From a virus, in IMG/VR virus record IMGVR_UViG_3300037587_000310, positions 1-45,266 of that record: 45,266 nt of DNA. One strand, 5' to 3'. The position numbers and the translations under genes were made by a program. Of the stretch, positions 1 to 45,266 are shown piece by piece. The stretch's first letter is position 1; every line of letters starts with the position of its first letter. Under the pieces are notes generated by a model, which did no database searches, was not told the DNA's origin, and worked only from the letters and a program-made list of their open reading frames with translations.

Positions 1-701
1 GCTTTATTGAAATATTCACCTAATATATCACCTATTTGGGTGGCTTCAAATATCTTGGCTGGAATGATTTCTTTGAGAGCCTTGAACATTTCTTGCGGCC
101 CTAATTCTTCGATTGACTCTTTTACTGTTCTCACCCAATCTGTAGGTTGGGGCCACGCTACTTCAAAGTAATCGAGTAGGGCCGCTTTCTTGGCTATTGT
201 CTGGGCACTCATAATGCTCCAGATATTATTGTTGCCGTCCCCGGAACCGCAGAAAGTCTCTATTTCGCCGGACTCAGTATCACAGATCTCCCATACTCCG
301 TTGTAGCGAACACAAGGTTTATTAATAATCTTCCAGCTATTTTCAGTCCACTCTAATTCAGGATGCTTGGCGTCAAGGGATATACCCTTTATCCGCTTGG
401 TAACAAGCCCCCTGCTCTCACATTCCCGGCGATAAATATTATAAACTTCCTCGGCCTTGGTGTGGGCGTATAAGAATCCCTGTCGTGTCTTGGCAATTAC
501 AGTACATGGCATTATGGGGACGGCTCGCATTATATCGAGCTTTTTCTTGTGTAGATGATAATTCAATGTATATACAACCGCTTTTTTCTTTCGTCGGGAC
601 GGAGTTTTCTTAGCCTTCTTTGCAGAGACCACTTTTGCTTTCTTATTGGCGGTTCGTTTTTTTGGTTTTGATATTTTCTTCTTTGCGGTTTTTTTGGTCA
701 T
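1..701 (-). CDS. erf: ERF-family single-strand annealing protein, N-terminal 233 codons (runs off the left edge)
   Basis: Single-strand annealing recombinase of the ERF superfamily, expected to pair homologous ssDNA during phage recombination. The start ATG has a clear ribosome binding site (AAAGGAG, 7 bases upstream). Residues 1-40 are an extreme Lys/Ala/Arg tail resembling histone H1, unusual for ERF and probably DNA-binding. The ERF-like core includes G-S-G-D-G at 152-156 followed by AQTIAKKAAL at 166-175, matching the family pattern of a Gly/Asp loop before an alanine-rich helix. The frame is still open at base 1. It continues in frame from base 45266, giving a 309-residue protein if the ends join. 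It overlaps the end of the Lar-like gene by 59 bases. ERF assignment is by motif recognition, not a search. Confidence 0.72.
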   Translation of the reverse strand, partial: MTKKTAKKKISKPKKRTANKKAKVVSAKKAKKTPSRRKKKAVVYTLNYHLHKKKLDIMRAVPIMPCTVIAKTRQGFLYAHTKAEEVYNIYRRECESRGLVTKRIKGISLDAKHPELEWTENSWKIINKPCVRYNGVWEICDTESGEIETFCGSGDGNNNIWSIMSAQTIAKKAALLDYFEVAWPQPTDWVRTVKESIEELGPQEMFKALKEIIPAKIFEATQIGDILGEYFNK

Positions 702-921
702 TATGGCTCCTTTGATGCCAAGCTCTTATGGCTTGTATTTTATTTTTGTAAATTACTGAATATACTATATGACCACAGCAACTTTCATGGCAGTATCCAG
801 TAGAACAACCAATTTGCCAACCAGTCAGATGACAAAAAGGGATTTCACACTTTTTCACTTCTGCGGGTTGTAAACAAAACGGGCAGGATTTAAGTTTTTT
901 CTTTGCCATATAGATGTTCAT
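643..921 (-). CDS. Lar-like zinc-ribbon protein (restriction alleviation family)
   Basis: Small protein of the Lar-like family, whose phage members modulate host restriction or are simply zinc-binding. The core is LKSCPFC at the N-terminus, a central Cys-rich segment (GCSTGYCHESCCG) and a C-terminal I-x-A-x-R-A-W-H motif, the usual Lar layout (CPFCG ... C ... A..aWN.R). The chosen ATG overlaps the stop of the upstream zinc-finger gene (ATGA); an earlier in-frame start lies inside that gene and a later one (MAKKK) is also possible. The tail is basic. A second Lar-like gene lies at 13957-14184. Confidence 0.7.
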   Translation of the reverse strand: MNIYMAKKKLKSCPFCLQPAEVKKCEIPFCHLTGWQIGCSTGYCHESCCGHIVYSVIYKNKIQAIRAWHQRSHNDQKNRKEENIKTKKTNRQ

Positions 922-1121
922 AGCCCATTTTCTTTTATACACTCCAGACAATACATGCCGTCAAAATGCTCACTGCAACCTATCCGACCACAATCCGGGC
1001 ATTGCTTGTTATTCTGCATGCAAACATCGCAGACACCTTTTTCGCAGTCGAATTCACACATATTTAGGCTGATTTTAGGGTCGTCGCATTGACAACAATC
1101 AGTTAATAGAAATCCTCCCAT
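918..1121 (-). CDS. Cysteine-rich zinc-finger protein
   Basis: A 67-residue protein with at least six CxxC or paired-Cys elements (CCQC, CDVC, CPDC, CLEC) and a C-S-E-H-F segment, the pattern of a treble-clef or double zinc-ribbon protein. I do not recognise the family. The ATG is preferred over an upstream GTG because it is preceded by GAGG eight bases upstream. The stop overlaps the next start (ATGA), so it is probably translationally coupled to the Lar-like gene. Confidence 0.6.
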   Translation of the reverse strand: MGGFLLTDCCQCDDPKISLNMCEFDCEKGVCDVCMQNNKQCPDCGRIGCSEHFDGMYCLECIKENGL

Positions 1122-1151
1122 TTTATGCACCTCACTAAAAAGGTTAAAAGG

Positions 1152-1679
1152 CTATGTTAAACTTCTGTTTCGACTTACATAACTTGATGGTTCGATTCCT
1201 TGCATCATTCTTACAATGGCTGCGATTTCTTCCTTGCTTAATTCCTTACTCGAATCGCCCGAATCATTTTGGTTATAATTGAAAAGATAGTGTTTGTGAG
1301 TAAATGCCAAAGCCAGTCGATTTAGTTCTTTGGCGTATAATTTTTTATAGTAGCAAAACATATCTCTCAGTTCAATTTCCTGCAATGCCGTCATTTCAAA
1401 ATAGAGTACTTTTCTCTTTTGTGCTCTGTAATATTCAAAAGAACTACTCCCCATCAAACAATGATAGCAGTTAAGTAACAATTCTCTTTGCCACTTGTAA
1501 AAATACTTAAAAGCATTTGTCCGCCTTGGTTTTCTTGTGTTCAAATCTTCAAGAGAGACATGGTGTTTTTCTAAGAGTTTCTCAAGCTGGATTTTGGCAT
1601 TGACTTTCTCTCCACCAACGCCGCGATCAGCTAAAGCAGCTATTTTGTGAAGTCTTTCAATAATCAATTCTCTTGTCAT
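1152..1679 (-). CDS. DUF2786-like protein
   Basis: 175-residue protein whose first ~46 residues (IERLHKIAALAD ... LEKLLEKHHVSLEDL) match the DUF2786 pattern: a helix with 'K..kllaLA', then 'A..k...L...h.ls..dl'. DUF2786 proteins are found in phages and bacteria and their function is unknown. The remainder is helical and basic with no recognised motif. The gene starts only about 20 bases after the U-tract of the interlocked terminator at 1691-1754 and has a poor ribosome binding site (GACGTGAT). It is therefore the obvious target if that element acts as an attenuator. Confidence 0.6.
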   Translation of the reverse strand: MTRELIIERLHKIAALADRGVGGEKVNAKIQLEKLLEKHHVSLEDLNTRKPRRTNAFKYFYKWQRELLLNCYHCLMGSSSFEYYRAQKRKVLYFEMTALQEIELRDMFCYYKKLYAKELNRLALAFTHKHYLFNYNQNDSGDSSKELSKEEIAAIVRMMQGIEPSSYVSRNRSLT

Positions 1680-1690
1680 AATATCACGTC

Positions 1691-1796
1691 AATAAAAAAC
1701 CCAGCCGGTTGGAATGCAGATATAGGCGTGGTGGCCCAGACTTGCCCCGGCTGGATTTGTTTGTTTTTAATTTCATCTGCATTCCAAGCATCTTAA
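1691..1796 (-). ncRNA. Leader or small RNA with interlocked (pseudoknot-capable) terminator, copy 1
   Basis: Read on the minus strand from the promoter at 1803-1831, the RNA contains P (13 nt, 1787-1775), T (CCAGCCGG, 1754-1747), P' (1721-1709, perfect complement of P) and T' (CCGGCTGG, 1708-1701), then GTTTTTTATT. T/T' plus the U-run is a rho-independent terminator. P/P' interlocks with it, because P' lies in the terminator loop directly against T'. The two helices can stack as an H-type pseudoknot or compete as antiterminator and terminator. The RNA would be about 105 nt. The pairings are seen directly; function is inferred. It could be a free-standing small RNA or an attenuator for the DUF2786 gene. 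Confidence 0.65.
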
Positions 1797-1802
1797 ATTA
1801 CA

Positions 1803-1831
1803 ATTATATACTCTTTTTTGGAGTCTGTCAA
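1803..1831 (-). promoter_or_regulatory. Perfect-consensus sigma70-type promoter
   Basis: On the minus strand: TTGACA (1831-1826), a 17-base spacer, then TATAAT (1808-1803). Both hexamers match consensus exactly with optimal spacing. The predicted start is near 1796, about 9 bases before segment P of the interlocked leader. Confidence 0.8.
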
Positions 1832-1841
1832 ATATTATTTA

Positions 1842-2159
1842 TTATTTTTTTGCGGTTTCTTTTAGGGCTTGCTCTATTAGCTCTGGCGTAAGTCTTGGAC
1901 ACGGTAATTCTGGAATTGTGCCCTGTAATCTGCAAACGCGCGGCCTCTCATCATATATCTCACACCGCTTAGTTATTTTATGAAGAAACACACATTCAAG
2001 CGTATCTGTTACGGGAACAAACAGTCCTGTAAACATTTCCTCAAGCTCAGTCGGTTGCTCTTGGTACTTGTGCGCATTCTGCAAGAGAAAATCCTCTGTA
2101 AAAGGCACAGGGCCACAGCATTCTCCGCATCCTCCACATATTTTAGCCCAGTTAATCAT
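1842..2159 (-). CDS. YkgJ-family cysteine-cluster protein (CxxCxxCC)
   Basis: 105-residue protein with the hallmark N-terminal C-x2-C-x2-C-C cluster (C8, C11, C14, C15) and a downstream C56 ... CEIYDERPRVCR (C66, C76) ... C87 set. This is the complete signature of the YkgJ/UPF0153 family, predicted to bind an Fe-S cluster or zinc. The biochemical role is unproven. Its start overlaps the stop of the upstream gene (ATGA). It is the last gene before the strong promoter at 1803-1831. Confidence 0.85.
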   Translation of the reverse strand: MINWAKICGGCGECCGPVPFTEDFLLQNAHKYQEQPTELEEMFTGLFVPVTDTLECVFLHKITKRCEIYDERPRVCRLQGTIPELPCPRLTPELIEQALKETAKK

Positions 2160-2479
2160 TTATCTACCTCATAATATTCAGGCTTGAAGGTCTTAATTGC
2201 AAATTTGTCTTTAGTAAAATTATTCCATGCCTTTTGAGTTTGCCCTGTTAGGCTAATCTTGCCGTCAATCTTGCCAGGGTCATACCGCTTCTTGCCTGTA
2301 GCCTTGAGTCTTTGTTGTATTTGCCTGATAGAGGGTATATCGACAGTAGTTTGGTTACTGAGCGGCCTGATAGGGGCTTTAATGGCGTAGTTACGGTATA
2401 CTCTGACAGATACAAAGCCTGTAGCTGCACCACTGCCATAAATAGCGATACACGATAGGATACATAATATTGTTTTCAT
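2156..2479 (-). CDS. Membrane-anchored protein with peptidoglycan-binding-like domain
   Basis: The N-terminus (ILCILSCIAIYGSGAATGF) is a signal anchor or signal peptide. Residues ~48-100 (IRQIQQRLKATG, YDPGKIDGK, T-x2-A-W-x2-F) fit the PG_binding_1 pattern: a paired-helix repeat with 'IQ..L...G.Y.pG.iDG..G..T..A...F'. Such domains tether cell-wall hydrolases to peptidoglycan. No catalytic domain is present, so this may be a lysis accessory or a cell-wall-binding exported protein. It lies in the early block, not next to the probable lysis genes at 5.7-6.2 kb. The domain call is by pattern only. Confidence 0.5.
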   Translation of the reverse strand: MKTILCILSCIAIYGSGAATGFVSVRVYRNYAIKAPIRPLSNQTTVDIPSIRQIQQRLKATGKKRYDPGKIDGKISLTGQTQKAWNNFTKDKFAIKTFKPEYYEVDK

Positions 2480-2480
2480 C

Positions 2481-2657
2481 TTATTTGCCTTTCAGGGCTT
2501 GCTTAAAACTTTCAGGGTATATGTATAATGACCATTTCACTCGTCTTGCTCTACCACAATTTGAACATTGAACCATTCCTGTTGCGCCACAATCTCTTAC
2601 AAGCTTAAACGTTCCGTATTTTCCACATTTACAAGGTCTTATTCCGTGATAAGGCAT
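2481..2657 (-). CDS. Small zinc-ribbon protein
   Basis: 58-residue protein with two CxC/CxxC knuckles (RPCKCGKYG and VQCSNCGRARRV) spaced by about 20 residues, a classic zinc-ribbon. The function is unknown. ATG at 2657 is chosen because GGAG lies six bases upstream; an earlier TTG in frame overlaps that site. Its ribosome binding site follows directly after the long-range stem at 2674-2757. Confidence 0.6.
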   Translation of the reverse strand: MPYHGIRPCKCGKYGTFKLVRDCGATGMVQCSNCGRARRVKWSLYIYPESFKQALKGK

Positions 2658-2673
2658 ATCATTCTCCAATATT

Positions 2674-2757
2674 AGCAGCGGTGTAGGCTATGAGCCTATC
2701 ATCCTTGTTTTTCCAGTTTCCCACTATATCTGACGTCCTGTCATTCGCACCGCTGCT
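2674..2757 (-). ncRNA. Structured intergenic element closed by a 10-bp stem
   Basis: AGCAGCGGTG (2757-2748 on the minus strand) pairs perfectly with CACCGCTGCT (2683-2674). Directly against the 3' strand sits a 6-bp hairpin TAGGCT-CAT-AGCCTA (2698-2684). The rest of the loop is about 50 nt and contains GACGTC. There is no U-run, so it is not a terminator. It occupies the whole gap between the coiled-coil gene and the ribosome binding site of the zinc-ribbon gene. It may be a regulatory leader or processing site. No known riboswitch or ribozyme consensus was recognised. Confidence 0.45.
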
Positions 2758-2769
2758 TGATACCTGTAC

Positions 2770-2898
2770 TTAGAGTTCATCACAAATCTCGTTATAGTCA
2801 TTGAGAAGATTGTTGTAATCATCAATAAGCTCGTTATATTCGTCAGTAAGCTCGTTGTATTTATTTACTTCTTCATTTCTTATCTGTCGTTTATCCAT
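2770..2898 (-). CDS. Tiny heptad-repeat coiled-coil protein
   Basis: 42 codons, with GGAG eight bases before the ATG. After a short basic start the protein is four consecutive seven-residue repeats, YNELTDE / YNELIDD / YNNLLND / YNEICDE, ending in L. The Tyr and Leu/Ile positions give a strongly amphipathic, very acidic coiled coil. This pattern, together with the good ribosome binding site, argues for a real gene. The function is unknown; an oligomerising acidic helix could be an inhibitor or a DNA mimic. Confidence 0.6.
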   Translation of the reverse strand: MDKRQIRNEEVNKYNELTDEYNELIDDYNNLLNDYNEICDEL

Positions 2899-2919
2899 TT
2901 TCTTTTTCTCCGTTTCAAA

Positions 2920-3120
2920 TTAACAGCCGTGCTGCTTGACTATTTCAGGGTCGAATTTGATGCCGATACGTTTTGCCATTGATTTGGCGTATCTGATAGC
3001 ATTGCCTTTTTTTTCATACACCGTTAGAGTTTCTAATAACGATTTTCTGCCTATATAAATTCCAAACCACCAACGAAAACCGCCACAATTTTCTGCAACT
3101 CTTATTCTTACATTTTCCAT
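2920..3120 (-). CDS. Small phage protein, DUF1508-like pattern
   Basis: 66-residue protein beginning MENVRIRVAENCGGFRWWFGIYIGRK and continuing with a helix rich in A and K (NAIRYAKSMAKRIG). The order of strand, aromatic pair, strand and 'NA...A' helix resembles the DUF1508/YegP half-repeat fold, but the similarity is faint. Ribosome binding site AAAGGA lies upstream of the ATG. It follows the structured gap at 3121-3630. Confidence 0.5.
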   Translation of the reverse strand: MENVRIRVAENCGGFRWWFGIYIGRKSLLETLTVYEKKGNAIRYAKSMAKRIGIKFDPEIVKQHGC

Positions 3121-3154
3121 TTTTCACATCCTTTCAAATATTTATGATTGCACA

Positions 3155-3201
3155 GGACGGCCTCAAGTTGTCTGCCTTTGCCTATTTGCCGTCCCGTTGA
3201 G
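3155..3201 (-). ncRNA. Short interlocked inverted repeats (possible pseudoknot)
   Basis: On the minus strand the order is P CTCAA (3201-3197), T GGACGGC (3194-3188), P' TTGAG (3166-3162) and T' GCCGTCC (3161-3155), with P' and T' contiguous. This is the same P-T-P'-T' topology as the three promoter-linked leaders. Here P is only 5 bp, there is no U-run after T' and no clear promoter upstream. It lies just before the ribosome binding site of the 66-residue gene. It could be a coincidence. Confidence 0.3.
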
Positions 3202-3225
3202 AAATTAAAATGATTAATAATGCCA

Positions 3226-3236
3226 GCCTCTCACTG
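3226..3236. repeat. 11-mer shared with 40281-40291
   Basis: GCCTCTCACTG on the plus strand occurs exactly here and at 40281-40291, both inside structured intergenic regions. Together with the 13-mer at 3358-3370 and 40265-40277 it marks the two regions as related or as carrying the same binding site. Confidence 0.5.
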
Positions 3237-3357
3237 GCTCGGACCTCTGGTCTGTCACGCCTGTTGGTGGCCTCTAATTCCACCCATGCGACCAATTGCA
3301 ACCCGCCGACGTCCGGGCGGTCTTCGTGAGCCGCTTTCGCGGATTCTCTCTTAATAA

Positions 3358-3370
3358 AGGTGCTGGCGGG
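3358..3370. repeat. 13-mer shared with 40265-40277
   Basis: AGGTGCTGGCGGG on the plus strand occurs exactly here and at 40265-40277. Here it forms one arm of the 8-bp stem closing 3361-3428. In the other copy it overlaps the small GGCG-TTCC-CGCC hairpin. Confidence 0.5.
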
Positions 3371-3484
3371 TAGGATTTATCGTTCGAGCGTACATCGCTT
3401 TTGGCTTCTCGTCCACCCGCCGCCAGCATCAAATATCAGAGGCAAAGTGGGCAAGCGAGCTATAGCGCAAATGGACTTAATACC

Positions 3485-3568
3485 TTACTTCAAACGGCTC
3501 TCTGCCTTTTGGGGATTTGCCATATTGTACGGTTCGTTAATAGCCTTATCCCGCTTATACGCCACCAC
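3485..3568 (-). CDS. Possible tiny ORF (27 codons)
   Basis: A GTG-initiated frame reading VVAYKRDKAINEPYNMANPQ and ending in SRLK lies 62 bases after the conserved 152-residue gene. The purine-rich AGGGGCAGG before the GTG could serve as a ribosome binding site, but spacing is tight. Composition is plausible for a protein. There is no recognisable family, and it could be chance. Confidence 0.22.
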   Translation of the reverse strand: MVAYKRDKAINEPYNMANPQKAESRLK

Positions 3569-3630
3569 CCCTGCCCCTGATATAAACTCTATTTACTTTT
3601 CAAATGTTCAGCAGGTGCTATCTCTGGGAA

Positions 3631-4089
3631 TTACTTCACGCTTACCAATAACTTTGGCATTTTCCCGCTTTCTATTGTTTTGTCTATCTGTGGTTGAAGC
3701 CAATCGCTTACAGTTTCTCCACTTGGCAAGCAGGTATAGGCCAAAAACTCATCTTCAAAATTCGCTATACCCTCATTGATAGAAACAAGTTTGCCCTTTA
3801 TGCTCAGTGCTAACGCTCTCCATTTTCGGCGGCACGCTTGTTCCCAATGCTTTATCATATCTTCTCTCGAGCGCATCTTTCTTCCAGCAGGAGTCTTGGC
3901 GAAATCCGATTGTAGGGGCAATGCAATTTCTCTTTTGATAGCTCGGTTCTCGTACACAAAACACACAAACGCCCTATTGCCATCAATGCCAGTCATAAAT
4001 TGCTTAGCTCCAAATCTGATAATCAACTTTTCAATTTCATTTTTTGACTTGCCTACTGAAACTGTTGTATTGCTTGCATATTTATTCAT
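3631..4089 (-). CDS. Conserved phage/plasmid protein of unknown function (152 aa)
   Basis: This matches a widespread phage and plasmid hypothetical family recognisable by three blocks. They are an N-terminal 'TTVSVGKSKNEIEKLIIRFGA' region, a central WEQACRRKWRALALSIKGKL and a C-terminal FEDEFLAY-x-CLPSGETVSDWLQPQI. The function is unknown in the literature I know; the conserved Trp/Arg helix suggests nucleic-acid contact. The ATG is preceded by GGGAG. It lies between the helical 89-residue gene and the structured gap. Confidence 0.65.
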   Translation of the reverse strand: MNKYASNTTVSVGKSKNEIEKLIIRFGAKQFMTGIDGNRAFVCFVYENRAIKREIALPLQSDFAKTPAGRKMRSREDMIKHWEQACRRKWRALALSIKGKLVSINEGIANFEDEFLAYTCLPSGETVSDWLQPQIDKTIESGKMPKLLVSVK

Positions 4090-4093
4090 CTCG

Positions 4094-4363
4094 TTACTCC
4101 CCTCCCTGCTTTGCTTTGGCTATGGCAGCTCGGCCTTCATCGTGAAATTCATCTCTCATATAATCAACTTCTAATAAGTTTTTTAACGCTTTCAGTAAAT
4201 CAGGTTGGCTATTTGCTCTGTTAATAAGCTCTCTGAGGTCTTTTCCTTTTAGGTCTGCGCCATCAGTATTAACAATCCGCATGAAGAACTCACCTTTGGG
4301 TTGTTTATGATTTAGCCCAATAAGTTGAAATGGCGGCTTAAATAATTTTGATACCTGGCTCAT
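4094..4363 (-). CDS. Small helical phage protein (N-R-A ... ARAAIAKA type)
   Basis: 89 residues with the layout of a very common phage hypothetical: 'ELINRANSQPDLLKALKNLLE' followed by 'EGRAAIAKAKQGGE' at the C-terminus. The helix pair is well known from phage genomes but has no assigned function. AGGAG precedes the ATG by nine bases. It lies 4 bases before the next gene, so is probably co-transcribed. Confidence 0.55.
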   Translation of the reverse strand: MSQVSKLFKPPFQLIGLNHKQPKGEFFMRIVNTDGADLKGKDLRELINRANSQPDLLKALKNLLEVDYMRDEFHDEGRAAIAKAKQGGE

Positions 4364-4400
4364 ATCACTAACTCCTGCTCAATCTCGTAAATTCCCGTTT

Positions 4401-5033
4401 TTAGCCATTTTCTTCAAAATTCCGTTCCTCAGCTTTGCGCCTAATGGACGAACTCGAAAGCGCGCTACCAATACCGCCCTGCTTTTCGGCTTTGGGTAAA
4501 GCGGCCATTTTTTTCTCATAATATTTGACTTTTCTTTGGTATTTCTTTGTATATGTTTTTGCTCGATTGAGTTTCTTAATCCATTCGTCAAATTTCTTTT
4601 GTGCTTTAGTTGCTCGGACTTCGATTATGTTAGTCTTGGGCTTTTTGACTTTCTGTGTTTTCAAAGGGATAATTTCATCAGGCAACCAAGATACATCTAT
4701 CGTTGAGCTGTATGGCATGTCTTTATGGTGCAGCCCCAAATTATGTCCGACTTCATGGATGTAGGTTTGTGCTACTTGATGACTCCAAGCCCCATGTTCT
4801 TCACTTCCTTTTTTGCCAGTTTGATAATCAACTATTTTTATCATTTGGCGTTTGGGAAGTTTCATAACGACAGAGTGAGAATTATACCAAGCATAACCAC
4901 CAGTACGCCCTGAGCGATTATAAATTACTTTGACGGTTCGATACTTATGATTTGTCCCTTCGTGTTTTTCGCATTTAATAAAAAGGCTTCGCAAATATCG
5001 AGTGTCATAATTGGTTTCGTTGATAACCTTCAT
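4401..5033 (-). CDS. Metzincin-type zinc metalloprotease-like protein
   Basis: 210-residue protein with HEVGHNLGLHH at residues 93-103, the complete metzincin zinc-binding motif HExxHxxGxxH. The Glu is the general base and the three His are metal ligands. A Met about 3 residues later (HKDM) is followed by a helical tail. Residues ~140-210 are a Lys-rich, probably coiled-coil extension. There is no signal peptide, so the protein would act in the cytoplasm. It is the first gene after the early promoter at 5180-5207, arguing for an early host-directed role. Small HExxHxxGxxH proteins are known in phages and plasmids without defined substrates. Protease activity is inferred. Confidence 0.7.
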   Translation of the reverse strand: MKVINETNYDTRYLRSLFIKCEKHEGTNHKYRTVKVIYNRSGRTGGYAWYNSHSVVMKLPKRQMIKIVDYQTGKKGSEEHGAWSHQVAQTYIHEVGHNLGLHHKDMPYSSTIDVSWLPDEIIPLKTQKVKKPKTNIIEVRATKAQKKFDEWIKKLNRAKTYTKKYQRKVKYYEKKMAALPKAEKQGGIGSALSSSSIRRKAEERNFEENG

Positions 5034-5052
5034 TTCTTGTTACTCCTGCTCA

Positions 5053-5159
5053 AAATAAAATCGAGGACGAACTGGTTACACGACTGGCGGGGACCGGACG
5101 ATATTCGCCCTCGATAAATAAACTGTTTGTAGAATTCCGTGTAACCATTTTCACGTCCT
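5053..5159 (-). ncRNA. Leader with interlocked terminator, copy 2
   Basis: On the minus strand P contains AGGACG (5159-5154) and TGGTTACACG (5147-5138). T is TCGAGG (5114-5109). P' is CGTGTAACCA (5082-5073) and CGTCCT (5069-5064). T' is CCTCGA (5066-5061), followed by TTTTATTTTG. P/P' is 10+6 bp with a small internal loop. T' shares three bases with the outer part of P', so the two helices compete directly. The U-rich tail makes T/T' a possible, short terminator. It sits between the early promoter and the metzincin gene, whose ATG is 20 bases further on. The attenuation role is inferred. Confidence 0.6.
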
Positions 5160-5179
5160 ATTAACTTTTGATAATCACA

Positions 5180-5207
5180 AAGATAACATACTATCGGCTG
5201 TTGTCAA
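5180..5207 (-). promoter_or_regulatory. Early promoter (sigma70-type)
   Basis: On the minus strand: TTGACA (5207-5202), a 16-base spacer, TATCTT (5185-5180). The -35 is perfect and the -10 matches four of six. It is the first promoter after the late terminator and precedes the whole early block. Confidence 0.6.
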
Positions 5208-5230
5208 ATTAAATCTTTAAATAATCTACG

Positions 5231-5254
5231 TTCGGACATTTAGTTATTCGGACA
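5231..5254. promoter_or_regulatory. Tandem 8-base direct repeat, possible operator
   Basis: TTCGGACA occurs at 5231-5238 and again at 5247-5254, a 16-base period, between the late terminator and the -35 of the early promoter. The position suits an activator or repressor site. No such regulator was recognised in the genome. Confidence 0.35.
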
Positions 5255-5256
5255 CA

Positions 5257-5286
5257 TAAAAAAGCCCTATATTTCTACAGGGCTTT
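5257..5286 (-). terminator. Rho-independent terminator of the late operon
   Basis: On the minus strand AAAGCCCT (5286-5279) pairs with AGGGCTTT (5268-5261), a 10-nt loop between them, followed by TTTTTTAT. It lies 35 bases after the stop of the lipoprotein gene. It ends the late transcript and separates it from the early promoter. Confidence 0.85.
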
Positions 5287-5320
5287 CGGAGGAGGGTGAT
5301 GAATACTGTTTGTAATTTTT

Positions 5321-5731
5321 TCAGAATTTTATTCTCACACCGAATACAATCTTGTCCTCTTCTTGAGCGGCCTTATTGTCCCAATTCCGATATTGATATT
5401 CAGTAAAGAATATCTCATCGTAAATGACACCGATTACCGGAGCTACTTGGTCGTAATTGTTGTTGAGCGGAGTTTGAGCACCTACATAGGTGCATACAAT
5501 ATCCTCATCATCACTCGGTAAGTGATAGAGGGCGTAAGCTCCGTAAAGCTGCGTATCATTATCATTCTCCGGCCACCAAATACTTGAAACTCCGACCTCT
5601 ACGTTTTCGACCACTTCCGTTCCTATGCGGACCCCGAGGGCATCATCGTCACCAAATGCCCAGAAACTCTCGTTACCGCATCCTGTCATAAGAAGCGATA
5701 GACACACCAGTAATACAATTTTCTGTACCAT
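5321..5731 (-). CDS. Secreted lipoprotein
   Basis: 136-residue protein with a textbook lipoprotein signal: hydrophobic IVLLVCLSLLMTGC with lipobox L-M-T-G-C at residues ~14-18. The mature part alternates short strands rich in Gly and aromatics and ends ...VRIKF, resembling a small outer-membrane or periplasmic beta protein. AGGAG lies seven bases before the ATG, so a longer upstream frame is rejected. It is the last gene before the late terminator, next to the small membrane proteins. Phage lipoproteins often block superinfection or act as outer spanins; which applies here is not visible. Confidence 0.65.
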   Translation of the reverse strand: MVQKIVLLVCLSLLMTGCGNESFWAFGDDDALGVRIGTEVVENVEVGVSSIWWPENDNDTQLYGAYALYHLPSDDEDIVCTYVGAQTPLNNNYDQVAPVIGVIYDEIFFTEYQYRNWDNKAAQEEDKIVFGVRIKF

Positions 5732-5877
5732 TTTAGTTCTCCTAAATAATTTTCCAACCACTTCAAATGAGAAGTCAAACGCTTGACTTCTTCTTCATCA
5801 TTTATCGTCAAGGCTCTCTTGATAGCATCTTGTAGAGCATATTTATCTTCAATCAGGTTTTGGCGACCTTTTTTCAT
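5686..5877 (-). CDS. Small basic helical protein, probable lysis-cassette member
   Basis: 63 residues, largely helical (QDAIKRALTINDEEEVKRLTSHLKWLENYL) and ending in an aromatic-basic stretch, LKWYRKLYYWCVYRFL, that could insert at a membrane surface. It overlaps the genes on both sides (29 and 46 bases). No family was recognised. Its position between two small membrane proteins and a lipoprotein suggests a spanin-like or lysis-regulating role, inferred only from context. Confidence 0.45.
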   Translation of the reverse strand: MKKGRQNLIEDKYALQDAIKRALTINDEEEVKRLTSHLKWLENYLGELKWYRKLYYWCVYRFL

Positions 5878-6040
5878 AATCCAATATACTCTGGCAAACC
5901 ATGTGGACACAAGCAATAACACATATCAGCACTGCTATCTTGAAGGCCATTGTATCACCTTTAGCAGCCAATGCGGTTATGGCGCTCATTCCTACGCCCA
6001 TCTTTCGCCAACCTTCTACTTTGGATTTTTTCTCTTCCAT
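5849..6040 (-). CDS. Small single-span membrane protein (holin candidate)
   Basis: 63 residues with a charged N-terminus, one strong transmembrane segment (MAFKIAVLICVIACVHMVC) and a charged tail. The start overlaps the previous stop as TAATG with AGGAAG upstream, indicating translational coupling. Size, single span and position after the ejection proteins suit a holin or antiholin. No family signature was recognised. Confidence 0.5.
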   Translation of the reverse strand: MEEKKSKVEGWRKMGVGMSAITALAAKGDTMAFKIAVLICVIACVHMVCQSILDYEKRSPKPD

Positions 6041-6219
6041 TATTCTTCCTCGCTTTGGTGCAATAAGTATGCGTTTATTGACTTTACATCCATTTTGATT
6101 TCTGTAAGATCGGTTTTGAGATGTTTAACATCATTATAAAGTATTCCCGAATTGAACGCAAGCGTTAATAATGCTAATGCTACGATAATCCATTTTGCCA
6201 TATCAGTCTTCTTTGTCAT
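6040..6219 (-). CDS. Small membrane protein with cytoplasmic/periplasmic coiled coil (holin/XhlA-like)
   Basis: 59 residues: Met, a short basic segment, one transmembrane span (WIIVALALLTLAFNSGILY), then an amphipathic helix (VKHLKTDLTEIKMDVKSINAYL). This resembles hemolysin-XhlA/holin-like phage proteins in design, with the orientation of helix and span reversed. ATG at 6219 is chosen over a TTG three bases earlier; AAAGG lies upstream. It is coupled by TAATG to the next gene, forming a probable lysis cassette. Confidence 0.5.
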   Translation of the reverse strand: MTKKTDMAKWIIVALALLTLAFNSGILYNDVKHLKTDLTEIKMDVKSINAYLLHQSEEE

Positions 6220-6232
6220 CAATTAGACCTTT

Positions 6233-9200
6233 CTATTTCAATTTCGTCCTTTTATTCGTCTTTTGTTTTTTCTTGTCACTGTACGTTTGAACATTTACAC
6301 CCATAGTCTCTGCTATTAGTGCGGCCAATACATTCGCTGAGTCCTCAGCACTTCCCGTCTCAAATACATTCTGGACAATCAATGGCGTAAGTGCATCATC
6401 GACCATCTGAGGTATCGTTAACTTGTCACCCTCCCAGGTTTTTTGGTCAATAATTGAAAGAGCTAATCCCGCAGCGGGAGATAATTTGTTTTCTACAAAG
6501 TTAAATACTAAATCTTTACCGCCAAATGCACCGAACTTACCCGTATCAATAGATTTAGTTATGCCGGTTGTACTGCTCGTAAACTTTCGGTTTATCAACC
6601 GAGAGGCCAATATAACCAAGATTGCCATACCGCCGCCCACAGAGAATCTTGTATTGCCTACTCTAATTTTGCCAAAATCTGAACTCTTTGTATCCCACGT
6701 TACGCTATCATCATCAATCCATTTTGCAAGGGCAAGGACCATAGCCGCACCGGAAATATATCTTAGTAAGTTTAGAGCCGCTTGTTTACGGGCAAACATA
6801 CTTATATTCCTATCGAACATGTGGACTGTCAGAATATCAACATAAGCCCGCAGGTTACGTGGTGACCAAAAAAGATTATTAAGTAGTCCTGGCTTTTTAC
6901 TTTTAGACGCTATCTCGCCTCTGCCAGTCTGAGAATTTGCTAAACGGCCTATACTTTCCAGTTCCCTTTGATTAAGTTCCACTCCACTCTTGCGCCATAC
7001 GTTAAGGTACTGTTTGGCAAGTTGATACCGCATATAGCGAGACGAGCCAACAAAAGCATTCTCGCCCATTCTGAACAATATTCCCAAAAGCGGTATCCGG
7101 CTTGGAATGTCAACGGGAATTTCCTCTTCAATCACATTAAGGGCTACTTTGCTCTTTTTTAACAGATCGTAGTCGGGGTCAGAAATCATCTCGGCAAACA
7201 AGCCCCGCATTACTTTGCGCTTCCGAAGCGTGTCCCACATCATCTTCCATGACTTTATAAATGTTTTCCACCAGATTTTAGCTGATGGTATATGTCCGGT
7301 GATTGCCTTTAAGAATGTCGGTAAACCCTGCCTTAAATGGAAACTATTATCAAGAGAAGCCTTTGCTGCCTTCATAGTTCCTGCGAAATCACTAATAAAA
7401 TCCACTGGGTTCTTCAGGTAATTCCTAATGACTTCACCCATCGTCCTTTTATTAGCTTCAAATTTCAGGTCGTTTACATATTCAAGGAACATAGATATTG
7501 CAGTTCCGTATTCCAATTCGGTTTGCGTTGCACCCTCACCTTCTTTACGCCTCTCGGACTTTTCCATTACAGCCTTGCGCTCGGCGGCATCTTTAGATAA
7601 CTGGGCTATGATACGGACTTCTTTTTCTGTAATGATATTAGCGACCGCCTGAGCAGCCTTGTATTTCTCCCTGGCAACGTCGTAGGCGGCTTGTAATCTC
7701 TGGCCTTCCTCGTCAAGTTCTATCGGTATTCGTGGCACTTTCGCCAAGTCGAGTTCTTCGAGTTTGGCCTCAATTTTCCCCGTAGTTGTAGCAAGTCTTT
7801 TCTTCTTAGTGATTAGGCGCTTTGATTCTTTTATCTCTACGCCCGCTTTTTTAGCTTCTGCAATCGCCTTGTCGTACTCATCTCGAAGATGAGGAGTAAT
7901 CCAGTCGCCGAAATCCCTTGTCATCTGGTATGACCATTTGGCGAAGTCTCTACCCATAGCCTCAAGGTGGAATGTCGCTATTTTGGCTATATCGGCAAAG
8001 TCCTGCGCCGTAGGGACATAAGCCACACCGCCTTCTCGTCCGGCAAAGCCCCCAGCCTCTTTTTTGCGGCGAGCCATTATATTGTCATAGTCAGTGCGGG
8101 ATACGAGTTTGTTTCGTTTTCCGTATGTCCGTTCCGCCCTCTTTGTGAACTCGGCACGCTCTTTCGTTGCTTTGTCAAGTTCGGTCTGTAACTCTCTTAA
8201 CTTGACTTCGAGAGCAGAAATGTCTTCGCCCCTGCGAACCTTCTGCTCCATACGGGATTCCACTACCTCCCTGACTGCCCTAATAGGATCGCCGTAGTCC
8301 TGGTCGGTATCTAAAGACTTGATACGCTTACCCATAATAGTATGCTCTCTTACTACGTCTTCATTGAGAGCTAAATCCATTATTAAGTCTATATCAAGAT
8401 TCATTTTGGCGTAAGTACGCAAAGCAGAAAAGACATTCTCAGGGAATAAATCAGGCGGTGCCGCCTCTTGATAAAATGCTACCCGCTTGGCTTTCTCTAA
8501 ATCACTTTCAATAAGAGCTAATGCCTTTTCAGCTTGCTCCCTCATATTCATAGCACGATAGGTGGGTATCTCGTCATAAAGCGATTTATTCTCCTCTACT
8601 ATCTCATCTTCAATAGCTTGTGCCATTACGCTTACAGACGTTCCTCTTGGCTTTTCTTCGCCTTCGCCTATTTCTTTAGCCGCCTCTGGCTTGGCTTCGG
8701 TAGGGGTGGGGGCTAAAGCAGATACATTCTTTTTGTCAAATACAAGCGTTGTATCAAAATTCTTATTACCTTGCACATCAGGAAAAACCAACGCGTCAAA
8801 TCCCGCCTTCTTAATTGCATTGATAAGCGGTTTTCCACCATCATCAAGAATCTCCGAAAAGGTATCACCGTCTATTTCTCCTTTGAAATCTACGCCAGCC
8901 TCCTGCATTGCATTAAGAAATTCTTCGCTATCAAATGCTTCTGGAAATTCTTTGTTTATCGGTGTAATAATAAGTGGATTATTGAATTTGACTGTAACTT
9001 CAGATACTTTACCTTTTGTGTCTGCAAATCTTTGAGCAACTATTTTATCTTCAGTTAAGAAAGTACCAAGCACCTTTCCTTCTTTTATATCCCCAACTGT
9101 ACGCTCTGCATGGAAAAATACCTTCCCCTCTACCCCTGTAACAGGGGCTACTTCGGCCTTTCGTCCAGTAGGCGTAGGCTGTGGGGCTGGAATGGCCTCT

Positions 9201-11119
9201 GCTGCTTTTGGGGGTATTTCTCTTGATGGCACCTGTTTGCGTTGTGGCTCTGGGATACGTGCTTTTGCGGCCGCTACGAATTTTGCCGTAAGAGTATCGG
9301 CTTCCTCTTGCGTTAAAATACCTTCCGACACTTTTGTTAGCAATCCTATCCGACGCTCAAGTATATCAAGAGCAGCATTCACCTTGTCTGGTCCTGCGTT
9401 CAAGATGTCTTGAGCAATCGCTTGAAATTCTTCATCTTCTGCAATCTCTTCGGGCGTCATCTCGCGTACTTTATGGCCCATATCCAATGCGTTCCGCTCA
9501 ACTTGCAAGGACCCTAATTTATCACGTAAAGTTTCTCTTGCTTGCCCTGAGACCTTTTGCATTTCTTTCAGAGTATCGTCTATTTCGCGGTTAAGACGTA
9601 CCCACTCACTCAGCGTATCAACAGGCCCTACCGCCTCTGTGGGTTTCTGGGGTATTTCTACCGCTTCGGTGGGCTTTTTCGCAGTAGGCGTAGGCTGTGG
9701 GGCTGGAATCGGTACTGTGGGGGGTGTTTTAAGCTCTTCCGGCGTTACTTCCACGCCTTGCTCGGCAAGCATCTTCTGGCCTATCTCGGTTCTGGCTTTC
9801 TCGTCTAAGGTGGCGTATTGCTCTTGACTCAGTATACCCTTGACGAAATCTATAGCCTGCTGTTTCTTTTCTGCTCCCACTGGCTTGGCTTCGGGGGCTT
9901 TTTCGGCCTCTTTAGCCTTTTTCTCTACATCCTTAACTCGCTGTTTGACTTGGTCTGTCAGTGATATTATTTCATTAACATTACGAGGAACAAAGCCATA
10001 ATCAGCCCTCATTTCTTCGGCTGTTCTAAAGCCAAAGACTTCGGCTGTTGGAGGTCTGCCACTCACAAACGCCCCACCGCCAGTACCCATAAGAAAACCT
10101 GCGGCCATAGCATCCTGCCAGCCTTGATGGATAATAGACCATTCCTGTTGTGCGGCCTGTAAAACAGTAGAATAATCTTCTGGGTCAATATCTTTAACTA
10201 CAGCACTAACATAATTCTGGCCTAACTGGGCAAAAAGTTCCTGGAATGATTCAGCAGTACCAACACTTAACGCCCTAATCAATAACGGCCTGGCAGCACC
10301 TTTCATTAGCATATCCATCGGTACTTTTTCAGTTACCATCTCGATAGTGCCTTCAAGGGTAGCGCCTACTAATGCTAAATCAGGATTAACGCCCTGCTGT
10401 CTTAAACTCTCGTAAGACGAACTGGCGGTAGTAGTACCTAAAACAAGAAGACCTATATTGGGATTCCCAGAAGTAAGTGTTGAAACTATCGCTAATCCGT
10501 AAGTCGGGACAGATTCGCCAGCAGCCATTGATGTTCTATAAAAAGGCGCACTCCTAAACGCTTGCGCTCGCACACTTCTTGATTCAGGCGATTCGTCCAA
10601 CATCATTCCATTAACAACTTCGATATACTTATTTCCAGCCCGCCTAAGCATATTGGCAATGGAGCGACCCCCCCTTCCCGCAGGACTTTCCATTACCCTT
10701 GCTCGATACCGTTGAATTGCGGATGGTGACTTTTTAAGCTCGGCAATCTCCGCTCTGGTGAGTACTGTTTCACCAAGTGCCTTTAATGCTACACCTGGAA
10801 ACTTAACGATAGCGCCGAGACCTCTATGCATCGCCTTTGCGACCTCAAACGTCTTTTCCTTAAAAGTAAATTCTCCATATCCCTTTTCTAAGATATAAGG
10901 TGGTTCAGACCTCGGTATCTTCCACGCCTTTTCAAACTCACCCGCCCTCATAAGCTGTCTGCGGATAGAATCGTTATCCACTTCCTCTTTTATCCTCCGC
11001 TCTGCCTCGCGCATAGATACACGCTCTTTATCGGCGTAATCGAAAGTCTTATTAGAAAGAGCTTCCGTCTCTTCGGGAGTTAGTCGGCCAACAGGAATAT
11101 CTTTAAGTGCTATCGGCAT
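6233..11119 (-). CDS. Giant polyvalent ejection protein (1628 aa) with ADP-ribosyltransferase-like domain
   Basis: Largest gene in the window, in the place of the last internal virion/ejection protein of T7-like phages, so expected to enter the host with the DNA. The N-terminal ~400 residues have hydrophobic helical blocks. The middle is Pro/Lys/Glu-rich linker with a duplicated IPAPQPTPT segment. Residues ~660-800 (FFHAERT, LGTFLTEDKIVAQRFAD, NPLIITPINKEF, GFDALVFPDV) follow the pattern of the polyvalent-protein ART domain (H..., yLTed..A..fA, NPL, G.Da.v.). The C-terminal ~350 residues include hydrophobic stretches (GGGMAILVILASRLI) typical of large polyvalent proteins. Start and previous stop share TAATG. 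The ART assignment and activity are inferred. Confidence 0.7.
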   Translation of the reverse strand: MPIALKDIPVGRLTPEETEALSNKTFDYADKERVSMREAERRIKEEVDNDSIRRQLMRAGEFEKAWKIPRSEPPYILEKGYGEFTFKEKTFEVAKAMHRGLGAIVKFPGVALKALGETVLTRAEIAELKKSPSAIQRYRARVMESPAGRGGRSIANMLRRAGNKYIEVVNGMMLDESPESRSVRAQAFRSAPFYRTSMAAGESVPTYGLAIVSTLTSGNPNIGLLVLGTTTASSSYESLRQQGVNPDLALVGATLEGTIEMVTEKVPMDMLMKGAARPLLIRALSVGTAESFQELFAQLGQNYVSAVVKDIDPEDYSTVLQAAQQEWSIIHQGWQDAMAAGFLMGTGGGAFVSGRPPTAEVFGFRTAEEMRADYGFVPRNVNEIISLTDQVKQRVKDVEKKAKEAEKAPEAKPVGAEKKQQAIDFVKGILSQEQYATLDEKARTEIGQKMLAEQGVEVTPEELKTPPTVPIPAPQPTPTAKKPTEAVEIPQKPTEAVGPVDTLSEWVRLNREIDDTLKEMQKVSGQARETLRDKLGSLQVERNALDMGHKVREMTPEEIAEDEEFQAIAQDILNAGPDKVNAALDILERRIGLLTKVSEGILTQEEADTLTAKFVAAAKARIPEPQRKQVPSREIPPKAAEAIPAPQPTPTGRKAEVAPVTGVEGKVFFHAERTVGDIKEGKVLGTFLTEDKIVAQRFADTKGKVSEVTVKFNNPLIITPINKEFPEAFDSEEFLNAMQEAGVDFKGEIDGDTFSEILDDGGKPLINAIKKAGFDALVFPDVQGNKNFDTTLVFDKKNVSALAPTPTEAKPEAAKEIGEGEEKPRGTSVSVMAQAIEDEIVEENKSLYDEIPTYRAMNMREQAEKALALIESDLEKAKRVAFYQEAAPPDLFPENVFSALRTYAKMNLDIDLIMDLALNEDVVREHTIMGKRIKSLDTDQDYGDPIRAVREVVESRMEQKVRRGEDISALEVKLRELQTELDKATKERAEFTKRAERTYGKRNKLVSRTDYDNIMARRKKEAGGFAGREGGVAYVPTAQDFADIAKIATFHLEAMGRDFAKWSYQMTRDFGDWITPHLRDEYDKAIAEAKKAGVEIKESKRLITKKKRLATTTGKIEAKLEELDLAKVPRIPIELDEEGQRLQAAYDVAREKYKAAQAVANIITEKEVRIIAQLSKDAAERKAVMEKSERRKEGEGATQTELEYGTAISMFLEYVNDLKFEANKRTMGEVIRNYLKNPVDFISDFAGTMKAAKASLDNSFHLRQGLPTFLKAITGHIPSAKIWWKTFIKSWKMMWDTLRKRKVMRGLFAEMISDPDYDLLKKSKVALNVIEEEIPVDIPSRIPLLGILFRMGENAFVGSSRYMRYQLAKQYLNVWRKSGVELNQRELESIGRLANSQTGRGEIASKSKKPGLLNNLFWSPRNLRAYVDILTVHMFDRNISMFARKQAALNLLRYISGAAMVLALAKWIDDDSVTWDTKSSDFGKIRVGNTRFSVGGGMAILVILASRLINRKFTSSTTGITKSIDTGKFGAFGGKDLVFNFVENKLSPAAGLALSIIDQKTWEGDKLTIPQMVDDALTPLIVQNVFETGSAEDSANVLAALIAETMGVNVQTYSDKKKQKTNKRTKLK
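9167..9193. repeat. 27-base direct repeat inside the polyvalent gene (copy 1)
   Basis: Bases 9167-9193 are identical to 9683-9709 in the same orientation and frame. They encode the IPAPQPTPT linker segment twice. Identity at third codon positions points to a recent duplication or gene conversion. Confidence 0.75.
9683..9709. repeat. 27-base direct repeat inside the polyvalent gene (copy 2)
   Basis: Second exact copy of 9167-9193, 516 bases away. Recombination between copies would delete 172 codons in frame. Confidence 0.75.
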
Positions 11120-12663
11120 TATGGTATTTCTTCCACTAAAGGTTCACCGTCAGCATCAAATCCAACTATCTCCCACTGCCTTCCGCCACGCTCGATGACA
11201 GCCCCAATATCATACGGCTGTCCGCCACCAGCCCTGAAAGCAGACGACATAGCAAACATTTCTTTCTTTGATGGTACTTTGTCTTGTTTAATCAAGTCGT
11301 CAGCCCAGCTAATCAATGCTTCATTGACTTTTTTATTGCGATCATTATCAGAAGCAAATAGCCTATTGAAATCCTCAAGGTTCGATTTTAGAGTTGCGTT
11401 TAGGTCTTCGAGTACATGCCTTTGATACGGGTTTTCTATCTTATCTACAGCCCACTCAAATTGTTCGTTTGTGATAGACCCATCGACAAAACGAGCTTCC
11501 AATAAAACGTCATACCCTTCCTTTGGTGAGAGTTGTAATGTTGTCACATCATAGACGGCGGCAAATGATACGGTATGCCCTTCTGGGGCATTTTTGGTCG
11601 GTGCGTCTTTGTATGACCCCTTAATGTATTTCCTCCACCTTTCTGCATCAGATACACTCTCTCCGCTTCGGCGTGTTTCTCGCAAACCACTATTGTCTAT
11701 ATCATCGTAAGTTAATTCGCCGTTGAGAATAGGCTTACTCATTTCCCGATACGACTGTATAGTAGTTAGTTTATCTGCCTCTTTCGCCGCCTTGATTCTT
11801 CCTGCCACATAGTTATCTATCCAATCGCCAAGTTTCTTATTGGCTTCGGCGGCTTCCGGCTCAGTTAATATACCGTCCTTGACAAGTTGTGCCGTTGCCG
11901 CATCAAGGACTTTGTATCCGTCTTCGCTGTTACCGCTTCTGGTAATAGCAGCGACTAAAACGGGTTTGATGTTTTCTACGGAACTCGTAGCTGCGATTAT
12001 CTTGTTGTTCTTTTTCAGAGCCTCCGCTTTTCCATGTGTAATCAGTTGGTTATCATCCATCAAATCAGCGTAATAATCGGCAATCGCTATATCCCCATTC
12101 TCTGCTGCCGATACACGCAGTTTGTCTATTTCGGTAACGTGAAAGTCTTGGAGTACCCTACGGTTTGTACTACTTGCAGGCCCAAGTAACGCAAGAGTAT
12201 TTTCATCACGCCAACTCTGTATGTTCGCCTGGACTTCTGGACTTCTAATGCCACTGATTATTTTATTAGTCTTTTTTAGAAATTCATTCGCGTCCTCTTT
12301 GTCAAATCCGTCCCTCATATCAGTATTAAATGTTGGCCCTTGTTCCAAATAGTCTGGGTCGTCTGGTAGCAATTGGTCTATAGTAGGATTGAAACCACTT
12401 CTGGCTTTCTCTATAAGTGAGGCAACATCTTTTATCTTTTGAGTAGCTTTGCCAGATTCTATCTTATTATCCAAATCTTGCCTGTGTTGGTATGCTTGAA
12501 AGGCCAGTCCAGAGGTAGCTTGTATGGCTTGCCCTATTGCACTAAGGCCCTGCCATTTGGCTATGTCGCTGGTCCGGACAAGTGCCCCTATATTGGTTGC
12601 CCGGGCCAAACCAGAGCTTCTCGGTACCGTTGTAGCAGTAAATCTTGGAAAAGAAGGACTCAT
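11119..12663 (-). CDS. Internal virion protein, mainly helical (514 aa)
   Basis: Located between a small core protein and the giant ejection protein, where T7-like phages encode a second internal core protein (gp15 position). It starts with a Ser/Thr/Arg-rich segment, then A/Q-rich helices (IGQAIQATSGLAFQAYQHRQDLDNK) and long charged helical stretches. The C-terminus carries an EMFAMSSAFRAGGGQPYDIG segment. No enzymatic motif was seen. It probably forms the internal core or ejection channel. The assignment rests on order and composition. Confidence 0.6.
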   Translation of the reverse strand: MSPSFPRFTATTVPRSSGLARATNIGALVRTSDIAKWQGLSAIGQAIQATSGLAFQAYQHRQDLDNKIESGKATQKIKDVASLIEKARSGFNPTIDQLLPDDPDYLEQGPTFNTDMRDGFDKEDANEFLKKTNKIISGIRSPEVQANIQSWRDENTLALLGPASSTNRRVLQDFHVTEIDKLRVSAAENGDIAIADYYADLMDDNQLITHGKAEALKKNNKIIAATSSVENIKPVLVAAITRSGNSEDGYKVLDAATAQLVKDGILTEPEAAEANKKLGDWIDNYVAGRIKAAKEADKLTTIQSYREMSKPILNGELTYDDIDNSGLRETRRSGESVSDAERWRKYIKGSYKDAPTKNAPEGHTVSFAAVYDVTTLQLSPKEGYDVLLEARFVDGSITNEQFEWAVDKIENPYQRHVLEDLNATLKSNLEDFNRLFASDNDRNKKVNEALISWADDLIKQDKVPSKKEMFAMSSAFRAGGGQPYDIGAVIERGGRQWEIVGFDADGEPLVEEIP

Positions 12664-12680
12664 ATTATAATCCCAATAAT

Positions 12681-13190
12681 TTAATTATTCATCTGAGAAC
12701 CCATAAAAGCTGCTTGCGCACCACCTTGCAAAATAGAAGCCCCGGCCCTGAGTGCGCCCGCTTGCCTCAATCCCTTAGCGGACTTACGGGCAGCGAATGC
12801 CTGTGCAGTATCGAGAATAGACCTGGACTTAAATGCACCAATTCTCCTTTGGCCGACAGTTCTGATATTAGCGCCTTCAATAGCTAACTGTGCCGCCGTG
12901 TCCTCGGCCAGTAGAAGGGGGCTACCTTCGGCTGTAACGCCTGATATACCTCTTAAGGCTCTATGGCGGGCTAATATCTGCTTTGTCTTCCTTGTGTGCT
13001 GTATGGACTCAAAATCAACGGCCTTACGCTCTTCCTCAGCCTCTCTTTTGGATACTTTTGCATTATAGTCATGCCAGGCGGCTTCGGTCTTTGCTTGAGC
13101 AGAGGCAGTCTGGCCCTGTTGGTATGAACTATAGGCCGATACGCCAGCGCTTGTCAGGGCTAATATTATTGCAACTTCGCCGCCTGTCAT
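12681..13190 (-). CDS. Small internal core protein (T7 gp14-like)
   Basis: 169 residues starting with a hydrophobic Ala/Ser helix (VAIILALTSAGVSAYSSYQQGQ), then an Ala/Glu/Lys-rich helix and Gly/Ala-rich tail (ALRAGASILQGGAQAAF). This is the standard appearance of gp14-type internal virion proteins, which insert into the outer membrane during ejection. Position among ejection genes agrees. The start overlaps the stop of the upstream gene by ATGA. Confidence 0.65.
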   Translation of the reverse strand: MTGGEVAIILALTSAGVSAYSSYQQGQTASAQAKTEAAWHDYNAKVSKREAEEERKAVDFESIQHTRKTKQILARHRALRGISGVTAEGSPLLLAEDTAAQLAIEGANIRTVGQRRIGAFKSRSILDTAQAFAARKSAKGLRQAGALRAGASILQGGAQAAFMGSQMNN

Positions 13191-13531
13191 CGTAAGATTG
13201 AGCCTCCAGGTTTCGTATTGAGGATTTGGCGTCTTCGATTCATTCTATCTGCTAATATTGTCGCTCCCCTTCCTACCTTCTTTCTTTTTTTGGCCGGCTC
13301 AATTTCTATGTATGTCGGCAGTGGGTCAGGCTTTACAGGGTCAAGTAATTCAAGCATCTTAGGTTTTTGGGTAGTAAAACCCATTTTTCGGCGCACCCGC
13401 TTTTCTTCGTCGGCTCTTTTTTTGGCAAACCTTCCAAGTTCAGTGAATCCCTTGCTAATAGGCTCTATGGGCTTAGTTATCCTGCCAAACTCATTAAAGC
13501 CTTTTGCTGTTAGATTGCCTACGCCTGTCAT
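13187..13531 (-). CDS. Small virion-associated protein with GRG-x-ILA-x-RM-x3-RQILNT motif
   Basis: 114 residues: an N-terminal segment with two 'GF.E.GR' repeats, a basic linker, then a C-terminal motif KKVGRGATILADRM followed by RRRQILNT. The same motif ends the 71-residue protein at 31561-31776. Small phage proteins with a Lys-rich then 'GRasTIL...' ending are common between tail and ejection genes, and their role is undefined. Overlap of stop and start codons on both sides shows a tight operon. Confidence 0.5.
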   Translation of the reverse strand: MTGVGNLTAKGFNEFGRITKPIEPISKGFTELGRFAKKRADEEKRVRRKMGFTTQKPKMLELLDPVKPDPLPTYIEIEPAKKRKKVGRGATILADRMNRRRQILNTKPGGSILR

Positions 13532-13956
13532 TGCTTCACCAATTTACTGAATATATCCCATTTCTTGCCGTCAATGATTTTGGTCTGTGTCTGCACAAAG
13601 CCTACAAGCTTCGCTAATTTTATACTCTGGGCAAACTCACATCGAATCGTTGCGTTAATCTGCTTAAATCTGAAAGTTTCCTCAATAATCTTAAAGCCGT
13701 CCCTGAGCCACCTTATCGTATCGAGTTTATGTTTCTTGCAGTCATCACTCAGCCTGAGCCATATTTCGCCCTGCTCTTTGGTTATAGGGTGGACGCCTCC
13801 GCATCCGACCACTCTACCATCTCTTATTCCCGTTACCGAAAGGCCGGAGTCCTCTATCGCCTGAGCCATTTCCGGGCTGAACTCATTTTCAATCTGCTCA
13901 ATAGGCTCGAAAGCGGTTAAGTCTGATTTCTTAAATGGTCTTATGAAAACGCTCAT
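13528..13956 (-). CDS. GNAT-like acetyltransferase-fold virion protein (gp13/DUF2833 type)
   Basis: 142 residues starting MSVFIRPFKKSDL and containing the GNAT-like sequence VTGIRDGRVVGCGGVHPIT (strands 3-4) followed by W-x-R-L-S and a helix. The end (AKLVGFVQTQTKI) matches 'a..lGF....'. T7-like phages encode a gp13 protein of this fold needed for internal-core assembly; catalytic activity has not been needed there. The acetyl-CoA loop R/Q-x2-G-x-G/A is not evident, so a structural role is favoured. Confidence 0.65.
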   Translation of the reverse strand: MSVFIRPFKKSDLTAFEPIEQIENEFSPEMAQAIEDSGLSVTGIRDGRVVGCGGVHPITKEQGEIWLRLSDDCKKHKLDTIRWLRDGFKIIEETFRFKQINATIRCEFAQSIKLAKLVGFVQTQTKIIDGKKWDIFSKLVKQ

Positions 13957-14184
13957 TTATTCTCCTGTGGTTTTGCGAGTATTCCAAGCTGATATAGTCA
14001 GTTTTTTGCCCATTTCGTGTATATCTACATCTTTAGGATAACTCCGTCTGGGTCGGGCAACCATCAAAACGCCACAATTGTTTTTACAACTTATCATCCA
14101 ACCTCCAGTTCCATCTCCGTGGTCAGTAAGCTCAGCCTCTCCTCCACAAAAAGGACAAGATTTTAATTCTTTCTCTTTACCCAT
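13957..14184 (-). CDS. Second Lar-like zinc-ribbon protein
   Basis: 75 residues with LKSCPFCGGEAEL, a second cysteine pair (ISCKNNCG) and the C-terminal AWNTRK. This is the full Lar pattern CPFCG ... C..C ... aWN.R. It is directly next to the gp13-like gene inside the virion cluster, an odd place for an anti-restriction protein. It may have been inserted there as a small cargo gene. Compare with 643-921. Confidence 0.72.
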   Translation of the reverse strand: MGKEKELKSCPFCGGEAELTDHGDGTGGWMISCKNNCGVLMVARPRRSYPKDVDIHEMGKKLTISAWNTRKTTGE

Positions 14185-14197
14185 ACTTCATCCTTTT

Positions 14198-17100
14198 TCA
14201 AAATACTGCAAACTCCAGTCCTAATGATACTAACGTAAATGGCTCCGGGGATAACTGGTATATAAAAACTTGCCCCTTCTTTCCATATCCGGCAGGGAAC
14301 GTCTTCCTATCTGTAATGTCCGAACCTATGCCATCTACCGATATGGTGTACGTATTTGTCGCATCTTTACCATATTCAAAGTCGCCGCTATTGTAATATT
14401 CGGCAATTACTCCGCTTACCCTCTTTATCCTGCCCAGAATAGATGAGCCTTGCCCCAGAAAGCTCAAAGGCATTGTTTTCATTTGGACTGTAAATGGAAG
14501 CCCGGCCTGAACGGTAGCAGCACTGGCAATAGTAATTTCTCCGCCTGAAACAGTTTTATTTGATTGAATAGCACCATCAGCCAGCACCGCTACCGCCTCG
14601 GCTTCTAAATGTGTAAGGCCAGTTATCGTAGTCGTGGCCGTCGAGTCGTAAGTTATGCCTGAATCGACAAAGTAGGCATCACAAGGGTCGGTGCCGAAGT
14701 CTCTTGCTGAGAAATATTCTATATACCTGACGGCAGTACCCTGATTTACGCCGGCCATAGTTCGCTTGACCGATATCCAAACCTGATCCTCCGGGTCGCC
14801 GTTTATCACCGCTACAGACTCGAAAAGTCCGTCAGTAATGAATCTCGACCAGCTCGTTACTAATTCGTTTCTCTCATAGACGAATATCGCCAGTTCGCCG
14901 TTTTCCTTCACACACCAAAGAATTGAGTTCGGAATCTTCTGATAGGCCATATCCTTTATGCCGTCGCCGGTAACTTCCGGTACCAGCAAGGTCATATCAG
15001 GGGCAACGTAGGCATCTGTTTCCCAGTTATACGCAAGTTCCCGCATCTTCTTTGCGCCACGCTGAAAGAACAATACGCTCTCAGATGCTAAAGTCGCTTG
15101 AAGATTTGCGCTGCCGTGAGTTGACTGATGTTCCGCCTTAACGTTAGAAGGGGTCAAGGGTTCATCAGTTCCCCCCCTTAAAGTCCATTCGGCCCCGGAT
15201 GTACCTATGATAAGGTTATTCTTTCCTACCATCCATTCGATTACATTGACTTGCCTGGACGATAGAGTAAACAGCATTGCCTCGTCATCATCTGGCCCAG
15301 CTGTCATATTCCCATAATCGCCGGTTACTGATAGCCATATTGTATCGGGCTGATTTAAGTTCCCCCCGAAAGTAAGCCTGTCCTCAAAGAACGTGACCGC
15401 TCGGGGCCAGCCGCGATAGTTGCTCCAGGCCCCCTCAGACCAACGATGAGAAGCTGTGGTATCAGCAAGGGTCTTTACAACTGTTCCAATTGCTACTGTT
15501 GGGCTTGTGACCGAAGTTATCTCAACAATGCCTACATGGTCAGTATCGCTAATGCGAAAATATACATCACAGGTCTCAGCAGCGTCACCAGAGGCCGTTA
15601 GAATACAACGATAATCTGCGGCCTCAACTGTTTCCTCTGCATTAGTCGATGCGTTTCTATCATCGTTAGATTGAAACGTAAATACTGTTTCCCATGTCGC
15701 TACACCATGCGCAGCACCGATTGTATAGTTCCTTTGGACTTCTAAAGTGCCTGTCCAGGTATTAAGGGTAGTAAGATACCAAGTCACGCCCTTTGCAATA
15801 GTTCCACAATCCAACCATGATGTATTCTCTGTTTGATTTGATGTATAGTTGTTTGTTAAGGTTGTGTTATAAGCTCCTGTTGCAAGGGACTGCACTATTT
15901 TGAATAATGCTCCGGTTTGAGACTTTGAGGTTTCAGCACTTCCACTCGGTTCGTGGCCTGCCGTTGTTCCTGTAAAAAATGGCTTGTTGTCTGTTCCGGT
16001 CGCAGTTAGTGTAATACTCCCGGTTATCGCCGATGGCGTTATGAAATATGTCTCGTCAGCATTCTCGTCTATAAAAGGCCCGTCTTGATAATCAGTGGCA
16101 GTCAGTGTCCATAATGTATTGCCGAATCTTGATAGCTTTCGAGGCTCATAATCTGGATGTGTAATGTATAGAACGTCGGCGGACTGCTCTTTTTTCAATT
16201 CAAATAAGTCTGCTGTAAGATATGGAGTTGTTATCTCGTACTCAGTTGTCGAATACAGGCTCGCTACTTCTGTTGGTGTAAGTACATCCTTAAATATGGA
16301 AACTTCATCTATTTTATCATTCCAGAAATTCTCAGCGGCGCCACCTATTGACTCCTGGGCACCTATCCTGAATAATCCCGCTCCATCCTGCATTGCTCCA
16401 TAAGCAGCATTATTAGTTGCTGTTATATCAACAGCCACACCATCGACATAAAGTATGATGCCATCCGCTGCTGTTGCACTACCATTGTCCGGTGCACTGT
16501 AAGTCGAGGTAAAGAAATGCCATCCAGTTGTAGTCGCGTCATCTGCTATGGCTGATATTTCAGTAGCAGAACTCGTTAATACTTCTCGGCCTGCTCCTCC
16601 ATTATATAGCGCCGAGATAGTTGCTTGCGTAATTTCTGCATCAAAAAGAATTACATTATCTATTCTATCTGCAAAGTAGTTACCAAGATTTCCGTCTGTA
16701 CCATAATAAGCTCCAATAACCACGTTAGTAGCCGTATCTTCCATCGCAACATAAGTTCCATCACTTGACCTAAGAGCAGTCACGTTAGTGTTGTCAACAT
16801 ACAAATTCATACCATTTCTACCACTTACTCCTCCACTACTATCATAAGTAGCAACGATATGAGTCCATCCTATTGCTCCAACCGAGCCTTGACAAAATAT
16901 GTAAGCATTAGCGCTTTCATCATATAATCTAAAAACGATGTTTTCATTGCTTTGTATGAATAATCTCCACTCTCTTGCCTCAGAACCACTGTTAAAATCT
17001 GCCTTTGAAATAATGTTTTGCTCAACACCAGCCGCAACACCATATACCCAAGCAGTAATACTAAAAGGGTTCGTGCCAGAGTCATCAAAACTTAGTCCAG

Positions 17101-18058
17101 GGGCGTCTGCTACTTCCACAGCATACTGGCCATCAAAATCATAACATGGGGTCATGGCAGCTAAACCAGTCGCAGTTAGAGTGCTTGCAAATTCACTATC
17201 AGCAATCACCCCATCATAGTTGGTGGTAACCTCATCACAATGAGTATTCCCAGCCGTATCGTTGAGATACCACTGTGCAAGTAAATCCCCAGTTAAGTTC
17301 ACATTAGTATCTGCGAGATGCAACTGCAATTTACGCTCTGAGGACAAACTCAACCTATACTCCATTGCAATCGCACCAGTAGTTTCGTCCCATTTAGATA
17401 TTAAGTTCTGAAACCCTGCTTGTTCTGTAACATAACCCCAACACATAAGACTGAATGGCTCATCGTCTGTGTTGTCTGTAAAACTAAGCGCAGCGGCATC
17501 GGACATATATACATTGTATTGTCCGTCCAAATCAAAACAGCCAGTGCCAACCTTGCCTTCAACAGAGAGATTAGAAGCGCCAGTTGACGAAATACCATCC
17601 AATGTACCTGGGTTATCATCATTAACAACAGTAGTTCCCTCGTCTTCATCCAACAGCCAATGAGCAACAAGATTGCCGCCATCTACACCACTCAAATCCT
17701 CAGTACCTACTCCGTCAAGAACCTGAGCATTATCCGTAAAGAACCGGAAATATTGATTGCCCGCTTCGATAGCGTAAGACCGGTCGGTGGAAAACTCAAA
17801 AGGAAGCATCCTGACTTTCGTATTGCTCTTTGAGCCTGCCACATACACCGTCCCCGGGCGCTTCTCTGCCGCCCCCTGTGGTAAGGGAATTATATTCTCC
17901 ATCAGGGACAGGCCGGAGTGAAATTTGGACAGGTCTTCTCTGGGGTTCAGTAGCGGTGACATTTCCCCACCATTAAAGCTTCTCAATACCAGATACGGCA
18001 AGCCCTGGGCAAAAGCAAGGCTACATAAACATAATATGATTAAGATTGCTTTTTTCAT
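14198..18058 (-). CDS. Tail nozzle (tubular protein B-like) with Sec signal peptide and nested LamG domains
   Basis: 1286 residues. Residues 20-115 (RSFNGGEMSPLL, ENIIPLPQGAAEKRPGT, FEFSTDRSYAIEAGNQYFRFF) and from ~606 on (YEITTPYLTADLFELKKEQSADVLYITHPDYEPRKL) are classic podovirus tail-nozzle sequence. Between them lie ~490 extra residues: LamG half at ~128-254, a complete LamG at ~255-491 (AQWYLNDTAG ... RIDNVILFDAEIT), then the second LamG half at ~492-605 (GIILYVDGVAVD ... KIDEVSIFKDVLT). So one LamG appears inserted into another, inside the nozzle. The N-terminus MKKAILIILCLCSLAFA is a Sec signal peptide. The ATGA overlap with the adaptor stop supports this start. LamG domains probably bind host glycans. 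Confidence 0.8.
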   Translation of the reverse strand: MKKAILIILCLCSLAFAQGLPYLVLRSFNGGEMSPLLNPREDLSKFHSGLSLMENIIPLPQGAAEKRPGTVYVAGSKSNTKVRMLPFEFSTDRSYAIEAGNQYFRFFTDNAQVLDGVGTEDLSGVDGGNLVAHWLLDEDEGTTVVNDDNPGTLDGISSTGASNLSVEGKVGTGCFDLDGQYNVYMSDAAALSFTDNTDDEPFSLMCWGYVTEQAGFQNLISKWDETTGAIAMEYRLSLSSERKLQLHLADTNVNLTGDLLAQWYLNDTAGNTHCDEVTTNYDGVIADSEFASTLTATGLAAMTPCYDFDGQYAVEVADAPGLSFDDSGTNPFSITAWVYGVAAGVEQNIISKADFNSGSEAREWRLFIQSNENIVFRLYDESANAYIFCQGSVGAIGWTHIVATYDSSGGVSGRNGMNLYVDNTNVTALRSSDGTYVAMEDTATNVVIGAYYGTDGNLGNYFADRIDNVILFDAEITQATISALYNGGAGREVLTSSATEISAIADDATTTGWHFFTSTYSAPDNGSATAADGIILYVDGVAVDITATNNAAYGAMQDGAGLFRIGAQESIGGAAENFWNDKIDEVSIFKDVLTPTEVASLYSTTEYEITTPYLTADLFELKKEQSADVLYITHPDYEPRKLSRFGNTLWTLTATDYQDGPFIDENADETYFITPSAITGSITLTATGTDNKPFFTGTTAGHEPSGSAETSKSQTGALFKIVQSLATGAYNTTLTNNYTSNQTENTSWLDCGTIAKGVTWYLTTLNTWTGTLEVQRNYTIGAAHGVATWETVFTFQSNDDRNASTNAEETVEAADYRCILTASGDAAETCDVYFRISDTDHVGIVEITSVTSPTVAIGTVVKTLADTTASHRWSEGAWSNYRGWPRAVTFFEDRLTFGGNLNQPDTIWLSVTGDYGNMTAGPDDDEAMLFTLSSRQVNVIEWMVGKNNLIIGTSGAEWTLRGGTDEPLTPSNVKAEHQSTHGSANLQATLASESVLFFQRGAKKMRELAYNWETDAYVAPDMTLLVPEVTGDGIKDMAYQKIPNSILWCVKENGELAIFVYERNELVTSWSRFITDGLFESVAVINGDPEDQVWISVKRTMAGVNQGTAVRYIEYFSARDFGTDPCDAYFVDSGITYDSTATTTITGLTHLEAEAVAVLADGAIQSNKTVSGGEITIASAATVQAGLPFTVQMKTMPLSFLGQGSSILGRIKRVSGVIAEYYNSGDFEYGKDATNTYTISVDGIGSDITDRKTFPAGYGKKGQVFIYQLSPEPFTLVSLGLEFAVF

Positions 18059-18840
18059 CTCGTTCCGATTCTTCCGGTTCTTCTCGCATTGATAAATGTA
18101 TTTGTTTTAATTGGCTCATCGCCAGCCTCCTGAGCATCAATGGCTTTGGCCCAATCAAGATAACCCCAAACACCCTTTGCACCAAAAAGGCTCTGCTGTA
18201 GACTGAGAAGCATCTGTGTAGCAGCGCCCTGAATTATCGGAGATACCAACCTGATTGCTAAATTCATTACGAAGACCATCCTCATAAAAGAAGGATAGGT
18301 CGATACGTCCGTTACCTGATAGATATACTCTAAAGGAACGATTTTAAGAGAAGCACTTTGAGCGGTGCAATATGTTGCAAGGTCAGAAGTTTCGCTACTC
18401 GATGTAAAACCTGTATCGACTAAATATGTGAGGTCGCTACCGGAATCATCGGATAATATATACTGCCCGGCGAGATAAACAACTCCATCTTCATCATAGC
18501 CCGGAGCAACGTCACCTCTATCGGTATATATCGTATTAGTCCTTTTTTTCCATTTCGATTTGGGGTCTTCATCCACCGTCAATACTCTCAGGCAGTCGGA
18601 TGGTAAAGTAAAAGCGTTGTCATAAAAGGGCAAAAGGGCCGTAGTCTCAATTGCGAAGGCTGTTATACTCGCCCAATTCCACATGTGATTGACAAGCATC
18701 TCATCGCGGCTGTCATCAAAGAATAGCGTGCAGTATGTATGATTAACAGACGTGCCGTTTAAGACTATCGCCTCTGCGCCAATATAGCCAAGTGACTGAT
18801 TGCATAATGCTATATTTGCCGCATTCTCGGTCATACTCAT
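18055..18840 (-). CDS. Tail adaptor (tubular protein A / gatekeeper-like)
   Basis: 261 residues matching podovirus head-tail adaptors. They include an N-terminal ALCNQSLGYIGAEAI segment, then F-x-D-S-R-D-E-M-L-x-N-H-M-W-N-W-A, and L-P-x-F-Y-D-N-A-F-T-L-P-S-D-C-L-R-V. It joins portal to nozzle in the assembled virion. It lies directly upstream of the nozzle with overlapping codons. AGGGG precedes the ATG, just after an intrinsic terminator that separates it from the head genes. Confidence 0.85.
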   Translation of the reverse strand: MSMTENAANIALCNQSLGYIGAEAIVLNGTSVNHTYCTLFFDDSRDEMLVNHMWNWASITAFAIETTALLPFYDNAFTLPSDCLRVLTVDEDPKSKWKKRTNTIYTDRGDVAPGYDEDGVVYLAGQYILSDDSGSDLTYLVDTGFTSSSETSDLATYCTAQSASLKIVPLEYIYQVTDVSTYPSFMRMVFVMNLAIRLVSPIIQGAATQMLLSLQQSLFGAKGVWGYLDWAKAIDAQEAGDEPIKTNTFINARRTGRIGTR

Positions 18841-18850
18841 AGTATGCCCC

Positions 18851-18887
18851 TTAGAAAAATAAGGGACGGACGGTTAAGCCCGTCCCT
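18851..18887 (-). terminator. Intrinsic terminator between head and tail genes
   Basis: On the minus strand AGGGACGG (18887-18880) pairs with CCGTCCCT (18869-18862), followed by TATTTTTC. It follows the beta-helix gene by 19 bases. It probably lowers expression of tail genes relative to capsid rather than stopping it entirely, since no promoter is visible behind it. Confidence 0.75.
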
Positions 18888-18905
18888 GTTAAGTACAATG
18901 CGTCA

Positions 18906-19883
18906 CTATTCCGCAACTTTAGCAAATGGAATCGTATCGCCTAATCCAGTGACACCCATTTGGATATTACCGGCAGATAATTGGATATTAAAATCATATC
19001 CAGCCGTGGATGTAGTAGTATCTACATCCGTAATCAGTCGATTGTTTATGACAAAAACATTGTCGCCTTCTTCGTCAATAGTTAAACCGACCGCACGGAT
19101 ATAATTATCTACTATGAAACAATTATACGCAGCCGTATCATCCCAATCTATTCCAATGGCAGCCCCAGTCATAATGTTACCAGCTATTCTGCATCCATAA
19201 ATTGAATTGTCGCCATCGTCAACCTGAATACAAGCGGTATCAAATTCAGCCGAAGCACTTACTGCTGAAAACTCGCACCCATTAACTACGAGCCATGAAC
19301 AATCTTTTGCATTTATTCCTATCGTTGTTGCAGCGCTTGCATCAAATAGACAATCATGGAATTCAATACCGCCCTGCGTATCCATGTCAAAGATAGCGCT
19401 TGCTCCTGCGTCAGTGAACATCATATTGAAGAATCTGCAACCCAAATACGATACGGTATCTGGTATTATCCATGTTCCGGTAATCCCTGCTTTTTTATAG
19501 CCGTCATTACTGCCGACACCAATAATGTCTGTCTTTTGAGCCATAGTGGTAAAGTCCGCGGTAATCTCGTCGGCTTTAACATAGATAGTATTACGGCCAG
19601 CCCACTGCCTGTCGGCTGACCGTGCAATATCCGCATGAGAAGCCGCCATAGCGGTAGCGAGACTTTGCATAGGAGAGGCCCAGGATTTACCGTTACCGCC
19701 AGCAGTAGCTGCATTGCCGTCAACATACCAAATGTCACCCTGAAGCTCGGCATTGCCGATAGTAGGAATTATGCGCGGCCTTATCGGTACTGCCCTGGTA
19801 GTCATTACCGGATTAACGGCCAAAAGAACAACCATCGCCAACAGCAATGTTGCTAACGTAATTTTACTTATTTTACTTTTCAT
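18906..19883 (-). CDS. Exported parallel beta-helix protein
   Basis: 325 residues with an N-terminal signal peptide (LATLLLAMVVLLAVNPVMTTRA) then WYVDGNAATAGGNGKSWASP, the start pattern of secreted right-handed beta-helix (DUF1565-like) proteins. Repeated short strands such as FHDCLFDAS, VNGCEFSAVS, IYGCRIAGNI, FIVDNYIRAVG and VINNRLITD form helix rungs. It sits between the head decoration protein and the tail adaptor, so it is probably a virion surface or capsid-decorating spike. AAGGA precedes the ATG. A signal peptide on a head-region gene is unusual. A host-derived exported protein is the alternative. Confidence 0.65.
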   Translation of the reverse strand: MKSKISKITLATLLLAMVVLLAVNPVMTTRAVPIRPRIIPTIGNAELQGDIWYVDGNAATAGGNGKSWASPMQSLATAMAASHADIARSADRQWAGRNTIYVKADEITADFTTMAQKTDIIGVGSNDGYKKAGITGTWIIPDTVSYLGCRFFNMMFTDAGASAIFDMDTQGGIEFHDCLFDASAATTIGINAKDCSWLVVNGCEFSAVSASAEFDTACIQVDDGDNSIYGCRIAGNIMTGAAIGIDWDDTAAYNCFIVDNYIRAVGLTIDEEGDNVFVINNRLITDVDTTTSTAGYDFNIQLSAGNIQMGVTGLGDTIPFAKVAE

Positions 19884-19900
19884 AATGTTTTCCTTTTTTT

Positions 19901-20719
19901 TTAGCCCATGTTAGTTAAATCGACCAAACCAAAGTCGGCACCGTCAGCCCATGTGAGAAGATGGCCTACCACGTTATCGGTAGCAACCGTTGCAACCAAG
20001 CCGACTGAACCTACAGTACCTGAACCGTCAATGTGACCGATAGGTTCACCGGCAACAACAGTATCGCCAGTGTCGATAATGCACACGGTTGGCCCTCTAA
20101 ACTGTGCCCAGAAGAAGTAACCTATCGGAATAGTGGCGAGTGTGACGCCAATCATCGGACCTGTCAGGGTTACTGGTTTGACAATCACATCTTTGTTCTT
20201 GTTCTTGACGATTGTGAGGTTTGCCGTGGCGGCTATAGCGTTACGGATACCTTCTTGGTCGGCAAGTATAAGCTGTAGCACCGTATCGCCTGTTACCCAT
20301 TTGTTATTGTTAATCAGGTAATTATCGCCAGCAGCGCCGGCACCATCAGCCGTCTGGTTTACGAACATCCAACTGTTAATCATATCGCCGTCGTTGATAG
20401 CGTTCCCTGTGGTGGCGAGTATGTCAATCACGGTATCGCCTACATCTTGGGTATAGGCTGTCTGGAGAGTGTCTTTAGTTTGGGGGTCAGTCGCTTCACT
20501 TGCTACCATTCTCGCCTTGGCAATTTCTGTGGCCCCGTTCTCCAGGTACTTGAAAGCCCTGTTCGTCCCGTCATCCAACTCAAGAATCCTGCCAAGGCCG
20601 TGCCTTTGGTCCGCTGTTGGATTCCATAAAGCCGGGCCGTCAACAGAATCAAGTCTTGCGCCCACAGGAATAACCAACTTGTTCCGAAGGAACGAAGTGT
20701 TGTAATTTGTGTAACTCAT
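19901..20719 (-). CDS. Capsid decoration-like protein
   Basis: 272 residues directly after the major capsid gene. The sequence has the features of phage head-decoration/stabilisation proteins: an N-terminal extended arm, RILELDDGTNRAFKYLENGATEIAKARMV, and a C-terminal beta domain rich in G/V/A (DTVVAGEPIGHIDGSGTVGSVGLVATV). Proteins of this kind follow the capsid gene in many marine and groundwater podoviruses. Role inferred from order and composition. Confidence 0.6.
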   Translation of the reverse strand: MSYTNYNTSFLRNKLVIPVGARLDSVDGPALWNPTADQRHGLGRILELDDGTNRAFKYLENGATEIAKARMVASEATDPQTKDTLQTAYTQDVGDTVIDILATTGNAINDGDMINSWMFVNQTADGAGAAGDNYLINNNKWVTGDTVLQLILADQEGIRNAIAATANLTIVKNKNKDVIVKPVTLTGPMIGVTLATIPIGYFFWAQFRGPTVCIIDTGDTVVAGEPIGHIDGSGTVGSVGLVATVATDNVVGHLLTWADGADFGLVDLTNMG

Positions 20720-20755
20720 TTTATTCCCTTTCTGTAAACTTTTAGTTTTTGGTTT

Positions 20756-21718
20756 TTACTGACATTCGACAAAGCAGATGTAATCCTCGTTGAGTCTCAT
20801 TGCGCCCATGTTCATGTGGATATAGACTTGCTGTGCGTAAGACAGAAGGGGAAGTTTGTCCAACTCTACCGTAATAGAATCGGATACTCCGAGAATCATC
20901 CCTTCTTTCGCCCAGGCTGGGCACCGATAGACGTTTGTATCGCCATCAACATCATTGTTCGTACCTTTGACGATTTTATTGGACATAATCCAGGTAATGC
21001 CCATCCATTCTTTCAGGTAACGTCCGTTTGCGAGAGGCTTGCTGGTGTTGTAGTCGATATTGACGTATTGCTCCTGACCGAACAGATTAGTGGCCTGACG
21101 CGGTGATATTGCGCAGTAAATCGGAATTTCCTGATCAACATTGTTTTTGTTGAAGTATTCTACAATCAACTCCGCCTTTTCCGCAGTCATGCCGGTATCA
21201 GCAGCAGATGCGTTGCCTTCGGCTGTATTGTGGGCAATCGTCCGGCCACCGGATGAGTCGGTATACTTTACATTACCATTCTCTGATGCCCATGTGATTG
21301 TACTCGAATTGCTCCTTCTACCGGACTGGACGGTAGCATCGAAGGCCGCAAGGATAATATCGTCAACCTGGCGGTTCCTGCCTCGCCTCGCTTCGCGAAC
21401 GGTAGCGCCTGCAGGGTCGAGTTTATGACTGAGGTCATCATCTTTATCGAACTGCCAGGCATTGTGATACGGGTCGGTGAATACCCACCTGCGCTGTGTG
21501 GATATGTCGTTTCGGGGTGTGGGGGGATTACGGCCCTCTTTGGGCTGCATCTCCATCTTGTCAATTAGGTCGAATGCTTTGTCCTCAGCGCCTACAAGAG
21601 ATTCGGTCATTACAGCCATCTCAAAGAGAGCTTGTTTCTGCTGAGTGACGGAAATCAAATCGTTTTTGAAGTCATCCACAAAATTAGTTGGGATGCCGTC
21701 AGTTAGGTTGATACTCAT
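20756..21718 (-). CDS. Major capsid protein (HK97 fold)
   Basis: 320 residues following scaffold and a small gene, preceding decoration protein. It contains the family pattern of podovirus capsids of the Gp10-like group: Q-Q-K-Q-A-L-F-E-M-A, R-R-W-V-F-T-D-P-Y-H-N-A, V-R-E-A-R-R-G-R-N-R-Q-V-D-D and the C-terminal M-N-M-G-A-M-R-L-N-E-D-Y-I. The length and block of early polar helix then strand-rich centre suit the HK97 fold. SD AGAAAGGA lies upstream of the ATG. Confidence 0.85.
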   Translation of the reverse strand: MSINLTDGIPTNFVDDFKNDLISVTQQKQALFEMAVMTESLVGAEDKAFDLIDKMEMQPKEGRNPPTPRNDISTQRRWVFTDPYHNAWQFDKDDDLSHKLDPAGATVREARRGRNRQVDDIILAAFDATVQSGRRSNSSTITWASENGNVKYTDSSGGRTIAHNTAEGNASAADTGMTAEKAELIVEYFNKNNVDQEIPIYCAISPRQATNLFGQEQYVNIDYNTSKPLANGRYLKEWMGITWIMSNKIVKGTNNDVDGDTNVYRCPAWAKEGMILGVSDSITVELDKLPLLSYAQQVYIHMNMGAMRLNEDYICFVECQ

Positions 21719-21774
21719 GGTTAATCCTTTCTCAAAGATATTTTTTACGTTTCTTCGAGAAGGTTGGCCACGAG

Positions 21775-21842
21775 TGGGGCTCCTCTACATTTAACGCCTG
21801 TTAGGCGGCGATCCGTTACCGGGGCCTTGCGGGTTGGCCGGT
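21775..21842 (-). other. Hairpins in the capsid-gene leader
   Basis: The 145-base gap before the capsid gene holds two minus-strand hairpins: CGCC-TAACA-GGCG, and a longer imperfect one with ACCGG/CCGGT ends. GGCCAACC appears twice (near 21768-21775 and 21834-21841). There is no U-run or promoter. They may stabilise or process the capsid mRNA. Confidence 0.35.
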
Positions 21843-21863
21843 CGTTATTCGCAATTTATCCGC

Positions 21864-22196
21864 TTACGAAGCGGGTGTTTCTATGGGTTCATCTTCTCCT
21901 TTTTCAGGTCCTTCTTTGGGTTCCTCTTTTTTCTCAATCATCTTATTCTCAAGGAGGACGTTGCAGGACATATCATTCAGGTTGTATCTCACAGCCCTGA
22001 CCTTGCTTTGTTGGTCCTTTGTCAATTCGACAAATTCATCGACTCTTTTTTCTGTCACGAATACGTCGCCCTTCTTTATGGGGAAGTATGGGAATTTATA
22101 CGTCTTGGTATTCAGATATTTTTCCTTGCCGTCTTTGTCCTTCGTATAAAACGGCTGATAAATGAATATTCTCATAGGTTTTTCTTCTTTTTGCAT
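21864..22196 (-). CDS. Unknown protein with acidic tail, between scaffold and capsid
   Basis: 110 residues: MRIFIYQPFYTKDKDGKEKYLNTKTYKFPYF beta-rich start, then helices and a Glu/Pro-rich tail (KKEEPKEGPEKGEDEP). No family was recognised. Position between scaffold and capsid suggests an assembly chaperone or minor head protein. GGAG precedes the ATG. Confidence 0.55.
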   Translation of the reverse strand: MQKEEKPMRIFIYQPFYTKDKDGKEKYLNTKTYKFPYFPIKKGDVFVTEKRVDEFVELTKDQQSKVRAVRYNLNDMSCNVLLENKMIEKKEEPKEGPEKGEDEPIETPAS

Positions 22197-22208
22197 TCTC
22201 TTATCTCC

Positions 22209-23144
22209 TTACGCTGTTCTTTGCAGCGTTAATGATTCTCTTTGTTTCATCAAGCTTTGGTAGTCTGGGTGATTTCTATCGAAATAGCCGGGCTTTTTTC
22301 TCAGGTCAGCCATCTTTTGGTCAATGTCAGTATTTGTGGGTGTAAGCGAGCTACTGCCCTTCATTATGCCCTCTATCCGGGCCGGGGCCATGTCCTGAGC
22401 TATCCTGTCGAGGAATAATGTCATAAACGGGTTGTTTTCGGCATTAAGTGAGGCCACAGCTTCTTCGCCGCCGTAATGCCGCATAATAGCATTGGCCCTC
22501 AATATCCTCTGGTCTTTGGCCTGGCCACTTCCGAATTTTCTGTTCAGTACAATATCCGCCGCGTCAAATGCTTGGTCTCGAGCCTCTTGATCTTTCGCGG
22601 CAGCATCGCCGAGGAACTTGTTCAGATATTCATAGTGTCCATCGGCCATTATCTTTCTTTGTGCCGGGGTCAGATTGGCTTTTTTGAACAGATTATTATA
22701 GTATTCCTGCTCCTCATCTGATGTACTGACGTTAGTCAAAACTTCCGGAATCTCGTATTTGGGATAGTCCTTTGCCTCATCCGGCACCCCTCGCCTTTTG
22801 TGGAATGCAGCTTTTTCTTCGTCGGATGAATCCTCTTTAGGCATTTTGACGAAATCATCAGGACTCCTGAACTGCCTTTGAAGGTCTGCATAAGACTTGC
22901 CCATACTCTTTAGGCCGGTCTCCTTGAATCGCTCTAAGGTTCCCCGGTCACCTTCATCAAAATGCTCAAGGTACTTCTCTGTGAACTTACCCTCATGGTC
23001 AACAAGAGCTACGGGGGCTGGGTCGCCTCCACCTCCACCGCCGCCTGGGTCTGGGTCGCCGCCCGGGTCGCCTTCAAACTTCATGCAGGGCGATTTGAAA
23101 AACAATGAGCCAAACTTCGGTCGATAATTAAATTCGTTAAACAT
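22209..23144 (-). CDS. Capsid scaffolding protein
   Basis: 311 residues, acidic and mostly helical, with a Gly/Pro/Asp-rich linker (DPGGDPDPGGGGGGGDPAP, residues ~26-45). This is followed by F-x-E-K-Y-L-E-H-F, DLQRQFRSPDDFVKMP and RRGVPDEAKDYPKY, a pattern recurrent in T7-like scaffold proteins. The C-terminal charged helix (MKQRESLTLQ) would bind capsid subunits. It is two genes before the capsid and after the portal. Confidence 0.75.
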   Translation of the reverse strand: MFNEFNYRPKFGSLFFKSPCMKFEGDPGGDPDPGGGGGGGDPAPVALVDHEGKFTEKYLEHFDEGDRGTLERFKETGLKSMGKSYADLQRQFRSPDDFVKMPKEDSSDEEKAAFHKRRGVPDEAKDYPKYEIPEVLTNVSTSDEEQEYYNNLFKKANLTPAQRKIMADGHYEYLNKFLGDAAAKDQEARDQAFDAADIVLNRKFGSGQAKDQRILRANAIMRHYGGEEAVASLNAENNPFMTLFLDRIAQDMAPARIEGIMKGSSSLTPTNTDIDQKMADLRKKPGYFDRNHPDYQSLMKQRESLTLQRTA

Positions 23145-23388
23145 TCTTTTTCTCCTGTTGTAATGTTATTCTGCAATTCGTCCCGCATTTGCAGCATACA
23201 AATAACGGTTTTTGTATAAACTCAGCACATTGGTCCGTACTGATAATTTTATAATCAGAAACGTCCAAATCCACTGTAGTTTCACACACAAGACAATCAA
23301 CCTTCCAAGTTCTTTTTGCTTCTTCTGAGGGTCTCTTAAAAATAACGCCACCCGGTTGTGTAGCTATCGTCTCTTTCATTTCATTCAT
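23137..23388 (-). CDS. Small cysteine-pair protein
   Basis: 83 residues with CLVCETTVDLD and VCCKCGTNC, two knuckles spaced by ~30 residues as in a zinc ribbon. No family was recognised. It overlaps scaffold and Bbp19-like genes by a few bases and is clearly co-translated with them. A small minor head component or cargo. Confidence 0.55.
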   Translation of the reverse strand: MNEMKETIATQPGGVIFKRPSEEAKRTWKVDCLVCETTVDLDVSDYKIISTDQCAEFIQKPLFVCCKCGTNCRITLQQEKKNV

Positions 23389-23669
23389 TACTTTTTCTCC
23401 TTACACATTTTCTTCATTTGCTCGACATTCTTTTGTAATTTCTTGTCATCGAGACCGTTTTTTATAAATTCAAACAATTCCTTCTTGCCCAAGTTGTTCG
23501 CGGTAATAAAAGGGTCTTTGTTAAATACGTTTTTAGGGACTTGAGCCTCTATCATCCCAAGAACATCTTCGCCCTCTGAACCGCTAAATACCCTCTGGAA
23601 CTTGGCGCATGATTCTACCATCTTTTGTATTACAGCTTTGTTGTGTTCTTCTTGTTTGTCAGGCTGCAT
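23388..23669 (-). CDS. Bbp19-like phage protein
   Basis: 93 residues with pattern F-Q-R-V-F-S-G-S-E-G-E-D-V-L-G-M-I-E, then DPFITANNLGKKELFEFIKNGL. This matches the Bbp19-like domain (yqrvF...eG..VL.dL......  ..d....a...Gkr.v...I...l) found next to portal genes in podoviruses. Function unknown. It overlaps the end of the portal gene by 11 bases. Confidence 0.6.
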   Translation of the reverse strand: MQPDKQEEHNKAVIQKMVESCAKFQRVFSGSEGEDVLGMIEAQVPKNVFNKDPFITANNLGKKELFEFIKNGLDDKKLQKNVEQMKKMCKEKK

Positions 23670-25308
23670 TTCTTATCTCCGATTGTATTGAACCATCTTC
23701 CGGCGCCTTACCTAAGTCGCCGGCTGCTTTCGCCATACCAGGCATATTCTCTAATAATGCTTGTCGTTGTTCGGCCACTGCCCGTGCTTCTCTTATGGCG
23801 ACAACTTCCTTCTCGGCGTTTAACCAAGTCGCCGGCACGCCGTTGTTCCTGCTCAGGTCGCGGGTGATTACATCAACATTGTAGTTATCCATATATTCAA
23901 ATCTCTCGGCTTCGGCAAAGCCTTTCAATTGTTCCATCGCAATAACAAAGCCTTGAGTTTCAAGGGTCTTCATTGCTAAAGCCAGTGGTCCGAGATATTC
24001 GATTGTATATTCAACATTACTGATTATTTCCGGTAGAATTATCTTTTCAGCTCTTATGAGGATGTTTATCACCCGCTTAATCATGGGGTTAAATAGTTCG
24101 CTTTGAAGTCTTCCGATGATAGGTGTTAAGAATCTCAGTTGCTGCTCTATTCTCGCCCGGACCTCTGTAGCAGTCATGTTCTTGCGATCTATCAGGACAT
24201 CAAATAGGTCAAGGAAGAAGCCGGACTTGATTTCCTCCTTAATCTTTTGAATAGCATCGTCCAGAGCGGCAATATCGCCTTTGAACTCAAACCACGTTGG
24301 CTCGTCGGCACCGGGCATCTTATACATAACACCTCCCGGCTGAGTAGCCATAGGCCATACGCTGCCGTCACTTGGAAATACACCAGGCGGATCGCATATC
24401 TTTTCCCAACCTTTGCTTCGGGTCTGCACCATTACCGATAATTGTCTAACATCCGGCAACATCTTCATCATGGGACTACGGCCTCGAATCTCTTCGGCGT
24501 CCTGGTCAAAAGGTGCTATCTGGTAGGGCATCTCTTCATAACCGCTCTCCTTAACAATCATCTTATCCTCTCGGCAGACGTAAACACTCGAATAATCCAT
24601 AGTCAAGGGGTCTGTATTCTTACCGTCCACATTCTCGCGAGGCTCTACGATATGAATAAACTTAAACTTCTTTCTTCGCTGTTGCTTAGTATTGCTTGCG
24701 TAAGCCGTAGTAACAAGCGTACCGAGATTTTCCTTACCAAACTTCTTTACAGCTTGACGGGCGGTGTACTCAAATTTACGGTAAATAGTATCTATTACAC
24801 CATCATCATCAACTTCATAAAAGACGTTCTTTATGTGGAAATTTACGAAATTTATCGTCTGAGTTTTGCCCGGCTCTTCGTACATTACGCCTGTCCCGAA
24901 ACAGCCTAATGATTTCAGGAATCCGAAGAACATTTGTCTAAAAGTGCTCTGGATCAGGTGCTCGTGTGCTACATCAACTGCTTTCGTAAGAGCTTGCTTT
25001 ACTTTATCTTCATCATTTAACTCTTCGTTATCAATCTTTATTGTAAAAGCCTTCGCATCAGTTGGGAACATATAAGAATAAAGACCTGATGCGAGTTTGA
25101 TAATATCGTTCTCGCCTTCAGTCTGAAAAGTGTCCAATTTCTCCTCGCCAGGACTCCGCTTGATAGTTATCTGATTATCGTTTGGCATACCATAATCAGC
25201 GCAGTCCTGATACAGAGACAGCCAGTTAGAAGCGTCGGACTCAAACTGCACCAAATTCGCAATGTATTCGTCCGCCTTTATAGTAGTTACTATCGGTGCT
25301 CTTGCCAT
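23659..25308 (-). CDS. Portal protein (head-tail connector, T7 gp8-like)
   Basis: 549 residues, the usual size for podovirus connectors. Recognisable blocks are WLSLYQDCADYGMPNDNQ, D-T-F-Q-T-E-G, LASGLYSYMFPTDAKAF, the stem region FLKSLGCFGTGVMYEE and a C-terminal M-T-A-T-E-V-R-A-R-I-E followed by GRLQSELFNPMIKRV. It forms the dodecameric DNA gate at one capsid vertex, docking terminase and tail adaptor. AAA-rich leader and overlap pattern place it first in the head gene block. Confidence 0.88.
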   Translation of the reverse strand: MARAPIVTTIKADEYIANLVQFESDASNWLSLYQDCADYGMPNDNQITIKRSPGEEKLDTFQTEGENDIIKLASGLYSYMFPTDAKAFTIKIDNEELNDEDKVKQALTKAVDVAHEHLIQSTFRQMFFGFLKSLGCFGTGVMYEEPGKTQTINFVNFHIKNVFYEVDDDGVIDTIYRKFEYTARQAVKKFGKENLGTLVTTAYASNTKQQRRKKFKFIHIVEPRENVDGKNTDPLTMDYSSVYVCREDKMIVKESGYEEMPYQIAPFDQDAEEIRGRSPMMKMLPDVRQLSVMVQTRSKGWEKICDPPGVFPSDGSVWPMATQPGGVMYKMPGADEPTWFEFKGDIAALDDAIQKIKEEIKSGFFLDLFDVLIDRKNMTATEVRARIEQQLRFLTPIIGRLQSELFNPMIKRVINILIRAEKIILPEIISNVEYTIEYLGPLALAMKTLETQGFVIAMEQLKGFAEAERFEYMDNYNVDVITRDLSRNNGVPATWLNAEKEVVAIREARAVAEQRQALLENMPGMAKAAGDLGKAPEDGSIQSEIRNAA

Positions 25309-25309
25309 T

Positions 25310-26050
25310 TTATACCTTCAATACTTTTATTGGTAGGAATTGCTTTTCAAGGGCAACTTTACCAGTCTCGCCCACAACCTGATTCACATCTTTCAGAATC
25401 AGAATTTCTTCGGCCTCTGGCAATACTGCATCCTTGCCATCTTTAACTTCATAATCAATACCCTTGACTGGTTTATCGCCCTTTATACCTTTGCCTGGCT
25501 TGCCGGGTTCACCCTGTAAGTTAGTCCATAAATCCCATGAACCATCAGGATTTTTGAATCGTATCAATTTCTCCTTGCCGCTCCATTCATGTTCAAGTGA
25601 GTCCCCTTTATCACCTTTAATGTTTTCGCCCGGTTTGCCCTTCAAGTCCACTGATTCACCCCATGTACCATCTGGGTTTTGAAAGCTCAGGCAAGTGCCA
25701 TTCCATCTGTGGGCAGAAGGCTTAGCATCCTTGCCATCTCGGTAATCCACGTCTTTTTGTGGAGTATATCCATCCTCGCCGTCTTTATAGTCAACGCCCT
25801 TTTTAGGAGTTATGCCGTCTTTACCATCTCGGTAATCCTTACCTTTGACAGGTGTCTTGCCATCTTCGCCATCGTGATAATCAACGCCCTTCTTGGGCGT
25901 TACACCATTCTCACCAGGTTCTCCCGGCAAAGTTATCTTTTGCAACTTTCCTTTAATATACAATTTGCCATCTTTGACTTTTATTATCTTGGCAAGCTCT
26001 GCTTGTATCAACTGCTCATCGGATTGCCTGAAATCTTGTCCAGTTCCCAT
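25310..26050 (-). CDS. Collagen-like repeat tail-fibre protein
   Basis: 246 residues dominated by repeats of the form KKGVDYHDGEDGKTPVKGKD (about 15-16 residues: G-V/K-D-Y-x-D-G-x-D-G-x-T-P), five copies at ~50-110. Further GxxGxx collagen-type segments (GEPGKPGKGIKGDK) follow. The two W-N-G-T-C / W-S-G-K segments with FQNPDGTWG and FKNPDGSWD are small paired modules. Such proteins form trimeric fibres or fibre connectors. It starts 2 bases from the portal gene. Confidence 0.65.
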   Translation of the reverse strand: MGTGQDFRQSDEQLIQAELAKIIKVKDGKLYIKGKLQKITLPGEPGENGVTPKKGVDYHDGEDGKTPVKGKDYRDGKDGITPKKGVDYKDGEDGYTPQKDVDYRDGKDAKPSAHRWNGTCLSFQNPDGTWGESVDLKGKPGENIKGDKGDSLEHEWSGKEKLIRFKNPDGSWDLWTNLQGEPGKPGKGIKGDKPVKGIDYEVKDGKDAVLPEAEEILILKDVNQVVGETGKVALEKQFLPIKVLKV

Positions 26051-26057
26051 ATTTCAC

Positions 26058-26300
26058 CTATATATACATTGAATCGTATGGTAGTAAGATACTTCTCACC
26101 ATTCTCACCATTCTCATCATTCCATACATTGTTTCACCAACGCCATCAAAGGGCAAACCTCTTGCAATGCCAGGATATTCTCGTGCTATTATTACTCTGT
26201 CCTCTGCCCCTATCGAACCATCTGCGAGCGGGGTTATCACGATAAACGGAAGACCCGTTGCAAATGCCGCCGCTCGTCTATCACGTGTATCTATTGCCAT
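26058..26300 (-). CDS. Small virion protein (IDTRDRRAAA type)
   Basis: 80 residues beginning MAIDTRDRRAAAFATGLPF, a start shared by small phage tail-region proteins that follow tail-fibre genes ('M.iDT..kR.sA........'). The C-terminal ends in Met/Arg-rich GMMRMVRMVRS. The role is unknown. The stop overlaps by one base with the fibre-like gene upstream. Confidence 0.5.
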   Translation of the reverse strand: MAIDTRDRRAAAFATGLPFIVITPLADGSIGAEDRVIIAREYPGIARGLPFDGVGETMYGMMRMVRMVRSILLPYDSMYI

Positions 26301-28378
26301 TAGTCTTCAGCCCCCAATTCTTCACGAACAAAATCGGTTCCGTCATCGGTCTGGTTTGACTCTACTAATATTGTTGTACCATCATTCTTATAATAACGCC
26401 CCTCAGTAACTCCACCTGTCGTATTTGTTACAAACCTGTTTCGCCACGCTTCGTATATATAATTAATAGCAACCAGAACCGAAGCATTGAAATCGGGAGC
26501 ACCAGCAGCTAAATCAACCATGGCTTTCGACCAAATCTCCGTAACCCAAGTTGCGTCAAGAGCATCGTTAGTCAGAGAGTTAGTTGCAAAATGTTCGGCA
26601 GCAAAAGCATCATCTGCTATCTTGGCGGCGGTAATTGCATCAGCCCCCAAAACAACTCCATCTGTACCAGTGTCCGCAAGAATATCTTCGATGTCCGAGC
26701 CCTGCCATGCGCCATCCGTATTAACAGTAGGACTTCCGGTTAAGTTGTTGACAATGCTCTTATAAGACCCTCTTATCTCAACGGTGGCATCTGCACCGTT
26801 CAGCGTCACCGTTCCAAGACGGCCATTAATGGTAATCGTATCCCCAGACTGCAATCCGGAAACCGTAATGCTGTCCATCCAGTTGCGCCATTCTGCGGTG
26901 ATAGCCTGACCAGCAGTTTTGGTAAAAGTCGGAGCGCCAGCCCCAGCAATATTGCTATAGCAATTATGATATTCATAATCGCCTGCAAGAGTGTGAGTTA
27001 CAGTGCCATCAAATGAACAGAAATCAAAGTGACCAATCTGTACCGACATAGTTCCAATATCACAACCTTCAAAATGGACTTCTGTCGCTGATGTCCCAAC
27101 GCCTGAGACATGAGCGCCCTGAAAATAAGCCTCGTCCACATCCTGACCACCTAAAGCCAAAGTCCAGTTATCACCAAAATATGATTCATTTGTTGTGCTT
27201 TCTGCCAACGTAATCGTAGAACCGTTAATAATATGGAAATCCGAAACCCCAACCGATGTCGATAAAGTCTTAGCGCTTGCGATAAGATTTACAGGATTGT
27301 CAGCCACACCATTAACAAAGGGTTCCGTTCCTGCGACTCCACTGACAGTATTTACCCAAATCCGGCCATTGGCATATCCAACTGACTGTCCTATGTTTAC
27401 AGCCCTTATTATTAACTTATCAATGCTTAAATTAGAAGGCGAAGTGGTGTCGGTCTCGAAACGGATATAAACCTTACCCAATTCTGTGCTGGTTCCTGTA
27501 TGTTTAAGCAATAAATCCAGGTCAAGGGCCTTAAACGTTGTTCCCCCGGAACCCTCTACCGTGCCTATAATCTCCCAATCCGCCCCCACATGGTCAAATG
27601 CCTTGACCTTAATTTCATCGTTGTTTCCGTCAACATTAGCAATTATCGAAGCCAGACTTGCTGTACGGCCACCCCCAACTGCCGCTCCATAAACAATATC
27701 AATATCGTCTGGTCCGGCGTCATCAATGTCATGCACCACGCCGTCCTCTGCTTCAAGATTTACAAAAGTAGTAGCGCCCTGCACCGAACCTACAAACGTC
27801 GCCGAACTTGGGTCAATGGCACCGCCTGTATTGTCCTCGGATATATTGATATTTACCGAGCCGCCTGACGCCGCCCCAATATTATCGACTTGTGCGCGCG
27901 AGGCAGGTCCGGTCGCATCCGTATAACCAGTAGTATCGTACATCAATTCAAGGTTGTCCGCAGAGACAGTATCCCTTGAGATTGCCATAGCATCCGCATC
28001 TACCCTGGCATTTGCGATAGCAAGCGTGTTGATAGCCGGGGCAGTTGTCCATACAGCCATTGGTGTGCCAACAACTTGGATACTTCCGGTAGAGCTTACG
28101 GCGTCCATAACTAAGTAATCGCCATTAGTTTCTGCCTGGTCTATATCAAACTCATAGTAACCGTGTGCAAGTTCAGTTGGGTTAGTATCACCAATGACAT
28201 TTTCAACGCCATCTATCCATATACTACCCGTAATCTGGCCCAAATCCCCTGTTTTGGCTGAATTGTCTGTTCTGTCAAAAGCAAATATAGTCCACTTCTG
28301 GCTGGCTACATTCTTTTGCAAGGCAAAACAGTTCGCAGTCAAACATAAAAATATAAGCGCTATAAATACTTTTTTCAT
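26300..28378 (-). CDS. Large exported tail-fibre/spike-like protein
   Basis: 692 residues with a Sec signal peptide, VFIALIFLCLTANCFA. The body is beta-rich and low in charged helices, with repeated rungs (FEGCDIGTMSVQIGHFDFCSFDGTVTHTLAG) suggesting beta-helix. The C-terminus has INYIYEAWRNRFVTNTTGG-x6-YKNDGTTIL, the shared end of tail proteins with 'DDgtT.L....'. It lies with fibre-like genes. The signal peptide is unusual for a virion protein. It overlaps the next gene by one base. Confidence 0.65.
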   Translation of the reverse strand: MKKVFIALIFLCLTANCFALQKNVASQKWTIFAFDRTDNSAKTGDLGQITGSIWIDGVENVIGDTNPTELAHGYYEFDIDQAETNGDYLVMDAVSSTGSIQVVGTPMAVWTTAPAINTLAIANARVDADAMAISRDTVSADNLELMYDTTGYTDATGPASRAQVDNIGAASGGSVNINISEDNTGGAIDPSSATFVGSVQGATTFVNLEAEDGVVHDIDDAGPDDIDIVYGAAVGGGRTASLASIIANVDGNNDEIKVKAFDHVGADWEIIGTVEGSGGTTFKALDLDLLLKHTGTSTELGKVYIRFETDTTSPSNLSIDKLIIRAVNIGQSVGYANGRIWVNTVSGVAGTEPFVNGVADNPVNLIASAKTLSTSVGVSDFHIINGSTITLAESTTNESYFGDNWTLALGGQDVDEAYFQGAHVSGVGTSATEVHFEGCDIGTMSVQIGHFDFCSFDGTVTHTLAGDYEYHNCYSNIAGAGAPTFTKTAGQAITAEWRNWMDSITVSGLQSGDTITINGRLGTVTLNGADATVEIRGSYKSIVNNLTGSPTVNTDGAWQGSDIEDILADTGTDGVVLGADAITAAKIADDAFAAEHFATNSLTNDALDATWVTEIWSKAMVDLAAGAPDFNASVLVAINYIYEAWRNRFVTNTTGGVTEGRYYKNDGTTILVESNQTDDGTDFVREELGAED

Positions 28379-28406
28379 TTGATTAGCCTTGTAGATACGT
28401 TATAAT
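28379..28406 (+). promoter_or_regulatory. Plus-strand promoter of the HNH-like gene
   Basis: TTGATT (28379-28384), 16-base spacer, TATAAT (28401-28406). The -10 is perfect. This is the only clear plus-strand promoter seen, positioned 74 bases before the only plus-strand gene. Confidence 0.65.
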
Positions 28407-28411
28407 AAAAC

Positions 28412-28449
28412 AAGCCGCTGACCAGTATGTGGCTGGCAATTAGCGGCTT
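28412..28449 (+). other. Hairpin at the 5' end of the HNH-like transcript
   Basis: AAGCCGCT (28412-28419) pairs with AGCGGCTT (28442-28449), with an inner CCAG/CTGG pairing. The predicted start of transcription is near 28413, so the RNA would begin with this stem. It may protect the transcript or reduce its translation. Confidence 0.45.
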
Positions 28450-28479
28450 TAACCACAACTGTTTAATAGAGAAACAATT

Positions 28480-29019
28480 ATGGCTATCGAAATCATATCT
28501 AAAGATTGCTCTAACTGCAAGAAAACAAAACCGATTAATGATTTTTATAAAGATAAAAGTGCGCCTGATAATTTTAGCTATTGGTGCAAAAACTGCGTCA
28601 AGTCTAATGTAATATCTTGGCAAAAAACCCCAAAAGGCAAAAAACTTCATAATCTTCGCTATTATCAATACGCTAAAACTAACAACGGTAAACAAAGCCA
28701 AAAAAGATACAGACAAAGTCAGAAAGGTAAAATTGCTCAAGCAAAAAAAGATTTGAGAATGAAAGCCCTTTATCCCGATAGATACAAGGCTCGCTATACT
28801 GTCAATGGTGCCGTCCGTTCTGGCAAAATACCCAGGCCAGACACATTGCGATGTCATTATTGTCCCAAAAAAGCTAATGAATATCACCACTGGCACGGCT
28901 ACGAACCTAAGCATTGGCTTGATGTTGTACCCGCCTGTATTGATTGTCATTTTGACCCTCTCATAACCAAAGATAGCCCACATATAATAAATAATGGAAC
29001 GCAAGCCGCAAAACGATAA
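28480..29019 (+). CDS. HNH-like zinc protein, only gene on the plus strand
   Basis: 179 residues. N-terminal CSNCKKTKPINDFYKD ... YWCKNC is the CxxC/CxxC finger typical of phage HNH-associated proteins. The middle is Lys/Gln/Tyr-rich (QKRYRQSQKGKIAQAKK). The C-terminal LRCHYCPKKANEYHHWHGYEP ... ACIDCH has the Cys/His set of an HNH-related fold but no canonical D-H. It might be a homing-type nuclease or DNA-binding protein. It has its own promoter and hairpin leader. Its last 73 bases overlap, on the opposite strand, the end of the LamG gene. Confidence 0.7.
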   Translation: MAIEIISKDCSNCKKTKPINDFYKDKSAPDNFSYWCKNCVKSNVISWQKTPKGKKLHNLRYYQYAKTNNGKQSQKRYRQSQKGKIAQAKKDLRMKALYPDRYKARYTVNGAVRSGKIPRPDTLRCHYCPKKANEYHHWHGYEPKHWLDVVPACIDCHFDPLITKDSPHIINNGTQAAKR

Positions 29020-29867
29020 TACAATGTTGGCACTACTCCTACCGCATAATCATACATTTGAGACACATCCATATCCCCCTGCATGAAGCAGAATGGCTGT
29101 GAATAGAACAAGGCAACTTCAGAAGCAGATAGGATACGTTTGTAAACAGCGATATTATCAACTCGGCCATCAAAATAACGTTGGTTAAAAGAGACACGAC
29201 CGCCAATATGTAGATAAGTAGAAGAACGCTGTCTTGGTGGGTCATTGCCATCGCCTGTTGTCCAACCTCCTGCGTACTCTACCCCGTCTTTATAACCCTT
29301 AATACTTGAACCGTCTGCACCAGTATAAGTAATGGCTAATTGCGTCCACCCAGACGCCATGATGTTACCAGATGTTTCCCAGATATGATGCTGATTGTTG
29401 TTTGCATTTCTATATCGAAACACTAAGTCCGTATTGCCAATTAGCATGGCCCAATTGATATTGTTGTTTCCTCCAGCTTCTTCGTTGGTAACAATTCTTT
29501 CGGTCTCTGTCGGAGCATCCGAATCAATCCAAGCAATAATCGTTATAGGGTCACCAGAACCAATATTTAGTAGTGCAGCCTTAGTACCTATAGCATAGTC
29601 ACTTCCATCAAAATCTATGGCTGGCCCAAATTTCCCTGCTACAAAGTGCGTATCATTGAAAAAGTTTACCGTATTCCCATTCCCGCTCAAATCAAAGACT
29701 TTATTGCCTGAGCCTTCGTTGAATAGCCAGACAGCAATTGGGTCACCTAAAGGATGGTCTTTGTTGACCTGTCGACCCAACATTGGTTTTTGCTGATAAG
29801 GCCAGAGAGCAAGCGAAATGTTTGCCCACATACTTATTAGTAAAATTATAGCTATTAGCTTTTTCAT
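28947..29867 (-). CDS. Exported LamG (concanavalin-like) protein
   Basis: 306 residues with signal peptide (IAIILLISMWANISLA) then one full LamG domain. Pattern: AVWLFNEGSGNKVFDLSGNGN, AIDFDGSDY, TIIAWIDSD, W-T-Q-L-A-I-T-Y, GYKDGVEYAGGW and GRVDNIAVYKRILSASEV. LamG domains bind sugars or proteins at cell surfaces. The extra tail (MQGDMDVSQMYDYAVG ... CVPLFIICGLSLV) is partly encoded opposite the HNH-like gene and may be a consequence of insertion there. Probably a receptor-binding virion protein. Confidence 0.7.
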   Translation of the reverse strand: MKKLIAIILLISMWANISLALWPYQQKPMLGRQVNKDHPLGDPIAVWLFNEGSGNKVFDLSGNGNTVNFFNDTHFVAGKFGPAIDFDGSDYAIGTKAALLNIGSGDPITIIAWIDSDAPTETERIVTNEEAGGNNNINWAMLIGNTDLVFRYRNANNNQHHIWETSGNIMASGWTQLAITYTGADGSSIKGYKDGVEYAGGWTTGDGNDPPRQRSSTYLHIGGRVSFNQRYFDGRVDNIAVYKRILSASEVALFYSQPFCFMQGDMDVSQMYDYAVGVVPTLYYRFAACVPLFIICGLSLVMRGSK

Positions 29868-30572
29868 TTAGTTAAGAGCTTCGGTTTCCAATATGAATGA
29901 ACGCCAGTGAATCCCTGCATCCGCATCTGTATTATTTATGATTACATGTTCAAATGCTGCTTCTAAAGGAATCGAAAATATCCACTGGTCAACCGCATCC
30001 GTTGTTATCTCGGCGTCCGCATGAGCATATTTTGCGTCCTGTACCAACGTCACTACATTAGCATTTTCGCTCTTTGTTCTCAACACCTCAGATTCTGCCA
30101 CAGTAGTATCAATTATGAACCAAGGCGCACCCGGAGCATCGTATTCGCCTACGCTACTTGTCAATGTTATTGTCGTATCCCCGGCTAATGTACCACCGCC
30201 TTCGTCTAAATCATCCAGATTCGGCGTTACGGCTTGTCCTGTAACCTCCACCAAAGGCATCCAATCATCCCCTGTTGCATAAGAAGTCTCAATACTTACT
30301 GTAATGCCTGCCTGAGCGTTAGCGCTGGTGTAAGCCACTTCTACGCACACCTGAGCAGAATAACTATCTGAAACATCGCCAGAGTTGCCAACAGCAAGAG
30401 TTCCGGCTGCAAGAGCCTGCCATGCGTCAACACCATTAAATGTGGAAGTTTTCGTAGAGGCCGCAAATAAATACTGCGTAGGCAGAAAACACCAAATAAC
30501 AAGTGAAAAGATGAATAACGACACCAGCCCGCTTATCGCTACTTTGCCTATATTTCTCTGTCTTCGATTCAT
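29868..30572 (-). CDS. Membrane-anchored or exported virion-region protein A
   Basis: 234 residues. N-terminal NIGKVAISGLVSLFIFSLVIW followed by CFLPTQYLFAAS is a signal anchor or long signal peptide. The mature part is beta-rich (ISIETSYATGDDWMPLVEVT, TITLTSSVGEYDAPGAPWF, FEHVIINNTDADAGIHW). It resembles a small jelly-roll or fibre domain. The first ~40 residues are paralogous to those of 30569-30967. Its function is unknown. Confidence 0.55.
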   Translation of the reverse strand: MNRRQRNIGKVAISGLVSLFIFSLVIWCFLPTQYLFAASTKTSTFNGVDAWQALAAGTLAVGNSGDVSDSYSAQVCVEVAYTSANAQAGITVSIETSYATGDDWMPLVEVTGQAVTPNLDDLDEGGGTLAGDTTITLTSSVGEYDAPGAPWFIIDTTVAESEVLRTKSENANVVTLVQDAKYAHADAEITTDAVDQWIFSIPLEAAFEHVIINNTDADAGIHWRSFILETEALN

Positions 30573-30967
30573 AATGTCAATGCTCCGTCAATTTGAGCTA
30601 CCTTTGTATCGTAGGTTGCATTGTCATATCTGGCCCTTAGTGATTTATAAGCGTCTATGTCCTTCTGTGCCTGCGAGCCAAGTTCGTCCCTTACTGCATT
30701 AGCCATATCTCCAGGCGGTACATTTGCACTATACGTTTTGCTAATAACTATCTGTGCCCCCGGCCCTAAGTCCGGTCTGTCATCGTCAGTAACTACGAGA
30801 TGAAAGCCTATCCTGTTTGCGGTCGGGAACATCTTAGTTACCGTCTTTGCCAAGACACCGGCTGCCAGGGCCGGTTGTGCCGGCAGAAAACTCCAAATCA
30901 CTATCGATAACCAGACTGTCAAAACAAGTCCACCAATAACAGCTTTGCCTATATTTCTTCTTAACAT
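30569..30967 (-). CDS. Membrane-anchored or exported virion-region protein B
   Basis: 132 residues. The N-terminus RRNIGKAVIGGLVLTVWLSIV followed by IWSFLPAQPALAAG is similar to the N-terminus of the neighbouring 234-residue protein (shared R-R-N-I-G-K ... IW-x-FLP-x-Q ... AA). The rest is a mixed domain ending in a helix (KDIDAYKSLRARYDNATYDTKVAQIDGALTL). The overlap with the next gene is ATGA. Confidence 0.55.
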   Translation of the reverse strand: MLRRNIGKAVIGGLVLTVWLSIVIWSFLPAQPALAAGVLAKTVTKMFPTANRIGFHLVVTDDDRPDLGPGAQIVISKTYSANVPPGDMANAVRDELGSQAQKDIDAYKSLRARYDNATYDTKVAQIDGALTL

Positions 30968-30976
30968 AAGATCTCC

Positions 30977-31558
30977 TTACACTTCCTTCCAGTCGATGTA
31001 AAGCGTGTCTCCTGAATTTGCTGTATCGAGGGTAGAGGCTACGAACCAAATCCTGTCGTATTTGTGCATATTCTGTGTGTCTCGACCTATGTTGTTGGTT
31101 GTGCTGCTTAATTGCCTTGTATCAGTAATCCATTTCTCGCCCGCCGAGACAATGGTGTCACAAAACCATATCCCAGTACCTGCCGCACCGGCTGTGTGTT
31201 GTTGAGCACCTTGGTCAATTGTCAGGACATCTACAAGGTCGTAAAAGTCATCCCCACAAGCTAAGAATTTCTGCAAAATGTGTTGGTCGCCTGCAATACC
31301 ATTGAACCTGAACCGGAACTCGATAGACACGATGCCGTTAGGCGGTTTGATAATGACTTTCTTAGTCTCGGTAAGGTCTTCTACAGAGGCATTGTCCCTT
31401 GCAGTAACGGCGAAATCGGCAGCCTCAGCTTTGACTGTTATAATGCCGTTGTAGGTGGCCTGAACCTGACCTTTAGCGGGTGTTACCGGCAAATCTTCGC
31501 CGTGAATGTGCCATCTACCGAAACCTAAATAACTTTCTGAATATTCTTGTCTTGGCAT
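30977..31558 (-). CDS. Beta-rich virion-region protein (193 aa)
   Basis: 193 residues starting MPRQEYSESYLGFGRWHIHGEDLP. The sequence is strand-rich (VQATYNGIITVKAEAADFAVTA, KVIIKPPNGIVSIEFRFRFNG, HKYDRIWFVASTLDTANSGDTLYIDW) without a signal peptide. It suggests a head or tail beta-sandwich protein. No family was recognised. It is sandwiched between small virion-associated genes. Confidence 0.5.
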   Translation of the reverse strand: MPRQEYSESYLGFGRWHIHGEDLPVTPAKGQVQATYNGIITVKAEAADFAVTARDNASVEDLTETKKVIIKPPNGIVSIEFRFRFNGIAGDQHILQKFLACGDDFYDLVDVLTIDQGAQQHTAGAAGTGIWFCDTIVSAGEKWITDTRQLSSTTNNIGRDTQNMHKYDRIWFVASTLDTANSGDTLYIDWKEV

Positions 31559-31560
31559 TT

Positions 31561-31776
31561 TTATGCTCCTAATTTCAATTTGCCCGTATTGAGTATTTGC
31601 CTGCTCTGCATCATCCGGCCTGCTAATATGTTCGCTCCCCGGCCTTTCTTCCTGGCCTTTGCCTTTACCTTGCTCTTAGCCGCTATCACTTCCTCAGTCA
31701 CTACAGGTTGAGGCGTAGGGTCAAGAGGTTCTGTTATCTGTGGAAATACTTTTGGTTTTCCGCCGCCGCCTGTCAT
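31561..31776 (-). CDS. Small protein with GRG-x-ILA-x-RM-x3-RQILNT motif
   Basis: 71 residues: Pro/Thr-rich start, Lys/Ala linker, then KKGRGANILAGRMMQSRQIL and NTGKLKLGA. The ending is clearly paralogous to the protein at 13187-13531, 18 kb away. It overlaps the next upstream gene by four bases. The motif may bind the capsid or portal. Confidence 0.5.
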   Translation of the reverse strand: MTGGGGKPKVFPQITEPLDPTPQPVVTEEVIAAKSKVKAKARKKGRGANILAGRMMQSRQILNTGKLKLGA

Positions 31777-32429
31777 CTTCTTGCTCCTATCGAATAGCTT
31801 CTGTCCTGTTTCATCGGCATCTTAGGCCGCTTGATAAGGTTCTTCTGCTCAATTAACATACTAAGCACAGCAAAGCATGTGGCCTCTATCGCCGGATACT
31901 CTCCAAGCCCAAGAGACGCTATATCTTCTTCCTCAATCTCAGACAAGTAATTGACTACTTTCGCGTCCTTCAGATATAACATCCGGCGTTTTTCATCCAG
32001 TAGTCTTTTAAGCTCGTCGAGCATGTAAGGGTAGAGGTTCTCCATCTCTAACATCGGAGTTAAGTTAACGCTAAACTTTGGTACTTGCTTGGTCTTTTCG
32101 CTGTTCAACTCCCTGATAAACTTATCAGCAGCATCGTTCTTCCAGTCGCCGATCCATTTCTTAGGCTCGTAAGTGTAATCAAGTATATCAGCCTGCCTTA
32201 CAAGGTCTCTAACGCTCGGTGATTCGTACTCGGCAAGGACACAGACCTCATAACTATCGAACCGCCTGTGCTTGTCCATGGCAACCACTACAGCATAGCC
32301 AGGACGCTTGCCAGGCCACGATACGCCGCCGAAGATAGCCTTGCAGCATTTGTTCATCTCCCAGCGTACTTCATGAGTGTAGCCTAACTCAGCTTTCTTC
32401 AGGTCGTTGTATTGTAGGGCTAATGGCAT
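31773..32429 (-). CDS. Terminase-associated protein, possibly RNase H-like (218 aa)
   Basis: 218 residues. The stretch PGYAVVVAMDKHRRFDSYEV, then CVLAEYES and K-W-I-G-D-W-K-N-D-A-A-D-K-F-I resembles the strand-Asp-strand and 'GDw.n.a..kF' elements of RNase H-type terminase nuclease domains. The TerL at 33507-34817 already has its own acidic residues. It could be a duplicated nuclease-like domain or unrelated. Its position downstream of terminase is consistent with packaging. Function is a guess. Confidence 0.4.
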   Translation of the reverse strand: MPLALQYNDLKKAELGYTHEVRWEMNKCCKAIFGGVSWPGKRPGYAVVVAMDKHRRFDSYEVCVLAEYESPSVRDLVRQADILDYTYEPKKWIGDWKNDAADKFIRELNSEKTKQVPKFSVNLTPMLEMENLYPYMLDELKRLLDEKRRMLYLKDAKVVNYLSEIEEEDIASLGLGEYPAIEATCFAVLSMLIEQKNLIKRPKMPMKQDRSYSIGARR

Positions 32430-32671
32430 TCAAACTCTCCACACCAATCAGTCTCTTTTGTTTCGGGCCAGTGGGCATAATACTGACACTGTGGGTTACC
32501 TGCGGCAATCTCTTTCTCATCGCTTGTATATTTCGCGCCTATTGGAAGATTCTTTCTACAAAACCCTAAAAAAGCCTCGCTGCTATATGTTTCTCCTCTT
32601 AGGTCGTGAAGGTTGTTTTTATTCTTTTCCCACCACCTACAATCTTTGCACATTTTTTGTTCTACAACCAT
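32420..32671 (-). CDS. Small cysteine/tryptophan-rich phage protein
   Basis: 83 residues with K-M-C-K-D-C-R-W-W, F-L-G-F-C-R-K-N-L-P and Y-A-H-W-P-E-T-K-E-T-D-W-C-G-E-F. This arrangement (CxxCrww ... GfCrr.pP ... ..P.t...dwCGef) recurs in many phage genomes as a putative iron-sulphur or zinc protein of unknown function. The ATG overlaps the stop of the previous tiny gene (TGATG). Confidence 0.6.
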   Translation of the reverse strand: MVVEQKMCKDCRWWEKNKNNLHDLRGETYSSEAFLGFCRKNLPIGAKYTSDEKEIAAGNPQCQYYAHWPETKETDWCGEFECH

Positions 32672-32754
32672 CACTTCCCCTTTCTGGGTCTCTTATGTCC
32701 TGGCTTGCTCGGATATGGTTTCTTACTTCCTGATTTGTGCATTTGTATCATCAT
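32671..32754 (-). CDS. Tiny basic protein
   Basis: 27 codons, MMIQMHKSGSKKPYPSKPGH then KRPRKGK, very basic and Pro-rich. A perfect AGGAGAATAGAAA leader precedes the double ATG. Start and stop overlap both neighbours, which supports it as a real gene. No known family. Confidence 0.5.
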   Translation of the reverse strand: MMIQMHKSGSKKPYPSKPGHKRPRKGK

Positions 32755-32900
32755 TTTCTATTCTCCTGTGGCTTTGGCCTATCCTCTGGGTATGGACAGT
32801 TTGGCTCACCAACCCATTTTTTTTCAGGACACCATCGGCGATTATCGCAACTTAAACAATCGCTCCAATTATCTCTTAGCGCTCGCGTAAAATCATCCAT
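32751..32900 (-). CDS. Small Cys/Trp protein
   Basis: 49 codons. Contains WSDCLSCDNRRWCPEKKWVG then C-P-Y-P, three or four cysteines in CxxC-like spacing. Its start overlaps the end of the upstream 72-residue gene (ATGGATGA) and its end overlaps the next ATG. Possibly another zinc-binding cargo protein. Confidence 0.5.
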   Translation of the reverse strand: MDDFTRALRDNWSDCLSCDNRRWCPEKKWVGEPNCPYPEDRPKPQENRK

Positions 32901-33111
32901 TAAATTCTTCTTTCAACATCAATCTTTTCACCTTTTCGTCTATTGGGGTATTTTTTTTCAGCCAACCTTCCGATGCTAAATCTGCGGTAAATTTCGTCAT
33001 CAGCGCGTGATGAGCACCATCATTAAGGTAAATATCGCCTTCTTTAGTCTTTGTTTTAGCAGCACACAAAGCTACGGTCTCGCCTTCAACTTCCCTAATT
33101 CTTATACTCAT
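32893..33111 (-). CDS. Conserved small phage protein (MxIRIREV...ALCAAKT)
   Basis: 72 residues, closely following a common phage pattern: MSIRIREVEGETVALCAAKT, then K-E-G-D-I-Y-L-N-D-G-A-H-H-A-L-M-T-K-F. The family occurs across unrelated phages, usually near packaging genes, and has no known function. GGACGAAG lies upstream of the ATG. Confidence 0.65.
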   Translation of the reverse strand: MSIRIREVEGETVALCAAKTKTKEGDIYLNDGAHHALMTKFTADLASEGWLKKNTPIDEKVKRLMLKEEFNG

Positions 33112-33178
33112 ACTTCGTCCACCCTACACATTCAAAACATCGTAATCACTGTACTTGGCGTCCTCTTTTCGTGACGTA

Positions 33179-33346
33179 TTAAGTAGATGTAGTACATTTC
33201 TCAGCTTTCTCGCATATTTGAGCCTCAGTGGGGTTTTTGGTGGCTTCCATGTACTGATTTAGGCTGATTTCACCATTCATATACATTGCCGCCAACTCCG
33301 CCAAACTCCAATTCCCTGTTATTCGTTCAAAAACAATGGTACTCAT
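33179..33346 (-). CDS. Small hypothetical protein
   Basis: 55 codons: MSTIVFERITGNWSLAELAA, then MYMNGEISLNQYMEATKNPTE, ending with a C-rich tail. AGGG eleven bases upstream supports the ATG. It looks helical. No family was recognised. Confidence 0.45.
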   Translation of the reverse strand: MSTIVFERITGNWSLAELAAMYMNGEISLNQYMEATKNPTEAQICEKAEKCTTST

Positions 33347-33381
33347 TCTATTTTCCCTACGCATTCGATAGAAACACACTT

Positions 33382-33510
33382 TTATTCACACTCTACTACT
33401 TGAATGCAAAGTACACCATTCTCGTCAGGCTCAGCCATAGCTTCGAGTTCAAATTCGGCTTCCATATCACGAATATTCATCTCTATCTTCATATCATCGA
33501 GGTCACTCAT
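33382..33510 (-). CDS. Tiny acidic protein downstream of terminase
   Basis: 42 codons, MSDLDDMKIEMNIRDMEAEF, then a mostly acidic strand (ELEAMAEPDENGVLCIQVVECE). The ATG overlaps the terminase stop (ATGA), so it is translationally coupled. No family known. Confidence 0.5.
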   Translation of the reverse strand: MSDLDDMKIEMNIRDMEAEFELEAMAEPDENGVLCIQVVECE

Positions 33511-34817
33511 GATAAATCACTTTCCGAAAAATAGAACTTACCTTCAATGCCGTATATTAAGTATCGAATATCATCGCATGGATGGTCGTTAAGCTTCAAA
33601 GGTTCATCCTTTGCATCTTTAATCTCTGTACCTTCAGCCCACCTGTAGCCAGCCATTGCCTTAATTGTATGAGGGCAGTTGTTGAATATTTGTATGCGGG
33701 GCTTGCCATTGCCTTGTATCTTCAAAGCAGCCTGAACAGCCTCGATACCAAGGCGTATATCCTTCTTTGCAGGTATTGTCGAAATGCCTAAGTTCTTGAA
33801 CTCATGCCTGTCCTGGGCGTCGTGGTCAGCCCATGTGCATCTGTAACGCTCATTGCCACTTATACGCTTAATCTGCTCTGAATGATACTTGAGCGTCCGT
33901 TGAGCTTCGTGGTGCTCATTATAGATATACCAGCACTTGTCATTATCTCTGGCAGCCCACAGACAACATAATGGATTATTGAACCCCCAATCAATCGCTC
34001 TGTACCGAGTCCAGTCTTTGGGTATCTTGAACGGCTCGCAAACGTGGACTCGGCGATTGAATGTCTTGTAAACGGCACCTAAGAACGCTGCGAAGTGGCC
34101 TTCAATTCGAGTCGTTTGGACCTCAACTGGCCATCTGCTTATCATTAAGTCGATTTCTTTGTCGTCAATGTAACCGCCCCGGCTCTTGCGATTGTCGTTC
34201 AGGTTGGCATAGAACACCTCATCGCCTTCAGGTAATTCCGTTACTCTGTCTTCCAGCCAGGGTTGAGGCCGTATTGGTGTCATGCTACCGGCAAAGAATC
34301 CGTTTCGGTCCATGAGTCGGGCTTCCATCTCCGTGTTAATGCCTTCGGAGTCCGATTTGATTTGCTCGTCTTGATAGATAGCATCAACCGCTCTACCTTC
34401 AAACGCCTTCCTACCCTGTTCTCCAGCCTTGCACTCGATTCGATTTCTATTGTGCAATTGTATCTCACGGGGTATTTCATCTGCTCTGTTGTGCCAAATT
34501 ATTTTTTTTATTTGACAAGCTGGCAGATAATCTCGTATCTTCTCTTGCCAAAGCAGTTTTCCAACTAAAGGCCAACTATCTGCCACAGCCCATATCGTAG
34601 ATTCTGGCAGAGTCCAGCGATATGGATGGATGCCTAATGCAAATGCACATAAATCATAACCGATACAGCTTTCGGACTTACCCGACCTATTACCGCCAAA
34701 CAATCTCCTGAATTTGGCCTGGCTACGATGGAACGCACGAGGTGCCGGCAAAGGCTCATACATCAATAGCTTTGAGCCTACAACGTCCAATTCTTTATTT
34801 GTGGCAGTTAAGACCAT
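33507..34817 (-). CDS. terL: Terminase large subunit
   Basis: 436-residue packaging motor. Walker A is FGGNRSGKSE (residues 40-49); Walker B-like is AVDAIYQDE (143-151), followed by the coupling motif G-S-M-T-P-I-R-P (177-184). The C-terminal nuclease has RAIDWGF (273-279), TWADHDAQD (328-336) and D-H-P-C-D-D-I-R-Y-L (411-420), the three acidic sites expected for an RNase H fold. It hydrolyses ATP to drive DNA into procapsids and cuts the concatemer. It follows the small subunit by one base. The length is at the short end for the family but both domains are complete. Confidence 0.9.
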   Translation of the reverse strand: MVLTATNKELDVVGSKLLMYEPLPAPRAFHRSQAKFRRLFGGNRSGKSESCIGYDLCAFALGIHPYRWTLPESTIWAVADSWPLVGKLLWQEKIRDYLPACQIKKIIWHNRADEIPREIQLHNRNRIECKAGEQGRKAFEGRAVDAIYQDEQIKSDSEGINTEMEARLMDRNGFFAGSMTPIRPQPWLEDRVTELPEGDEVFYANLNDNRKSRGGYIDDKEIDLMISRWPVEVQTTRIEGHFAAFLGAVYKTFNRRVHVCEPFKIPKDWTRYRAIDWGFNNPLCCLWAARDNDKCWYIYNEHHEAQRTLKYHSEQIKRISGNERYRCTWADHDAQDRHEFKNLGISTIPAKKDIRLGIEAVQAALKIQGNGKPRIQIFNNCPHTIKAMAGYRWAEGTEIKDAKDEPLKLNDHPCDDIRYLIYGIEGKFYFSESDLS

Positions 34818-35315
34818 TTATGCACCTTTAACGAGCTTGAGCGGCTGCTGACGCTCTCTGAGTATCTCTCTGAGGTTCTCACGCTCTGCATCGGTTAATT
34901 TATCGCTATCATCCAAGACGTGTTCAGTCTTATCCTTCCATCCAGCTCTATTCTTTAGCCAGATGAAAGCGGCCGCTGTATCGGGCGGATAATGCTTTGT
35001 AATATCTGTGATTGTTATATCACCTTGATAATTACTTATGTGAACATCTGGGTGTGAATAACCACAAGCTCGGTGAAACAATGCTCCAGCTACTTTCGCA
35101 TCTGCATATATTTTGCCCCTTTTTATGGACTCTAAGAATCTTGGATATTTCTTTTTCCAGTTGTTAAGTGTTGCCTCGCAAATGCCCAATACATCGGCAA
35201 TTTGTACATCTGTAGCATTGAGCAGGCAAAGTTTATATACAAGGTCATCAAGTGATGAGTTATACTTAGTTGGTTGACCTGCATGCTTCCCCTTAGCTTT
35301 TTTCTTCTTAGCCAT
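34818..35315 (-). CDS. terS: Terminase small subunit
   Basis: 165 residues with Lys-rich start, GQPTKYNSSLDD, then an HTH-like region ATDVQIADVLGICEATLNNWKKKYPRFLESIKRGK. This is the common layout of small terminases (GRPtkY...l...iA..lGVs..T...W...yp.F..ai.rgk). It recognises the packaging site and recruits the large subunit. The C-terminus has the usual helical/acid stretch. Adjacent to terL. Confidence 0.85.
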   Translation of the reverse strand: MAKKKKAKGKHAGQPTKYNSSLDDLVYKLCLLNATDVQIADVLGICEATLNNWKKKYPRFLESIKRGKIYADAKVAGALFHRACGYSHPDVHISNYQGDITITDITKHYPPDTAAAFIWLKNRAGWKDKTEHVLDDSDKLTDAERENLREILRERQQPLKLVKGA

Positions 35316-35518
35316 TATTTCTCTAAAGCTTCTATCAACCGAGCTTTGGTTTGGTTTTTAACTTCTATGCCCTTCTCTCTGGCTATCCCGGCCAATTCTG
35401 CTCTTGTCATTTTCATTGACGGAGCTATGAGCATAACCTCACCAACTGATTCAGGACCCACTATTGCAATAGGCTCCAGTCCGATTCTCCCGTACTTTGA
35501 TTTGTTTACTCTTGTCAT
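35315..35518 (-). CDS. SAP/Rho-N-like small DNA-binding protein
   Basis: 67 residues. The C-terminal 30 (MTRAELAGIAREKGIEVKNQ then TKARLIEAL) is a two-helix SAP/HeH/Rho-N-like motif that in other proteins binds DNA. The N-terminal half has strands (IGLEPIAIVGPESVGEVMLI). Such small proteins often lie before terminase or head genes. Overlaps small terminase by one base. Confidence 0.55.
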   Translation of the reverse strand: MTRVNKSKYGRIGLEPIAIVGPESVGEVMLIAPSMKMTRAELAGIAREKGIEVKNQTKARLIEALEK

Positions 35519-35667
35519 AATATTCCCTTTACAAAAATATCTTCACATTCATCGCCACAGAACCAACTGAATCGTTCTCTGGCTCTGGTATTGCAATGCA
35601 AGCACTTTCTATTTCTTTTGGGCTTCTTAGGCCACTTATAGTCCGGTATATCTTCTACTTTCATCAT
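35515..35667 (-). CDS. Small zinc-finger protein
   Basis: 50 codons: MMKVEDIPDYKWPKKPKRNR then K-C-L-H-C and F-C-G-D-E-C, a CxxC ... CxxxC zinc finger like treble-clef fingers. A longer reading frame extends upstream through the terminator hairpin and is rejected as the start. Confidence 0.5.
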   Translation of the reverse strand: MMKVEDIPDYKWPKKPKRNRKCLHCNTRARERFSWFCGDECEDIFVKGIL

Positions 35668-35680
35668 TTCTCTGCGCAAC

Positions 35681-35720
35681 AAAAAACGACAGTCGAGAGG
35701 TTCGGGCACCCGACTGCCGT
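35681..35720 (-). terminator. Intrinsic terminator upstream of the terminase genes
   Basis: On the minus strand ACGGCAGTCG (35720-35711) pairs with CGACTGTCGT (35695-35686) with one G-U pair, followed by TTTTTTG. An inner CGGG-TG-CCCG hairpin is possible. It separates the SEC-C/lipoprotein/Tat cluster from the zinc-finger and terminase genes. No strong promoter is visible behind it, so readthrough or antitermination would be needed to express terminase. Confidence 0.75.
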
Positions 35721-35758
35721 ATCTGCTGCTTTAAGGTGTATATTTGATTATTTAGATT

Positions 35759-36136
35759 CTATTTCAATCGCTTCTCTTTTTCCATATCTTTTAACATAAT
35801 TTCACAGTGTAAATAACACCTGGTTGGCATATCATCAAATTCACATTTTCTTATCATTCGATTATTTTCATATCGGCCTTCTCGTAGCGACATCATAACG
35901 TAGCGTTCATCGAAATAACCCGGGAACACTCGAAACAACTTTCCTCCGTAAACAAAAGCGTTCTCAAAGCCTTCGTCCATTATCACTATATCTATATCGC
36001 GGTCTTGCAACGAAAAATATCTATATCTCTCAGCAACCTCAGTAGCACACATCGGGGCCTTAGACTTAGCCACAGCAGCCAAACTGCCCACAAATGGTAA
36101 TATGCTGCATCTTTTTAAGAAATTACGCCTGTTCAT
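35759..36136 (-). CDS. Tat-signal exported protein
   Basis: 125 residues starting MNRRNFLKRCSILPFVGSLA followed by AVA, a textbook twin-arginine signal (R-R-x-F-L-K then a weak hydrophobic core and A-x-A). GGAG lies upstream of the ATG. The mature part has no recognised domain. It is mixed with many Tyr/Arg and a C-terminal basic helix. Tat-exported proteins are rare in phages; such signals normally carry folded, often cofactor-bearing proteins. It follows the lipoprotein gene by 2 bases. Confidence 0.65.
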   Translation of the reverse strand: MNRRNFLKRCSILPFVGSLAAVAKSKAPMCATEVAERYRYFSLQDRDIDIVIMDEGFENAFVYGGKLFRVFPGYFDERYVMMSLREGRYENNRMIRKCEFDDMPTRCYLHCEIMLKDMEKEKRLK

Positions 36137-36138
36137 AT

Positions 36139-36546
36139 CTACTCCCATCCAAACCATGCCTTGTAAGGGGCTTCGTTTGGCTCGTTTGGTTTATTGCGGC
36201 CTGCTATCCCAAGTGAGCATCCAGGAAGCTCACAGCTATGCCCCAGTTCCTCCATATCGTGTGCAGGAGTTATTGACTCCATACGGATAAGGTCAACACC
36301 AAACATTTCTTTATATTTCTGATTGCCGACCTTTTCCCATTGAGCATTGGCATATATTGTCTGACAAGTTGCACACTCAAAACAATACCCATCATCAATA
36401 AAATAGGTGCCACCTATCGTCTTTTGGCAAGATTGACACCATAGCAACATTTCCCCTAATTCGCCGTACTCAGGTTCTTCCTCGCACCCACAAACCAAAT
36501 AAGCCATCAATACCAAGATTAAACTGATTATTAAGCGGTCTCTCAT
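36139..36546 (-). CDS. Lipoprotein with zinc-ribbon-like cysteines
   Basis: 135 residues. Signal LIISLILVLMAYLVCGC places the lipid-attached cysteine after V-C-G. The mature part has LWCQSCQKTI and YCFECATC, two CxxC pairs forming a probable rubredoxin/zinc-ribbon, then a helical tail. ATG at 36546 follows the SEC-C gene stop by two bases. An outer-membrane- or inner-membrane-anchored metal-binding protein encoded by a phage is unusual; its role is not known. Confidence 0.6.
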   Translation of the reverse strand: MRDRLIISLILVLMAYLVCGCEEEPEYGELGEMLLWCQSCQKTIGGTYFIDDGYCFECATCQTIYANAQWEKVGNQKYKEMFGVDLIRMESITPAHDMEELGHSCELPGCSLGIAGRNKPNEPNEAPYKAWFGWE

Positions 36547-36548
36547 TT

Positions 36549-36893
36549 TCAATTCTCTTTAATCAATGGCACCCGCACCTTATTGTCTGGCTGGATTATA
36601 GTTTTTTTCTCAATCTTGATCAGCGTTAATGTGAACGAATCAGTCTCTTTGTCGTAATGAGAGTTTATAGCTTCATCTTTCGGCAGATTTTCCATGTCCT
36701 CACAGCTTATCACAAAAGTCCCGCCGGCGTCAACTATCATTTTCTGCATTACTTTAAGAAACCCGCTTGGAGATAATTGCTTGTTCGGCTCTTCCTTGTG
36801 CTTTACCACACTTCCGCAGCAATATTTGAATTTCTTATTGCTGCCACAAGGGCAGGCTTCGTTTCTACCTATCTTTTGGGCGTTAGTTATCAT
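36549..36893 (-). CDS. SEC-C motif protein
   Basis: 114 residues with GRNEACPCGSNKKFKYCCG at 9-27, the complete SEC-C zinc motif (C-x-C ... C-C) found at the C-terminus of SecA and in many small proteins that bind zinc or SecB. Here it is N-terminal and followed by a strand/helix domain. It is next to genes for exported proteins, so an interaction with the Sec machinery is tempting, but not shown. Confidence 0.75.
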   Translation of the reverse strand: MITNAQKIGRNEACPCGSNKKFKYCCGSVVKHKEEPNKQLSPSGFLKVMQKMIVDAGGTFVISCEDMENLPKDEAINSHYDKETDSFTLTLIKIEKKTIIQPDNKVRVPLIKEN

Positions 36894-37071
36894 GACATAT
36901 CTGACAAAATATATTTGAACACCGACTTGTATAATGATCTGACATTATCGGTGATTGATTTTGAATGGGAGCAGTTTCACCCCCATTATCTTGTACTTGA
37001 TTCTGGAGCAATTGAAGATTTATTTCATTTTCCTGCCCTCCATTTCTTTTCGATTCAGTTATAGTTTTCAT
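36883..37071 (-). CDS. Small Gln/Asn-rich protein, first gene after a promoter
   Basis: 62 codons. MKTITESKRNGGQENEINLQ then Q/N-rich linker and C-S-N-I-F-C-Q-I-C-H-D-N at the C-terminus, a possible zinc knuckle. It is the first gene after the promoter at 37106-37135 and overlaps the SEC-C gene start by 11 bases. Real but unassigned. Confidence 0.45.
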   Translation of the reverse strand: MKTITESKRNGGQENEINLQLLQNQVQDNGGETAPIQNQSPIMSDHYTSRCSNIFCQICHDN

Positions 37072-37105
37072 ATTACTCAACCGTAAATAAGTGATTCACA
37101 AAACC

Positions 37106-37135
37106 ATAATATCGTTAAAAATTCTTATTCGTCAA
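37106..37135 (-). promoter_or_regulatory. Probable late/packaging promoter
   Basis: On the minus strand TTGACG (37135-37130), 18-base spacer, TATTAT (37111-37106). The predicted start near 37099 falls on the palindrome GTGAATCAC (37099-37091), a candidate operator. The region between 37081 and 37152 is very AT-rich and contains no gene. Confidence 0.6.
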
Positions 37136-37152
37136 GAAAAATTTTTATTTTT

Positions 37153-37707
37153 TTATCTTTTTTCCAGAAGGGACGGCAAGTCAGACTTTTGCCCTGGTCT
37201 GACCTGCCTTCTTTTAGCTAAATTTGCTGACTCTTTTTTATGACACCTTAGACAAAGTGTTTGATAATTTTCTAAGCCACAACAACCACCGCCTTCGCAA
37301 ACTGGAATAATGTGGTCTGCTTCCCAAAGTCTTTTATGAAAGTCTCTCCCCCAAGGCCCATAAGCGTCCCAAAATTCTGAGTAAGAAATATAATAAGAAA
37401 TATCTCGTGGACCGTATCTTCGCCATAACCTTACTATTTCTATAATATTATTTCTTAGCCAAACAGTATCTATTCCACACTTAGCACAAATACCTCCATC
37501 CCTTATGAAGATATAATTGTCTACATAACCCATGCGAACATAAGCCTCTTGACGACATTCGCCGCCACACCAAACCCGACCTATAAATTTTCTTCCACAC
37601 CATTTACAGAATCCCTTTGGTGGCTTAGGCAACATTCGACTATTAAGAAAACGTGTGAATCGTAATTCATGTAATGCAGAGACTATCTCTGGTCTTACCT
37701 TTTTCAT
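37153..37707 (-). CDS. HNH endonuclease (ZRANB3-type HNH)
   Basis: 184 residues. N-terminal zinc finger CKWCGRKF ... WCGGEC; central C74-C77; C-terminal WEADHIIPVCEGGGCCGLENYQ then LCLRCHKKES, which is a complete HNH motif with D131, H132, N147 and H156 plus a structural CxxC. The spacing and sequence are close to the HNH of eukaryotic ZRANB3-like annealing helicases. It would cut or nick DNA with a divalent metal. Overlaps the radical SAM gene by ATGA, so the two are coupled. Confidence 0.85.
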   Translation of the reverse strand: MKKVRPEIVSALHELRFTRFLNSRMLPKPPKGFCKWCGRKFIGRVWCGGECRQEAYVRMGYVDNYIFIRDGGICAKCGIDTVWLRNNIIEIVRLWRRYGPRDISYYISYSEFWDAYGPWGRDFHKRLWEADHIIPVCEGGGCCGLENYQTLCLRCHKKESANLAKRRQVRPGQKSDLPSLLEKR

Positions 37708-38363
37708 TTTATGATTCTTCGTAAATTGCCTTTTAATTTGATATCAGTATATTTCCTGAGCCTGTCAATCAATGAGCGGACTTTTTCTGCCGGTGGCTCT
37801 GGAAGTCCATGGCCTTTGCTGTCAGCGCCGATATTCACCCATTCTGGATTTGTTAATACAATCAGGTCAACCAACTCTTCTAAATCAAAATCAAATATCG
37901 GCTCTATTGTTACCATTGTAGAGAAACCAAAAACAGATAATCCTTCCATGGCATTTGCTCTTTCCAAAACGCTTGGGGCTTTGGATTTGACGATATCCCT
38001 ATTTGTTTCGATTGTTGTACCTAAAATTACATTCAGAGGAAATCTGTTCTCAAATGCAGCAAATCTTTCTGGATTCTTGCTCTGAAAAAGATATTTATTA
38101 TCATAATATCTACAGTTTACAAGCACCTTAATAATCCATTCGGTGGGAACATCAGCCGCAAACATATCGCAAGTATGACAAACGAATATGAAGTTTCCTT
38201 CGCCCAGATTTGTTTCGAGGTCTTTTTCGTCAAGATGCAAAGGCTTCTGTGGCCCCCAGCGTTTCATGTAGCAATAAGAACAATCGTGACTGCATTTTCC
38301 TCGTATCGGCCCCCACATGTGAGATACAAACTCGTACATATTTCCTTTTTGTTTTTTAAGCAT
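37704..38363 (-). CDS. Radical SAM protein (DUF5131, phage Gp37/Gp68-type)
   Basis: 219 residues. C24-x3-C28-x2-C31 (KCSHDCSYCYMK) is the radical SAM [4Fe-4S] binding site. The N-terminal K-x-N-M-Y-E-F-V-S-H-M-W-G-P-I-R-G-K is characteristic of the phage Gp37/Gp68-like DUF5131 group. Other blocks are FVCHTCDMFAADVPTEWI, LFQSKNPERF and VTIEPIFDFDLEELVDLIV. The family is related to spore photoproduct lyase-like enzymes but its substrate is unknown. Coupled with an HNH nuclease downstream. Confidence 0.85.
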   Translation of the reverse strand: MLKKQKGNMYEFVSHMWGPIRGKCSHDCSYCYMKRWGPQKPLHLDEKDLETNLGEGNFIFVCHTCDMFAADVPTEWIIKVLVNCRYYDNKYLFQSKNPERFAAFENRFPLNVILGTTIETNRDIVKSKAPSVLERANAMEGLSVFGFSTMVTIEPIFDFDLEELVDLIVLTNPEWVNIGADSKGHGLPEPPAEKVRSLIDRLRKYTDIKLKGNLRRIIK

Positions 38364-38839
38364 TATTCTTTCATCCTCATATATTCATCGTCTTGAGCTT
38401 CAAGCTCTTTGATTTGCTCTGCCATTATTTTTTTGTCGTCTTGGACTTCCTCAAAACGTGCTCCGCAATATTGTAAGTTATGTTTTAATTCTTTATTCTC
38501 TGCCTCTGATTTGTCGAGACGGTCGCAGGCTTCTCTGCTTTGGGTATATAGTCTTTTGAGTTTTAAGGTTGTCAACTGGCCATCAAGCAATTTGCGAAGC
38601 CCTTTAGTAAACTCGCTTGTGGACTGCTGGCCAGCCACTTCACCTTTTTTCGCCCCTGTTTCTGGCTCAATAATGGGGGTGATTTTCTCTTTGGCCTCTG
38701 ATGGGGATTCGGTAGGCTCTTGATTATGTAATGCAGTTTTCGGGAAATCACTCATTGAAAGTATGCCATGTCTTTTAATTGTTCCAACTTCGTCATCGGT
38801 TACTGAGAATTTCCTCGTTACTTCCTGTTCTTTGCTCAT
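38363..38839 (-). CDS. Coiled-coil protein (158 aa)
   Basis: 158 residues: disordered first half rich in Ser/Glu/Pro/Thr, then long coiled coil LKLKRLYTQSREACDRLDKS and EVQDDKKIMAEQIKELEAQD. The layout is common in phage proteins adjacent to replication genes, such as DUF-type 'ead'-like proteins. No enzyme motif. Overlaps the next upstream gene by 47 bases and shares a junction base with the radical SAM gene. Confidence 0.5.
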   Translation of the reverse strand: MSKEQEVTRKFSVTDDEVGTIKRHGILSMSDFPKTALHNQEPTESPSEAKEKITPIIEPETGAKKGEVAGQQSTSEFTKGLRKLLDGQLTTLKLKRLYTQSREACDRLDKSEAENKELKHNLQYCGARFEEVQDDKKIMAEQIKELEAQDDEYMRMKE

Positions 38840-39419
38840 CTTTTGCCGCCTTTCGTCTTTTGCTCATCTCGGCTTGGAAATCTTTAACTGTTATTGTGAA
38901 CCGTTTTATTATTTTGGATGAGGCATAACCCTCTTTTGTATTAGGGCCATAAGCACAAGCTACCAACGATTTCTTCTCGTCATTGAAACTCGTAACTTTT
39001 ACTTTTTTGCCTTGCCATTGAAAACTTACATTCATAACTAATCGCCCCATAGTTGGTGGGCTGTTGTGTTTGGAATATCTCGGCCAACAATCCACGTAAT
39101 CAAGGCCAATTCCTATAAATGGCGTCCGGCCATAGAGTTTTTCAAAAGCATAGGCAAAAGTCAGATTGCCACATCTTACCGCTACAGAATAATGACCTTC
39201 ATCGACTCCGTACCAAGGGGGATTATATCTGTCCTCGTTGCAATATTTCCTTATATCCACAAGGTCGGTTTTCTCGAAAGCAAAACCTGATTTAATAACT
39301 AAAAACCAAAAGTCCGACCAGACGTGATTTGCTTTCTCTCTCGTCCAGTTCATTGTTTTCCAATTGCCTTGAGCAAAAGCTTCAAATATTTTCCTTACTG
39401 CGGTTTTATCTTCACTCAT
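38793..39419 (-). CDS. Unknown protein (208 aa), middle block
   Basis: 208 residues rich in aromatic residues (WTREKANHVWSDFWFLVIKS, RYNPPWYGVDEGHYSVAVR). It contains strands followed by basic helical tail (FQAEMSKRRKAAKDEQRTGS). No family was recognised. AGGAG lies upstream of the ATG. Confidence 0.5.
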   Translation of the reverse strand: MSEDKTAVRKIFEAFAQGNWKTMNWTREKANHVWSDFWFLVIKSGFAFEKTDLVDIRKYCNEDRYNPPWYGVDEGHYSVAVRCGNLTFAYAFEKLYGRTPFIGIGLDYVDCWPRYSKHNSPPTMGRLVMNVSFQWQGKKVKVTSFNDEKKSLVACAYGPNTKEGYASSKIIKRFTITVKDFQAEMSKRRKAAKDEQRTGSNEEILSNR

Positions 39420-39469
39420 TTGTATTTCTCCTATAAGTTCTCACATTGCTTCAAGAGTTCCTGCTTGCG

Positions 39470-39718
39470 TTACGCTGATATTTCCGGCTTCGCAAATTCA
39501 TTTGGCTGATAGAGTGTTCCTGTCGCCTTTTCTATTGTTATCCAGTATCTATTGGGCGGTTTCATAAAGGTAAATGCCCACTGAAATACAACTTTATCTT
39601 TTTCCCCATCTTGTATTTCCTTGGCGGCGACCTCAATCTCATCAACAGCTTTTGTCCAACTATTCTCCGACCATAACAACTTCCCAAGCTTGTGTCTTAT
39701 TAGTGTTATAATATTCAT
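39470..39718 (-). CDS. Unknown small protein (82 aa)
   Basis: 82 residues: basic helix (MNIITLIRHKLGKLLWSENS), then V-V-F-Q-W-A-F-T-F-M-K-P-P-N-R-Y-W-I-T-I-E-K, a strand pair. There is no known family. It lies 13 bases downstream of the winged-helix gene stop and is likely co-transcribed. Confidence 0.45.
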   Translation of the reverse strand: MNIITLIRHKLGKLLWSENSWTKAVDEIEVAAKEIQDGEKDKVVFQWAFTFMKPPNRYWITIEKATGTLYQPNEFAKPEISA

Positions 39719-39731
39719 TTGTATAGCTCCT

Positions 39732-40235
39732 TCATTTGATACTTTCGCATTGTTTCAATAATTCCTGCTTACGCTTATCTTTGGCTGATGCGGTCATTCT
39801 GTTTTCTTGTCTCATCACTTCAGAAGTAGAATTTACTATGTTATCTATTCTCTCATTATTGTATGATACATTCTTAACTACGTGGTCTCTATGGTGACCA
39901 CTTTCGGGCTTTTTGAGTACAGGGTGGTCTCTATAGTAACCACTTTGTTCCCAGAGCGGACCAGCTTTGAGTCTTTCGGGTACAACGTACAGAATACGCT
40001 TGTATTTGCCCTCATAAAGCACACAGAGCCATTCCTTGCCTATCAGGGACTTTACCGCCTTTATGATGTAAGAATGAGCTACGCCGAATTTCCGCCCCAT
40101 TGAACGATAACTCTCATAACAGCCGTTCTTACCGTATCTTAGGACATTACATATTAAAATCTTCTCTATCAATGACAACTCCGTTTTCTGTGCTATCCAG
40201 TCATAAACTTTGGTGTAGTAGATAGTCTCTGTCAT
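39732..40235 (-). CDS. Winged-helix DNA-binding protein (possible replication initiator)
   Basis: 167 residues. Residues 1-80 (YYTKVYDWIAQKTELSLIEK ... YESYRSMGRKFGVAHSYIIK ... LIGKEWLCVLYEGKYKRI) fit a helix_turn_helix winged-helix fold as in phage O-like or DnaD-like replication proteins. The tail carries a repeated S-G-Y/H-x-R-D-H-x-V-x-K segment and a Lys/Glu-rich helix. It is directly downstream of the elaborate leader at 40260-40437. With no polymerase or helicase in the genome, an initiator/loader is a natural role. It might be a transcription regulator instead. Confidence 0.6.
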   Translation of the reverse strand: MTETIYYTKVYDWIAQKTELSLIEKILICNVLRYGKNGCYESYRSMGRKFGVAHSYIIKAVKSLIGKEWLCVLYEGKYKRILYVVPERLKAGPLWEQSGYYRDHPVLKKPESGHHRDHVVKNVSYNNERIDNIVNSTSEVMRQENRMTASAKDKRKQELLKQCESIK

Positions 40236-40264
40236 GGTTGCATCCTTGCAGTTTATATGAAATT

Positions 40265-40277
40265 AGGTGCTGGCGGG
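40265..40277. repeat. 13-mer shared with 3358-3370
   Basis: Second exact copy of AGGTGCTGGCGGG, inside the 3' part of the leader and overlapping segment B' by five bases. Confidence 0.5.
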
Positions 40278-40280
40278 AAC

Positions 40281-40291
40281 GCCTCTCACTG
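40281..40291. repeat. 11-mer shared with 3226-3236
   Basis: Second exact copy of GCCTCTCACTG, just 3 bases from the 13-mer copy. In the other region the same two words are in the opposite order and 121 bases apart. Confidence 0.5.
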
Positions 40292-40443
40292 AGCTGGCCC
40301 TTATGAAGGCGAAGCGCTCTACCACTGCGTAGCAGTATCCTGTTTTTACCGCCATAAAAAAAGCTCCTGAGTAGGTCACCGGACAGCGATTTCCTCAGAA
40401 GCTTTTTTACACCTAATTTTATTTGTCCGGTAACCATATCAAC

Positions 40444-40471
40444 ACTATAGCCCCTAATAACTGTTTGTCAA
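40444..40471 (-). promoter_or_regulatory. Middle promoter (sigma70-type)
   Basis: On the minus strand TTGACA (40471-40466), 16-base spacer, TATAGT (40449-40444). The -35 is perfect, the -10 five of six. The predicted start is at 40437-40438, right at the leader's first segment P and its ATG. Confidence 0.75.
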
Positions 40472-40493
40472 AGATAATATTATTTATTATTCT

Positions 40494-40718
40494 TTATTCA
40501 TGTGGCAGGGCATCTCTAAGGTCATCCACATATTTTGCTTTAGTACGCCCAACAGCACCACAGCTTAAGCATTTTACAGTTGAATAATCACTTGGATGCT
40601 CACCATATTTGGGCGATTCAAAAGCACTATGATTACAATAACGGTAATAGACAACCCAATTCCGTTGTTCTACAGGTTTCGCTCTTTCTGGACATTTACA
40701 ATAAAAACTAACTGCCAT
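40494..40718 (-). CDS. Zinc-ribbon protein (74 aa)
   Basis: 74 residues. Cysteine pairs Y-C-K-C-P-E-R and V-K-C-L-S-C-G-A-V-G-R are separated by ~40 residues with aromatic Y/W between (NWVVYYRYCNHSAF). It is probably a zinc ribbon with additional Cys/His. Function unknown. Last gene before the middle promoter. Confidence 0.55.
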   Translation of the reverse strand: MAVSFYCKCPERAKPVEQRNWVVYYRYCNHSAFESPKYGEHPSDYSTVKCLSCGAVGRTKAKYVDDLRDALPHE

Positions 40719-40783
40719 TTCTTTGCCTCACTTCTCAAAAGGTGTTACTCTACATTCGCCCGTATGCCTACTTCAAATATTCT

Positions 40784-41404
40784 CTATTCAGTAAGTAGTT
40801 TTTGGCCCGAAACCATAAATTTATTGATGGTCTTTTTTGATTCTAATATTGAGAGCAGCCTAAAAATAAGAGTTCTCATTGCTATTGATAAATTATTAAG
40901 CATATCCTCATATTCTTTAGACCAAGGTAATTCTATATAATCATCATTGCGCGTTATCCATTCGTCCTTTATTCGCTCAAAACCATCTGGGAAGCCTACA
41001 TCTATCCATTCAAAGTCAATTTTATCATCATTGTTAGGTATTTTCGTAGTGTGCTTAATGAATACGCCACAGGAAAATTCAATACCAGCTCCTTCGTGAC
41101 GCCAACCGACATCTTCAAGTTCGTAATACTTTCCATCTATCCCACTTTTTCCCTGTATAGTTGCCGCGAATTTTATTATTATAACTTTTTTCTTGCTGGT
41201 TTTTAATTCTTTGAATGCCTCTATCATACAACTAAATTTATCATTTACCTCTTTAAGGGTCCCGCCTTCAGCAATAGGCCCAATCTTTTTATGAACAGAT
41301 TCAGGCAGTTCAATCGTGAACATTTCGGTATTTGCGGAATACTTCACAATCTTAATGAATTTTTCGCTCAATACTCTAATTTCTTGCTTACTTACAACTG
41401 CCAT
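40784..41404 (-). CDS. Unknown early protein (206 aa)
   Basis: 206 residues. AGGAG precedes the ATG by six bases. It has mixed alpha/beta pattern (KKVIIIKFAATIQGKSGIDG, GIEFSCGVFIKHTTKI) and a long C-terminal amphipathic helix region (EDMLNNLSIAMRTLIFRLLS). No family was recognised. Confidence 0.5.
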   Translation of the reverse strand: MAVVSKQEIRVLSEKFIKIVKYSANTEMFTIELPESVHKKIGPIAEGGTLKEVNDKFSCMIEAFKELKTSKKKVIIIKFAATIQGKSGIDGKYYELEDVGWRHEGAGIEFSCGVFIKHTTKIPNNDDKIDFEWIDVGFPDGFERIKDEWITRNDDYIELPWSKEYEDMLNNLSIAMRTLIFRLLSILESKKTINKFMVSGQKLLTE

Positions 41405-41406
41405 TG

Positions 41407-41613
41407 TCAATCTCCTTTTTTCGGAAATTCTGTAACCTTTGTTTCGCCCGTATGCTTATTGATAGCTACGATATAGATTGCCAGGTGATTTTCTTTGAGC
41501 CGGGCGACCTCAGCTTCGAGTTCTTTGTAATGCTTCGTTTCAACTGTCATCACGAGGCCGGATGTAATATCTTTATGCAATTGTTGAAGTTGCTTTTTTG
41601 TTGGTTCGCCCAT
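41407..41613 (-). CDS. Small helical protein (68 aa)
   Basis: 68 residues: amphipathic helices (KKQLQQLHKDI, YKELEAEVARLKENH) followed by a strand pair (AIYIVAINKHTGETKVTEF). Possibly a small coiled-coil regulator. Preceded by AGGAG and lies 2 bases after the methyltransferase stop. No family was recognised. Confidence 0.45.
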   Translation of the reverse strand: MGEPTKKQLQQLHKDITSGLVMTVETKHYKELEAEVARLKENHLAIYIVAINKHTGETKVTEFPKKGD

Positions 41614-41615
41614 TG

Positions 41616-42869
41616 CTATTCTCCTGTCGGGAATAATGCTTGTTGGCCTTTTTGCTGTTCTTTTACTGTTATTCCTGTTTCGCCTTGCGTAGCTCTCTTT
41701 TCGGCCATTTCGATATATTCTGGTTTTAATTCTATTCCAAGCCAGTTTCTATTGAGTCTTGCAGCTACCTGGAGCGTTGTGCCGCTGCCTGCGAATGGGT
41801 CTAAGACTACTCCTGGCCTCCAATCTACATTACATCCACAGTCCGTGTAGCCTTTGAAAGTCTTTATATTGTCGTACATATCACTGTAAAATTTGCCGTC
41901 ATATTCAGAACCACTTGCAGTTCTTGATTTATAATTTGGCTTACGATGATATTCCTTTTGTTCGTTGTAGATCTTCTCCCTTGCCTTGCCGCACTTCGTA
42001 CAGACAAACTCAGGGCATCCGGCCTTTATCATTGGCTCTACTAACTTCTCAGGGAATGTTGCGAAATGGGCTTCTGGGAAAGGTTGGGTAGGTATTGTCC
42101 AGACACAGCGTTTGTTGCGGCCGAGAGGATTAGACCCACCAACACAAAGATGATCCACGTTATTTCCTCTTGATTTAACAGTGCCTTGGCCAGCCTTGTA
42201 GATATGTGGCGGGTTCTCATTAGCCTCTCGACCGCCACCCGCGAAGTCTCGTGATTGGCTGAACGTCTCCATATTACGCTGACCAGCCAAGGCATATCTG
42301 CCGACAGATGATTCTTGATATGGTTCATACTGCGGCTCGAACCAATACTTCTTAGACTTTACGAAGAAATAGACGTACTCAAAGTCCACTGTGAACCTGT
42401 CCTTGGCGCTCGAGGGCATCGGATTGGGCTTGTGCCAGATTATGACATTGCGGAGTATCCAACCTCTATTTACCATCTCTATTGCGAAACGCTGCGGGAT
42501 TAGGCAGAGAGATTTAACTTGGACGTTTACCGGCAATGAACGATTATTCGGTGTGTGGTCATTTCTTGATTGTTTAGGCCAACGATTTATATCGCGGCCG
42601 CCTGGTGTTACGTTATTATAAGTATCCCCCAGATTGACAAAGCACGTCCCATCCTTGCGGAGTACCCTTTTGACCTCATCGTATATATCACAAAGCTTTA
42701 AGACGTATTCCTCGAAGGTCGGCTCAAGGCCTAACTGGCCGTCAACGCCGTAATCCCTTAAAGCCCAATATGGCGGACTTGATATGCAGCAATTGATAGG
42801 CTCATCATGGAAAGTCTGTAGGACTTCTTTGGCTGGGCCGCAGATTATGGTATTCTCAGGTAACTCCAT
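41616..42869 (-). CDS. DNA methyltransferase (beta-class N4-cytosine/N6-adenine type)
   Basis: 417 residues. Catalytic motif IV SPPYW (31-35) near the N-terminus and AdoMet motif I LDPFAGSGTT (356-365) near the C-terminus give the beta-class order. SPPY is commonest in N4-cytosine enzymes, though N6-adenine cannot be excluded. Between them lies the variable region with a zinc-like CPEFVCTKCGKAREK ... DCGCN insertion and asparagine-rich target-recognition part. There is no cognate endonuclease nearby, so it is probably an orphan enzyme protecting the phage DNA. Ends 3 bases before the next gene. Confidence 0.88.
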   Translation of the reverse strand: MELPENTIICGPAKEVLQTFHDEPINCCISSPPYWALRDYGVDGQLGLEPTFEEYVLKLCDIYDEVKRVLRKDGTCFVNLGDTYNNVTPGGRDINRWPKQSRNDHTPNNRSLPVNVQVKSLCLIPQRFAIEMVNRGWILRNVIIWHKPNPMPSSAKDRFTVDFEYVYFFVKSKKYWFEPQYEPYQESSVGRYALAGQRNMETFSQSRDFAGGGREANENPPHIYKAGQGTVKSRGNNVDHLCVGGSNPLGRNKRCVWTIPTQPFPEAHFATFPEKLVEPMIKAGCPEFVCTKCGKAREKIYNEQKEYHRKPNYKSRTASGSEYDGKFYSDMYDNIKTFKGYTDCGCNVDWRPGVVLDPFAGSGTTLQVAARLNRNWLGIELKPEYIEMAEKRATQGETGITVKEQQKGQQALFPTGE

Positions 42870-42875
42870 TTGCTT

Positions 42876-43316
42876 TCAAAACTCCTTCAACAGCTCTGAA
42901 TACATTTGCTTATACATCATTTCATAGCCCATAAGTTCTACTGAGCCGTATGATTTGACTTGGGCATCCAGTAATCGCAGTTCATCGACCACTGGTTGAC
43001 CATATTTGGCGACCATGAAGTCGAGATATGGCAGTGCGTTACCTTGTCTGTGTCCGTTACAAGTACCGCATTGTGCGTGGACGTTTCTTTCGTCAAAATA
43101 TATACCAGACTGCCCTTTGCTTCCTCTGGGAATAAAGTGACCGCCCTGCATTTTATAATACCAAGTACCTATCGTGGGGCATGAGCAGCACTTCACCAAT
43201 AGCAACTTCGGTTGTATCTCCATAATATCTACGGAATGCTCCCGACTCCATTCGAGAGCATCCCTTAGACGGCAATAAAGACTCATTTGCTTGAAGGCTT
43301 TTTCTTTAGGACTCAT
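42876..43316 (-). CDS. ninG: NinG/Rap-like recombination nuclease
   Basis: 146 residues matching phage lambda NinG (Rap) Holliday-junction/D-loop nucleases. It has C43-C44-S-C46, GGHFIPRGSKGQSGIYFDER then NVHAQCGTCNGHRQGN with the second CxxC at 83-86. The N-terminal helical arm carries K-x-Q-M-S-L-Y-C-R-L-R-D-A. The protein would resolve branched intermediates made by the ERF annealing system. It is shorter than lambda Rap but the core is complete. Overlaps the HD gene (ATGA). Confidence 0.8.
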   Translation of the reverse strand: MSPKEKAFKQMSLYCRLRDALEWSREHSVDIMEIQPKLLLVKCCSCPTIGTWYYKMQGGHFIPRGSKGQSGIYFDERNVHAQCGTCNGHRQGNALPYLDFMVAKYGQPVVDELRLLDAQVKSYGSVELMGYEMMYKQMYSELLKEF

Positions 43317-43954
43317 ATTGCTTTATCTTCCAGAGTCGCCAGTTCGTCACAGAAGTAGAATATTTTGCAGATCGGATTATGAAACCAAGCATTAGCGAGT
43401 GATTTGCCATACCGGGCTTGCTTGCTTTCTTCCTTAGTCATGTTCTCGTCTTTTGAGTGGTCGCCTCGAATCGGGAACTCGCTGCAATAGCTCTCGAATT
43501 CAAGGCATCCATAAGTACCCATGTGGAACCTGGTCATCATTTCCTCGATGGACTCCAACTTAATGAACTTGGTGATGCGCTCTATTGATAGCACTGCATG
43601 GCCTTTGGGCTGTGAGCGGTTTCACTTGTAAGGATTCTTGCCGTCTGGGGTTGGAATATAAGCCCCTACTTTGCAAACGTCATGCAATAGCGCAGCTATA
43701 GCAATATTGTCTTCGCTGAGAGGCAAAGGCTTTTGGCCGGGACTTAACGGCAATTCCAACCTCAAGTGATACTCAAGTAACATTTGGTACACATCCCATG
43801 AATGCTGGGCCAAACCACCAACATAGCAGCCATGAAATCTTGTGGACGCCGGTGAAGTGAAAAAGCCATTAGAGACCATCCACTTGACCATTTTCTCCAT
43901 GCCCAGTCGCTTTGTTGCGTCTAAGGAGCGGATTATCAGATTCTTCGTTTCCAT
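43313..43954 (-). pseudogene. HD-domain phosphohydrolase split by an in-frame TGA
   Basis: 214 codons in one frame, with TGA at codon 111 (43624-43622). Before it are H41, Q50-H51-S-W-D and L-L-H91-D92-V-C-K-V-G, the classic HD motif. Directly after the stop the same frame reads NRSQPKGHAVLSIERITKFI, which continues the family pattern (P-x-GH-x-x-x-S). Full-length phage HD proteins of this type are ~200 residues, matching 213. The TGA replaces a position where homologues commonly have an aromatic residue after 'PYK'. It may be a recent mutation, a sequencing error or a leaky stop. Confidence 0.75.
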
Positions 43955-44189
43955 GTGGTTCCTTTCTTTCAATTTCTATTATTTTGAGATTTAGATAACC
44001 TTTTTGGATGTCGTGGATTGCCTTTGCGAAACCGAGAAGTGCTCCATATTTATAAATATCTATAGGCTTATCAAACTCGTGGCCGTTGATTGCTGCTTCG
44101 CCCATTACTCTGAAGAATATACTCAATTGAGGAGTATCATTCATTATCTTGGCTGCAATGTCGAAAAACATCTCCATTTCATCTTCCAT
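43869..44189 (-). CDS. Unknown small protein (106 aa)
   Basis: 106 residues: acidic helix start (MEDEMEMFFDIAAKIMND), then 'FFRVMGEAAINGHEFDKPIDIY' and helical repeats, ending in charged tail. It overlaps the HD gene by 86 bases in another frame, and follows the coiled-coil gene by 4 bases. No family was recognised. Confidence 0.5.
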   Translation of the reverse strand: MEDEMEMFFDIAAKIMNDTPQLSIFFRVMGEAAINGHEFDKPIDIYKYGALLGFAKAIHDIQKGYLNLKIIEIERKEPHGNEESDNPLLRRNKATGHGENGQVDGL

Positions 44190-44193
44190 AATC

Positions 44194-44883
44194 TTACCCT
44201 CTTACATCCCGGCGATATTGTGTCGGGATTTTCTTTGCTTCGATTACTTCAAACTTCCATACCGGGTAAATCGAAACGCCATCAATATCCCTTACTCCAT
44301 CTTGGACGGCCTTTTCGATAGATTCTAAGTCGGGAATACTTCTCATGCGGGTCGTGGACCTCATGCCTAACTGTTGAGTCGGTTGTATGGGGATTTCCGC
44401 CACTACCGGCTTAACGTCCCCAGTGCCGCCTCGTGCCAATGAAATATTGCGGCGACGTTCTTCCTCTTTTCGGGCTTTTTCTTCGGCGATTCTCCGAGCC
44501 TCATCGGCTTCCTGCTGGGCCTTTAACTTTTGGGCGTCAATCTTTCGTTTCCGTTCAAGTACCATTTCGTCAAGTATCTTATTTGCATCGACCAACGGCT
44601 TTAAGAGCCTTGCCACTTCGTCCATGAGCAATTTCTTGCCGGCATCTATCGGGCGGGTGTACTCGAGCCGAATACCATTGACGGCCTTGATAGACTTCCG
44701 GGCCTGCTGGACAGTAGCTTCGGCGGTGGCGGCTGTTGAATCAGTCCGAACACCAAGTTCTATCGCAGTGTTTGTTTCCTGTGTTAATTCGACCAGATTC
44801 TTACCAACCAGTTTGCTTAGACTGAGATTAACACAGTCTAAAATAGGTGTGGGGATTCTTAATTCTACTCTGTTCTCTGTCAT
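44194..44883 (-). CDS. Coiled-coil early protein next to recombination genes (229 aa)
   Basis: 229 residues. N-terminal domain LDCVNLSLSKLVGKNLVELT, then a long coiled coil (RKIDAQKLKAQQEADEARRI and EEKARKEEERRRNISLARGG), Pro-rich linker and a C-terminal domain with SIEKAVQDGVRDIDGVSIYP then IPTQYRR. This architecture recurs in phages between ssDNA-annealing and nuclease genes, where the C-terminal 'a...G...I.Gv.iy' domain is conserved. Its function is unknown; a recombination accessory is likely. AAAGGAG precedes the ATG. Confidence 0.6.
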   Translation of the reverse strand: MTENRVELRIPTPILDCVNLSLSKLVGKNLVELTQETNTAIELGVRTDSTAATAEATVQQARKSIKAVNGIRLEYTRPIDAGKKLLMDEVARLLKPLVDANKILDEMVLERKRKIDAQKLKAQQEADEARRIAEEKARKEEERRRNISLARGGTGDVKPVVAEIPIQPTQQLGMRSTTRMRSIPDLESIEKAVQDGVRDIDGVSIYPVWKFEVIEAKKIPTQYRRDVRG

Positions 44884-45037
44884 TTTGTTTTTCTCCTTTA
44901 ATTATTTTGTCAAAAGAATTTGCGATTGTTTCAAACATCTTTAAGTTTGAATATGCTTGTAGCCCTTGTTGTTTTTCAGGGCCATTAGGCATTTGCTCTG
45001 CTATTGCTTTTATCTTTTCAAGTTCGCTCATTTTCAT
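44828..45037 (-). CDS. Small unknown protein between ERF and coiled-coil genes
   Basis: 69 residues: MKMSELEKIKAIAEQMPNGP, then E-K-Q-Q-G-L-Q-A-Y-S-N-L-K-M-F-E. Its ATG directly abuts the ERF stop (TAG at 45038-45040), supporting translational coupling. It overlaps the next gene by 56 bases. Helical, no family. Confidence 0.5.
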   Translation of the reverse strand: MKMSELEKIKAIAEQMPNGPEKQQGLQAYSNLKMFETIANSFDKIIKGEKQNDREQSRIKNPHTYFRLC

Positions 45038-45266
45038 CTAACTGTGATACAAAAAGCCAATTACATCATTCTCGCCTATTGCATAGTCATTAATAACCGA
45101 TGTAAAATCATTTTCAGTATAAGCATTAGATTTATTTTCCCATTTACGTTGTCGATTTTCAGCTTTCATACCTTCCATAGTAATTAAAGCACAAGCTACC
45201 CTTGCATTGACTATAGCTATTTTGTCTGCATTTTCTCTACTCATCCTCTCTTTCCTTTCTGAAAAG
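45038..45266 (-). CDS. erf: ERF-family protein, C-terminal part (continues from base 1)
   Basis: Reading on from base 1 to base 45266 keeps the ERF frame open: the split codon GC+C gives Ala, then FSERKER, then a Met that opens a 68-codon frame to the TAG at 45038-45040. The joined tail is helical (KERMSRENADKIAIVNARV) and ends VIGFLYHS. As an isolated ORF starting at 45244 this would be an orphan protein. The in-frame join is good evidence that the window is a closed circle or one unit of a permuted genome. Confidence 0.7.
   Translation of the reverse strand, partial: FSERKERMSRENADKIAIVNARVACALITMEGMKAENRQRKWENKSNAYTENDFTSVINDYAIGENDVIGFLYHS

Follow-up and report, generated by a model that had tools for sequence, protein, structure and literature searches.

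Which signal decides whether the winged-helix gene of this phage is transcribed, and what kind of RNA precedes it? The window, a 45-kb virus record in which nearly all genes lie on the minus strand, carries ahead of this gene a leader that a sequence-only reading had described as a riboswitch-like or autoregulated attenuator. Sequence inspection and a repeat search place the leader, referred to here as copy 3, on the minus strand, with the following features:

40471-40444, minus strand: promoter of sigma-70 type, TTGACA-16-TATAGT, matching the consensus at 11 of 12 positions
40435-40424, minus strand: P (GGTTACCGGACA), the 5' strand of P/P', from the repeat search
40422-40413, minus strand: B (AAATTAGGTG), inside the A-rich linker L1 (40423-40409)
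40408-40394, minus strand: T (AAAAAAGCTTCTGAG), the 5' strand of the terminator stem, from the repeat search
40385-40374, minus strand: P' (TGTCCGGTGACC), inside the terminator loop and ending 2 nt before T'
40371-40357, minus strand: T' (CTCAGGAGCTTTTTT), the 3' strand of the terminator, extending with the U-tract over 40371-40356
40269-40260, minus strand: B' (CACCTAATTT), a perfect 10-bp complement of B
40437-40201, minus strand: leader ORF of 78 codons, its ATG at the predicted +1 and hence leaderless by prediction
40355-40263, minus strand: 30-codon ORF (MAVKTGYCYAVVERFAFIRASSVRGVPAST), peculiar to copy 3
40235-39732, minus strand: helix-turn-helix/winged-helix gene, a candidate replication initiator (PHROG 270, E 5e-5)

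Transcription is predicted to start at about 40437 on the minus strand, and P begins within ~2 nt of this point, at the 5' end of the transcript as the earlier reading had it. That reading gave P/P' as 11 bp and T/T' as 15 bp, each with one G-U pair; we find 12 pairs with one G-U in P/P', while the sequence and the repeat search agree on 15 pairs with one G-U in T/T', which is a predicted intrinsic terminator of ordinary type. The strands follow one another in the order P, T, P', T', so that P/P' crosses T/T' and the pairing is 1:3 and 2:4, with a loop of 8 nt between T and P'. The perfect 10-bp B/B' helix noted before the ribosome-binding site also stands, its quality being equalled in none of 2000 shuffles of the downstream segment. 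B' lies ~12 nt upstream of an AAGGA ribosome-binding site for the gene starting at 40235, and B/B' encloses both T/T' and the 30-codon ORF. This ORF has a CAGGAG Shine-Dalgarno-like sequence within T' and its stop within B', and may be a second regulatory ORF. The leader ORF covers P, T, P', and T' and overlaps the start of the winged-helix gene, which begins ~120 nt past T' and its U-tract, in a different frame. The entire leader folds with a z-score of -4.2. No convincing relatives of the leader DNA, the 30-aa ORF, or the winged-helix protein were found in annotated phages, plasmids, or viral contigs. The segment after copy 3 has CCCGCCAGCACCT and CAGTGAGAGGC in common with a 510-nt GC-rich stretch without convincing genes (3121-3630, minus strand; fold z -1.5), possibly a structured RNA or a mobile repeat.

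The same layout occurs twice more in the window. In a promoter scan, seven sites on the minus strand matched the consensus at 10 or more of 12 positions; three of them (1831-1803, 40471-40444, and 5207-5180) directly precede a P..T..P'-T' arrangement, the sequences differing. An ungapped scan scored the P/T architecture of copy 3 at 63.0 and the other two at 62.5 and 54.5, compared with 48 for the best site elsewhere in the window and a maximum of 47.5 in 40 window shuffles. The two further copies comprise:

1831-1803, minus strand: copy 1 promoter, a perfect TTGACA-17-TATAAT
1787-1694, minus strand: copy 1 element, with P 1787-1774, T 1762-1747, P' 1722-1709, and T' 1708-1694; score 62.5-64
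1791-1684, minus strand: copy 1 leader ORF of 35 codons, its stop 10 nt past T' and 4 nt before the next ATG
1679-1152, minus strand: gene behind copy 1 (PHROG 421, unknown function), for which no homologue was found
5207-5180, minus strand: copy 2 promoter, TTGACA-16-TATCTT
5147-5060, minus strand: copy 2 element, with P 5147-5137, T 5115-5103, P' 5083-5073, and T' 5072-5060; score 54.5
5148-5050, minus strand: copy 2 leader ORF of 32 codons, its stop 10 nt past T'
5033-4401, minus strand: gene behind copy 2, with a weak metallopeptidase match

In copy 2, P begins ~26 nt past the predicted +1, that is, away from the transcript 5' end. The gene behind it has one moron-like homologue, 75% identical, in phage record L020 (5700-5990), where a tRNA-like sequence and a small HTH-like gene are found upstream and no leader is; this is the same gene under different control. 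Elsewhere in the window, a coding region contains imperfect 45-bp (15-codon) tandem repeats (25728-25907), likely belonging to a repetitive structural protein.

Because the scanner rules were fixed on the three window copies, other phages provide an independent test. Approximately 1.6 Mb of DNA, mostly from related phages, was scanned, with RNAduplex-based scanning dropped as too permissive. Eight more leaders of unrelated sequence were identified in seven further phage records:

L040, position 8138: before a tyrosine integrase
G021/L034, position 13457: before a tyrosine integrase 34% identical to that of L040
G013/L120: before a NUMOD3/homing endonuclease gene
G037/L092: before an O-like replication initiator (E 5e-28)
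L061: before an HNH endonuclease
G018/L027: before an unknown gene
G006: two leaders (G006a and G006b), with identical copies in G007

The device also precedes small ORFs, and a similar promoter is found directly upstream of most of the other leaders. A bulge-tolerant scan returned 22 unique phage hits scoring at least 56, of which 10 have a sigma-70-type promoter (at least 9 of 12 matches) no more than 25 nt upstream of P; at decoy positions 60 and 100 nt further upstream, a near-identical set of 23 hits yielded 0 and 1 promoters. Promoters were scored as sigma-70-type throughout, assuming sigma-70-like recognition in the host. No hit of at least 56 with such a promoter occurred in 400 kb of a Phycisphaerae-assigned chromosome, lambda, P22, part of LE1, or 40 shuffles. 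When the scan was anchored on promoters instead, 8 of ~246 strong promoters scored 64-78, and none of 24,600 shuffled downstream regions reached 60. Two additional leader-like elements with weak promoters, in L120 (minus strand, index 6532) and L086 (minus strand, index 12954), each have an ORF opening at P. A ribosome-binding stretch resembling TTTATGAAAGGATAGGAAAATGA is common to L018/L100 (behind the G006a leader) and L101/L120/L097/L020.

No two of the 11 leaders could be aligned over their full length, and no homologous leader pair was found; it is the layout, not the sequence, that is conserved. Recurrence of a layout in unrelated sequence is an argument related to, but distinct from, classical covariation. 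The device was not found in most related records scanned, many of which are fragments, so absence there means little. Thirty Phycisphaerae loci with homologous integrases showed no credible leader, and a scan of the integrase alignment recovered solely the two known loci.

The G-U pairs had been taken as a sign of selection on RNA, and the larger set agrees. Under a scoring that gives G-U and A-C equal weight, the pairs in the helices of all 11 leaders divide into 282 Watson-Crick, 28 G-U, and 4 A-C (binomial p = 2e-5); the regions had first been located with a scanner favouring G-U over A-C, so that part of the G-U excess may stem from that selection. Inverted repeats maintained as DNA are expected to show G-U and A-C in equal number. 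Based on the 28:4 ratio and on recurrence on the transcribed strand, the structure is likely selected as RNA. Repeats acting at the DNA level were ruled out, the imperfect pairs being G-U on the transcribed strand and the promoter and U-tract, which share one strand, being strand-specific.

Constrained folding predicts comparable energies for the two folds. In copy 3 the P-fold is at -24.7 and the T-fold at -26.4 kcal/mol; the corresponding values are -26.7 and -29.9 in copy 1, -26.7 and -26.6 in L061, and -26.2 and -24.2 in G006a. The gap is 5.6-7.8 kcal/mol in G021, G018, copy 2, G037, and G006b and widest in L040 (-31.1 and -43.6 kcal/mol); it is thus no more than ~2 kcal/mol in three leaders, including copy 3, and no more than 13 in all. 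Across the 11 leaders, linker L1 is 45% A and loop L2 is 71% pyrimidine, and L3, between P' and T', is 0-2 nt; P' ending so close to T', P/P' can form just before T' emerges. In G021, L1 measures 3 nt with P extended, and both full helices cannot coexist there because the extended P lies so near T. Mutual exclusion of the helices is therefore well supported in some leaders, and we infer it for the rest. A pseudoknot containing both full helices, considered as a candidate structure, is unlikely where L1 is short and may form in other leaders.

A further shared trait is an ORF that opens at P. All 11 leaders have an ATG at -4 to +11 nt relative to the first base of P, in most cases no more than ~15 nt from where transcription is predicted to start. 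Its frame is open as far as T' in 10 of the 11, compared with 8 of 22 for the other two frames (Fisher p = 0.004) and with 4.5 of 11 predicted by shuffles; the exception is L040, with a stop inside P'. For single leaders the shuffle probability of staying open is 0.2-0.7, which makes each weak evidence individually. Most of these ORFs stop within 25 nt past T', near the ribosome-binding site of the next gene, while those of copy 3, G037, L061, and G018 extend further. The peptides are unconserved and mostly basic and hydrophilic (GRAVY -0.7 to +0.2), and no codon run is common to them, unlike what regulatory codons of the trp/his type would give. Taken together, the leader-ORF evidence is moderate, not decisive.

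Based on these observations, we consider it probable that the leader is a cis-acting transcription attenuator in which two interlocked helices exclude each other, and that translation of the overlapping leader ORF probably sets it. The attenuator part of the earlier proposal is thus supported by the predicted terminator, by recurrence of the layout, and by competing folds close in predicted energy; at the sequence level, a promoter, a short leader, and an intrinsic terminator stand in front of a gene, as an attenuator requires. The architecture, promoter linkage, RNA-strand selection, and open ORF rest on sequence statistics, while we infer from them that the leader switches, that the ribosome takes part, and in which direction the output responds. 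From the strong promoter, polymerase would transcribe P, with the start codon within or adjoining it, then the A-rich linker, T, the pyrimidine-rich loop, P', and finally T'. If P/P' has formed, T would be trapped in a closed loop hardly reachable by T', and transcription would read through into the gene; if P is occupied as P' emerges, T/T' would form and transcription would stop after ~100 nt. The likeliest occupant of P would be a ribosome that starts translation at the 5'-terminal AUG or close to it, whereas a ribosome already advanced onto T would block the terminator, so that the output would report the speed at which ribosomes load and follow polymerase. In copy 3, B/B' is compatible with T/T' and crosses P/P' and should favour the terminated state, and the ribosome-binding site of the 30-codon ORF would be hidden in T'.

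What speaks most against translation having a strong effect is a result in E. coli, where a terminator placed just after a gene is almost fully repressed and one within the first 100 bp of the coding region is not, suppression by the ribosome depending on its position (Li et al., PMC4824070); translation may accordingly count for less here than proposed. In the phage leaders T' ends ~80-115 nt from the transcript start, near that 100-bp border, so ribosome position could matter.

The same two-state attenuator might instead take its input in trans, from an antisense RNA, a sibling leader, or a phage protein that captures free P, leaving the ORF incidental. P is indeed the 5'-most element and stays unpaired until P' appears, the leader sequences differ as element-specific antisense control would have them, and the openness of the ORF exceeds chance only moderately. 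However, the 11 leaders yielded neither a complementary transcript nor a conserved binding motif, and an ATG at P in all 11 together with 10 open frames would require another explanation; we regard a trans-acting input as fairly unlikely.

It is distinctly unlikely, in our estimate, that the element does not switch at all and is a constitutive promoter-proximal terminator yielding a stable, pseudoknotted small RNA of ~100 nt or a fixed low level of read-through. The similar leader lengths (about 80-115 nt), a P' abutting T' as in a stacked pseudoknot, and a strong promoter directly before a terminator, as in a small-RNA gene, are all consistent with such an RNA. Against this, a protein gene lies close downstream of each element, neither sequence nor loop is conserved, and loops such as the 3-nt L1 of G021 leave no room for the two complete helices.

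It is very improbable that the leader is a riboswitch for a ligand or is autoregulated by the winged-helix protein, even though the extra B/B' helix and the 30-codon ORF are unique to copy 3. The Rfam search proposed with the earlier reading gave no match at gathering score in the window or in eight related loci, one tRNA aside; the best local hit was Phe_leader, with 23.3 bits against a cut-off of 55, and relaxed thresholds returned nothing credible. Neither a conserved aptamer-like core nor a common loop sequence is found among the 11 leaders, which speaks against a riboswitch in the ligand sense. As a general function, autoregulation is not supported, since the genes behind the device include integrases and HNH/homing endonucleases as well as a metalloprotease-like gene and small ORFs; it could be a local addition in copy 3, acting through B/B'. 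The replication-initiator label for the winged-helix protein is weak, with one weak PHROG match and Pfam HTH hits (HTH_36) below the cut-off. It gains indirect support from G037, where the device precedes a clear O-like initiator; no similarity between the two proteins was detectable. A toxin-like mRNA of type I, its short toxin ORF silenced by 5'-3' pairing, is scarcely credible: a 5' strand bearing the start codon does pair near the 3' end of a ~100-nt RNA, but the peptides have the basic, mostly hydrophilic, and unconserved character described above and are always upstream of another gene.

The translation-set attenuator can also be put more broadly, if more tentatively. It is possible, though we would put it at somewhat less than an even chance, that a 5'-terminal, often leaderless ORF lies over competing 1:3 and 2:4 helices so that transcription of an integrase, a homing endonuclease, or a replication initiator depends on where the first ribosome stands, and that this class of switch is new and recurrent in planctomycete phages, its architecture maintained or re-created without sequence conservation. 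The nearest uncultivated phages have terminases ~68-78% identical to that of the window, and five genome-assembly loci, most of them Phycisphaerae/Planctomycetota, have ones that are 67-72% identical; these values point to a planctomycete as the most likely host. How planctomycete phages regulate their genes has hardly been explored. If the broader proposal is correct, one compact RNA layout, not a conserved sequence, would control unrelated phage genes and couple integration, homing, and replication functions to the translation state of the cell, and it would represent an RNA class that alignment-based searches miss, since topology alone is conserved.

The layout seems to be a recurrent RNA on/off switch of an undescribed kind: targeted literature searches returned no description of such leaders, although most subscription papers were outside their scope and an earlier report may exist. 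The trp, his, and erm/mef leaders are similar in combining a short ORF with alternative helices, one of which is an intrinsic terminator. Classical attenuators are built on strands that overlap (1:2, 2:3, 3:4) and rely on regulatory codons; unlike them, the phage leaders pair 1:3 and 2:4, with neither a shared strand nor a conserved peptide. Within the classical group, induction of mef(E)/mel requires an 8-codon leader peptide (PMC4335068). The canT element of Tn916 and put of HK022 are mobile-element RNAs that favour terminator read-through, as the phage leaders would. Both are cis-acting RNA antiterminators. canT, studied on a 452-bp fragment, is processive and acts on distant and heterologous terminators (PMC11658703), unlike the phage P/P', which appears to be directed at one adjoining terminator.

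The remaining system, pyrBI (pyrL) of Escherichia coli, has a promoter-proximal leader peptide, as is predicted for the phage. The pyrBI leader ORF runs through the terminator, as does the leader ORF here. The pyrBI leader is longer and is not known to have an upstream strand that pairs with the terminator loop, and its signal is UTP-dependent pausing in the service of nucleotide synthesis; in the phage, by contrast, P/P' crosses the terminator stem and abuts T', and the start of the ORF is in P or beside it. When the pyrBI leader peptide is translated with the ribosome following RNA polymerase closely, its terminator is kept from forming (PMC5021804), and it is pyrBI that the phage leader would most resemble if its ORF is translated.
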